Assembly: GCA_019634195.1 (NCBI GenBank)
Contig: JAHQVV010000014.1
Location: 1-41,455 of the forward strand
Length of the DNA stretch: 41,455 nt
Reading direction: 5' to 3'
DNA from: Phycisphaeraceae bacterium
GTDB lineage: Bacteria; Planctomycetota; Phycisphaerae; Phycisphaerales; Phycisphaeraceae
In this document: one piece after another, positions 1 through 41,455 of the stretch
Position numbering within the stretch: the stretch's first letter is position 1
Layout: each line of letters starts with the position of its first letter
Position numbers and translations under genes: made by a program
The notes under the pieces: generated by a model
What the model saw: only the letters and a program-made list of their open reading frames with translations
What the model was told of the DNA's origin: nothing
Database searches by the model: none

Positions 1-397
1 CCGCTGGATTGCGGGGCAGTCGCAGCCAGACTTCGATTCAGTCCGCCTGCTCGTCCGCCTGCTGCCCGATGCGCGGGCGCAAAAGGCGATCCTGACCTCG
101 TTTACCGCCGGGACCGACTGGCACATCACGCACATGAACCTGGAGCTGGATGTCAACCACGACGGCAAGGTCGACGCGGAAGACGCGCTGGACGCGAGTT
201 GTAACGCCCTGAAAACCTCCAGCGAAACGCTCGTTGCCATCCGCGAGGCCAGCAAGGGCAAGATCCTCAACGGGGACGAAACGCTCGAGCTGATCTCGAT
301 CTTGAATCACACCGTCCGCCACTGCACGATCACACAGCGGATCCTGGTCGATATGAGCGAGCAGCGCAAGAAGCGCAAGCTAAAGTTAGCAAAATGA
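1..397 (+). CDS. C-terminal part of an EF-hand-like protein (partial)
   Basis: The reading frame is open from the window edge (frame starting at base 2) and ends at a TGA at 395-397, so only the last 131 or so residues are visible. The visible part has an EF-hand or dockerin-type calcium loop, DVNHDGKVDAED, encoded near 151-186, with acidic or polar residues at loop positions 1, 3, 5, 9 and 12. After it comes a mostly helical stretch and a strongly basic tail (KKRKLKLAK). Such loops are common in secreted planctomycete proteins, but the N-terminus and any signal peptide lie outside the window. The function is unknown. The next gene follows on the same strand after about 60 bases. Confidence 0.6.
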   Translation, partial: RWIAGQSQPDFDSVRLLVRLLPDARAQKAILTSFTAGTDWHITHMNLELDVNHDGKVDAEDALDASCNALKTSSETLVAIREASKGKILNGDETLELISILNHTVRHCTITQRILVDMSEQRKKRKLKLAK

Positions 398-457
398 GTG
401 CCGCAGCCTGCGCTATTTTTTTTCGGAATACCGGGGTATCCAGTGCATAATGCCGGG

Positions 458-1390
458 ATGAGAACAAGCCGACACACACGAGTCACCTGTTTTTTCTTCT
501 GGCCCGTCACGGTGTGTTGTTTCCTCGCCGCGCTGCTGGTTGCCCAACCCATGACGGCAGAAGAACAAGACCAACCACCGAAGACCGGGCGGTTTGAAAC
601 CCGCTTTGATCAAAGACACGATGAATCAACGCCTGAGAAGCTAATGGCCCGATTCCAGACAAAGAACATCGAAGAAGCCGCAGCGCGCGACCCGCGGCTC
701 AAGCCGGAGGATTATGACATCGCAGATGAGTCGTTCCAAGTCTACGTGCCCGAGGCGTATACCGAGGAACAGCCCTACGGTCTGCTGGTTTTTATCAGCG
801 CCGGCGATAGTGGCGAACCGGGCGACCTCTGGCGGAAGGTACTGGATAAGCACAAGCTCATCGCGGTCTCACCGGATGACATCGGCGATCGCCGCAACCT
901 CTGGGCACGCTTTGGGCTCCCGCTTGATGCGGTTGTGAATATGTTGACGCGCTACAACATTGATCCAGGCCGGGTGTATGTCTCGGGCTTTTCGAAAGGC
1001 GGGCGGATCTCAAGCCAACTCGGGCTGGTCTTCGCCGATGTGTTCGACGGCGCGATGCCGATCGACGGGTGCGACTGGTTTGTCGCCCTGCCCGTGCCAG
1101 ACGAGCCCAAAAACGTAAGGTACCGCGCGCGTATGGCCCGCCCGAGGGCAGCGATGATGCGTATCGCGACCCGGAACAACCGGTACGTCCTCATGACTGG
1201 CGAGCACGACGGCAACCGCGACCAGACCAAAACAATCTATGAATCCGGCTATCAACGCCATCGATTTAAACACGCCCATTACCTTGAAGTACCCGACAAA
1301 GGCCATGCCATGCCCAACTCGGAATGGTTCGAAAAAGGGATCGAGCTGTTGGATAAACCCCTGGTAGAAGACCAAGGCGAGCGCGACTAG
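458..1390 (+). CDS. secreted alpha/beta-hydrolase (esterase-like)
   Basis: This is a 310-residue protein from the ATG at 458. I preferred that start because it opens directly on a signal-peptide-like sequence (basic start, then a hydrophobic stretch ending near AQPMTAEE). A GTG at 398 in the same frame would add an unlikely leader. The nucleophile elbow GFSKGG puts Ser near residue 179. An Asp in EHDGNRD (about 251) and a His in DKGHAMP (about 283) complete a plausible Ser-Asp-His triad. The family includes prolyl-oligopeptidase-like and feruloyl-esterase-like enzymes, and the substrate cannot be read from the sequence. The protein is probably exported. It is convergent with mqnC, and the two stop codons share the palindrome CTAG at 1387-1390. 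Confidence 0.75.
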   Translation: MRTSRHTRVTCFFFWPVTVCCFLAALLVAQPMTAEEQDQPPKTGRFETRFDQRHDESTPEKLMARFQTKNIEEAAARDPRLKPEDYDIADESFQVYVPEAYTEEQPYGLLVFISAGDSGEPGDLWRKVLDKHKLIAVSPDDIGDRRNLWARFGLPLDAVVNMLTRYNIDPGRVYVSGFSKGGRISSQLGLVFADVFDGAMPIDGCDWFVALPVPDEPKNVRYRARMARPRAAMMRIATRNNRYVLMTGEHDGNRDQTKTIYESGYQRHRFKHAHYLEVPDKGHAMPNSEWFEKGIELLDKPLVEDQGERD

Positions 1391-2841
1391 GCCGGCGAAC
1401 GTTCACTCGCCTTAACGGTTAGATCGATAGGCTTGGCTTCTTCTTCCGCTCCCTCGATATGCAGCTTGTCCGCGCGCTGGGTGGACCAGTCTTTGATATC
1501 ACGGTCGGGCGCGGACTCGCCGTCGTAGGTGTTGACTTTGTTGTACGCGTTGTCGCGCTGAGCGGGGGTGAAGCCCGCGTCGCGGATGAGGCGGCAGAGG
1601 ACCGCTTCGTTGAGGCAGTAAGTCGTGCCGGCGGCGCTGACGACATTCTCTTCCATCATCACCGAGCCCATGTCGTTGGCGCCGTAGAACAGCGCGAGCT
1701 CACCAATGTGTGGGCCCATGGTGACCCAGCTTGAACCGATGGAGTGGATGTTGTCCATGAACAACCGGCTGATCGCCTGCATGCGCAGGTACTCGGTCGC
1801 GCCGGCGAGGCGGACAACCTTGCCCGCCCGGGGCACCAACTCCCCGCAGGCTTGCTTATCCAGCGGATCGACTTTGCCGTCGAGAACGGCCTGGGCAAGG
1901 GCATCGCCTGGGAATGGCTCGTTGGTCGAGCGGTCGTAATCCGGCAGATGACCTAGCGGCGTGTTCTCGCGCTGGAAGGGCCAGGCGATGAAGGCCATGT
2001 ACTTGCCGGGCCAATTATTTTCGATCGCTTCATCCTGTCGCTCGCGGATGCGGGCCATGTGATCGAAGCGGTCGGCGACGCCCTCGATGTGGCCGAACAT
2101 CATCGTGCCGGAGGTCTTCATGCCCAGCTTGTGTGCCGTGGCCATGACGTCGAGCCATTGATCTGCGGTCGCCTTACCGATGCCGATGCGTCGGCGCACG
2201 TGCTCGGCGAAGACCTCACCCCCGCCGCCTGGCAGCGAGTCGAGCCCCGCCTCCATCAGCATGCGCATGATCGCTTCGAGCTTGGCGCACCAGACCCCGC
2301 GGCCCAACTCGTGGCTCTTCTTCGGGTCCGTCTTCGGGAAGCCCTCCATCTCGTACACCGCGACGAACTCCACGAACTCCGGCGGGCTGAAGCCATGGAC
2401 GTGGATATGCGGGAACTCGGCTTTCAAACCCTTGAGCAGGTCGATATAAAAATCGACGCCGAGGTTCGGGTGCATCCCGCCTTGCAGGAGGACCTGCGTC
2501 CCGCCGATGTCCGAGAGCTCGCGGACCTTGCCGTGCAGTTGTTGCTTGGTCAGGACGTAGGCATCGTCGTCACCCTCTTTCCGGAAGAAGGCGCAGAAGG
2601 TGCACGACGCCGAGCACACGTTGGTGTAGTTGATGTTGCGGTCGATGATGTAGGTGCGTGTCGCGCCGTCCTCGGCCTTGCCGTGGATCCGATCCGCCAG
2701 GGCGCTAGACCAACGGCCCAAGGCGTGCAGCGAGGCCTCGTGGTACAGCCGCAGCGCATCGCGTACCGACAGCCGGTGCTCACCCGCGATCACGGCGGGG
2801 ATATTCAGAACTTGCTCAAGCTTTCGATCATCGGCCTGCAT
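1387..2841 (-). CDS. mqnC: cyclic dehypoxanthinyl futalosine synthase MqnC (radical SAM)
   Basis: The product converts dehypoxanthine futalosine to its cyclic form in the futalosine route to menaquinone. The radical-SAM cluster motif CSASCTFC (Cys near 76, 80 and 83) sits in the MqnC-like context RNINYTNVC. The downstream blocks GGTQVLLQGG, HGFSPPE, GLDSLPGGG and MMFGH, and the C-terminal GANDMGS, MEENVVSAAG and GFTPAQRDN, all fit this family. The ATG at 2841 gives 484 residues. An upstream start would add about 25 unlikely residues. This is longer than the roughly 360-400 residues usual for MqnC. The extra length lies in an insert near FPKTDPKKSHELGRG, a second of about 45 residues after the WPFQRENT block, and an acidic C-terminal tail. 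No other menaquinone gene is nearby. Confidence 0.9.
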   Translation of the reverse strand: MQADDRKLEQVLNIPAVIAGEHRLSVRDALRLYHEASLHALGRWSSALADRIHGKAEDGATRTYIIDRNINYTNVCSASCTFCAFFRKEGDDDAYVLTKQQLHGKVRELSDIGGTQVLLQGGMHPNLGVDFYIDLLKGLKAEFPHIHVHGFSPPEFVEFVAVYEMEGFPKTDPKKSHELGRGVWCAKLEAIMRMLMEAGLDSLPGGGGEVFAEHVRRRIGIGKATADQWLDVMATAHKLGMKTSGTMMFGHIEGVADRFDHMARIRERQDEAIENNWPGKYMAFIAWPFQRENTPLGHLPDYDRSTNEPFPGDALAQAVLDGKVDPLDKQACGELVPRAGKVVRLAGATEYLRMQAISRLFMDNIHSIGSSWVTMGPHIGELALFYGANDMGSVMMEENVVSAAGTTYCLNEAVLCRLIRDAGFTPAQRDNAYNKVNTYDGESAPDRDIKDWSTQRADKLHIEGAEEEAKPIDLTVKASERSPA

Positions 2842-2975
2842 ACCCCTATCATAGGTCGCTGCAGAACGATTGTCGGAAACGGGAAATACAACTGTAAAAC
2901 CCCCTGTACAGAACAAGTCTTTTTACCTATCATTAAGACCTAAGGGACATATTCACCTAACCGGGACCGGGAACC

Positions 2976-4379
2976 ATGATGACTCACCAATCAACACACA
3001 AGGCTTGCTTTACGCTCGCGCTCATCGCCCTGATCGGCGGCGTAGCCGGCTTGTTCACCACCTCGAGCTCGGCACTGCCCAGCGACGCCAAACCGCTGGC
3101 CCAACAGCCCGCCCAGGACGACGGCGAGCTCTCCCCCGAGGAGCGCCGCAAGCAGGTCGCCGAGGAGCGCCGCAAGGAACGCGAAGCCCAGAAGACTGCG
3201 AATACCGCCGAGGCGATGGAGGTCTGGGAGCGGTACGAGTCGGCCTACCTCGCCGGCAAGATGGATGAGGTCAAGGAGATGTACCAGGAGATGCGTACCA
3301 AGCAGCGCCACCTGCCGCGCGAGAAGCAGATGGCCATCCGGCACATGAACGAACGGGCACCGGAGTATCGGCCCAAGTGGTGGAAAGGCACGAAGAAGCA
3401 GGAGAAGAACAGCTTCAAGGCCGAGATCTGGGGCCGGGACTTCTACGCCAACTACGTGCCGACGCGCGAGCTCGGCCTGCAGGCGGTGTACCCCAAGGAA
3501 GAGTTCAACCGCAAGACCGGCGAGTTCGAGGTCGTGGACCTGATCATCCTCGTCACGTGGAAGCCGTTGATGGTCGACAGCACCGAGGCCGCGGGGGGCA
3601 AGATGTCCAAGATCCAGGGCTTCACGCTCGGCGACATCGCCGAGGTCATCGTCTGGCACGAGCTGGGCCACAACTACCTCACCGAAACGATCTCGACCAA
3701 GAACAACGTCCAGCTCTACGACCGCTACAGCGACCTTTACTCGACCATGCACGAGTACTTCGCCGACATGGCCGCGATCTACCACGGCACGCCGCAGGCC
3801 CGCAAGGTCGCGATCCAGTTCCGCCTCGACGAACTGGACTACTACACACAGGACTCCTCGCACTGCCGCGGCGCGCACGGCATCGGCGCGATCATCATCG
3901 CAGATATGCTCATGAACCCGGAGAAGTGGCCCAGTGTCCGCTTCCCCCCCGCCGTACCCAAGCAGCAGGTCGAGCTGAACACGATCATCTACGTCTACGA
4001 GAACCTGCCGAAGGATTGGACCGTGGAAGAAGACATCCGCCTGCAGGGGCTGGCCGAGGAATTCGTCATGAAGCAAGGCGAGCGGACCTTCAAGAGCAAG
4101 GGCGAGATCCCCCTGCCCAACCGCCTCAAATTCAAACTCATGATCGGCGAGGACCGTGAACACCAAACCAAACGCGACAAGTGGGTCACGACCAAGCTCG
4201 AAGAGCTGATCTCCGACGGCCGGGCCGATAAGCTCGCGGAAGGCCAGACCTACGACCCACCCAAACGAGACAAGAACCGCCGCCGCGGGTTCCACTCGTC
4301 GGTCACAATCATCAACGGTGAAATCGTCAAAGAAGATGACGATGGCCCGCCACGCATCGAAGTACCCTGGGACTTCTAA
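2976..4379 (+). CDS. secreted zincin-like metallopeptidase
   Basis: This is a 467-residue protein with a hydrophobic N-terminal segment (residues 10-35) that looks like a signal peptide or anchor. After it comes a charged Glu/Arg/Lys-rich helical stretch (about 45-110). A zinc-binding HELGH motif lies at about 228-232. A second block, HEYFADMAA (about 259-267), is where many zincins place the third ligand. Its spacing of about 30 residues is compatible with a gluzincin-like site, in which Glu260 would be the third ligand, but this is inference. I do not recognise a named family. It is monocistronic and ends at a perfect terminator hairpin. It may process envelope or extracellular proteins. 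Confidence 0.7.
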   Translation: MMTHQSTHKACFTLALIALIGGVAGLFTTSSSALPSDAKPLAQQPAQDDGELSPEERRKQVAEERRKEREAQKTANTAEAMEVWERYESAYLAGKMDEVKEMYQEMRTKQRHLPREKQMAIRHMNERAPEYRPKWWKGTKKQEKNSFKAEIWGRDFYANYVPTRELGLQAVYPKEEFNRKTGEFEVVDLIILVTWKPLMVDSTEAAGGKMSKIQGFTLGDIAEVIVWHELGHNYLTETISTKNNVQLYDRYSDLYSTMHEYFADMAAIYHGTPQARKVAIQFRLDELDYYTQDSSHCRGAHGIGAIIIADMLMNPEKWPSVRFPPAVPKQQVELNTIIYVYENLPKDWTVEEDIRLQGLAEEFVMKQGERTFKSKGEIPLPNRLKFKLMIGEDREHQTKRDKWVTTKLEELISDGRADKLAEGQTYDPPKRDKNRRRGFHSSVTIINGEIVKEDDDGPPRIEVPWDF

Positions 4380-4403
4380 GCCAACACAACAAACCACCTA
4401 ATG

Positions 4404-4435
4404 AAACAACCCGCGTCACAAACGCGGGTTGTTTT
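4404..4435 (+). terminator. intrinsic terminator after the metallopeptidase gene
   Basis: A perfect 13-bp inverted repeat (4404-4416 with 4422-4434) has a 5-base loop and a GTTTT end on the plus strand. It lies 24 bases after the metallopeptidase stop. The same hairpin lies about 100 bases beyond the end of frr on the other strand and could also stop that transcript, though the T-run there is short. Confidence 0.85.
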
Positions 4436-4536
4436 AAACCTGTATTGGTTTGCATTGCCTTCGGGTGTCGGGGCAAAGCCCTGACCGCCCGCCGCGGAGG
4501 CGCACTCAAAAAGAAAGCATCAAAGCAGATCGCTTC

Positions 4537-5103
4537 TCAAACTTCTTCGATTTGCTTGGATTTATCGTTCACCAGCGTATCGACCTCGGCCTCGTGCTTC
4601 TTGAGCAGGCCCTGGATATCGTCCTTCGCGCCCTTGATGTCGTCTTCGCTCAGGCCCAGCGACTTGTCGTTCTTGAGCTGGTCGATGTGCTTGTTCGCGT
4701 CGCGGCGGGCGTTGCGGATCGTGATCTTCGCCTGCTCGCCCATCGCCTTGCACGACGCGATGAGTTCCTTGCGCCGCTCGCCCGACAGCGGGGGGATTGA
4801 GATGCGCACTTGCTTGCCGTCCGCCTGCGGGTTCAAGCCGAGCCCGGCCTTCTCAATGCCCTTGATGATGTCTTGCACCGTGCTGGGGTCGAAAGGCTTG
4901 ACCAACAGCTGCGTCGGCTCGGGCGCTTGGACCATGCCCAGCGACCGGAGCTCTGACTCCGTGCCGTAGGCCTCGACCTTGACAAACTCGATCAACGCCG
5001 GCGACGCCCGACCAGTCCGAACCCCCTTGAGTTCGCTCTTGAGGTAATCAACGGCCTTGTGCATCGAGGCCTTCGCGTCTTTGTCGATCGTGTTCAGGTC
5101 CAT
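4537..5103 (-). CDS. frr: ribosome recycling factor
   Basis: This is a 188-residue protein of normal family length. With EF-G it splits post-termination ribosomes. Typical features are the N-terminal helix with MHKAVDYLKSELKGVRTGRASP, the central YGTE and PFDPSTVQDI blocks, RISIPPLSGERRKEL, and a helical C-terminus with KITIRNARRDANKHI. The ATG at 5103 follows an AGAGAAA ribosome site. pyrH lies upstream on the same strand, the usual pyrH-frr order, but the two are separated by about 490 bases that hold a repeat-flanked insert. frr may therefore need its own promoter or a long read-through. Confidence 0.97.
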   Translation of the reverse strand: MDLNTIDKDAKASMHKAVDYLKSELKGVRTGRASPALIEFVKVEAYGTESELRSLGMVQAPEPTQLLVKPFDPSTVQDIIKGIEKAGLGLNPQADGKQVRISIPPLSGERRKELIASCKAMGEQAKITIRNARRDANKHIDQLKNDKSLGLSEDDIKGAKDDIQGLLKKHEAEVDTLVNDKSKQIEEV

Positions 5104-5198
5104 GGGTTTCTCTCGTTTGTTTGCGGTGAGTCAGATATCATAAAGAGTCTGGCTGTAAGCTGCGACCGGGGCGATAGATCATGCGGGTTTCGTTTTTT

Positions 5199-5231
5199 AA
5201 CGCCAAGACGCCAAGGGGCCAAGACGCCAAG
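5199..5231. repeat. left GCCAAGAC-type repeat of an inverted pair
   Basis: A 33-base stretch made of ACGCCAAG-like units. Its reverse complement recurs at 5542-5574 with about 31 of 33 matching bases. Together they bracket an insert of about 375 bases in the pyrH-frr gap. I know this repeat type from intergenic DNA of several bacterial groups. Confidence 0.85.
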
Positions 5232-5237
5232 AAAACC

Positions 5238-5537
5238 ATGAAGGTCCCCCGAAGAAACAAACGAAAGAATACAACACCGCCAGAGCTAGGCGATGAGATA
5301 ACCTGGTCAAAAGGCAGGGGGGCTTGGCGTAGTTGGGTTGCTGTCGATACTTCATGGCTAGAAAAAGGATTAATCGGTGTAAAGAAACGCCCTGAGTGGG
5401 GTCACTGCAAAACTATCCACATACCCCCTTATGAGAACCGTGTAGTTTTCATCGAAATCGATCGATTCTGGAATCCCAACCCTATTTCAAAAGCAAGACG
5501 CAGCAAGATAACACTGCCCTCCGAAAACACTTCCTGA
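5238..5537 (+). CDS. small hypothetical protein inside a repeat-flanked insert
   Basis: This is a frame of about 99 codons from the ATG at 5238. An earlier ATG at 5181 would translate the flanking repeat itself, so I reject it. The product would be basic at the N-terminus, with tryptophans in ITWSKGRGAWRSWVAVD and a segment VVFIEIDRFWNPN. I recognise no family. There is no clear ribosome site. The DNA has visibly lower GC than the neighbouring genes and runs antisense to the pyrH-frr transcript. It may be a passenger gene of a small mobile or decaying element, or not a gene at all. Confidence 0.35.
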   Translation: MKVPRRNKRKNTTPPELGDEITWSKGRGAWRSWVAVDTSWLEKGLIGVKKRPEWGHCKTIHIPPYENRVVFIEIDRFWNPNPISKARRSKITLPSENTS

Positions 5538-5541
5538 TTGT

Positions 5542-5574
5542 CTTGGCGTCTTGGCGTCTTGGCGTCTTGGCGTT
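5542..5574. repeat. right GCCAAGAC-type repeat of an inverted pair
   Basis: Four near-perfect tandem copies of CTTGGCGT, the reverse complement of the repeat at 5199-5231. It starts 4 bases after the small frame ends and lies 19 bases before the pyrH stop codon. Confidence 0.85.
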
Positions 5575-5593
5575 CAAATCGAACCACAGAATA

Positions 5594-6319
5594 TTACACC
5601 GAAACCCTTGTCCCATGCGACGTCCCTGCCACCACCTCCGCGATGTGCCCCGGAGTCTTCATGTCGAACACCACGATCGGGATCTCGCGCTCCCGGCACA
5701 TCGCGAACGCGGTCAGGTCCATGACGGCGAGCTGCTTATCGATCGCCTCGTCAAACGTCAGCGACTCGTAGCGCACCGCGTCATCGAACTTGTTCGGGTC
5801 CTTGTCGTAGATACCATCGACTTTCGTCGCCTTGAGCACGGCATCCGCGCCGATCTCGCTGGCGCGCAGGGCCGCGGCACTGTCGGTCGTAAAAAACGGG
5901 TTGCCCGTCCCGCCGACAAAGATGACGACGCGTCCTTTTTCCAGGTGCCGGATCGCTCGGCCGCGGATGTAGTTCTCGGCGACCGACGAGATCGCCAGCG
6001 CGCTCATCACACGGGCCGGCTGCCCCATGGACTCGAGCGCTTCTTTCAGCGCCAGCCCGTTGATCGCCGTGCCGAGCATCCCCATGTAATCCGCAGACGC
6101 CTGGTTAAAGTCGCTGGCCTTGGCGAGCGCCGCGCCGCGGATGATGTTGCCCCCGCCACAGACCACCGCGAGCTGCGTGCCCTGCTGGGCGGCGTCGTAG
6201 ATCTCCTTCGCGATCAAGCTCAGCTCCTTCGGGTCGATCCCGAGGCTGCCGGGGGCGCAGAACGCCTCGCCCGAGAGCTTGAGCAGGGCGCGTTTGAAGT
6301 GGGGCTTGGCATCGGGCAT
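5594..6319 (-). CDS. pyrH: UMP kinase
   Basis: This is a 241-residue enzyme that phosphorylates UMP to UDP in pyrimidine synthesis. It shows the amino-acid-kinase fold motifs: KLSGEAF near the N-terminus, VVCGGGNIIRG, the nucleotide-proximal FVGGTGNPFFTTDSAAALRA, and the ATKVDGIYDKDP block. The ATG at 6319 is well supported by an AGGAGT ribosome site. A longer open frame extends upstream through a repeat and into the acs region but is not credible. pyrH heads a split pyrH-frr pair and is divergent from acs. A REPIN-like element sits in the shared upstream region. Confidence 0.97.
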   Translation of the reverse strand: MPDAKPHFKRALLKLSGEAFCAPGSLGIDPKELSLIAKEIYDAAQQGTQLAVVCGGGNIIRGAALAKASDFNQASADYMGMLGTAINGLALKEALESMGQPARVMSALAISSVAENYIRGRAIRHLEKGRVVIFVGGTGNPFFTTDSAAALRASEIGADAVLKATKVDGIYDKDPNKFDDAVRYESLTFDEAIDKQLAVMDLTAFAMCREREIPIVVFDMKTPGHIAEVVAGTSHGTRVSV

Positions 6320-6361
6320 AAAAACTCCTTGTGTTGCGCGGATTCTACTTGAATCACCCTT

Positions 6362-6437
6362 GGTGGGACAGGCTTCCAGCCTGTCATTGAGCGATAGGCA
6401 CAAGCATCTGCATGACAGGCTGGAAGCCTGTCCCACC
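6362..6437. repeat. REPIN-like element (perfect 26-bp inverted arms)
   Basis: The arms at 6362-6387 and 6412-6437 are perfect reverse complements with a 24-base spacer. Each arm holds an inner hairpin, GACAGGCT-tcc-AGCCTGTC, next to a GTGG tetranucleotide. It lies between the divergent pyrH and acs genes. Confidence 0.85.
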
Positions 6438-6503
6438 ACCAATCGCAAACCCGTCACCGTTATACTGCCCGCTCTGCTTAAACCACCTATCGAGGCCTGC
6501 GTT

Positions 6504-8504
6504 ATGTCCGAATCGTCTAACATCGAATCGACCCTCTCCGAAGATCGCCACTTCCCCCCGCCGGCCGAGTTCGCGCAGCAGGCCCACCTCAAGTCGGTTG
6601 ACGGATACAAGGCATTGCACAAGCGTTCCATCGAGGACCCCGAGGGGTTCTGGACCGAAGAAGCGAGCAACCAGTACTGGTTCAAGCCCTGGGACAAGGT
6701 CCTTGAATGGAACGCCCCGGACGCCAAGTGGTTCGTCGGCGGCAAGGCCAACCTCTGCTACAACGCGGTGGACCGCCAGGTCTCCGAGGGCCACGGCGAC
6801 GCCACGGCCATCATCTGGGAAGCCGAACCCATGGACGAGCGCGGCGAGCCCATTGTCACCAAGCTCACCTACCACGACCTGATGGTCGAAACCGCCAAGT
6901 TCGCCAACGCGCTGAAAGCCAAGGGCGTCAAGCAGGGCGACGTCGTCACCATCTACATGGGCATGGTCCCGGAGCTCGCGATCGCCACCCTCGCCTGCGC
7001 CCGCATCGGCGCGGTCCACTCCGTCATCTTCGGCGGGTTCTCCTCGCAAGCCATCAAAGACCGTGTCGAAGACGGCGACTCCAAAATCATCATCACCTGC
7101 GACGGCTCGTACCGCCGAGGCAAAGTCGTCCCCCTCAAAGACAACGTCGACGAAGCGGCCGCGCAGACCGACCTCGTCGACACCGTCATCGTCTACCAGC
7201 GCTGCAACAACGACATCGCATGGACCGAGGGACGAGATGTCTGGTGGCGCGACGCGATGAACGCCGTCGATGACCACTGCCCCTGCGAAGAGATGGACTC
7301 CGAGGACCTCGCGTTCATCCTCTACACCTCCGGCTCCACCGGCAAGCCCAAGGGCATCATGCACACCACCGGCGGGTACATGGTCTGGGCAGCCATGACC
7401 TCGCGCCTCACCTTCGATCTGCATGCAGGCGACGAATCGGAAGTCTACTGGTGCACCGCAGACATCGGCTGGATCACCGGGCACACCTACATCCTCTACG
7501 GCATCCTGCCCAACCGCGTCCCCACCATCATGTACGAGGGCGCGCCCAACCACCCCGCACCCGACCGTTTATGGGATATGGTCGAGCGCCACAAGGTCAC
7601 CAAGTTCTACACCGCCCCGACCGCCATCCGCGCCTTCATGAAATGGGGCGATGAACACCCCCGCAAGCACAATCTTTCTTCTCTAAAAGTGCTCGGCACC
7701 GTCGGCGAACCCATCAACCCCGAAGCATGGATGTGGTACCACAACGAGATCGGCGGCGGCAACTGCCCCATCGCCGATACCTGGTGGCAGACCGAAACCG
7801 GCGGGCACATGCTCACCCCCCTGCCCGGCGTCACCACCACCACCCCCGGAAGCTGCTGCCAACCCATGATCGGCGTCGATGCGGCCGTCGTAAACTCCGA
7901 AGGCGAAGAGGTCGGCACCAACGAGGGCGGCATCCTCGTCATCCGCAAGCCCTGGCCCGGCATGCTCCGCGGGATCTACGGCGACCGCGACCGCTACATC
8001 GATACCTACTGGTCCAAGTTCCCCATCGAGAAGGGTTACTACGTCCCCGCCGACGGCGCCCGCGTCGATGAGAACGGCAACTTCTGGATCATGGGCCGCA
8101 TCGATGATGTCATCGTCGTCGCCGGCCACAACATCGGCACGATGGAAGTCGAGTCCACCCTCGTCGCCGAAGGCACGATCGCCGAGGCCGCCGTGGTGGG
8201 TTACCCCCACGACGTCAAGGGCAACGGCATCGCCGCCTTCTGCATCCCCAAAGGCGACACCCCCGCCCCCGGAAGTGACGAAGCCGCGGCCCTGAAAAAA
8301 CAACTCACCGCCTACTGCGCCAAAGAAATGGGCGCCATCTGCAAGCCCGACCAGATCCGCTTCACGCAGGCGTTGCCGAAGACGCGCTCCGGCAAGATCA
8401 TGCGCCGGCTCTTACGCGACATCGCCGCCGGCAAAGAAATCACATCAGATGTATCGACGCTGGAAGACAAGTCGATCGTGGAGAAGCTGCAGGCGTCAGA
8501 GTGA
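6504..8504 (+). CDS. acs: acetyl-CoA synthetase (AMP-forming)
   Basis: This is a 666-residue cytosolic enzyme that activates acetate with ATP and CoA to acetyl-CoA. Motifs run in order: the ATP-binding YTSGSTGKPKG (about 274-284), WWQTETGG, the C-terminal-domain hinge region and GHNIGTMEVES, and PKTRSGKIMRR near the C-terminus. Lys631 of that last motif is the conserved catalytic lysine, which is inactivated by acetylation in the family. The ATG at 6504 (MSESSNIE) is chosen over an upstream frame that would translate the REPIN. It is monocistronic and divergent from pyrH. A TATACT hexamer at 6461 is a possible -10 box, but I see no good -35. Confidence 0.96.
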   Translation: MSESSNIESTLSEDRHFPPPAEFAQQAHLKSVDGYKALHKRSIEDPEGFWTEEASNQYWFKPWDKVLEWNAPDAKWFVGGKANLCYNAVDRQVSEGHGDATAIIWEAEPMDERGEPIVTKLTYHDLMVETAKFANALKAKGVKQGDVVTIYMGMVPELAIATLACARIGAVHSVIFGGFSSQAIKDRVEDGDSKIIITCDGSYRRGKVVPLKDNVDEAAAQTDLVDTVIVYQRCNNDIAWTEGRDVWWRDAMNAVDDHCPCEEMDSEDLAFILYTSGSTGKPKGIMHTTGGYMVWAAMTSRLTFDLHAGDESEVYWCTADIGWITGHTYILYGILPNRVPTIMYEGAPNHPAPDRLWDMVERHKVTKFYTAPTAIRAFMKWGDEHPRKHNLSSLKVLGTVGEPINPEAWMWYHNEIGGGNCPIADTWWQTETGGHMLTPLPGVTTTTPGSCCQPMIGVDAAVVNSEGEEVGTNEGGILVIRKPWPGMLRGIYGDRDRYIDTYWSKFPIEKGYYVPADGARVDENGNFWIMGRIDDVIVVAGHNIGTMEVESTLVAEGTIAEAAVVGYPHDVKGNGIAAFCIPKGDTPAPGSDEAAALKKQLTAYCAKEMGAICKPDQIRFTQALPKTRSGKIMRRLLRDIAAGKEITSDVSTLEDKSIVEKLQASE

Positions 8505-8553
8505 TAGTTGTTTTTCCACGGATGCACACGGATGGGCAAGGATTCAAAGCAAA

Positions 8554-8589
8554 CCTCACGCAGAGGCGCAAAGGCGCGGAGAAAGGCAA
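8554..8589. repeat. GCGCAAAG-type short repeat, left copy
   Basis: A stretch of CGCAGAGGCGCAAAGGCG-type units opening with CTCACGCA. An inverted, partly matching copy is at 9656-9692. The two bracket the lipoprotein gene. Another short motif, CACGGATGCACACGGATG, lies just before it at about 8516-8533. Confidence 0.7.
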
Positions 8590-8653
8590 CGTAGGCCGAG
8601 CTTTAGCCCGGCGCACGAAACGCAAGCTATGCCGGGCTAAAGCCCGGCCTACG
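8590..8653. repeat. REPIN-like element, GCTTTAGC family
   Basis: Arms at 8590-8612 and 8631-8653 are reverse complements with one mismatch. Each starts with GTAG and contains GGGCTTTAGCCC or a close variant. The same family occurs at 10195-10254. Confidence 0.85.
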
Positions 8654-8804
8654 AACTGAGACTTCGATTCGCTCTGCTTATGTGGTAATCTTCTATTAAA
8701 CCTGCCTCGGTGGCGTACCCGGGCAGTCCAAATGGGATATGTCAGGTAACAGTATTCCGAAGCGCAACGCGATCACCGCAGAAGAATTGTCCGGGAGTCT
8801 CCAC

Positions 8805-9545
8805 ATGTCACGACAAACCTTCCCAGTCCTCGCTCTTTCGATTCTGCTCACTCTAGTGGGCTGCAACAGCCAAACCCCATCGGCCTCAACCACCCAGTTC
8901 GAGCAGGCGTGGGTCATGCCGCAGAAGTACATTGAAAACCGAACGCTTGAGACCCGAGACTTCGAGCAGTTCGACGTGGGCCTGGGGTATCACCACTACG
9001 AAACGGATACGGCCAAGTACCGGGTGCATTACGTCGCCGACCTGAAGTGGACCGGCTACCGCGACTCGCTGCCCGCCGGTTGGGACAAGGACTGGGAGCC
9101 GTCGTTCCAAGCCCTGCGGGTTGCGGCCCGCGTCGTGGCCACCGCCGAGCGTTTCGATCCGACACTTAATCAGTGGGTGCCCGGCCCGTCGATCGACCTG
9201 GCCGACATCACGCTCAATAACAATGGTGCGGGCCTCGTCAGATTTGATTCCCTACTCTACATCGAACCGAGCGATTCGCGATTGAAAGGGCGCTACTTGG
9301 AACAACCCGCCCGCCTGCCGATGAACCTCTCGCTCCAATGCCACGACGGCCAGATCGTATGCAACGGTAAGGGCTGGCCGCCCGGCGATTTGCTCGGCCC
9401 GGGTATTCGCTACGAGTACGGTGAGGTCGCGTACGAACCGATCGATATGACCTTCTCGAACGGCACAGGCAGTTTCGGTCGTGGGGGCCCCAACAACAGC
9501 AAACACTACCGGCTCGAGCCGGACGGCTGGGTGCGGACCAAGTGA
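8805..9545 (+). CDS. predicted lipoprotein of unknown function
   Basis: This is a 246-residue protein from the ATG at 8805, with a GGGAG ribosome site 7 bases upstream. The upstream ATG at 8739 has no such site. The N-terminus is a lipoprotein signal ending in the lipobox LTLVGC. The mature part has many beta-prone segments and no motif I recognise (blocks such as FDVGLGYHHYETDTAKYRVHYV and GPGIRYEYGEVAYEP). It is probably anchored in a membrane facing the periplasm. Short repeats in inverted orientation (8554-8589 and 9656-9692) flank it, and REPIN-like elements lie just outside on both sides. It is a stand-alone gene in repeat-rich DNA. Confidence 0.7.
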   Translation: MSRQTFPVLALSILLTLVGCNSQTPSASTTQFEQAWVMPQKYIENRTLETRDFEQFDVGLGYHHYETDTAKYRVHYVADLKWTGYRDSLPAGWDKDWEPSFQALRVAARVVATAERFDPTLNQWVPGPSIDLADITLNNNGAGLVRFDSLLYIEPSDSRLKGRYLEQPARLPMNLSLQCHDGQIVCNGKGWPPGDLLGPGIRYEYGEVAYEPIDMTFSNGTGSFGRGGPNNSKHYRLEPDGWVRTK

Positions 9546-9560
9546 TACGGCTCCCCGGCG

Positions 9561-9646
9561 GGTGGCCGTGGCATGCCGCAGGCATCCCACGGAACAAACG
9601 TTCTGTCACCTCATCCGTGGGATGGCTGCGCCATGCCACGGCTACC
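9561..9646. repeat. REPIN-like element with covarying inner hairpins
   Basis: Arms of 33 bases at 9561-9593 and 9614-9646 are reverse complements except for three positions. Two of the differences form a base pair: one arm has ATGCC-gca-GGCAT and the other, read in the same sense, has ATGGC-gca-GCCAT, so both keep the hairpin. The arm end is GGTGGCC or GGTAGCC. Confidence 0.85.
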
Positions 9647-9655
9647 ACAGCCTTC

Positions 9656-9692
9656 TTGGCTTGGCTTTGCGCCTCCGCGCCTTTGCGTGAGA
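9656..9692. repeat. GCGCAAAG-type short repeat, right (inverted) copy
   Basis: Reads TTTGCGCCTCCGCGCC and TTTGCGTGAG on the plus strand, the inverse of the units at 8554-8589. The alignment is imperfect because the unit order differs. Confidence 0.65.
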
Positions 9693-9988
9693 TCAATCCG
9701 GCGGGTGGCACTGACAAGCATGCCTGTGTTTGTCGGCGGGTGGCCGGGGTGGAGGCCGGGTGCCATCGATGAGCGAGCCGTTGTCAAGTTCGGGGGCAAG
9801 GGGTTGGGGGCGTTGCAGCCATCTATTCGGCATCACCCGTTTGGGGCGTGCCATGTGTCTGATTGCGCGTGCCGACGCCATTCACACTAGCTAGGCCCGT
9901 TGCCGGCCTCGTGGCACCCACTGACGCCTGGTCGGCCACGCGTCAGCACCCATCCTTTGTGCCAGGCCAAGCCGATCAAGCGTAAAAA

Positions 9989-10052
9989 TCAAGTGGGCCA
10001 AGCACGGGTGGCCCACTTGAACTGGGCCATCCATCCTTTGGCCCACTTGAAT
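9989..10052. repeat. GGCCCACTTGA hairpin plus a third copy
   Basis: A 12-bp perfect hairpin (9989-10000 with 10009-10020) is followed by another TTGGCCCACTTGAA at about 10038-10051. It has no T-run and is probably another palindromic repeat rather than a terminator. Confidence 0.6.
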
Positions 10053-10088
10053 CGGACCGCGGGTGACCGGTGTCGAGGGCGGGTGACC

Positions 10089-10188
10089 GGGTGCCACATC
10101 GCGTCCCGAAAGGCGCTATGTGCGAACCATCTTGAACACACGCCAGAGCCTTCGCACACAGCGCCCTTCGGGACGCTGTGTGGCACCC
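10089..10188. repeat. REPIN-like element, long arms
   Basis: Arms of 38 bases at 10089-10126 and 10151-10188 match as reverse complements except at about four positions. One inner pair is T-A in one arm and C-G in the other, so hairpin pairing is kept. The arms begin GGGTGCCACA. Confidence 0.8.
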
Positions 10189-10194
10189 CAGATC

Positions 10195-10254
10195 GTAGGC
10201 TGGGCTTTAGCCCGGCAAATGAAAAAGTAATCGCCGGGCTGAAGCCCAGCCTAC
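10195..10254. repeat. REPIN-like element, GCTTTAGC family
   Basis: Arms of 22 bases at 10195-10216 and 10233-10254 have one mismatch. They begin with GTAG and contain GGGCTTTAGCCC. They are closely similar to the element at 8590-8653. Confidence 0.85.
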
Positions 10255-10329
10255 ACTTAGAAGACTGTTTTACAGTGGGGCTTGGCATATCAACCGTAAT
10301 CATGCCGAATACACCGCGTCGATCACACC

Positions 10330-11946
10330 ATGATTGATTCCAGCCATCGACGAGGCATGTTCCCGATCCCAGGCAGTTTTTTGCTTTGCTGGCTATTAGC
10401 AGGCCTTGTTGCATTTGCTGTTGCTCAGCCCGGCCTTGGAGAAGAAGCGGATGGCTTGGTATGGATCGAGCTAAAGGAAAACCCCGCTGCGCTCCGCAAC
10501 CCGATGAAGGGCTGGCGTGGGCAGATCGCTCTGCATTACGGCTGGGGATCCAAGCCGATTGACGACCTGGGCACCCAGCCGATCGGCACGCCATACGAGT
10601 CGCTTCGTAAGTGGTACGTGAGCTGGGACACGGTGGAGACAAAGGCGTCGGATGGGACGGACCTGTTGCGGAAGGAGGCCGACCGTGTGCTGGCCGACTT
10701 CCCGGACAAGAATATGAAAGCCATTGTTCGTCTGGCCTTGTACAGCAAGCGTGGCTCGGAGTTGCCTGAGGGCCTGCCGCCGCTAAACAACCCGCGGGCC
10801 TGCGATTGGTACCTTCGACCAGAGGTGAAGGCCCGGATCGAACGCCTGATCGAGAAGGCGGCCGAGGCGTGGGACCAGGACCCCCGCGTTGCGTACATCG
10901 AAATGGGGGTCGTTAGTAAATACGGCGAGCAATGGGACCTGGGCATGTACCCAAAGGTCGAGGCTTATCTGCATGAGGCTTTTAAGGCTTTTGAAAACAA
11001 GCCCGTACTCATCCGGGGTTGTGGCATTTATCCGTGGAGCCCCTCAGCCGAGCTAGCATCTTCCAGAGAGTACGGATTCTTTCAAGACTCGTTCGGTAAG
11101 CCGTGGTACGAGAAAGAACTGCTCACGATGGCGCGGTTCGGGGGTGGCGACCGCTGGCACCGTGTACCGATCGGCGGCGAGAGCAAGATCGCAGAGCACG
11201 CTGCCAAGGCCGACCAGCGCATGCTCTCTCAGGGTCGAAGCGACTTTATACGGCCCCACAAGCGCGAAGGCCGCGTGCTGGTCCCGGGGCTGCTCGAAGA
11301 TGCGTCTCGGTTGGATTACTTCCATGACCTGATCTATCAGAGCCACACCAGCTTCTTGGGCAGCCCCTTTGGCACGGAGTTGACGGGCGGTCCGGCCGAA
11401 TCGATTACCTCGATCCAGAAGGCCTTGGGCTATCGGTTCGTGCTTCGCCGGGCGGCGTTTACCACCAGCACCGCGCCGGGCGGGAAACTCAAGGTGAAGT
11501 TCGAGCTGACCAACAACGGGTCTGCGCCGATCTATGGCAAGTGGCCGATCGAGGTCAGCCTCGTTGAGCCAAAAACACGCCGCGTCGTCTGGAACAAGGC
11601 GTTCGCCGAGGTCAACGCGAGTGGTTTCCTTCCCGGCGACCGGTACGACCCGGATCTCAATCGTTACACGCTGAAGCCAAAGGTCTATCGCGTTTCTGAA
11701 GCGTTCACACTGCCCGGGGACATCCCGCCCGGAGAGTATGCCGTAGCACTGTCGATCGTGGATGCTGAGGGGGGAGGTCGCCCTGCAGTCCGGTTCGCCA
11801 ACCAGCATTATTGGCGTGGCGGGCTGCACCCCCTCGGCATCACAGGCGTGGGCCAGGCAACCAAGACAACCCTTGATCCCGGTGGGTTCTTCACGGGCTC
11901 GATCGACCCCTCGCTTCAATATCAGGTGCCACAAACAACGGACTAA
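10330..11946 (+). CDS. secreted DUF4832-like protein
   Basis: This is a 538-residue protein with an N-terminal hydrophobic export signal (about residues 12-35). The block ENPAALRNPMKGW followed by a long alpha/beta region (YVSWDTVETK, MKAIVRLALY, VAYIEMGVVSKYGEQWD) resembles the glycosidase-like barrel of DUF4832 proteins. The last 150 or so residues form a beta-sandwich of the kind seen there (LKVKFELTNNGSAPIYGKW, PPGEYAVALSIVDAEG). Enzymatic activity is unproven for most of this family, and carbohydrate binding or cleavage is only inferred. The start is uncertain: ATG 10330 lacks a clear ribosome site and ATG 10357 is an alternative. The upstream DNA is the repeat island. It is convergent with the kinase gene at 12062. 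Confidence 0.65.
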   Translation: MIDSSHRRGMFPIPGSFLLCWLLAGLVAFAVAQPGLGEEADGLVWIELKENPAALRNPMKGWRGQIALHYGWGSKPIDDLGTQPIGTPYESLRKWYVSWDTVETKASDGTDLLRKEADRVLADFPDKNMKAIVRLALYSKRGSELPEGLPPLNNPRACDWYLRPEVKARIERLIEKAAEAWDQDPRVAYIEMGVVSKYGEQWDLGMYPKVEAYLHEAFKAFENKPVLIRGCGIYPWSPSAELASSREYGFFQDSFGKPWYEKELLTMARFGGGDRWHRVPIGGESKIAEHAAKADQRMLSQGRSDFIRPHKREGRVLVPGLLEDASRLDYFHDLIYQSHTSFLGSPFGTELTGGPAESITSIQKALGYRFVLRRAAFTTSTAPGGKLKVKFELTNNGSAPIYGKWPIEVSLVEPKTRRVVWNKAFAEVNASGFLPGDRYDPDLNRYTLKPKVYRVSEAFTLPGDIPPGEYAVALSIVDAEGGGRPAVRFANQHYWRGGLHPLGITGVGQATKTTLDPGGFFTGSIDPSLQYQVPQTTD

Positions 11947-12061
11947 ACGCGACTAGGTGCGACTGGCTGGGGCTTGGGGCCCTCGGAACAAATTAGTTTC
12001 GCTCTATCAAACAACCCGGCCTGGGTCTTCACACGCTCAGGCACCAGCCACCTCTTGGCGT

Positions 12062-13123
12062 TTAACCAGCGGCCAGCCTCGCCTCGATATCGGGCAAGAA
12101 GCGGTCGCGCAGGCCGGGGAGCTCGGCCCTGAAATTGACCCGGTCCCGCGCGTTGGTCCGGCACCAAAGCAGCAGCGTGCTTTGTCGTGCGGCAAAGAAG
12201 ACATCCAGGTATCGCAAGACGTCGTCGGTCAGCGGCCGGGCTGAGCGATAGCCCGCGACCAGGGCGTCTTGCCACGGACGGGGCCCGGCGGGCGGGTCGA
12301 AGCCGAGGACGGTCACGGCAAGGTCCAGCAGGTGGTGGGCATAGCCGGCATCATCGAAATCGATCGGCCGGGCTTCGCCGGCAACAAAGAGCGCATTGCT
12401 GAGGTGCAGGTCGGCGTGGACCAGGCCGAAGACATCGTCGCCTTGCCCCAGCTCGTCCAACGCGGCGGCGAGGCGTTCTTCACACTTCGCGTGCAGGTCG
12501 TGCTCCCCCGCGGGCAGTTCGTCCCAGACATCGGGCGCGATGCCGACGCCCGTGTTCCGGCCCATGATCGTGGCGAGGTCCCACCGGAAACGATCCAGCG
12601 GCTTGGCAGGCTTCCAATCGGCGGCGTGGTTGTGCAGGCGGGCGATCGTGACGCCGAGGCGGCGCATATGCTCATGCCGGCGTTGCGGGGCTTTCAAGAT
12701 CCGGCCTGGCACCCAGCGCAGCAGGGAGCAGACGCGCTGGCCTTCGGCGACGCCAAGCCCCGGGTAGTCGGCGTTGTCGGCTTGGTAGGCGGCGCGGCCT
12801 GTCCGCGTGTGCATCGGTATCGGCGCGGTGACGACGGCCTGTTCCTTGATCGCTTCGAGCCAGGCGAATTCGGATTCGATGTGTTGGAGCGTGCGCTCGT
12901 TGGGGCGGTGTAGGCGGAGGAGGTATCGGCCGGGGACAAACGGCGCGGCGTATGCGAACGGCCTGCGCTCGCTCGGCACGTCGACACGGAAGGTCGCGTT
13001 CTCCCAATTCGCAATGAGTCGGAAGGTTGGGCCGTGCAGGCCGTAGGCGTCTAACGCGTCTGCGGCGAGTCGGCGGAGGCGACGCACTTGGCCGCGCGGG
13101 GTGAGCTGGTCGTAGGACTGCAT
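12062..13123 (-). CDS. aminoglycoside-phosphotransferase-fold kinase (SrkA/RdoA-like)
   Basis: This is a 353-residue cytosolic protein of the APH/choline-kinase superfamily. The catalytic loop LVHADLHLSNALF (HxDxxxxN) and the metal-binding IDFDDAG are clear. The N-terminal part carries ANWENATFRVDV, a nucleotide-loop-like region, and YLLRLHRP with the likely ATP-contacting basic residues. The overall length and motif spacing resemble stress-response kinases of the SrkA/RdoA type or homoserine kinase type II. The substrate cannot be assigned. It is monocistronic and convergent with the DUF4832 gene, leaving about 115 bases between their ends in which I see no clear terminator. Confidence 0.75.
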   Translation of the reverse strand: MQSYDQLTPRGQVRRLRRLAADALDAYGLHGPTFRLIANWENATFRVDVPSERRPFAYAAPFVPGRYLLRLHRPNERTLQHIESEFAWLEAIKEQAVVTAPIPMHTRTGRAAYQADNADYPGLGVAEGQRVCSLLRWVPGRILKAPQRRHEHMRRLGVTIARLHNHAADWKPAKPLDRFRWDLATIMGRNTGVGIAPDVWDELPAGEHDLHAKCEERLAAALDELGQGDDVFGLVHADLHLSNALFVAGEARPIDFDDAGYAHHLLDLAVTVLGFDPPAGPRPWQDALVAGYRSARPLTDDVLRYLDVFFAARQSTLLLWCRTNARDRVNFRAELPGLRDRFLPDIEARLAAG

Positions 13124-13338
13124 GGTTATAGTCGTCTCGAAACTCAGGATCGCGAACTTACCTTAACGCTACGACGATCTGTGCTCCCATCTGAAAACGC
13201 CTAAAATCTACAATGCGTAGGATCAACCTAAACCGGGACGGGTTCGGCAAGGGTGAGCTTACAATTAGCAAGGTGGTTCGTCGGCCGGATAGCGAATAAC
13301 ATCGGTTCCTACGGCATTCACAAGAACCGGAGCCAAGC

Positions 13339-13833
13339 ATGCAGCTTTCTGAACTCACCAACGCGCTGGACCAACACCCCGACGCGGGGCTGGCGTTTGT
13401 GCTGCCCGACGATTCGACGGTCGCGCAGCACTTCCACGTCACCGAGGTCGGGCGGGTGCGCAAGGACTTCATCGACTGTGGCGGGACCGCTCGCCGCACC
13501 GATAGCTGTGTGCTGCAGGTGTGGGTCGCGAACGATATCGATCACCGGCTCATCGCGGGCAAGCTCGGGAAGATCATTGGCTTGGGTAAAGACATTTTGC
13601 AAGACGCGGACCTGCCCGTCGAGATCGAGTACGACGTCGGCGTGATCACGCAATTCGCGGTGAAAAGCCTCGACGCAGATGATAAGCAGATCACACTGAA
13701 GCTCGCGGGTAAGCACACGGCGTGTCTCGCGCCGGACCGGTGCGGGGTCGATGAGGGGGCGTCGGACTCGGGCTGCTGCTCGCCAGACGACTCGGTCGTG
13801 TCGCTGGGGGTCAATCAGGGTAAGTGCTGCTAA
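13339..13833 (+). CDS. DUF6428-like protein with Cys-rich tail
   Basis: This is a 164-residue protein with a GGAGC ribosome site before the ATG. The N-terminal region with FHVTEVGRVRKDFIDCGG and CVLQVWVAND matches my memory of DUF6428 proteins, which I recall as often sitting beside ArsR-type regulators or arsenic genes. No such gene is beside it here. The C-terminus is unusual: HTACLAPDRCGVDEG is followed by CCSPD and a terminal KCC, giving several cysteines that could bind a metal(loid). The function is unknown, and metal handling is inference. Confidence 0.6.
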   Translation: MQLSELTNALDQHPDAGLAFVLPDDSTVAQHFHVTEVGRVRKDFIDCGGTARRTDSCVLQVWVANDIDHRLIAGKLGKIIGLGKDILQDADLPVEIEYDVGVITQFAVKSLDADDKQITLKLAGKHTACLAPDRCGVDEGASDSGCCSPDDSVVSLGVNQGKCC

Positions 13834-13861
13834 CTAGCTTTCATCCATGGGTGCTCGATCC

Positions 13862-13887
13862 AGGCAGGCGGGACGCCTATCCCACCT
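13862..13887. repeat. solo REP-like arm
   Basis: A single hairpin unit, on the minus strand reading GGTGGGATAGGCGTCCCGCC and a few more bases. It is related to the arms at 6362-6437 and 36536-36642 (pattern GAYAGGC...GCCTGYC) but has no inverted partner nearby. Confidence 0.6.
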
Positions 13888-13984
13888 AGGGTACTGCTAC
13901 ACAGGCCTTCCTCCGCGAACCCTGCGCCGCTGCGGTTCTATCTGCCTTGGGAGTCGCCCGAGGGCAACCGCTAAACGGGGCGCG

Positions 13985-14014
13985 TTGTGTCTACTGCGTC
14001 TCTGTGATTCAAAA
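13985..14014. repeat. degraded short repeat before ettA
   Basis: On the minus strand it reads TTGAATCACAGAGACGCAGT and continues in the same style. This resembles CACAGAGACGCAGAG-type dispersed repeats. It lies about 25 bases before the ettA start. Confidence 0.35.
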
Positions 14015-14037
14015 CCGAACCCTCTATAATCCCGCCC

Positions 14038-15720
14038 ATGGCAGACGACCAAAAAATCATCTACACGATGATCGATGTGACCAAGGAGCACGACCGCAAG
14101 GTCGTCCTCAAGGGGATCAATCTTTCTTACTTCTACGGCGCGAAGATCGGGGTGCTGGGCCTGAACGGCGCGGGCAAGTCGACGCTGCTGCGCATCCTCG
14201 CTGGGCAAGACAAGGAGTTTGACGGCAAGACGGTGCTGCAGCCGGGCTACACCGTCGGCTTCCTCGAACAAGAACCCAAGCTCGACCCGGAGCAGACGGT
14301 CAAAGAAGCCGTGATGGAGGCGGCACAGGAGACGTACGATCTCCTCAAAGAGTTCGACGCGATCAACGAGAAGTTTGCCGAGGAGATGTCGCCCGACGAG
14401 ATGGAGAAGCTTCTGGCTAAGCAGGCGAAGGTCCAGGACAAGCTCGAGGCGATGGGGGCGTGGGAGATTGATAGCAAGCTCGAGCAGGCGATGGATGCGC
14501 TGCGTTGTCCGCCGGAAGACGCGAAGATCGGGCCGTTGTCGGGTGGTGAGAAGCGTCGTGTGGCGCTGTGTCAGCTGTTGCTCAAGCAGCCTGACGTGCT
14601 GCTGCTGGACGAGCCGACGAACCACTTGGACGCGGACTCGGTGGGTTGGCTGGAGAAGCACCTGGACCAGTACCCGGGGACCGTGATCGCGGTGACGCAC
14701 GACCGGTACTTCCTGGACAACGTGGCGGGCTGGATCCTCGAACTCGACCGCGGCAAAGGCATCCCGTGGGAGGGCAACTACTCGAGTTGGCTTGAACAAA
14801 AAGACAAACGCCTCGCAAGCGAGGCCAAGCAGGACGAGCAGACGCGCAAACACCTGCAGCACGAACTCGAATGGATCCGTAAGAATCCGGCCGGGCGGCA
14901 GGCGAAGAACAAGGCGCGCATCCAGCGGTACGAGGACCTCTACGACCAGCAGCAGCAGAACCAATCGACGGAGATCGATATCTACATCGCTCCCGGGCCG
15001 AGGCTGGGCAACACGATCATCAACGCCAAGGGTGTGTCCAAGGCCTACGGCGACCGGCTGCTGTTCGAGGACATGAACTTTGAGCTGCCCGCCGGCGGCA
15101 TCGTCGGGATCATCGGCCCCAACGGCGCGGGCAAGACCACCCTCTTCCGCATGATCACCGGGCAGGAAACCCCAGACACCGGCGAGCTCATCGTCGGCGA
15201 TACCGTCAAGCTCGCCTACGTCGAGCAGTCCCGCGAAACGCTTGACGACTCGCTTGATGTCTGGGAAGCGATCTCCGGGGGCAAGGAAGAGATCGTCCTC
15301 GGCAAACGCAAGATGCATTCACGCGGCTACGTCGCCAAATTCTCTTTCCTCGGCACCGATCAATCCCAAAAAGTCGGCACGCTCTCCGGCGGGCAGCGCA
15401 ACCGCGTGCACCTCGCGCGCATGCTCAAGGAAGACTTCAACGTCCTGCTGCTGGACGAGCCGACCAACGACCTGGACGTGAAGACGATCCGCGCACTGGA
15501 AGAGGCGCTGGAAAACTTCGCGGGCTGCGCCGTAATCATCAGCCACGACCGCTGGTTCCTGGACCGCATGGCGACGCACATCCTCGCGTTCGAGGGCGAC
15601 TCGACCGTGCGTTTCTTCGAGGGCAACTACCAGGCCTACGAGGCGGACCGCAAAAAACGCCTGGGGCTCGATGCGGACCAGCCGCACCGGATCAAGTACC
15701 GCAAGCTGACCAGAGGATGA
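14038..15720 (+). CDS. ettA: energy-dependent translational throttle protein EttA (ABC-F)
   Basis: This is a 560-residue soluble ABC-F ATPase that binds the ribosomal E site and gates early elongation according to ATP/ADP. It has two nucleotide-binding domains: Walker A GLNGAGKST (41-49) and GPNGAGKTT, signatures LSGGEKRRVAL and LSGGQRNRVHL, and Walker B LLLDEPTNHLD and LLLDEPTNDLD. The inter-domain linker with NPAGRQAKNKARI is typical of the tRNA-contacting segment. The length is that of EttA, and there are no membrane segments. The ATG at 14038 has the usual MADDQKIIYTM-like start. It is followed by a REPIN-like element and then the VOC gene. Confidence 0.93.
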   Translation: MADDQKIIYTMIDVTKEHDRKVVLKGINLSYFYGAKIGVLGLNGAGKSTLLRILAGQDKEFDGKTVLQPGYTVGFLEQEPKLDPEQTVKEAVMEAAQETYDLLKEFDAINEKFAEEMSPDEMEKLLAKQAKVQDKLEAMGAWEIDSKLEQAMDALRCPPEDAKIGPLSGGEKRRVALCQLLLKQPDVLLLDEPTNHLDADSVGWLEKHLDQYPGTVIAVTHDRYFLDNVAGWILELDRGKGIPWEGNYSSWLEQKDKRLASEAKQDEQTRKHLQHELEWIRKNPAGRQAKNKARIQRYEDLYDQQQQNQSTEIDIYIAPGPRLGNTIINAKGVSKAYGDRLLFEDMNFELPAGGIVGIIGPNGAGKTTLFRMITGQETPDTGELIVGDTVKLAYVEQSRETLDDSLDVWEAISGGKEEIVLGKRKMHSRGYVAKFSFLGTDQSQKVGTLSGGQRNRVHLARMLKEDFNVLLLDEPTNDLDVKTIRALEEALENFAGCAVIISHDRWFLDRMATHILAFEGDSTVRFFEGNYQAYEADRKKRLGLDADQPHRIKYRKLTRG

Positions 15721-15740
15721 TCCCTTGCATCGGTACGGTT

Positions 15741-15810
15741 TAGCGGGTGACGCGGAGCGTCCCGTGCGAATGATTTCAAAGCCAAACGGGGCGCTCCGCG
15801 TCACCCGCTA
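15741..15810. repeat. REPIN-like element between ettA and the VOC gene
   Basis: Arms of 25 bases at 15741-15765 and 15786-15810 have one mismatch. The arm contains GACGC-gga-GCGTC and starts TAGCGGGT. It could act as a transcript end for ettA, although no T-run follows. Confidence 0.85.
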
Positions 15811-15830
15811 CACAGGAAGGCATCACAACC

Positions 15831-16268
15831 ATGGCAGGTAACAACACCATCCTTGGTGGCGGCGGGCTGCACCACGTCGCGGTGCGCACGGACAACCTGC
15901 ACAAGTCCGTTGACTTCTACACGCAGGTGCTGGGCATGAACGTTGTCACGGCCTGGGAGCCGGACGAGCGGTCGTTCGTGCACCTGGACGCGGGGGACGG
16001 GTCGATCGTGGAATTGATGCAGGACGACAAGCCGATCGAAATGCCGTCGGAGCGTGGGGTACACTGGCACCTGGCGTTGCGGACGACGCGGATCGAGGCG
16101 GTGATGGCCCGTGTCGAGGAGGCGGGCATGGAGGTGACCGTGCCGGTCAAGGCGGTGACGCTGACGAACACGGCGGCGGACCCGCCCGGCGCGATGCCGG
16201 TGAAGGTCGCGTTTTTCATCGGGCCCTCGGGCGAGGTGGTCGAGCTGTTTCAGACTGAGCCTGTGTAG
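15831..16268 (+). CDS. VOC-superfamily protein (glyoxalase/dioxygenase fold)
   Basis: This is a 145-residue single-domain protein with two beta-alpha-beta-beta-beta modules. The first module starts GLHHVAVRTDNLHKSVDFYTQVLGM. The second starts WHLALRTTRIEAVMARVEEAG. Likely metal ligands of the VOC pattern are a His in LHHVAV, a Glu in IVELMQ, a His in HWHLAL and a Glu in VVELFQ near the C-terminus. The reaction cannot be assigned: family members include glyoxalase I, epimerases and resistance proteins. The ATG is chosen because the frame starts there after an AGGAAGG-like site. Confidence 0.8.
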   Translation: MAGNNTILGGGGLHHVAVRTDNLHKSVDFYTQVLGMNVVTAWEPDERSFVHLDAGDGSIVELMQDDKPIEMPSERGVHWHLALRTTRIEAVMARVEEAGMEVTVPVKAVTLTNTAADPPGAMPVKVAFFIGPSGEVVELFQTEPV

Positions 16269-16310
16269 GCCGGTATAAACCTGGCCCGTTGAAAACAGAA
16301 GGGCAAGACC

Positions 16311-16886
16311 ATGGATGACTACCAGAACGATTTCGCCAACGATTTAACAACGCCGGCATTTGGGCAGGAGCCACGGCGGAGCTGGTTTGGCCGCAACTGG
16401 TTCTGGTTGGTACCGGTGCTGATCCTGGTCCCGCTGTGCTGCTGCTGCGGTGGCCCGCTTGGTTTGTTCTGGTGGGGCGCGAGCCAGCTCAAGAGCATGC
16501 CGCCGTACGTAGACAGCGTCACGGCCGCGGAGCAGGACCCGGCGGTGCAGCAGGCGCTCGGGACGCCGATCGAGGTGCCCACGGTCCTGGGCTTCCCCAA
16601 CGGGGGTGATTTTGATTTTTCGTTTGATGCCACCGGGCAGACCTTTGAGGCCACGATCGTGCTCAACGGCAGCGCCGCCTCGGGCACGCTGCGCATCGAA
16701 GCACAGAGCCCGAACGGCGTGACCTGGACGTACACCGTGCGCCAAGTCGAGCTGGCCGACGGCACGGTGATCGACCTGATCCCCGCAGGCCAGGGCGGCA
16801 CCCCGCCGACGGATGACGCGCCAGTTGATGACTCGGCCGATCCGGAGTCGCCGGAAGCACCCGAGACCAAAACACCCGACGAATGA
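16311..16886 (+). CDS. membrane-anchored Coa1/Tim21-like protein
   Basis: This is a 191-residue protein with one N-terminal membrane segment (NWFWLVPVLILVPLCCCCGGPLG in two parts, about 28-55). The outside domain has YVDSVTAAEQDPAVQQALGTPIE, then a Gly/beta-rich section ending in GTLRIEA and WTYTVRQVEL. This pattern (predicted helix, LGxPI, then beta strands ending in a Trp strand) resembles the cytochrome oxidase assembly Coa1-type domain, which is also found in bacteria of unknown function. The tail is a Pro/Asp/Glu-rich low-complexity stretch. The stop overlaps the pdxJ start (ATGA), so the two are co-translated. No oxidase gene is present, so a respiratory role is only a guess. Confidence 0.6.
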   Translation: MDDYQNDFANDLTTPAFGQEPRRSWFGRNWFWLVPVLILVPLCCCCGGPLGLFWWGASQLKSMPPYVDSVTAAEQDPAVQQALGTPIEVPTVLGFPNGGDFDFSFDATGQTFEATIVLNGSAASGTLRIEAQSPNGVTWTYTVRQVELADGTVIDLIPAGQGGTPPTDDAPVDDSADPESPEAPETKTPDE

Positions 16887-17644
16887 CCAAGCTCAGCGTC
16901 AATGTGAACAAGATCGCGCTCTTGCGCAACCAGCGCACCGTCGGCGTACCGTCGGTGGTTGGGTTGTCGGCAACCGCGCTGCAGGCCGGGGCCCACGGGA
17001 TCACGGTCCACCCCCGGCCGGACGCAAGGCATATCCGCCCGAGCGATGTCGATGAGCTCAGCGAGCTGCTGTCATCCAACGAGTGGGATACCAAAGAGTT
17101 CAACATCGAAGGCAACCCGCTGGATTTCGGCGGCGGGCACCTGATGCCGATCCTGCGACGCGTGAAGCCGACGCAGGCGACGCTGGTGCCCGATGACCCC
17201 GCACAAAACACCAGCGACCACGGCTGGGACGTTGTGACGCATTTAGAAACGCTCAAGCCGATCGTCGCGGAACTCAAAGACCTCGGCTGCCGGGTAAGTC
17301 TGTTCCTCGACCCCGACCCCGAGATGGCCAAGCGTGCGGCGGACACGGGTACGGACCGGATCGAGTTGTACACGGAGAGCTACGCGCAGGCCTACGAGCA
17401 AGGCGGCGATGTGCTGACGCAGAGCCTCGCCGCGTTCACCGCCACCGCCGAGGCCGCGGAGTCCGTTGGCCTTGGCGTCAACGCGGGACACGACCTGAAC
17501 CTCGACAACCTGCCGGGGTTTGTGGCGATCCCGAATGTGTTGGAGGTGTCGATCGGGCACGCGCTTGTCGCGGATGCGTTAGCGGTGGGGATGAAGCCGG
17601 CGGTGGAGATGTATCTGACGGCTTGTACTGAGGGTAAATCGTAA
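16883..17644 (+). CDS. pdxJ: pyridoxine 5'-phosphate synthase
   Basis: This is a 253-residue TIM-barrel enzyme that condenses 3-amino-1-hydroxyacetone 1-phosphate with 1-deoxyxylulose 5-phosphate in the DXP-dependent vitamin B6 route. Family motifs are LSVNVNKIALLRNQR at the N-terminus, GAHGITVHPRPDARHI, EFNIEGNP, TLVPD, SLFLDPDPE, RIELYTE, NAGHDLNLDN and the phosphate-binding EVSIGHALVADAL. The ATG at 16883 overlaps the stop of the preceding gene by four bases. It is probably the last gene of that pair. A palindromic element follows about 20 bases after the stop. Confidence 0.97.
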   Translation: MTKLSVNVNKIALLRNQRTVGVPSVVGLSATALQAGAHGITVHPRPDARHIRPSDVDELSELLSSNEWDTKEFNIEGNPLDFGGGHLMPILRRVKPTQATLVPDDPAQNTSDHGWDVVTHLETLKPIVAELKDLGCRVSLFLDPDPEMAKRAADTGTDRIELYTESYAQAYEQGGDVLTQSLAAFTATAEAAESVGLGVNAGHDLNLDNLPGFVAIPNVLEVSIGHALVADALAVGMKPAVEMYLTACTEGKS

Positions 17645-17663
17645 AAGCGAACAATTTTTCAGC

Positions 17664-17727
17664 AGGGTGAGGCGCCTGCCGAGCCGCAAGTTCTCTAATC
17701 CTCGCGGCTCGGCAGGAGCCTCGCCCT
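17664..17727. repeat. REPIN-like element after pdxJ
   Basis: Arms of 24 bases at 17664-17687 and 17704-17727 have two mismatches. It lies between the convergent ends of pdxJ and a sulfatase gene. An upstream TTTTT run at 17655 precedes it on the plus strand, and no T-run follows. Confidence 0.75.
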
Positions 17728-17744
17728 CCCAAACAATTTCAACC

Positions 17745-19184
17745 CTACTCCACCAACCCCGGGTACACCACTTTCAAATCCAACTCGTCTTTCACGTCTT
17801 CTTGTAGCTCCAACAGCTTGGCAAACAGCTTTTTCATCACCGGCTTGGACGCGGGCCTGTCAGCGAGGTCGGTCGTTTCTTCCGGGTCCTTGTCCAGGTG
17901 GTACAGCCGTGCGACGGGGACTTTCGGATAGAGAATCAGCTTGTAGCCGTCATGCGTGACGGCACGTTGGCCTTCGCGGTAGCCGCCGTAGATCGCGGGG
18001 TAGTGGTCGGCGGTCTCGTCATCAAGTACCGGGTTGAGCGATTTGAAATCGACGTGCTCGGGTTTCTTATCAACGCCCGCCCATTCGAGGGTGGTGGGCA
18101 TGATGTCTTGCAGATAGATGCCGGTGCTGATCTCTTTTCCGGGGGCGATGCCCGGGCCTTTGAGGATGAAGGGGACGCGGACGGAGTGGTCATACATGTT
18201 CTGCTTGCCGAGCAGGCCGTGGTGGCCGACGGATAGGCCGTGGTCGGCGGTGAAGACGACGATCGTGTTGTCGGCCTTGCCGGTCTTTTCCAACGCGTCC
18301 ATGATGCGTTTGAGCTGGTCATCGAGGTGGGTGATGATCGCGTAGTACTCGGCCCGGTTGACCTGGATGGCGTGCTCGAAGCGCGGGTGCGGGGCGAGGC
18401 GTTCGTCACGCAGGTTGGGTGGGCACTGCATCGCGTCGCCGTAGGGGTACTGCTTGATGAACGGCTGGGGGATCTTGATCTTGTCCGGCGGGTACATGTC
18501 CAGGTACTTCTGCGGCGCCTGGCGCGGGTCGTGCGGGGCGTTGAAAGCGATGTACATGAAGAAGGGCTTGCCGATGTCTTTCGCGTGGTCGAGGAATGCT
18601 TCGGTGTCGTCGGCGATGGCCTCGGACCAGTGCTTGCCGCCCTTCCAGAAGCCGGCGAACTTCGGGTCGGCGGGGTCCCACGGGTCGGTGCCGTCGGGCT
18701 TGGGTCGGTTGTAGCCGTCCTTGGTCTGATTGGGCATGCCGGGGCGGATGTTTTTGACGTGGTCGAACGACTTCTCTGCCGACGCGGGCAGGTGCCACTT
18801 GCCGGTCATATAGGTCTCATAGCCAGCGTGTTTCATATGCTCGGACCACCATCGACCCGCGACGCGTTCCTGCTCGCCTTGCTTGTGCAGCTTCTCGCTG
18901 GTCCAGACGAACCGCCCGCTGTTGAGCATCATCCGGCTGGCGATGCAGACCGCGCCGGAGTACGAGCCCATGTTGTAGGCGTGGGTAAACGTCGCCCCGC
19001 CGCGGGCGAGCTGATCGAGCGTCGGGGTCTTGATCTGCTCGTTGCCGTGCGCGGCAACGCAGTCGTAGGCGAGGTCGTCGGCGAAGATGAAGAGGATGTT
19101 GGGCTTGTCCGGCACCGCCGCGCTGGCGGGCAGCAGCGCGAAACCGGACAGGCAGAGCAGGCAGCAGGCAATCAGCTTGGGCAT
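17745..19184 (-). CDS. secreted sulfatase with CIASR active-site motif
   Basis: This is a 479-residue alkaline-phosphatase-fold sulfatase with a signal peptide ending near ASAAVPDKPN. Metal ligands are in ILFIFADDLAYD. The formylglycine motif is VCIASR (Cys near residue 80), with Ala in place of the common Pro of CxPxR. Such CxAxR variants are within the known (C/S)x(P/A)xR consensus. KWHLP (Lys and His) and FTADHGLSVGHHG complete the active site. The family resembles iduronate-2-sulfatase and choline-sulfatase types. It probably cleaves sulfate esters of polysaccharides in the periplasm. It is a single gene, divergent from the histidine kinase. Confidence 0.88.
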   Translation of the reverse strand: MPKLIACCLLCLSGFALLPASAAVPDKPNILFIFADDLAYDCVAAHGNEQIKTPTLDQLARGGATFTHAYNMGSYSGAVCIASRMMLNSGRFVWTSEKLHKQGEQERVAGRWWSEHMKHAGYETYMTGKWHLPASAEKSFDHVKNIRPGMPNQTKDGYNRPKPDGTDPWDPADPKFAGFWKGGKHWSEAIADDTEAFLDHAKDIGKPFFMYIAFNAPHDPRQAPQKYLDMYPPDKIKIPQPFIKQYPYGDAMQCPPNLRDERLAPHPRFEHAIQVNRAEYYAIITHLDDQLKRIMDALEKTGKADNTIVVFTADHGLSVGHHGLLGKQNMYDHSVRVPFILKGPGIAPGKEISTGIYLQDIMPTTLEWAGVDKKPEHVDFKSLNPVLDDETADHYPAIYGGYREGQRAVTHDGYKLILYPKVPVARLYHLDKDPEETTDLADRPASKPVMKKLFAKLLELQEDVKDELDLKVVYPGLVE

Positions 19185-19276
19185 TTTGGTCTCCAGGTGA
19201 CAGACGCCAACATACCCGCGGGGATTAACAACCGCTAGCGGATTCGGTAACCGGTATGGCTTATAGGCGATTCCGC

Positions 19277-19305
19277 TTAGCCTTTACGCGCCTGAGGTTT
19301 ATACT
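19277..19305 (+). promoter_or_regulatory. possible sigma70 promoter of the histidine kinase operon
   Basis: TATACT at 19300-19305 lies 17 bases after TTAGCC (19277-19282). The -10 box is good and the -35 box is weak. If used, the whole REPIN-like element at 19335-19404 would be in the 5' leader of the kinase mRNA. Confidence 0.3.
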
Positions 19306-19334
19306 TAACTGAATGAATTTGCTAGCAGCGATCC

Positions 19335-19404
19335 TTAGCCCCCACCGTGAGGCGGGGGTTCGAGCAACATGGTGTGCGAACCCCCGCCTCACGGTGGGGG
19401 CTAA
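19335..19404. repeat. REPIN-like element, perfect 28-bp inverted arms
   Basis: Arms at 19335-19362 and 19377-19404 are perfect reverse complements with a 14-base spacer. Each arm holds a CCCCC...GGGGG inner hairpin. It ends 8 bases before the chosen start of the histidine kinase gene. Confidence 0.9.
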
Positions 19405-19412
19405 TTGTGACG

Positions 19413-22367
19413 ATGTGTTTGCAACATCATCCGGAAGCCAACCCCTTGCATGAGTTGGAGTACAACGCGGCGGACGAGCAGATGATGCTGCCCACCTGGG
19501 TCACGCGGCCGACGGTGATGGTGCAGCTACTCGTCTCGACCTCGTTTGTGCTGGCCTGGCTGAGCGTCGAGGTCATCTCGCAGAATTTCTTGACGTTTCA
19601 GTCGGAGAGCGGCGGGTCCGTAAGTGGCTGGTACCCGACGGCGGGTCTCGGCGTGGCGCTGTTGTGGGCATTGGGGCTGCGGTATGCGTGGGTGATCGTG
19701 CCGACGGCGCTGCTTGGCCAGATGGGCGTATGGGGATACGAATTTGCGCCGTCGCTGTTGCTCGCGATGATCAAAGCAATGACGTACAGCAGCGCGGCGG
19801 TGGTGCTGCGCCGGGCGTTGCCGCCGGGCGCCCTGCCCGCTCGGCCGATGCAGATCGGCAACATGATCGCGACGATGCTCGGCTGCGCCGCGTTTACGGC
19901 GGCGGCCTGCGTATCACTGCTGGTCACCGCCGGCCTGATCAAAACCGAGGAGATGTTGGACGCGACCATCGGCTGGACGGTCGGTGACGCGATCGGCATC
20001 CTGGTCACCGCCCCGCTGATGGTGCTGATCGTCGCGCCGACGATCTGCGATGCGCTCTGTAAGCACCGCGACGAGGCGAAGCAGCGATATACCGAGGCCA
20101 TGGGCAACCGGACGCTTGCGTCACAGTGGACCCCCTGGCTATTGATCATTGGCACGGCCGTGGGCATGGCGCTGCTGGCGAGCGTTCCGGAAGAGTACGA
20201 CCCGCGCGTGTACTACCTCGGCTTCGTGCTGCTGCCGGCGCTGGCGATGCGGTACAAGTTGGCCGGCGCATTGATCGGGCTGTTGCTGGTCAGCTTTGCC
20301 GGGATGTTCACCGCAATCTTGCAGGGCATCGGCATGCCGGCGCTGACGGACCTGCAGCTCATCATGATCGCTTTGGGGATCAGCACGATCCTGGTCGGAT
20401 CGTTCGCGGTGATGCGCAGCCTGACGGAGCTCAAGCGGCAGGCGGAGCACCGCTGGGCAACAATGGCGATCCGCGGCTCGGGCATGGGGCGGTGGCACTG
20501 GGAGGTCGGCAGCGACGAATTCAACACGGACTTCATCCTGACCGACGCGTTTGGGTATCGCCGGGACAAGGTGATCCCGCTGGTGGGTTGGTGGACGCAG
20601 CGCATCCATGCCGAGGACGTTCGACTCAACCAAACCGAGATGGCTAAGCTGCTGCAAGGCAAGAGTGATTATTTCGAGGTCGAGAACCGCATGCTCGCCG
20701 CCGACGGCACGTGGGGCTGGTTCTATAGCCAGGGCACCGTCATCGAGCGCGACGCGCAAGGCAAGCCCAAGCGCATCGCGGGCACGCACCACGACATCAC
20801 CGAGCGCAAGGAGCTGGAGCGCATCCGGGCCGACGCCGAGGCGACCCACCGCTCCGAGCAGCGCTTCCGCACGCTGGCGGACGGCGCACCGGTCGCCATC
20901 TTCCAGACCGACGCCAAGGGCGTGTTCCTCTACGTCAATCCAACCTGGTGCATGATCACCGGGCTGGCGCAGACCGACGCGCTGTACCGCAGCGCCGCCG
21001 CCTTCGCGCACACCGACGACCGGGACGCCGTCACCGACCACTGGGCCACCGCCGTGCAGACCGGCACGCCCGTGAGCATCGAGCACCGCGTCGTCCGTGA
21101 CGACGGCAGCGTGCTCTGGCTGCAGACGCAAGCGACCCCCATGAAGCACAACGGCGTCATGCTCGGGTTCGTCGGCACGGGCGTCGACGTCACGCCCTAC
21201 CGCCAGGCCATGGCCATGATCGCCGACTCCGAGGCCCGCTACCGCACCCTCGCCGACCACGCCTACGACATGCTCTGGCGCGTCGACGCCGAGGCGAACT
21301 TCACCTACGTCTCGCCCAGCATCACAAAGCTCATGGGCTACACCCCCGAGGAGATGGTGAACACCAACGCCTTCGACTACTTCCACGAAGAAGACATCGA
21401 ACGTGTCCGTGGCAAGCACGCCGCGCTCTCGCCCGACGAGCCCGAGTTCCACGATGTCCACCGCTACCGCTGCAAGGACGGCAGCTACATCGTCTTCGAG
21501 GCCGTCGGCCGGCTTGTCGTGCCTGATCCGAACGAGACCAAAGACGAATCAAACGACGGCCAGCCCTACATCACCGGCATCTCCCGCGACGTCACACAGC
21601 GCGTCGAGGGCGAACAGATCCGCCGCGAGCTCGAAGAAAAACTCGCCCGCTCGCAGAAGCTCGACGCCATCGGCACCTTCGCCACCGGCATCGCGCACGA
21701 CTTCCGCAACTCGCTTATGGCGATCAACCTCTCGGCCCAGTCCGCCGCACGCAAGCTCGAACCCGACCACGCCGCCCAGCCCGCGCTGAACACCGTCGAG
21801 GAGGCCGTCGCGCAGGCCATGCAGGTCACCCAGTCCCTGCTCACCTTCGCGCGTGGCCAAGGCGCCGCCAAACGCCCGACCGACCTGACCCAGCTCATCA
21901 AAGACAACGCCCGCCTGCTCGAGACCGTGCTGCCCCCCAGCATCTCGCTGCAAATCGAATGCCCCGACACCCCCTTGCGCATCAAGGCCAACGCAAGCGA
22001 GATCCAGCAGACCCTGCTCAACCTTGTCATGAACGCCAAGGACGCGATCCCCGGCGAGGGCACCATCACCCTCACGCTCAAGCAGGGCAGCGACACCGCC
22101 TTGCTGACGATCAAAGACACCGGCGTCGGCATGCCCCAAGAAGTGCTTCGCCGCGCACTCGAGCCGTTCTACACCACCAAGGCCAGGCTCAAAGGCACCG
22201 GCCTCGGCTTGTCCCAAGCCCACGGCATCGTCTCCGATCACGGCGGGGAGATCACACTCGATTCCAAACCCAACCTCGGCACCACGATCACCATCACCCT
22301 GCCGCTTATCGACAGCAACCCAAGATCACAAACCACTGAACCCAAGACGGAGGCCACCACGACATGA
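19413..22367 (+). CDS. MASE1-PAS sensor histidine kinase
   Basis: This is a 984-residue inner-membrane kinase from the ATG at 19413. An ATG at 19482 is an alternative, and a start at 19347 would translate the REPIN. It has about eight or nine membrane segments of MASE1 type (about 30-340), including GWYPTAGLGVALLWALGLRYAW. Three PAS domains follow (about 350-470, 480-600 and 605-735, each ending in DITER or DVT-like blocks). The dimerisation helix has the phospho-acceptor in GIAHDFRNSLMAINLS (His near 762). The ATPase has NLVMNAKDAI, DTGVGMP and GTGLGLSQAHG. The H-box reads HDFRN where HDFNN is usual. The stop overlaps the next gene by ATGA, so it very likely phosphorylates that regulator. 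The ligand is unknown. Confidence 0.88.
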   Translation: MCLQHHPEANPLHELEYNAADEQMMLPTWVTRPTVMVQLLVSTSFVLAWLSVEVISQNFLTFQSESGGSVSGWYPTAGLGVALLWALGLRYAWVIVPTALLGQMGVWGYEFAPSLLLAMIKAMTYSSAAVVLRRALPPGALPARPMQIGNMIATMLGCAAFTAAACVSLLVTAGLIKTEEMLDATIGWTVGDAIGILVTAPLMVLIVAPTICDALCKHRDEAKQRYTEAMGNRTLASQWTPWLLIIGTAVGMALLASVPEEYDPRVYYLGFVLLPALAMRYKLAGALIGLLLVSFAGMFTAILQGIGMPALTDLQLIMIALGISTILVGSFAVMRSLTELKRQAEHRWATMAIRGSGMGRWHWEVGSDEFNTDFILTDAFGYRRDKVIPLVGWWTQRIHAEDVRLNQTEMAKLLQGKSDYFEVENRMLAADGTWGWFYSQGTVIERDAQGKPKRIAGTHHDITERKELERIRADAEATHRSEQRFRTLADGAPVAIFQTDAKGVFLYVNPTWCMITGLAQTDALYRSAAAFAHTDDRDAVTDHWATAVQTGTPVSIEHRVVRDDGSVLWLQTQATPMKHNGVMLGFVGTGVDVTPYRQAMAMIADSEARYRTLADHAYDMLWRVDAEANFTYVSPSITKLMGYTPEEMVNTNAFDYFHEEDIERVRGKHAALSPDEPEFHDVHRYRCKDGSYIVFEAVGRLVVPDPNETKDESNDGQPYITGISRDVTQRVEGEQIRRELEEKLARSQKLDAIGTFATGIAHDFRNSLMAINLSAQSAARKLEPDHAAQPALNTVEEAVAQAMQVTQSLLTFARGQGAAKRPTDLTQLIKDNARLLETVLPPSISLQIECPDTPLRIKANASEIQQTLLNLVMNAKDAIPGEGTITLTLKQGSDTALLTIKDTGVGMPQEVLRRALEPFYTTKARLKGTGLGLSQAHGIVSDHGGEITLDSKPNLGTTITITLPLIDSNPRSQTTEPKTEATTT

Positions 22368-23050
22368 CCGACACCGAGCAAAGCGCCGAAACCAAGACCA
22401 AGATCCTACTCGTCGACGACCACATCATCGTCCGCGACTCGCTGGCCCGCCGGCTGGAAGACGAGCCGGACCTGGAGGTCCCCCACACCGCGGGCGACGC
22501 CGACGAGGGGCTCGCGCTGGCCGAGGCCAACGGCTTTGACGTCATCGTCATGGACATCAATATGCCCGGCATGTCATGCTTCGAGGCCGCTAAACGCCTG
22601 CAGACCAGCCACCCCGACCTGCCGCTCGTTTTCTTAAGCGCCTATTGGAACGACGCGTTCATCGAGCAGGCCCAGGGCGTCGGGGCCGTCGGCCTGCTGA
22701 GCAAATCCGACGAGCCGGACCTCTTGATCAACGCGATCCGCACCGTCGTCGACGGCGGCGTGTTCCTCTCCGACGAGGTCCGCGGCCGCTTCGAATCCGA
22801 AACCGCCGCGGACAACCCCGACGAATCCAAGACCAAGCTCAGCACCCTGACCCCGCGCGAGGTGGACGTGCTCCGCTGGGTGGGCATGGGCCAATCCCGA
22901 AAACAGATGGCCGCGCAGCTGGGCATCAGCGAGAACACCGTCGCCGTCCACACCAACCGCATCATGCGCAAACTCGATATCCACGACCGCGTGGGGCTGG
23001 CCAGGTTCTCGATCAAGATCGGCCTGAGCCCGTTGGATGAGCCGAGCTGA
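22364..23050 (+). CDS. NarL/LuxR-type response regulator
   Basis: This is a 228-residue protein with a receiver domain (acidic pair DD at about 18-19, phospho-acceptor Asp64 in VIVMDINMPGM, Lys114 in LLSKSD) and a C-terminal LuxR-type helix-turn-helix (about 165-225: LTPREVDVLRWVGMGQ, then ISENTVAVHTNRIMRKL). It binds DNA as the output partner of the kinase whose gene overlaps its start. The stop at 23048-23050 abuts the stop codon of the convergent gene directly, with no space for a terminator. The target genes are unknown. Confidence 0.93.
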   Translation: MTDTEQSAETKTKILLVDDHIIVRDSLARRLEDEPDLEVPHTAGDADEGLALAEANGFDVIVMDINMPGMSCFEAAKRLQTSHPDLPLVFLSAYWNDAFIEQAQGVGAVGLLSKSDEPDLLINAIRTVVDGGVFLSDEVRGRFESETAADNPDESKTKLSTLTPREVDVLRWVGMGQSRKQMAAQLGISENTVAVHTNRIMRKLDIHDRVGLARFSIKIGLSPLDEPS

Positions 23051-24352
23051 TTATGAGCTGACTTGGTACGCTCGGTCGATGTCGCGGGCTCGGCCAAGTA
23101 TGGGAAGAGCAAGCCAAGCGATCGCGGCGAAAGGCACAAAGAACAGATAACTCACATCCGCCAACCATCGTGATCGGATCTGACTTGCGATCCGTGGTCC
23201 AACGCGGTCGTAGACCCGCCGCATCGATCGGTGCAGCCTTGGGAAACGCGCGGCGATCAACAACTCCGCTGCCTTGAGGGTGCGCATCTGTTGGGTGACC
23301 AGCACGACTCGGCCGCCGGGGAATCGGACGGGGGTGGCGCGGGTGAGCCAGCGGTGGCCGTGGGCCGAGGCGGTGCAGGCGTAGCAGGACGGGTCCGTGG
23401 TGGGCAGCGAGTTGTAGACGATCTGAGCCTGGCTGATAGCGATGGGCCAGGCGGCGACGTAGCCCAGCGCGGTCGCGGCGACGGGGATCGGCTTGGATCG
23501 CTCAGCGGGCTGGCTGAAGTCGGTGCGGTATACCCGGCACAGCGCGGCACTCATGCAAAGCAGCATCAGGTACGGCCCGCCGAGGAGCACGACCATGAGG
23601 ACCATGCCCCGCGAGGCGACGCCGATACCAATCAGGGCCGCGATCGTCAGCCCCACGACGACGAGCGACACCTGCCAGTTGCGGCGCTGCCGCGGCTTAG
23701 GCTTGCGCGTCGCGTCCAGCGCGCGTTGACTGATGACCACGGCCGCGAGGATGCCCATGGGGATCAGCCCGAACACACAAGCGATCCAGAACTGCTCCGA
23801 CAGACCAAGCAGGCCGACGCTCAGGATGATCTGGTACTGCACGCCCAGCAAACAACCAAGCCAGAGGCCGATACGGACCCACCACAACCGGCCCATCGCC
23901 ATTGGCGCGGAGAGGAGTACGACTAACGCGATATAGGACCAGAGGAGGAAGGGGTAAAACGCCCACATCGCCCGGCCAGCGAGCATGGTCCCGACGTAAT
24001 CGCGCAGTTGACCGGACTGCCAATCGACGGTGAGTGGCTGCATAGGATCAAAGGACGCGAGGAGCACGACCATCCCCGGGCCAAACATCCCGAAGAGCAG
24101 ACCGACGATCTGCGAGACGGGGTTGAGGGTGTGCAGGGAGAACGGCCGGGCCTTACGCCCGGCGCGGTGCTCGAGCGTGGTGGCGATCGGCATGCCGCAC
24201 TCGGGGCAGGCGACATCCGTCGCGAGTGTCCGCAGGTTGTAGTCGCAGGACCAGCACGGCAGGTCCGAAGCGATGCGTCCGGTGTCGTCGAGAGTGACGC
24301 CGGGGACCCGTGGTCGGGGTCGGGGTAGGTGATCGGGTGTGACGGTGGACAT
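23051..24352 (-). CDS. zinc-ribbon multi-pass membrane protein (DUF6688-like)
   Basis: This is a 433-residue protein from the ATG at 24352 (MSTVTPDH). The longer open frame upstream has a Pro/Arg-rich leader unlike a protein start. The N-terminal part has a four-Cys ribbon, CWSCDYNL...CPECG, a signature I know from planctomycete membrane proteins. About eight membrane segments follow. The C-terminal part has CYACTASAHGHRWL, MRTLKAAELLIAARFPRLHRSMRRVYD and RWLADVSY, which I recall as DUF6688-like. No function is known. It lies convergent to the two-component pair. Its upstream DNA (24353-24773) contains a terminator and promoters that could form an attenuator. Confidence 0.65.
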   Translation of the reverse strand: MSTVTPDHLPRPRPRVPGVTLDDTGRIASDLPCWSCDYNLRTLATDVACPECGMPIATTLEHRAGRKARPFSLHTLNPVSQIVGLLFGMFGPGMVVLLASFDPMQPLTVDWQSGQLRDYVGTMLAGRAMWAFYPFLLWSYIALVVLLSAPMAMGRLWWVRIGLWLGCLLGVQYQIILSVGLLGLSEQFWIACVFGLIPMGILAAVVISQRALDATRKPKPRQRRNWQVSLVVVGLTIAALIGIGVASRGMVLMVVLLGGPYLMLLCMSAALCRVYRTDFSQPAERSKPIPVAATALGYVAAWPIAISQAQIVYNSLPTTDPSCYACTASAHGHRWLTRATPVRFPGGRVVLVTQQMRTLKAAELLIAARFPRLHRSMRRVYDRVGPRIASQIRSRWLADVSYLFFVPFAAIAWLALPILGRARDIDRAYQVSS

Positions 24353-24623
24353 GAGGGCTGGGGTGGGGGGCGTCGGCGGGCTATGATACGGGACGGGTTT
24401 CGTTGTGGCGGGTGTTCGGTGCAATGGTGAGAGGACACACCATGCAGTGAAAGGTGGCGGCTGATGGCTGGTCGGTGCTGGCGTTGGGGTGCGTTCGCAC
24501 CCTCGGCATACTCCACACGCGAACGGCTTGAGGCGGGCGGTGGACCGAGGGCCCAATCTCCCAGGAAAGAAGCGACCAGTGAGCGATGGATGGACCGGGG
24601 CGGTCAGAGCCTAGGTGTACGCA

Positions 24624-24664
24624 CAAAAAAACCCGCGTCAGCAGCCGTTAGGCGCCGACGCGAG
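24624..24664 (-). terminator. strong intrinsic terminator (minus strand)
   Basis: On the minus strand CTCGCGTC pairs with GACGCGGG (one G-T pair). The stem continues inward through about six more pairs with one bulge to a UAAC loop, and seven T follow at once. It ends either the transcript of the small gene at 24774-25127 or a short RNA starting near 24686. Confidence 0.8.
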
Positions 24665-24686
24665 CTTCCGGGGGCTAGGTAGTACA
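24624..24686 (-). ncRNA. candidate small RNA or attenuator leader of about 60 nt
   Basis: A promoter of good fit (24692-24720) would start transcription near 24685, and the terminator ends it about 60 bases later. The free 5' part has a run of five C, a kind of site known in some small RNAs that pair with ribosome sites. An ATG at 24687-24685 also opens a 27-codon frame through the hairpin, so a leader peptide is possible. Expression is not shown. Confidence 0.35.
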
Positions 24687-24691
24687 TTAAA

Positions 24692-24735
24692 ACTATAGTT
24701 CGTCTAGATTATGACGTCAAGAGTTTGTTCGTCAA
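24692..24735 (-). promoter_or_regulatory. two overlapping sigma70-like promoters with AT-rich upstream tract
   Basis: Minus strand: TTGACG (24720-24715), 17 bases, then TATAGT (24697-24692). A second pair is TTGACG (24735-24730), 16 bases, then CATAAT (24713-24708). Each hexamer matches consensus at five of six bases. The 40 bases upstream are almost all A/T, like an UP element. Confidence 0.5.
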
Positions 24736-24773
24736 TTTTTAATAGTTATTTTAAATATTTGATAATCAAACGC

Positions 24774-25127
24774 TTACGAGAGGTCTTTTTGATGCTGATA
24801 GGCCCCTGCGACATCATCGAGCAACGATTGAAGGTCCTCGGGCAGGGGTTTATCGCCGAATCTCGTCTTAATTGCATCGCGATGGCGGCGGATCAAGACG
24901 CCCGCCCGGTCTAAGCCCAGGGCCTGTTCCGCCGAGCTGAGCTCGTCCATCTGACCCAACGCAAACCACACCGCCTGCAGCGTGATGATGTCCGTCACAG
25001 ACCGGCGCACCAGGCCCGGTTCGCCGACCTCGGGCAGGGCCACCGCACTGCGGGCAAAGTCGGTCCACCTTGCCAGCAGCACGGCCCAGGTCAAACGGTC
25101 GGGTTCAAGCGGCTGAGCTTCTGTCAT
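24774..25127 (-). CDS. small hypothetical protein, mostly helical
   Basis: This is a 117-residue protein from the ATG at 25127 (MTEAQPLEPDRL). A start five codons upstream is possible. The sequence is mostly alpha-helical with a central stretch GLVRRSVTDIITLQAVWFALGQMDEL and a C-terminal RRHRDAIKTRFGDKPLPEDLQSLLDDV. There is no signal peptide or membrane segment, and I recognise no family. It is divergent from the YdjY gene, with about 85 bases between. The DNA turns AT-rich immediately after its stop codon. Confidence 0.5.
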   Translation of the reverse strand: MTEAQPLEPDRLTWAVLLARWTDFARSAVALPEVGEPGLVRRSVTDIITLQAVWFALGQMDELSSAEQALGLDRAGVLIRRHRDAIKTRFGDKPLPEDLQSLLDDVAGAYQHQKDLS

Positions 25128-25213
25128 GTGTCCGGGGGCCATGCAAAGCGTGCATTAGCCCGCTCTCACTTCACCTATGATAAACAATCGGACCACCATA
25201 AAAGGAGCCCGCT

Positions 25214-26032
25214 ATGCGGATGAACTCGATTGCCGGCTTACTCGTGCTGGCATTGCTGGCGATACCCGGCACGATCACGCGGGGCCAAGCCGAGGCAAAG
25301 CCCGCAGAGGACGCGGGGGACGCAAAAAAAATCGACCCGATCGCCGAGGCGATCAAGCAGGTCAACGAGCAGGACAACGGCGTGACCATCAACGCGGACG
25401 GCAGGTACATCGACGTCTCGGCGACGGTCTGCCTGCGGCGTGGCGAGTTCCTGGAGATGTTTGCCTGCACGAAGGATACGCGGGAGCACGAGTCGATCCT
25501 GGTGGTCGACGCGGCGCCCTCGACCATGCACCTGGGGTTGTTGCTACTGGGCCTGGAGCCGGGCAAGCCGCTGTCATACGACAGGAAGTTTGACCCGCCG
25601 AAGCTTGTACCCGCAAAGGGCCCCGAGGTGGCGGTGTTCATCGTGGTCAAGGCGGACGATGTGGAGCGGGAGATCCCCGCGAACCGGTGGGTGCAGGACA
25701 ACAAGACCAAGGAGATGAAAAAGGGCAACACTTGGCTGTTCGCTGGCTCGCAGTTCGCGGAGTTCCAAGACAAGCAGGTCTACCAGGCGGACCTCAACGG
25801 GTCGGCGATCTCGCTGGTGAACTTCGGCGACGACCTGCTGACCCTGCCCAACAAACTCACCGACGCCAACGATAGCCACTCCAAGGTCTGGGCACCCCGC
25901 ACCGACGCGATCCCGAAGGTGGGGACCAACGTCGTAATCCGCCTCAAGCCCACGCCAACAGAGCAAGACAAAGCCAAGGACGCCAAGAACCCCCCGCCGC
26001 TGCCGGTACCCGCGGATGAGGCCAAGCAGTAG
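25214..26032 (+). CDS. secreted YdjY-domain protein
   Basis: This is a 272-residue protein with a signal peptide (about 1-25) and a strong AGGAG ribosome site before the ATG. The family pattern is clear: FACTKDTREHESILVVDAAPSTMHLGLLLLGLEPGKP, then EVAVFIVVK, NRWVQDNKTKEMKKGNTWLFAGS, YQADLNGSAISLVNFGDDLLTLPN. YdjY domains occur in exported proteins of many planctomycetes and some enterobacteria, and their role is unknown. The tail after residue 240 is Lys/Pro-rich and probably disordered. The next gene has its own promoter, so it is probably monocistronic. Confidence 0.8.
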   Translation: MRMNSIAGLLVLALLAIPGTITRGQAEAKPAEDAGDAKKIDPIAEAIKQVNEQDNGVTINADGRYIDVSATVCLRRGEFLEMFACTKDTREHESILVVDAAPSTMHLGLLLLGLEPGKPLSYDRKFDPPKLVPAKGPEVAVFIVVKADDVEREIPANRWVQDNKTKEMKKGNTWLFAGSQFAEFQDKQVYQADLNGSAISLVNFGDDLLTLPNKLTDANDSHSKVWAPRTDAIPKVGTNVVIRLKPTPTEQDKAKDAKNPPPLPVPADEAKQ

Positions 26033-26126
26033 CACGATCGGCCTACGCCGAGCGACAACCCCTGTAAAGGGGGCCTGGCGAAGGGGCCCGAGGCACGAAA
26101 ACCCTGCCTATTTCTGGATTTAGGGT

Positions 26127-26155
26127 TTGACATGCGGCCCCTGGCGCGCGACAAT
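26127..26155 (+). promoter_or_regulatory. sigma70 promoter of the small lipoprotein gene
   Basis: A perfect TTGACA (26127-26132), a 17-base spacer, and GACAAT (26150-26155, four of six). The expected start, near 26162, gives a leader of about 30 bases with AAGGGAA as ribosome site. Confidence 0.55.
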
Positions 26156-26190
26156 CCCTAGACTGAACATCCTTCTCAAAGGGAACTGCA

Positions 26191-26451
26191 ATGATCCGTA
26201 CCGCCCTGCTCGCTTTGTGCCTTTTCGCCGTGACCCTGATCGCTACGGGTTGTAGCAGTAGTAGAGTCACCTCTGACGACCTGCGAGACAACTGGACCCC
26301 GGAGTTGCAGTCCGTGACGCTTTCCGAGGAAGAATTCACCAACTTCAAGTCGCGCCACAAGCACAACACCTCTCGTCAGATCCATGACGACTGGGCACGC
26401 CTCTGGTTTATGGACCGCAACCTCCGCCTGACCGAATACAACCTGCCCTGA
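26191..26451 (+). CDS. small lipoprotein
   Basis: This is an 86-residue protein with a lipoprotein signal peptide ending in the lipobox IATGC (Cys near residue 21), followed by a Ser-rich linker. The mature part of about 65 residues is charged, with EEEFTNFKSRHKHNTSRQIHDDWARLWFMDR, and is probably helical. I recognise no family. It has its own promoter upstream and a clear terminator 30 bases downstream, a complete single-gene unit. Small lipoproteins of this kind sit on the periplasmic side of the membranes. Confidence 0.75.
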   Translation: MIRTALLALCLFAVTLIATGCSSSRVTSDDLRDNWTPELQSVTLSEEEFTNFKSRHKHNTSRQIHDDWARLWFMDRNLRLTEYNLP

Positions 26452-26480
26452 TCGATTCGGCCTAAAACGAACAACAAAAG

Positions 26481-26506
26481 CCGAGGCGTGATGCCTCGGT
26501 TTTTTA
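26481..26506 (+). terminator. intrinsic terminator after the small lipoprotein gene
   Basis: CCGAGGC (26481-26487), a 5-base loop, GCCTCGG (26493-26499), then a T-run. On the minus strand TTTTGTTG follows the same stem, so it may work in both directions. Confidence 0.88.
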
Positions 26507-26514
26507 TTGCGCGG

Positions 26515-26640
26515 TCCGGCAACGTGGACGCCATCGGCACCTTTGGAGCTGGTGTCGATCGTGTGGCGGGTCCAGGGGCCATGATGCTCGGCATCAATCG
26601 GCATTGCTAACGCAGGCAAGGCAACAAACATCAACAACAT
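26515..26640 (-). pseudogene. 5' remnant of an FG-GAP/VCBS-repeat protein gene
   Basis: The minus-strand frame from the ATG at 26640 starts with a signal peptide (MLLMFVALPALAMPIDA). It continues HHGPWTRHTIDTSSKGADG and VHVA. This closely resembles the start of planctomycete VCBS-repeat proteins, which read WTRHxIDxSSxGADGVRLADVNGDG. Just where the ADVNGDG calcium motif should follow, the reading breaks into unrelated residues and enters the terminator of the neighbouring gene. Only about 42 codons survive, so I call it a truncated remnant. Confidence 0.5.
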
Positions 26641-26704
26641 CCCCCACCTCGCGGCGGGGCCAATCGTGCGGGATTCATCTCTCTGTTTGTCACGGGCTAA
26701 CACC

Positions 26705-28156
26705 TCACGCCAAAATCGGTTTGATTAGCCGGCCGTGCACGTCGGTCAGGCGGATGTCCCGGCCCGAGAAGCGGTAGGTCAAGCGGGTGTGGTCGATGCC
26801 CAGCAGGTGCAGCATCGTCGCGTGCAGGTCGTGGATCTCGTAGCGGTCATCAACGACCTTGTAGCCAAACTCGTCGCTCTGCCCGGCGACCACCCCGCCT
26901 TTGATCCCGCCACCGGCCATCCACATGGTGAACGCATAGGGGTTGTGGTCCCGGCCGTTGGAGCCCTGTGCAAACGGCGTGCGTCCGAACTCGCCGCCCC
27001 AGACGACCAGCGTCTCGTCGAGCAGGCCGGTGCGCTTCAGGTCTTTGAGTAGCGCGGCGATGGGCTGATCGACGGCCCGCGCGTTGTTCTCGTGCCCGGA
27101 CTTCAGGTTGCCGTGCTGGTCCCAGCGGTCGCCGCCCACATTCGGGCAGGTGAGCTCAACAAACCGGACGCCTCGCTCGATCATGCGGCGGGCGAGCAGG
27201 CATTGCCGGGCGAACGTGGCGGTCTGCTTGTACTTCTGGTCCAGCCCGTAGAGCGCCTTGGTTTCCTCGCTCTCGCCGCTGATATCGGCCAACTCGGGGA
27301 CCGATCGCTGCATGCGGAAGGCGGTCTCGTAGTTGTTGACCGCGGACTCGAGCGCGTCATCACCACCAACCGACTCGATCATCGCCTGGTCCAACGCCCC
27401 GACGAGATCGAGCTTAGCACGCTGATCCTTGGCGTCTTTCTCGCGTGGCTGGATGTTGGCCAGCGGGACATTGGTCGGCGAAAGGACCGAGCCCTGGTAC
27501 GACGCGGGCAGGAAGCCCGAGTTGAAGTTGTCGAGCCCGCCGGGCGGGATGAGCCCGCCGTTGAGCACCGCGAAGCCGGGGAGCGAGTCGTTCTCGCTGC
27601 CCAGCCCATAGCCCAGCCAGGCGCCCATCGACGGGCGTCCCTGGATGCCGTGGCCGGTGTGCAGGAAGTAGTTCGCGCTGGTGTGCTCGGCGAACTTGCT
27701 CGTCATCGACTTCACGAAGGCGATGTCGTCCACGCACTCGGCGACGTGCGGGAACAGGTCGCTGACCCAAGCGCCGCTCTGGCCGTACTGGTTGAACTTC
27801 CAGGGCGAGGGCATGATCGTGCCGTTGTCGTCGAACTGCGTCGGCTCGACGCGTCCGAGCACATCTTTAGGGCTCTTGCCCCGGTGCTTGGCGAGGTCGG
27901 GCTTGTAGTCGAAGGTATCGACCTGCGACGGCCCGCCGTCCATATAGAGGAAGATAACGCTCTTGGCCTTAGGCGTGTGGTGGGCAGGCCTGGGCGCGAG
28001 TGGGTTGTTGTTGATCGCCTGGCTCAGTGGTGCGCCAAAGGATTTGTCCGCCAAGAGCGCCGCGAGCGCGACGCCACCGAAGCCCGAGGCGCAGCGCGTC
28101 AGCATCTGCCGGCGGGTCACCGAGGCCTGGGCGTAGTTGTTGCAGTGGTGTCGCAT
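26705..28156 (-). CDS. DUF1501 protein (Tat-exported, phosphatase/sulfatase fold)
   Basis: This is a 483-residue protein with a twin-arginine signal (VTRRQMLTRCASGFGG...) near residues 12-40. DUF1501 features are SVIFLYMDGGPSQVDTFDYKP, PSPWKFNQYGQSGAWVSDLFPHVA, SANYFLHTG, PSMGAWLGYGLGSEN and the C-terminal VVWGGEFGRTPFAQG, MWMAGGGIKGG and LHATMLHLLGIDH. The fold belongs to the alkaline phosphatase superfamily, and the family's reaction is not established. It follows the PSD1 gene after 63 bases, the usual planctomycete pairing, and has a good AGGAG site. It is probably the last gene of the ECF cluster. Confidence 0.92.
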   Translation of the reverse strand: MRHHCNNYAQASVTRRQMLTRCASGFGGVALAALLADKSFGAPLSQAINNNPLAPRPAHHTPKAKSVIFLYMDGGPSQVDTFDYKPDLAKHRGKSPKDVLGRVEPTQFDDNGTIMPSPWKFNQYGQSGAWVSDLFPHVAECVDDIAFVKSMTSKFAEHTSANYFLHTGHGIQGRPSMGAWLGYGLGSENDSLPGFAVLNGGLIPPGGLDNFNSGFLPASYQGSVLSPTNVPLANIQPREKDAKDQRAKLDLVGALDQAMIESVGGDDALESAVNNYETAFRMQRSVPELADISGESEETKALYGLDQKYKQTATFARQCLLARRMIERGVRFVELTCPNVGGDRWDQHGNLKSGHENNARAVDQPIAALLKDLKRTGLLDETLVVWGGEFGRTPFAQGSNGRDHNPYAFTMWMAGGGIKGGVVAGQSDEFGYKVVDDRYEIHDLHATMLHLLGIDHTRLTYRFSGRDIRLTDVHGRLIKPILA

Positions 28157-28219
28157 GACAAACTCCTATGGTCTTTTCTATTCCCCCTCCCTCAGGGGAG
28201 AGGAGTAAATACAAACCAC

Positions 28220-31123
28220 CTAACGGACGTAGGTAAAACCCTTGACATTGAACATCGCGTGGCACAACTGTGCCCACGTATGATGATCGACTAGCATTTC
28301 TTGGTGATCGAGACGATGGTCATCCGCTAATTGATTGACGAATGATAGCGCGGCTTTGTGCTCCTCATCCGTCGGCTCACGCCCGATCGCCGATACAAAC
28401 ATACCGGCGATCCGTTCCGCCACATCCGTTTGTCCATCCTTTATCAGCCGGCCAGCCCATCTCTTGGCCTGGTTATGCACGAACGGGTCGTTCATCAGCG
28501 TCAGCGACTGGGCAGGCACGTTCGACCTGTTCCGTCGACCGACCGTGCTGAACGGGATCGGCGTGTCGAAGGTGAGCATCATCGGCGAGAGGAAATTGCG
28601 GCGGACGCTGATATAGATGCTGCGTCGGCCCTTGCCATCGATCGGGCCGCCCTTGGGCCGACCACGGCCCTGCATGAACTGGGTCAGGTGTACCGGTACA
28701 GGTGGGCCGTATTTCTGCTCATTGAGTGATCCCGCGACGGCCAGGATGGAGTCGCGCAGCGTCTCAGACGTCATCCGCCGGATGTTCTGCCGGTGCAGCA
28801 GCACGTTCTGGGGGTCCTGCATCTCCACTTCGCTGCTACCGCGATCGCTCGTGCGTTGGTACGCCCGGCTCATGACGATGCGTTTGATCATCGCCTTGTT
28901 CGACCAAGCGTCATCTTCCATGAACGTGACCGCAAGGTGGTCAAGTAATTCAGGATGGCTCGCGGGCAGGCCAAGCACGCCGAAGTTGTCAACGGTCGGC
29001 ACGATGCCGCTGCCAAACAGGTGGTGCCACAATCGGTTGACCTGCACGCGCGCGGCGAGTGGGTTGGTCTGCGCAACCATCGCCTCGGCCAGTTGTTCAC
29101 GCCCGCTGCCTGTCTTCGAGGGCGGGGTCTCTTCACCACCCAGCGCAGTGAGGTAACGCCGCGGGAGGTCTTCACCAACAGCTCGCCAACCGCCACGGAT
29201 GTGCAGGTAGCTGTCTTCCGGACCGCCGTCGGTGATGGCGAGCGCACGCTCGGGCTTAGGCGTCTTGGCGGCAGCGGCGCGCAACTGCTTGGAGAGCGCG
29301 GCAAAGGCCGGGTCCTGCCCTGGCGCGATGCTATCAAACACCTTTGGCGTCGATGGGTTGGGCGGTGCGTCTGTGTCTCCGAACCTTACCTCGTCAATGA
29401 TCAGGTGGGCGTTGGGGTCGTCGTCGATGATTTCTAGATGAGCCCTGTGGTTGCCGTTGCCGTGGTAAAAATCGCGCTGGGGCGAGAGCACGATCCACTG
29501 CCACTCGCCGTTGGTGTCGACCTTGGACTCAAGCCCTTCAAAGAGAAGCGCCTTGAGGAGATGGACGGTGTAGCTATCCACGATGATGCGGACGTGGCCC
29601 TTGCCTTTTACGCGGAGGAAGACCTTGCGATCTTGAAAGTCGTACTCGGGGCTGCGCAGCGTGCCCACCGCCTGATCTCCGAGCATGCCGCTGTGCGCAA
29701 CGCCGGGCATAACGGGTGCCGCTTTGCCGCTGAGCCCATCCCACTGGCCTTGATCGGTCGGTCGATCGCCCCACGCCCAGCCGGTCGTTCGCCAACCGTT
29801 GAACGAGCCGGCGTTGAAGCTTTCGAACAAGCGAGTCTCAGCATGATCGATCATCGTTGGCTCAACCGGGGGCGCGCCAAGCTTGTCGAACGCGGCCTGA
29901 CCTTTCGCATAAACAGAACGAGCGATCTGCATCGCCACTTCGATCTTGCCACCCGGATCGAGGTATGCCTGTTGCAAACGGGAACTCTGAAGATAGCCCG
30001 CGAGACTGTAGTAGTCCTCGTCGCTGATCGCATCGAATTTATGGTCGTGACACCGTGCACAGGCGACCGTTACCCCCATAAACGTCTTGCTGAGTGCATC
30101 GATCTGATTGTCGATGCGGTCGGCTTCGTGTGTCCGCACATCTGTCGGGGCATGCGTCTGCTCGTGCATGAACCACCAGCCGGTGGCCTTGACCGCTTCG
30201 TTGACTTTCGTCTCCCCGTGGATGCGCGGCTCGATCAGATCGCCCGCGACGTGCTCCTTCACAAACCGGTCGTAAGGCACATCGTCCTGCATCGCCCGGA
30301 TCACGTAATCGCGGTACTTCCAGGCATACGGAATATTGATATCAAACTCGTGCCCGAAGCTCTCCGCGTAACGCACCAGGTCCAGCCAGTGACGCGCCCA
30401 CTTCTCGCCGAAGCGAGGCGAAGCCAACAGCCGATCGACCAACCGCTCATAAGCGTCCGGCGAGCCGTCATTCACAAACGCCTGCACCTCGGCAGGCGAA
30501 GGCGGCAACCCCGTCAGGTCCAGCGTCACCCGCCGGATCAGCGTCGCACGGTCCGCGCGCAGCCCGGGCTCGATGCCCTCCTTTGCCAGCCGGGCCTCAA
30601 CGAAGCGGTCGATCACGTTCGCGTTGCCGCCCAGCCCCGGTGCCTTGGGCAGCGTCTTAGCCAACTGCGGCTGCTTCCACGCCCAATGCGACGCCTTACG
30701 CGCCTCAAGGTCGAACACCTCCACGCCTTCGGGCCCGGACTCCTCGGGCCAGGGCATCCCCATCTCCACCCACTTCTCCAGGTCCTTGATCTGATTGTCC
30801 GGCAGCTTGCCCTTCGGGGGCATCGCGTGGTCCGGGTTCTCATACCGCACCGCCTCGATCAGCATGCTGTCCTCGACCTCGCCCGGCTCGACCAGGAACG
30901 CATCGAGGATCGCCTTGCGGCTATCCAGATAGAACCCGCCCTTGAGCCGCTTGGCCTCGTGCGAATGGCACGAATAGCAGCTATCCGCCAGGACAGGCCG
31001 GATCTTGGTCTCAAAAAACGTGAGCTGCTCGTCGCTAAACGCCCCCGGCTTGTCCTCAGCCGCGACGTTCGCGCAGACCGATAGAGCAAGAAGGGCCGAG
31101 GCTAAAACTGTGCGAATAGGCAT
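28220..31123 (-). CDS. PSD1 protein (PSCyt1-DUF1549-DUF1553)
   Basis: This is a 967-residue exported protein from the ATG at 31123, preceded by GGTGG. A signal peptide ends near VAAEDKP. A planctomycete cytochrome-type domain follows with CYSCH (Cys near 49 and 52) and HAMPPKGKLPD, with Met as a possible axial ligand. DUF1549 (about 135-390) has RRVTLDLTGLPPSPAEV, WARHWLDLVRYAES and a second CARCH motif. DUF1553 (about 650-940) has NPLAARVQVNRLWHHLFGSGIV and YQRTS. In between is a beta-rich, carbohydrate-module-like part. The family is abundant in planctomycetes, and heme binding and surface polymer degradation are only inferred. It is paired with the DUF1501 gene. Confidence 0.93.
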   Translation of the reverse strand: MPIRTVLASALLALSVCANVAAEDKPGAFSDEQLTFFETKIRPVLADSCYSCHSHEAKRLKGGFYLDSRKAILDAFLVEPGEVEDSMLIEAVRYENPDHAMPPKGKLPDNQIKDLEKWVEMGMPWPEESGPEGVEVFDLEARKASHWAWKQPQLAKTLPKAPGLGGNANVIDRFVEARLAKEGIEPGLRADRATLIRRVTLDLTGLPPSPAEVQAFVNDGSPDAYERLVDRLLASPRFGEKWARHWLDLVRYAESFGHEFDINIPYAWKYRDYVIRAMQDDVPYDRFVKEHVAGDLIEPRIHGETKVNEAVKATGWWFMHEQTHAPTDVRTHEADRIDNQIDALSKTFMGVTVACARCHDHKFDAISDEDYYSLAGYLQSSRLQQAYLDPGGKIEVAMQIARSVYAKGQAAFDKLGAPPVEPTMIDHAETRLFESFNAGSFNGWRTTGWAWGDRPTDQGQWDGLSGKAAPVMPGVAHSGMLGDQAVGTLRSPEYDFQDRKVFLRVKGKGHVRIIVDSYTVHLLKALLFEGLESKVDTNGEWQWIVLSPQRDFYHGNGNHRAHLEIIDDDPNAHLIIDEVRFGDTDAPPNPSTPKVFDSIAPGQDPAFAALSKQLRAAAAKTPKPERALAITDGGPEDSYLHIRGGWRAVGEDLPRRYLTALGGEETPPSKTGSGREQLAEAMVAQTNPLAARVQVNRLWHHLFGSGIVPTVDNFGVLGLPASHPELLDHLAVTFMEDDAWSNKAMIKRIVMSRAYQRTSDRGSSEVEMQDPQNVLLHRQNIRRMTSETLRDSILAVAGSLNEQKYGPPVPVHLTQFMQGRGRPKGGPIDGKGRRSIYISVRRNFLSPMMLTFDTPIPFSTVGRRNRSNVPAQSLTLMNDPFVHNQAKRWAGRLIKDGQTDVAERIAGMFVSAIGREPTDEEHKAALSFVNQLADDHRLDHQEMLVDHHTWAQLCHAMFNVKGFTYVR

Positions 31124-31251
31124 AGAACCACCATGCAATATTCCTTCATTCATATGATAGCAACCGGGCCCTTGGCATTACGGATATAGCAAAAAATAGC
31201 ATGATTGAAGCCAAACCCGAATGGCCGCAACTCGCAAACAAGCGGCCCCCA

Positions 31252-32085
31252 TCACGGGTTCTGGAACTGCAGGTTCTTCCAGCCCTCGGCAATCTGCTTC
31301 GCGTTGTAGAAGTAGCCCAGGCCGCTCTGGGCGATATCGACGTTGCCATCGATGAACAGGCTCTCGAAGGCCGACGTGTTCTGACCCAGAAAGTCTGTCC
31401 GCTCGACCTCTGCGCTCTGGATGAACTCGGTGCTGTTGTCGTTGTAGCTGACCGAGCCCTGCCACGTGCCTAGCTCATCCATCCAGATGCTTTGATGCAG
31501 GTCTGGATCAAGATTGTTGACACCCGGCTCATTGAGCAGGCGGTCTGATGCCACCGGCGAGCCGCCGTTGGCGTTGTCGCGCCACTCACCCGCTCGGCCG
31601 GTTGCGACTTCGTTTTGGTTCTGCGAGTTCACAAGCAGCGGCAAGGCGAACGAGCAGAAGTACTGCCCGGTCGTGTAGGTCTGTGATTCATCGAACGGCT
31701 GGACACTCTCGCGGATCTCGGCGGGGCTCACCAGGTAGTCCGGCGGGACGAAGTCGCCGTTGAGCAAGATGATCCAACGCGCTTCGACATAAGACCCGGC
31801 CAACTGGCCGCCTTGATTCCAACGCCTGATCTCGTCCTGGTGCACAAAGGTATCGACGCCAGCGGCTTGGGCACCGCTGCTCTGAATACCCGCGAACCAT
31901 CCCTTGTTGTCCTGGCTGTGGGTGAAGAAGCCCTGCTGGATGCCCCGCACCTGCGTCATGTTCTGCAGCTTCCGGGCCGACTCACGAGCTGCCCCCAACG
32001 CGGGCAGCAGGATCGCGATCAGTAGTGCGATGATGGAAATAACGACGAGGAGTTCGATGAGGGTGAAGGCTTTACGCATCTGCAT
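31252..32085 (-). CDS. pseudopilin-like protein (type IV prepilin N-terminus)
   Basis: This is a 277-residue protein. The N-terminus [19 protein letters not shown] is a class III signal (processing before Phe, Glu at mature position 5) with the usual hydrophobic helix, then [20 protein letters not shown], as in planctomycete prepilin-type proteins. The rest is a globular domain with no recognised motif. These proteins are exported by a type II or type IV pilus-like machine, whose genes are not in the window. It lies between the PEP-CTERM and PSD1 genes. The gap of 128 bases before the PSD1 start leaves room for a separate promoter there. Confidence 0.88.
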
Positions 32086-32173
32086 GTTCTCTCATGGAAA
32101 TAGGATCAACAGGCGGGATAAAAAGATGCCGGACCCCTCTCGAGGCACGGCACCACTTGAAGGAGAAACAGAT

Positions 32174-32869
32174 TTATCCACGCCGACGATGCAGCACGCA
32201 CAGGCCGCCAAGGCCTAGCAGCGCGAGCGAGCCGGGCTCGGGCACCGCTTCGAGTCTGACATTGTCGAATGCCACATTTGAGTTAAAGCCTGTACCACCA
32301 TTGGCAATATTGCTGCCGGAGCCCAAGCCAATCACCAGGCTTTCGCCTGCCTGCCCAGCGGTCGCTGTAAAGCTGACCTCAAAGTCGGCCCAAGCACTGT
32401 CATCGCCAGCACCAATCAGGTCGATGTTGTCCGTAACTGCAAAAGCGGCGGTGTCCCCGGTGGTTGCTCCGTAGAGGAAGATACGAGCGATATCAACCAC
32501 AGCGGCCTGGTTGAATTGTTCGCCGACAGCGACGGTGAGGGTGTACGTCACGCCTTCGACAATGGTGACGCCGGTATCTTGAGCAAGCGTGACATCTTTG
32601 TTTGATGCAGTGAAGGTAATCAGGCCCCACTGGTTGCCATCAGGAATACCCGCAGTGACCAAGTCTGCAAAGTTATCTCGGTACTTGATGCCGGTAGCAC
32701 CGTTTGGTGCGGTCCAGCCCGTTGGGACACCGGTTACATTTTGATTCGTGATATCAGGCGTTTCAAAGCTGAAATTCGTCACGGTGATCGGTGCGGCTGC
32801 AGCCGATCCCGCGAGCAGGGCCGTAGCGAACGTCGCGGCGAGAAGGTTTGAGGTGTTAGTCAGTTTCAT
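32174..32869 (-). CDS. PEP-CTERM sorted secreted protein
   Basis: This is a 231-residue protein with a signal peptide (cleavage near AGSAAAAPI). A beta-rich middle part (ITVTNFSFETPDI, VTYTLTVAVGEQ, WADFEVSFTATAGQAGE) looks like a carbohydrate-binding-type jelly roll. The C-terminus is VPEPGSLALLGLGGL followed by HRRRG: PEP motif, hydrophobic span, basic end. This tail is recognised by an exosortase, and none is encoded here. The ribosome site is AGGAGAAAG. It follows the FecR gene by 84 bases, so the product is probably made under control of the ECF/FecR pair. Confidence 0.88.
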   Translation of the reverse strand: MKLTNTSNLLAATFATALLAGSAAAAPITVTNFSFETPDITNQNVTGVPTGWTAPNGATGIKYRDNFADLVTAGIPDGNQWGLITFTASNKDVTLAQDTGVTIVEGVTYTLTVAVGEQFNQAAVVDIARIFLYGATTGDTAAFAVTDNIDLIGAGDDSAWADFEVSFTATAGQAGESLVIGLGSGSNIANGGTGFNSNVAFDNVRLEAVPEPGSLALLGLGGLCVLHRRRG

Positions 32870-32953
32870 AAACGCTTTCTCCTATAAGAGAGTTATGGGG
32901 ACCAAGGCAGATCACAAAATCCAGCTCCAACGCGGAGCGGGCTCTTAGCAGGC

Positions 32954-34510
32954 TTAGTTAGATTCTTCGGGGGGTGAGCGGACAACAATGCGTACCGCAT
33001 CGTAAGCAAGCCCCGCCTTCAGCTTGAAGGCGAGCGTGCGGCCATTCGAGCGCAAATCAATCGCATCAAAATCATATTCTTCGATTGATCCAAGCCCCTT
33101 TGCGTCGTCAAACAGCTCCACTTCGGGGCCGTCTCCCAGAACGCGTAGCGACGCATGCCACTGCTCGTTGACCACGATCCCAAGGATCTCACCATCAAAA
33201 GCAATCATCCCTTCTGACACCAAGGGCAGCTCGCCGCCGGGGTTAAAAAGCAGGATGTAGGTATGGATCTTGGTGCCGACAGAGACGGTCTTGGTTTGGC
33301 CCTTGCGACCGGGCGCGACCAAACTTAGCGGCATATCAGCCTGAAGCGTGTGCCCGCGCTGCTCTTGCATAACAACAGCATGCGCCCGGTTTGGCCAGGC
33401 GGCTTGATCCGTACCCATGTAAATCTTCGAATCGGACCATTGCACATCCCCGGTCAACCCCGCCACACCGCCTAGTCTTTGACCAAGCCGGGCGAAGACG
33501 TTGGTGCCGGCATCACCTACCTCCTGCTCAGCGCCAAGGGGATCAAACGCAAGCGACTCACCCGCGCCCAACTCACGGCTAGAACCAGCCGATTCGATTG
33601 AGTTGGTGACGACGCGGCCCTCAAAAACCTGAACAACCGATTCACCGGCATGGCCAACCGCGACACCAAACCGCGTGCCCAAATCAGTGACATCAATCGT
33701 CGGTGTGCGTACAACAAAGCCCTTGGACGATTCCGTTTCACAGACACCAGCAAGCTTGCCGGTCATCAGGATGAGTCCGTTGTCCCTTTCTGTCAGTTCG
33801 ATCGTTGCCGGTGCCTCTAAGATCGCAACTGCGCCGCGGTTCGTCGTGATCTCGGCGAAACCCTGCATCAGCGTCAAGCGTTGGCCCGGCCTCAGCCCGT
33901 CACCTAGCGCTGGCAAGTTTGTCCCGTACGTGGTTTGCCAGATTGCTCCGTGCTCCGCGGTAAGCGTTGCGACAGCAGGTGGCTCGTTTTGTACGGGCGG
34001 TAAAGCAAACTCCTTGCCGGGGACAGGTTGATTGTCTCCCGCAAACGGATTGATGAGCCAAATGGCGATAAGCAACAAAGCCGCAAGGGCCGTAAGCCCC
34101 CCCACGATGAAAGGGGCAGGACGAGAGCGAACGATTTGCTTGGCCTCATAGGACAATGCGGAGGCCGTTGTTGAAATCGCCAGGCCGCTATCCTTTCCGT
34201 TCCGCCTAGATTGGGAGTCTTCACCAATCAGACCAAGGAGGTTCACCGGCTCGACCGGAGATTGATCGTAATCGTCCTGTAGTGCTTTCAGGCCTTCCTC
34301 GCCGAGCAGCCCGCCATCCTCCATCTGCATCGTCGAGGCTAGGGCCTCGCGACGGAATCGGTCGCCGAGAAACTCATTCATCATCATCGCCGACGCGAAC
34401 GAATCGGCATACTCAGCGTTTGTTGCCATCACCTGCTCAAGCTGATCCAGCTCTTCTTCAGTGAGTGTGCCGTCGAGATAAGCATCGATAAGACGGTTGG
34501 GGTCGGTCAT
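32954..34510 (-). CDS. FecR-type anti-sigma/sensor protein
   Basis: This is a 518-residue protein. The N-terminal cytoplasmic part (MTDPNRLIDAYLDGTLTEEELDQLEQ) is of the kind that holds ECF sigma factors. One membrane segment (about 142-165, FIVGGLTALAALLLIAIWLI) follows. The outside part has the FecR domain: GDGLRPGQRLTLMQGFAEITTNRGAVAILEAPA, FVVRTPTIDVTDLGTRFGVAV, VVQVFEGRV. A long C-terminal beta domain follows. The ATG overlaps the sigma factor stop by one base (TGATG), so the two are translated together. It probably binds that sigma factor and releases it on an outside signal, in the manner of the family. Confidence 0.88.
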   Translation of the reverse strand: MTDPNRLIDAYLDGTLTEEELDQLEQVMATNAEYADSFASAMMMNEFLGDRFRREALASTMQMEDGGLLGEEGLKALQDDYDQSPVEPVNLLGLIGEDSQSRRNGKDSGLAISTTASALSYEAKQIVRSRPAPFIVGGLTALAALLLIAIWLINPFAGDNQPVPGKEFALPPVQNEPPAVATLTAEHGAIWQTTYGTNLPALGDGLRPGQRLTLMQGFAEITTNRGAVAILEAPATIELTERDNGLILMTGKLAGVCETESSKGFVVRTPTIDVTDLGTRFGVAVGHAGESVVQVFEGRVVTNSIESAGSSRELGAGESLAFDPLGAEQEVGDAGTNVFARLGQRLGGVAGLTGDVQWSDSKIYMGTDQAAWPNRAHAVVMQEQRGHTLQADMPLSLVAPGRKGQTKTVSVGTKIHTYILLFNPGGELPLVSEGMIAFDGEILGIVVNEQWHASLRVLGDGPEVELFDDAKGLGSIEEYDFDAIDLRSNGRTLAFKLKAGLAYDAVRIVVRSPPEESN

Positions 34511-35049
34511 CACTTGCCTCCCCCCGCGATCCGTTTTTCGATGCAGCCCTTGAGGGACTGGCGGACGCGAAAAAGCACGCCCGAAATCGCGTTGGCGGAG
34601 GACCCGAGCATGGCTGCGATACCGTCGACGCGTTGGTCTTGCTTGTAGCGCAGCTCGATGATCTTTCGGCTGCGCTCGGGCAGCTCTTCGACGCACTGGT
34701 CCAGCGCGGCCCGCATGTCGTCGCTGGAATCAGACAGCCGTTCGTATGCCCCGGCGAGCGCTTCGAGGGCCTCACTCTTGAAGAGGTGCTTGTCGCGTTG
34801 GTCGGAGCGGTACCGCTTGTGGATGTGGTTACGGGCGATGGCCAAGGCCCAGGCGCTGAAGCTCACGCCCTCAGGGATGTCCTCAAAATGAGCCGAGACC
34901 GCAGCGCCCACCTCTTGGACGATGTCCTCGGCGTGCTGGCGGTCACGCACCGACGACATGACAAACGCGGTCAGCACCGGTAGCACCTGGGTCCACTGAC
35001 GGGTCAGGGCCTGCCGGAGCTGCTGGTCGAATGTAGGATGGCCAGACAT
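34510..35049 (-). CDS. ECF-type sigma-70 family sigma factor
   Basis: This is a 179-residue sigma factor from the ATG at 35049 (MSGHPTFD). A TTG upstream start would add 14 unlikely residues. Region 2 includes VRDRQHAEDIVQEVGAAV and SFSAWALAIARNHIHKRYRSDQR. Region 4 includes LPERSRKIIELRYKQDQRVDGIAAMLGSSANAISGVLFRVRQSLKGCIEK. It resembles the sigma factors of planctomycetes and verrucomicrobia that are encoded with FecR partners. It likely directs transcription of its own cluster, but no promoter consensus can be proved from one copy. The stop codon overlaps the FecR start. Confidence 0.93.
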   Translation of the reverse strand: MSGHPTFDQQLRQALTRQWTQVLPVLTAFVMSSVRDRQHAEDIVQEVGAAVSAHFEDIPEGVSFSAWALAIARNHIHKRYRSDQRDKHLFKSEALEALAGAYERLSDSSDDMRAALDQCVEELPERSRKIIELRYKQDQRVDGIAAMLGSSANAISGVLFRVRQSLKGCIEKRIAGGGK

Positions 35050-35133
35050 GGGGGTCTCATTCAAGTGGAGGCAGATAGCAGGCAGCCTCAACTATTAAAT
35101 ACCCGACACCGGTGAAATCTTTCGCGCAGCAAT

Positions 35134-35165
35134 ATAAAAACTCAGCAGGAGGGGCCTGCTGAGTT
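35134..35165 (-). terminator. intrinsic terminator after the Gfo/Idh gene
   Basis: A perfect 11-bp hairpin: AACTCAGCAGG, 5-base loop, CCTGCTGAGTT (35139-35165). On the minus strand it runs directly into TTTTTAT. It closes the oxidoreductase transcript and separates it from the ECF cluster. Confidence 0.88.
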
Positions 35166-35209
35166 CAAATTAGGGGGTTCCGGGCGTCTGGGAGGGCGAA
35201 TCGGGCCGA

Positions 35210-36505
35210 TCAATCGATCTTCGGCAACTCAAAGCCCTTGCGACGCTCGGCGTAGTCGAGCTTGGCGTTGGCGGCCTCGGAGTTGGTGAACTTCCAGGCG
35301 TCGCCGTCGAATTTCAGCTCGCCCTTGACGTCGTAGCTGATGTTCGCCAGGTGGCACAGGGCCGCGGTGCGGGAACCCACCTCGACATCACAGACCGGCT
35401 GCTTGTCGGTGCCGATGCAATCGACGAAATTGTTGAGGTGGTTCTGAGGCGTGTGCAGGCGTTTGTCGCTGTCGGCCAGGGGCTCTTCGAGGATCGACGC
35501 GGGCTCGGACTTGATCTTGCCGCGGTCGACCCAGATGGTTCCCTTGTCGCCGATGAACTTGACGCCAAAGCCGCCGGGCGCGTGGACCATGGTCTTGCCA
35601 TCGGCGTAGACCATCTTCGCGCCGCGTTTGGCGTTCGCGTCCTCCGGGCCGGTGATCGTGACCGGGCTCTCGCGGTCCTTTTGGAAGCCCCACTGGGCGA
35701 TGTCGAACATGTGCGCGCCGAAGTCGGCGAGGATGCCGCCGGCGTACTCCTCGTACTTGCGGTACATCGGGTAGTTCTTGTGCACACCGCGGGGTGAGAG
35801 GACTGGGTTGTAGCCGCGCGCCGGGGCCGGGCCCTGCCAGAGGTCCCAGTCCAGGCCCTCGGGCTTGTCTTCAGTCGGCAGGTCGCAGGGCACCGACGGG
35901 TCACCGCAGCCGACTTCCGCGAGTTCGCACTCGCCGAGTCGGCCGTTAACCACGTACTCGCAGGCCTTGATGAACTTGCCGTTCATCTCGGAGCGTTGCT
36001 GGCTGCCGGTCTGGAAGGTGACGCCGGCTTTCTTCTGCGCCTCGATGAGGACCTGGCTCTCACGCAGGTTCAGCGTGAGGGGTTTCTCGGCGTAGACATG
36101 CATGCCCGCCGCCATCGCGTGCATCGCCGGGATCGTGTGCCAGTGGTCGGGGGTGAAGACGAGCGCGATGTCCAGATCCTTGCGGTCCAGCAGCTCCCGG
36201 TAGTCGTTGACGCCGACACAGACGTCGCCGCCGTAGTGCTTGTTCGTGCGTGCGACATAGTGGTTGCGCCGGTCGGTATCGACTTCGGCGATGGCGAGCA
36301 GTTTCATCTTCGAGTGCTTAAGGAACTGGTTGAGCATGCGGTCGCCGCCACGCTTACCGGCACCGATGAGGACCGCGCCCATCTGGTTATTCGCGGTTGC
36401 TTGCGCCCACGAGCGGCCGGTGAGCATGGTGGGCCCAAGCGCCGCGGTCGCGGTCAGGCCGGCGAGGACTTGGCGTCGGGTAGGGTGGTTGGATTGTTTG
36501 GACAT
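35210..36505 (-). CDS. Tat-exported Gfo/Idh/MocA family oxidoreductase
   Basis: This is a 431-residue protein from the ATG at 36505. Earlier starts have no signal and run through repeat DNA. A twin-arginine signal, TRRQVLAGLTATAALG, leads. The Rossmann part is GAVLIGAGKRGGDRM (GxGxxG), then LLAIAEVDTDRR and FTPDHWHTIPAMHAMAAGMHVYAEKPLT, where EKP is the family motif. The C-terminal part has WDLWQGPAP, GGILADFGAHMFDIAQWGF and LNNFVDCIGT. Such proteins act on sugars or inositols with a bound NAD(P). Export with the cofactor by Tat fits. It follows the sulfatase pair, separated by a REPIN-like element. Confidence 0.9.
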   Translation of the reverse strand: MSKQSNHPTRRQVLAGLTATAALGPTMLTGRSWAQATANNQMGAVLIGAGKRGGDRMLNQFLKHSKMKLLAIAEVDTDRRNHYVARTNKHYGGDVCVGVNDYRELLDRKDLDIALVFTPDHWHTIPAMHAMAAGMHVYAEKPLTLNLRESQVLIEAQKKAGVTFQTGSQQRSEMNGKFIKACEYVVNGRLGECELAEVGCGDPSVPCDLPTEDKPEGLDWDLWQGPAPARGYNPVLSPRGVHKNYPMYRKYEEYAGGILADFGAHMFDIAQWGFQKDRESPVTITGPEDANAKRGAKMVYADGKTMVHAPGGFGVKFIGDKGTIWVDRGKIKSEPASILEEPLADSDKRLHTPQNHLNNFVDCIGTDKQPVCDVEVGSRTAALCHLANISYDVKGELKFDGDAWKFTNSEAANAKLDYAERRKGFELPKID

Positions 36506-36535
36506 GGTGGTCTCCGTGTTATTTGAGTTTCTCAC

Positions 36536-36642
36536 GTAGGACAGGCATTCTTGCCTGTCGATTCGGCGAAGCCGAAAATATATCGTCAGCGATTCGATCC
36601 TCAAGCCTACGGCTTGATGACAGGCAGGAATGCCTATCCTAC
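36536..36642. repeat. REPIN-like element with two additional loop hairpins
   Basis: Arms of 24 bases at 36536-36559 and 36619-36642 have two mismatches. They begin with GTAG and contain ACAGGCATTC and TTGCCTGTC. The 59-base loop itself holds two perfect hairpins, TTCGGC-gaa-GCCGAA (36562-36576) and CAAGCC-tac-GGCTTG (36602-36616). It lies between a sulfatase gene and the Gfo/Idh gene. Confidence 0.85.
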
Positions 36643-36649
36643 CAACCCA

Positions 36650-38437
36650 TTACTCTTCGCCGAGGTATTCGATCTTGACGTAGTACGCGCCGAAGGTCTT
36701 ACCGTCCTCACGGGTAAACGTACAAGTTAGCTTCGCGGGACCTTTATAAAGTAATTTAATTCTTCCGTGTGATTTATCCGTTCTCTTTGCCGGATCTAAT
36801 GGCGTCCCAGAACGCTCCACATTTATCGGGACGCCTGCTCCTTCGTATTCGATCTTGATATCTGATTCGACGCACCCCGAAGCCTTATCCACATACTCCG
36901 GCCAGCGCATCGGCGTGATGCGATACTTACCCGCCTTCTTCACATCTACCATGAACGGCCCGTTGCGTAGCTCGTTGCGCTGGACATAGACGTGGTGCCA
37001 GGCCGAGTCGCCCTCGCCCTCTTTCATGAACCAGTCGTGGCTCATCAGCGTCGTCGGGTTCTCTGCACCGCCGAGGTCAAAGCGCACGACATCGTCGAAC
37101 GAAGGCTCGAGCGAGGTCCACCACTTCTCGTAATCAGCGCGTAGCTGCTCAACGACATCCGCGTGGTCCACCGCAATGTCGTTTTCTTGGCCCGGGTCTT
37201 TCGTAATGTCGTAAAGCTCTTTGCCGTTGACCAGCCGCCAACGCTCGGTCATCGCGACAGATTTGTCCCACTTCGGCGGGATGTATTTGCGCTGGACGTG
37301 GACAAAGAGCGTGCGGTCCTTGGTCGGCGGGTCGCTTGGTACGATCGGAAGGATGTACCACGCGAACGAACGGCCGTCTTGTGGCCCGCGGATGAGCTTG
37401 TCTTTCGCGATCGGGTTGTGCCGGCATAGTTCACCAAGTGTGGGTATGACATCGATATGGGCCAGCAGCAAGTCGACGTCTCGACCGTCCTTCATGTTCG
37501 CCGCCGGCCAATGCATCAAGAACGGCACGCGGTGCCCGCCTTCATATTGCGAGCCTTTCCAGCCACGCATGCCTGCACCGAAGTATTTGAAGTCGCTCTT
37601 GCGGTCGATCCACCCCGCCGTCGTGCCGTTGTCTGTTGTGTAGATCAGGATCGTGTCCTCGGCCAGGCCCTTGTCATCGAGGAACCTCCGAAGCTTCCCG
37701 AGGTTGTCGTCGATGTTCGTGATCATCCCGTAGAACTTCGCCATCGTCGGCGGTACGCCCGCGTCCAGGTACGGCTTGGCGTACTCATCATCGACGTTCC
37801 AAGGGTCGTGCACCGCGGTCGTCGGCAGGTAGACGAAGAACGGCTCGTCGCCGTGCGTGTCGGTGTCTTCGATGAACTTCATCGCCTGGTCGTACCAGAC
37901 ATCCGTGTGGTAGCCGGGGAACTTCTGCCACTTCTCGTTGACCTTGTAGGTGTCGTCGAAGCAGTCGTTGCCCAGGTAGTTGCCGCCCTGATCGACCGCC
38001 CCGCCGGGGGACCAGACGCAGTGCTCAAAACCCTGGTCCATCGGTCGCAGCGGCGCGTTGGACCCGAGGTGCCACTTGCCGAACATGCCGGTGCGGTAGC
38101 CGTTGTCCTTGAAATACTCGGCGAGGGTGTACTCGTCGCCGTGCATGAGCGACCGACCGTTGATCGTGTGCCAGACGCCGGTACGCGTCGAGTACCGCCC
38201 GGTGAGCAGCGCCGCACGCGTCGGCGAGCAGGTCGGGTCGACGTGGTAGTCCGTCAGCCGGATCGACTCGCTGTGGAGCTTGTCCATGTTCGGCGTTCTG
38301 AGCACGGGGTTACCCAACGCCGCGATATCGCCATAGCCCTGGTCATCGGTGAGGATGAGGATGACATTGGGGCGCTCGTCAGCAAGCGACGGCAGCGCGA
38401 TTGTCAACAAAGCAACCGTGATGAGTCGCTGAATCAT
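36650..38437 (-). CDS. secreted arylsulfatase, second of a tandem pair
   Basis: This is a 595-residue sulfatase with a short signal peptide. The active site has NVILILTDDQGYGD (metal Asp pair), DPTCSPTRAALLTGR with the formylglycine Cys near residue 70, KWHLG, YTTDNGTTAGW, and a Lys in the GSQYEGGHRVPF block. The C-terminal 150 or so residues are a beta domain (FDLGGAENPTTLMSHDW, then KAGKYRITPMRWPEYVDK) shared with the next gene. Base use is more AT-rich around 36740-36870, in the part where the paralogs differ most. The start is 3 bases after the stop of the first sulfatase, whose last codons (GAGGAA) form its ribosome site. Confidence 0.93.
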   Translation of the reverse strand: MIQRLITVALLTIALPSLADERPNVILILTDDQGYGDIAALGNPVLRTPNMDKLHSESIRLTDYHVDPTCSPTRAALLTGRYSTRTGVWHTINGRSLMHGDEYTLAEYFKDNGYRTGMFGKWHLGSNAPLRPMDQGFEHCVWSPGGAVDQGGNYLGNDCFDDTYKVNEKWQKFPGYHTDVWYDQAMKFIEDTDTHGDEPFFVYLPTTAVHDPWNVDDEYAKPYLDAGVPPTMAKFYGMITNIDDNLGKLRRFLDDKGLAEDTILIYTTDNGTTAGWIDRKSDFKYFGAGMRGWKGSQYEGGHRVPFLMHWPAANMKDGRDVDLLLAHIDVIPTLGELCRHNPIAKDKLIRGPQDGRSFAWYILPIVPSDPPTKDRTLFVHVQRKYIPPKWDKSVAMTERWRLVNGKELYDITKDPGQENDIAVDHADVVEQLRADYEKWWTSLEPSFDDVVRFDLGGAENPTTLMSHDWFMKEGEGDSAWHHVYVQRNELRNGPFMVDVKKAGKYRITPMRWPEYVDKASGCVESDIKIEYEGAGVPINVERSGTPLDPAKRTDKSHGRIKLLYKGPAKLTCTFTREDGKTFGAYYVKIEYLGEE

Positions 38438-38440
38438 TTC

Positions 38441-40195
38441 TTATTCCTCGCCGAGGTACTCGATTTCGACGTAGTACGCACCAAACTCTTTGCCGTCTTC
38501 GCGGGTGAGTGTGGAGGTGAGCTTCGCCGGACCGACCGGCAGATTAAAGGTCGATTGGTGATTCACTTCTTTGATTGGTTTCGTAGGATCGGTGTTCCAC
38601 GATGAGCTTTGGCCGAGCAGGCCACGGGTTCCGTATTTCACTTCGACATCAGCCCTCACCACCCCCGACGGCTTGTCCACATACTCCGGCCAACGCATCG
38701 GGGTGATGCGGTACTTGCCCGCCTTCTTCACGTTCAACATGAACGGCCCGTTCATCAGCTTGTTCTGCTTGACCGCGGGTTGATTCCAAGGCGCGGACCC
38801 CTTCTCGACCAGCCAGTCGTGGCTCATCAGCGTCGTCGGGTTCTCCGCACCGCCGAGGTCGTAGCGAACGATCTTCTCAAACGACGGCTGCATCTCGCGC
38901 CACCACGCTTCGTACTCCTGCCGAAGGATGGCGACCATTTCCGGGCGTTGATCCGCCAGATCAACCTCTTGGCCCGGGTCCTTGCGGATGTCGTACAACG
39001 CCTTGCCATCGATCAAGCGCCATTTGCCCTGCATCGCGGCAGACTTCTCCCATTTCGGCGGGATAAATTGCCGCTGTGTCGCGGTGACAATCGTCCGCTC
39101 GGGCAGGCTGTCTTCATCGCCTTGGATCACGCCTTTGAGCGACAGGCCGTCCATCGGCTCACCCTTGGGCTTCTTCAGTTTCAACAGATCAACAAACGTG
39201 GGCAGGACATCGATGTGAGCACAAAGCGCTTGGATGTCTTTGCCCTCGCTCACCCCGCCCTTGGGCCAGTGCATGAAGAACGGCACGCGGTGACCGCCGT
39301 CGTACTGCGAGCCCTTCTGCGCCCGCATGCCGGCATTGAAACCCTTGATACCCTTCTTTTCTTTGCTCTGGAAGTTCCCGCGGGCTGTGCCGTTGTCCGT
39401 CGTGTAAATCAGCAGCGTGTTGTCGGCTAGGCCTTGTTCATTGAGGTAATGCCGTAGCCTCCCGAGGTTTTCATCGATGTTTGCGATCATGCCGTAGAAC
39501 GGTGCGCTCGAGCCCGGAACGCCAAGGTCTGCGTACGGCTTGCTGTACTTCTCATCGACCAGGAAAGGCCCGTGCGGCGCGTTCGTCGCGAGGTAGATAA
39601 AGAACGGCTCGTCTTTATCTTTCACATCGCCGACATACTTCATCGCCTCGTTGAACCAGATGTCCGTGCAGTAGCCTTCGAACTTCTGCCTCTTCCCGTT
39701 GACCTCGTAGGTGTCGCCGAAATAGTCATTGCCGAAGTAGTCCGGCCCCTGCCCGACACCGCCGCCCTTGTGCCAGACAACGTGCTCAAAGCCCTGGTCC
39801 ATCGGCCGGCAGGGCGCGTTATCGCCGAGGTGCCATTTGCCGAACATACCGGTACGGTAGCCATTCGCTTTAAAGACTTCGGCGAGAGTTAGTTCATCGC
39901 CGGGCAGCATCGATCGGCCATTAATCGTGTGCCAGACGCCGACACGCGTCGAGTATCGACCGGTCATCAACGCGCTGCGCGTCGGTGAACACGTCGGATC
40001 GACGTGGTAGTCGGTCAGCCGGATCGACTCGCTGTGCAGCTTGTCAAGGTTGGGGGTCTTTAGGATTTCGTTGCCGTGCGCGCCGACATCGCCGTAGCCC
40101 TGGTCGTCGGTGATGATGAAGATGACGTTGGGCCGATCCGCACTGAGTACAGGCACCGCAAACACAACAAGTAGAAGGCAAATCAGGCGACGCAT
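38441..40195 (-). CDS. secreted arylsulfatase, first of a tandem pair
   Basis: This is a 584-residue sulfatase with a signal peptide (LICLLLVVFAVPVLSADRPN). Active-site motifs are IFIITDDQGYGD, DPTCSPTRSALMTGR (Cys near residue 69), KWHLGDN and YTTDNGTARG. It is a clear paralog of the downstream gene along its whole length, including the C-terminal domain and the same last residues, IEYLGEE. The two differ in SNAPLR/DNAPCR-type substitutions and in the loop after GPDYFGNDYFG, which suggests different substrates. Substrates are probably sulfated polysaccharides. It is co-transcribed with the next sulfatase, and the DUF1501 gene lies 77 bases upstream. Confidence 0.93.
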   Translation of the reverse strand: MRRLICLLLVVFAVPVLSADRPNVIFIITDDQGYGDVGAHGNEILKTPNLDKLHSESIRLTDYHVDPTCSPTRSALMTGRYSTRVGVWHTINGRSMLPGDELTLAEVFKANGYRTGMFGKWHLGDNAPCRPMDQGFEHVVWHKGGGVGQGPDYFGNDYFGDTYEVNGKRQKFEGYCTDIWFNEAMKYVGDVKDKDEPFFIYLATNAPHGPFLVDEKYSKPYADLGVPGSSAPFYGMIANIDENLGRLRHYLNEQGLADNTLLIYTTDNGTARGNFQSKEKKGIKGFNAGMRAQKGSQYDGGHRVPFFMHWPKGGVSEGKDIQALCAHIDVLPTFVDLLKLKKPKGEPMDGLSLKGVIQGDEDSLPERTIVTATQRQFIPPKWEKSAAMQGKWRLIDGKALYDIRKDPGQEVDLADQRPEMVAILRQEYEAWWREMQPSFEKIVRYDLGGAENPTTLMSHDWLVEKGSAPWNQPAVKQNKLMNGPFMLNVKKAGKYRITPMRWPEYVDKPSGVVRADVEVKYGTRGLLGQSSSWNTDPTKPIKEVNHQSTFNLPVGPAKLTSTLTREDGKEFGAYYVEIEYLGEE

Positions 40196-40272
40196 GAACG
40201 GGCTCCCAGATAAAGGTGTCTACAAAGAGACGGAGATCAGGGAACCATCATACATTCGTGGGTGCGTGGGCT

Positions 40273-41455
40273 TTAGATGATCTGGTGGATCGGGTCTGCG
40301 CCCTCGACACCGACGAGTTTGTGGTCCAGGCCGTTGAAAAAGTAGGTCAATGCGTTGGGGTCGCAGCCCATCTGCCGCAGGATCGTCGCGTGCAGGTTCT
40401 TGACGTGGAACCGGTCGCTGATCGCTTGGGCGCCCAGTTCGTCGGTCTCGCCGACGCTGACGCCGCCCTTGATACCGCCGCCGGCCATCCACATCGTGAA
40501 GCCGTAGCTGTTGTGGTCCCGGCCGCTGCCCTGCGCATATTCCGCCGTGGGCTGTCGGCCGAACTCGCCGCCCCAGACGACCAGCGTCTCGTCGAGCATC
40601 CCGCGGCGCTTCAAATCGGTCAGCAGCGCCGCGACGGGCTGGTCGGTCGCACCGGCGTGGAGGTTGTGGTTGTCTTCGAGGTCGCCGTGCGCGTCCCAGT
40701 TGTGGTCGTTGTGCGCGCCGCCGGAGTACACCTGCACGAAGCGCACGCCGCGTTCGACAAGCCGGCGGGCGAGCAGGCACTTGCGTCCGTACTCGCGCGT
40801 CTCCTTCTTGTCCAGGCCATACATCTCTTTGGTCTGCTCGTCTTCGGTGTCGATGGCGACGGCCTCGGGGGCCTCCGCCTGCATGCGGTACGCTAACTCA
40901 AAACTATTGATCCGTGCCGACAGATTCGAGTTGTCCGCGCGGCTTGCCGCGTGCGCCGCGTTCTGCGCGTTGAGGTGCTCGATCATGTCGCGCTGCAGCT
41001 CCCGGCTGACACCCTTGGGCGAGTCCAGCGAGAGGATCGGCGTGCCCGTCGCGTTCACGACGCAGCCCTGATAACTCGCGGGCATAAACCCGCTCGTCCA
41101 GTTCTTCGCGCCGCTGATCGGCCCCCCGCTCTCATCGAGCATCACGACATAACCGGGCAGGTTCTGGTTCTCCGTGCCCAGCCCGTAGTTCACCCACGAG
41201 CCCAGCGACGGGTAGCCGGACAGGATCCGACCGCAGTTCATCATGAGCAGCGCGCTGCCGTGCAGCGGCGAGTCTGCGTACATCGAGTGGATAAACGCGA
41301 TATCGTCGACGTGCTTCGCGACGTTGGGGAACAGGTCCGAGACGTACTTGCCGCTCTCGCCGTACTGCTTGAATTTCCAGCGCGGCTCGACGATCCGCCC
41401 CTGGTTCTTATGCCCGCCTCGGCCGAACGTCTTGACGTCGATCGTCTTGCCGTCC
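40273..41455 (-). CDS. DUF1501 protein (N-terminus beyond the window)
   Basis: The frame is open to the window edge, so about 393 C-terminal residues are seen. The visible part begins before GRGGHKNQGRIVEPRWKFKQ. It shows the DUF1501 blocks PSLGSWVNYGLGTENQNLPGYVVM, GFMPASYQG, RFVQVYSGGAHNDHNWDAHGD, LVVWGGEFGRQPTAE, MWMAGGGIKGGVS and LHATILRQMGCDPN. It is a paralog of the DUF1501 protein encoded at 26705-28156. A PSD1 gene is to be expected just upstream, outside the window. It is the first gene visible in the run DUF1501, sulfatase, sulfatase. Confidence 0.92.
   Translation of the reverse strand, partial: DGKTIDVKTFGRGGHKNQGRIVEPRWKFKQYGESGKYVSDLFPNVAKHVDDIAFIHSMYADSPLHGSALLMMNCGRILSGYPSLGSWVNYGLGTENQNLPGYVVMLDESGGPISGAKNWTSGFMPASYQGCVVNATGTPILSLDSPKGVSRELQRDMIEHLNAQNAAHAASRADNSNLSARINSFELAYRMQAEAPEAVAIDTEDEQTKEMYGLDKKETREYGRKCLLARRLVERGVRFVQVYSGGAHNDHNWDAHGDLEDNHNLHAGATDQPVAALLTDLKRRGMLDETLVVWGGEFGRQPTAEYAQGSGRDHNSYGFTMWMAGGGIKGGVSVGETDELGAQAISDRFHVKNLHATILRQMGCDPNALTYFFNGLDHKLVGVEGADPIHQII

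Follow-up and report, generated by a model that had tools for sequence, protein, structure and literature searches.

A minus-strand unit in the window, by which we mean the whole 41,455-nucleotide stretch of contig JAHQVV010000014.1 from a Phycisphaeraceae bacterium that was analysed here, is very probably a conserved small-RNA gene. The predicted RNA has its own promoter, its own intrinsic terminator, and an exposed conserved seed outside any conserved reading frame; comparison with relatives showed a predicted unit of approximately 61 nt, delimited by promoter P2 and the terminator, in which the core GCCCCCGGAAG is fixed and the stem changes by compensatory pairs. Our overall reading, to which we assign a probability of roughly 0.65, is that the unit belongs to an undescribed small-RNA family of the Phycisphaerales and is a putative regulator acting in trans, independently of Hfq. 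The small RNAs of the Planctomycetota are almost unknown; a family found throughout most of an order, with its fixed 11-nt core and as many as 12 copies per genome, in hosts without detectable Hfq, would open a first way into the study of post-transcriptional control in these bacteria.

Results

The first-pass annotation, which was made from the letters of the window, had described an A/T tract, two TTGACG promoters on the minus strand, and a terminator with seven T about 60 nt farther on, and all of these details were found (Table 1). The tract consists almost exclusively of A and T. The two sigma-70-like promoters overlap, and each matches the consensus at 10 of 12 positions. A consensus scan of a 5-kb region returned six promoter-like sites, against 1.0 ± 1.2 in shuffled sequences; that scan alone does not settle whether the unit exceeds chance, and it is because the unit is conserved that we consider it to do so. 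We place the 5′ end of the RNA 7 nt past the −10 box of P2. The RNA from 24686 to 24627 folds with −30 kcal/mol (z −3.6), and none of 200 shuffled sequences was equally stable. Its terminator stem carries the loop TAAC and one bulged U, and the bulge is probably the reason that a simple terminator scan missed it. Immediately 5′ of the terminator lies GCCCCCGGAAG, most of which is predicted to be unpaired: CCCCCGG, which includes the run of five C at 24674-24670, is largely free, and AAG is able to pair with the U-run. No tRNA was found in the window, and no Rfam family matched the window at its gathering score; when 18 homologous loci were compared with Rfam 15 at E ≤ 1, the unit was again without a match. 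The RNA unit is outside every known RNA family of Rfam 15.

Table 1. Features of the window at and around the predicted RNA gene
Feature	Position	Strand	Basis or remark
CCCCCGGAAG/CTTCCGGGGG copies	7843-7852 and 8266-8275		
LuxR-type response regulator gene	22364..23050	+	accompanies the RNA in each of G001-G004; syntenic marker
Zinc-ribbon membrane gene, DUF6688_C domain	23051..24352	-	missing from the interval between RNA and regulator gene in G001, G002, G003
Predicted small RNA, ~61 nt	24625..24685	-	fold, conservation, promoter position, covariance-model survey
U-run of intrinsic terminator, seven T	24625..24631	-	sequence
Terminator hairpin, stem covarying across relatives	24632..24664	-	fold and covariation
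Conserved 11-mer GCCCCCGGAAG	24665..24675	-	conservation and predicted fold
Promoter P2, TTGACG (24720-24715), spacer 17, TATAGT (24697-24692)	24692..24720	-	promoter scan and conservation in G002, G004
Promoter P1, TTGACG (24735-24730), spacer 16, CATAAT (24713-24708)	24708..24735	-	promoter scan; not conserved in the genus
A/T-rich tract, possible UP element, 5′ of the promoters	24736..24772	-	sequence
122-aa gene, directly upstream of RNA	24774..25142	-	conserved in 49 of 61 relatives; adjoins RNA in 4 of 5 genus members
YdjY-domain protein gene	25214..26032	+	commonest RNA neighbour across the order; context, outside the RNA gene

When positions 24600-24790 were compared by BLASTN with 61 related genomes, each of the other four genus members gave a match, and three more genomes of the family gave terminator-like matches, one of these genomes having two copies. 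A further match of 14 nt, in G018, was discarded as a chance match in coding DNA. The conserved portion comprises GCCCCCGGAAGCYCG, the stem, and the U-run, rather than the stem alone, and the differences among the stems are compensatory. A strict pattern matched 16 of 121 genomes, and a reversed control pattern matched none. Among 21 sequences the helix is 95.8% paired, with double changes at 9 of its 16 pairs; stem covariation in this set was 0.504, against 0.199 after shuffling, and in a set of 70 loci it was 0.558, against 0.181.

The sequence 5′ of the stem is better conserved than the stem itself, and CTTTG is frequent ahead of the core in the RNA loci. The covariance model R1 recruits homologs with an entirely different stem and an identical 5′ part, CAACTTTGCCCCCGGAAGC. 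Since such homologs keep the unpaired CAACTTTGCCCCCGGAAGC when the whole stem has been replaced, selection acts on the exposed sequence; the unpaired 5′ part is thus the conserved signal, and the terminator can be exchanged. The 11-mer was the motif by which the 70 loci were collected, and its invariance in that set arises partly by construction; the BLASTN matches and the homologs recruited by R1 are evidence for the core that is independent of the collecting motif.

Promoters recur as well. A sigma-70 score of at least 7 was predicted computationally within 105 nt upstream of the core in 89% of the 70 loci, compared with 25% when the sequences were shuffled and 20% on the opposite strand. 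The loci form two classes by the spacing between the −10 box and the core, one of 14-20 nt, to which the window belongs (16 nt), and one of 24-65 nt. In the short class the predicted RNA is approximately 60 nt long and starts just ahead of the core. In the long class a hairpin is often predicted within the additional 5′ sequence (mean z −2.1, with two thirds of the values below −1.5); roughly two thirds of the copies of the long form have such a 5′ stem-loop, and the window's short form has none. P2 is kept in G000, G002 and G004, where TATAGT lies 16-17 nt ahead of the core, and A/T-rich DNA precedes the promoter in G002 and G004 also. The double promoter that had been proposed is present in the window, but in the genus only P2 keeps its position, and P1 does not recur.

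In the five genomes of the genus (G000 to G004) the RNA occupies the same interval, beside the response regulator gene, of which the G004 stretch includes just the end; the zinc-ribbon gene intervenes only in G000 and G004. Conservation in relatives had been suggested as a check on the small-RNA reading, and the P2 hexamers, the C-run, the terminator, the synteny within the genus, and the strong covariation of the stem all bear that reading out; the P1 hexamers do not. Across the order the neighbours vary in identity and orientation, and the RNA lies beside the YdjY-domain gene in either orientation. Genes that we take, by recognition of their sequences, to be RuvC-like, QueD-like and ABC-ATPase-like recur near it. 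The 122-aa gene upstream has no match in Pfam or NCBIfam.

With a second covariance model, R2, 167 of 251 Phycisphaerales genomes were found to carry the unit, at 1-12 copies per genome; the R1 survey underestimates prevalence, R1 being bound to a single kind of terminator. With R2 the unit was present in nearly all of the sampled genomes of families f1, f3 and f6, in part of f2, and in none of the listed genomes of f5. A phylum-wide sample of 343 genomes yielded only four weak matches outside the order; the unit is essentially absent from the phylum beyond it, and a pattern search of the class gave almost the same boundary. An independent scan of named genomes for CTTTGCCCCCGGAAG followed by a later T-run returned 47 matches, 21 of them in Planctomycetota by name, mostly Phycisphaerales or Phycisphaeraceae, and one in a record titled "bacterium," which has a proper hairpin; the remaining matches are scattered over unrelated phyla, and even a weak hairpin filter retained no more than two of them. 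The possibility that the unit is a repeat element within its own genome was set aside, as that assembly, 90% complete, holds just one copy.

Discussion

Within one genome, the copies have the core in common, while promoter, 5′ hairpin, and stem vary from copy to copy. We propose that they are therefore sibling RNAs with overlapping sets of targets, placed under different controls. We think it probable that the RNA acts in trans by base pairing to mRNAs. In such a scheme, sigma-70 RNA polymerase would transcribe the unit, and the terminator hairpin would stabilise the product; the exposed CUAGCCCCCGG(AAG) would pair with G-rich complementary segments in mRNAs from other loci, CUUCCGGGGGC-like sites being the partners to be expected, and pairing without Hfq would alter the translation or decay of those mRNAs. 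A profile search for Hfq (PF17209) found it in none of 41 genomes of the order, the same search finding it in 5 of 14 known genomes that served as a control; any pairing with mRNA would therefore take place without Hfq or by way of another chaperone.

The first-pass annotation saw in the C-run a sequence aimed at ribosome-binding sites. That suggestion gained no support, as complements of the seed were not enriched at start regions in approximately 400 kb from each of three genomes, a comparison of low power in which gene starts were predicted from open reading frames only. Three ways of naming targets were tried and given up: the CCCCCGGAAG sites of the window's own genome number 61 and lie almost all within long open reading frames, in either orientation; a search for CTTCCGGGGGC followed by ATG was swamped by an iterated word that we describe below; and a candidate on L241, an open reading frame beginning MTNNTTPANASGGDPEL with GCTTCCGGGGGC at +28, is compatible with chance.

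A small RNA that binds a protein, with the 11-mer serving as ligand or sponge and no mRNA pairing, would also account for the absence of enrichment at start regions. Eleven fixed positions are long for a pairing seed alone, and the core contains GGA, a motif found in the ligands of the CsrA protein. We nonetheless consider this reading unlikely. Each RNA offers only a single GGA, which lies partly in a stem, and the same invariance is seen in the short single-stranded motifs of RNAs that do act by pairing, Yfr1 among them (PMC2190773).

Yfr1 is the closest parallel in design for the base-pairing RNA that we favour. This cyanobacterial RNA is 54-69 nt long; a stem-loop at its 5′ end is followed by 16-20 unpaired nt, within which lies an ultraconserved undecamer, and then by a terminator hairpin that is GC-rich and has a U-tail (PMC2190773). 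The predicted RNA of the Phycisphaerales is likewise very short, carries an invariant undecamer ahead of its terminator hairpin, and is spread over a whole major lineage. Yfr10, also of cyanobacteria, has the motif of Yfr1 in a different structure and synteny, the motif being the targeting element (PMC6778093), and the sibling copies described here similarly share a motif without sharing a structure. The sequences are unrelated, however (ACUCCUCACAC in Yfr1, GCCCCCGGAAG here); Yfr1 resides mostly at the guaB-trxA locus, whereas the neighbours here are the YdjY-domain gene or others; and many copies in this different phylum, the window's included, have no 5′ hairpin. The resemblance is a likeness of design and not membership. 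The Yfr2 family of cyanobacteria is multi-copy, its loci are not conserved and a single genome may hold as many as nine (PMC6778093), and its RNAs measure 89-95 nt (PMC2190773); the present family also has several copies per genome, but its sequence is unrelated, the RNA is shorter, and some copies are syntenic. The Rhodopirellula-1 motif (Weinberg et al. 2010; PMC2864571) is likewise an RNA candidate from comparative genomics, one that includes Planctomycetes; that work lists it as possibly cis-regulatory and gives it no Rfam number. One survey listed only eight distinct Rfam small RNAs for the Planctomycetes-Verrucomicrobia-Chlamydiae group (PMC9029176), and in the collection of literature that we searched there was no paper on the small RNAs or uptake words of the Phycisphaerae.

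In part of the family the core coincides with a highly iterated genomic word, which raises a new question that can be tested. In a 400-kb sample of G010 (L294-L313), CCCCCGGAAG is the most frequent 10-mer, with 96 copies against 4.0 expected (24-fold), from which we extrapolate to about 1,150 copies in that genome; in 409 kb of the window's own genome (L314-L333) there are 18 copies against 0.81 expected, a 22-fold excess, and TTCCGGGGGC is 24-fold over-represented in G041. The copies in G010 lie on both strands and in all frames, and apart from a preceding G and a following TG their flanks hold scant information. Of 25 coding copies that could be aligned, ten fall in insertions of at least three residues relative to a homolog, compared with 4.6% of random positions; the genes concerned include those that we take, by recognition, to be SdhB and Pgk. 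The sites may, too, accumulate at loops in which insertions are tolerated. The decamer behaves like an uptake-type or other DNA-level word; it may be derived from the RNA, have a binding protein in common with it, or have arisen by convergence. Three observations on repeats can be added. The decamer occurs in short tandem arrays with a period of 10 to 20 bp, for example (CCCCCGGAAGTG)n, mostly within open reading frames (L143-L146 in G020; L152 in G033). G010 and G041 have further over-represented words, such as TTTCGAGTTT, ATTAGACATT and TTGACTGATTG, which resemble tandem repeats of the heptamer to nonamer type. In the window's genome (L314-L333), a longer repeat with GTAGGACAGGC...ATTCCT supplies most of the other over-represented 10-mers.

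It is a long shot that the RNA and the dispersed decamer form one system, in which the exposed core would be the source, guide, or reader of a word that has spread in some genomes, in part through small insertions within housekeeping genes; such a system might work, for example, by RNA-templated insertion or through a protein able to recognise the word in RNA as well as in DNA. Another connection would be that the unit is kept for the dispersed word itself, an uptake-like or architecture sequence near a terminator, and that the RNA is incidental. The abundance of the decamer in G010 and in the window's genome would fit such an explanation, and in some bacteria uptake words do sit in terminators. 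We regard it as improbable, because G124 carries the RNA family and does not over-represent the word (2 copies observed, 1.1 expected), and because within the RNA the word always points the same way, lies between a promoter and a terminator, and frequently has CTTTG ahead of it, none of which, whether promoter, terminator, or CTTTG, accompanies the dispersed copies.

That the unit is simply a terminator belonging to the 122-aa gene upstream, with a promoter ahead of it by chance, seems to us equally improbable. The gene is co-directional in the window and ends 89 nt before the predicted start of the RNA, but elsewhere the unit is divergent from that gene or lies beside unrelated genes in either orientation, promoters recur in 89% of the loci, and the pre-stem sequence is more conserved than the stem. 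The annotation's other suggestion, a transcription attenuator or leader-peptide element of the zinc-ribbon gene that starts at 24352, is scarcely credible: a 27-codon frame can indeed be read directly from 24687, and both the window and G004 have the gene downstream and co-directional, but G001, G002 and G003, three of the five genus members, have the RNA with no zinc-ribbon gene beside it and the downstream gene varies, no leader frame is conserved among the 70 loci (40 are without a start codon within 25 nt ahead of the core, and the others use three frames, in 12, 11 and 8 cases), and the terminator ends approximately 270 nt before the gene, with no alternative antiterminator pairing conserved.

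For the small-RNA gene that we prefer, the sequences suggest a picture of an ancestral free-standing gene to which extra copies were added later. In the window, its terminator could additionally end transcripts of the co-directional 122-aa gene upstream.
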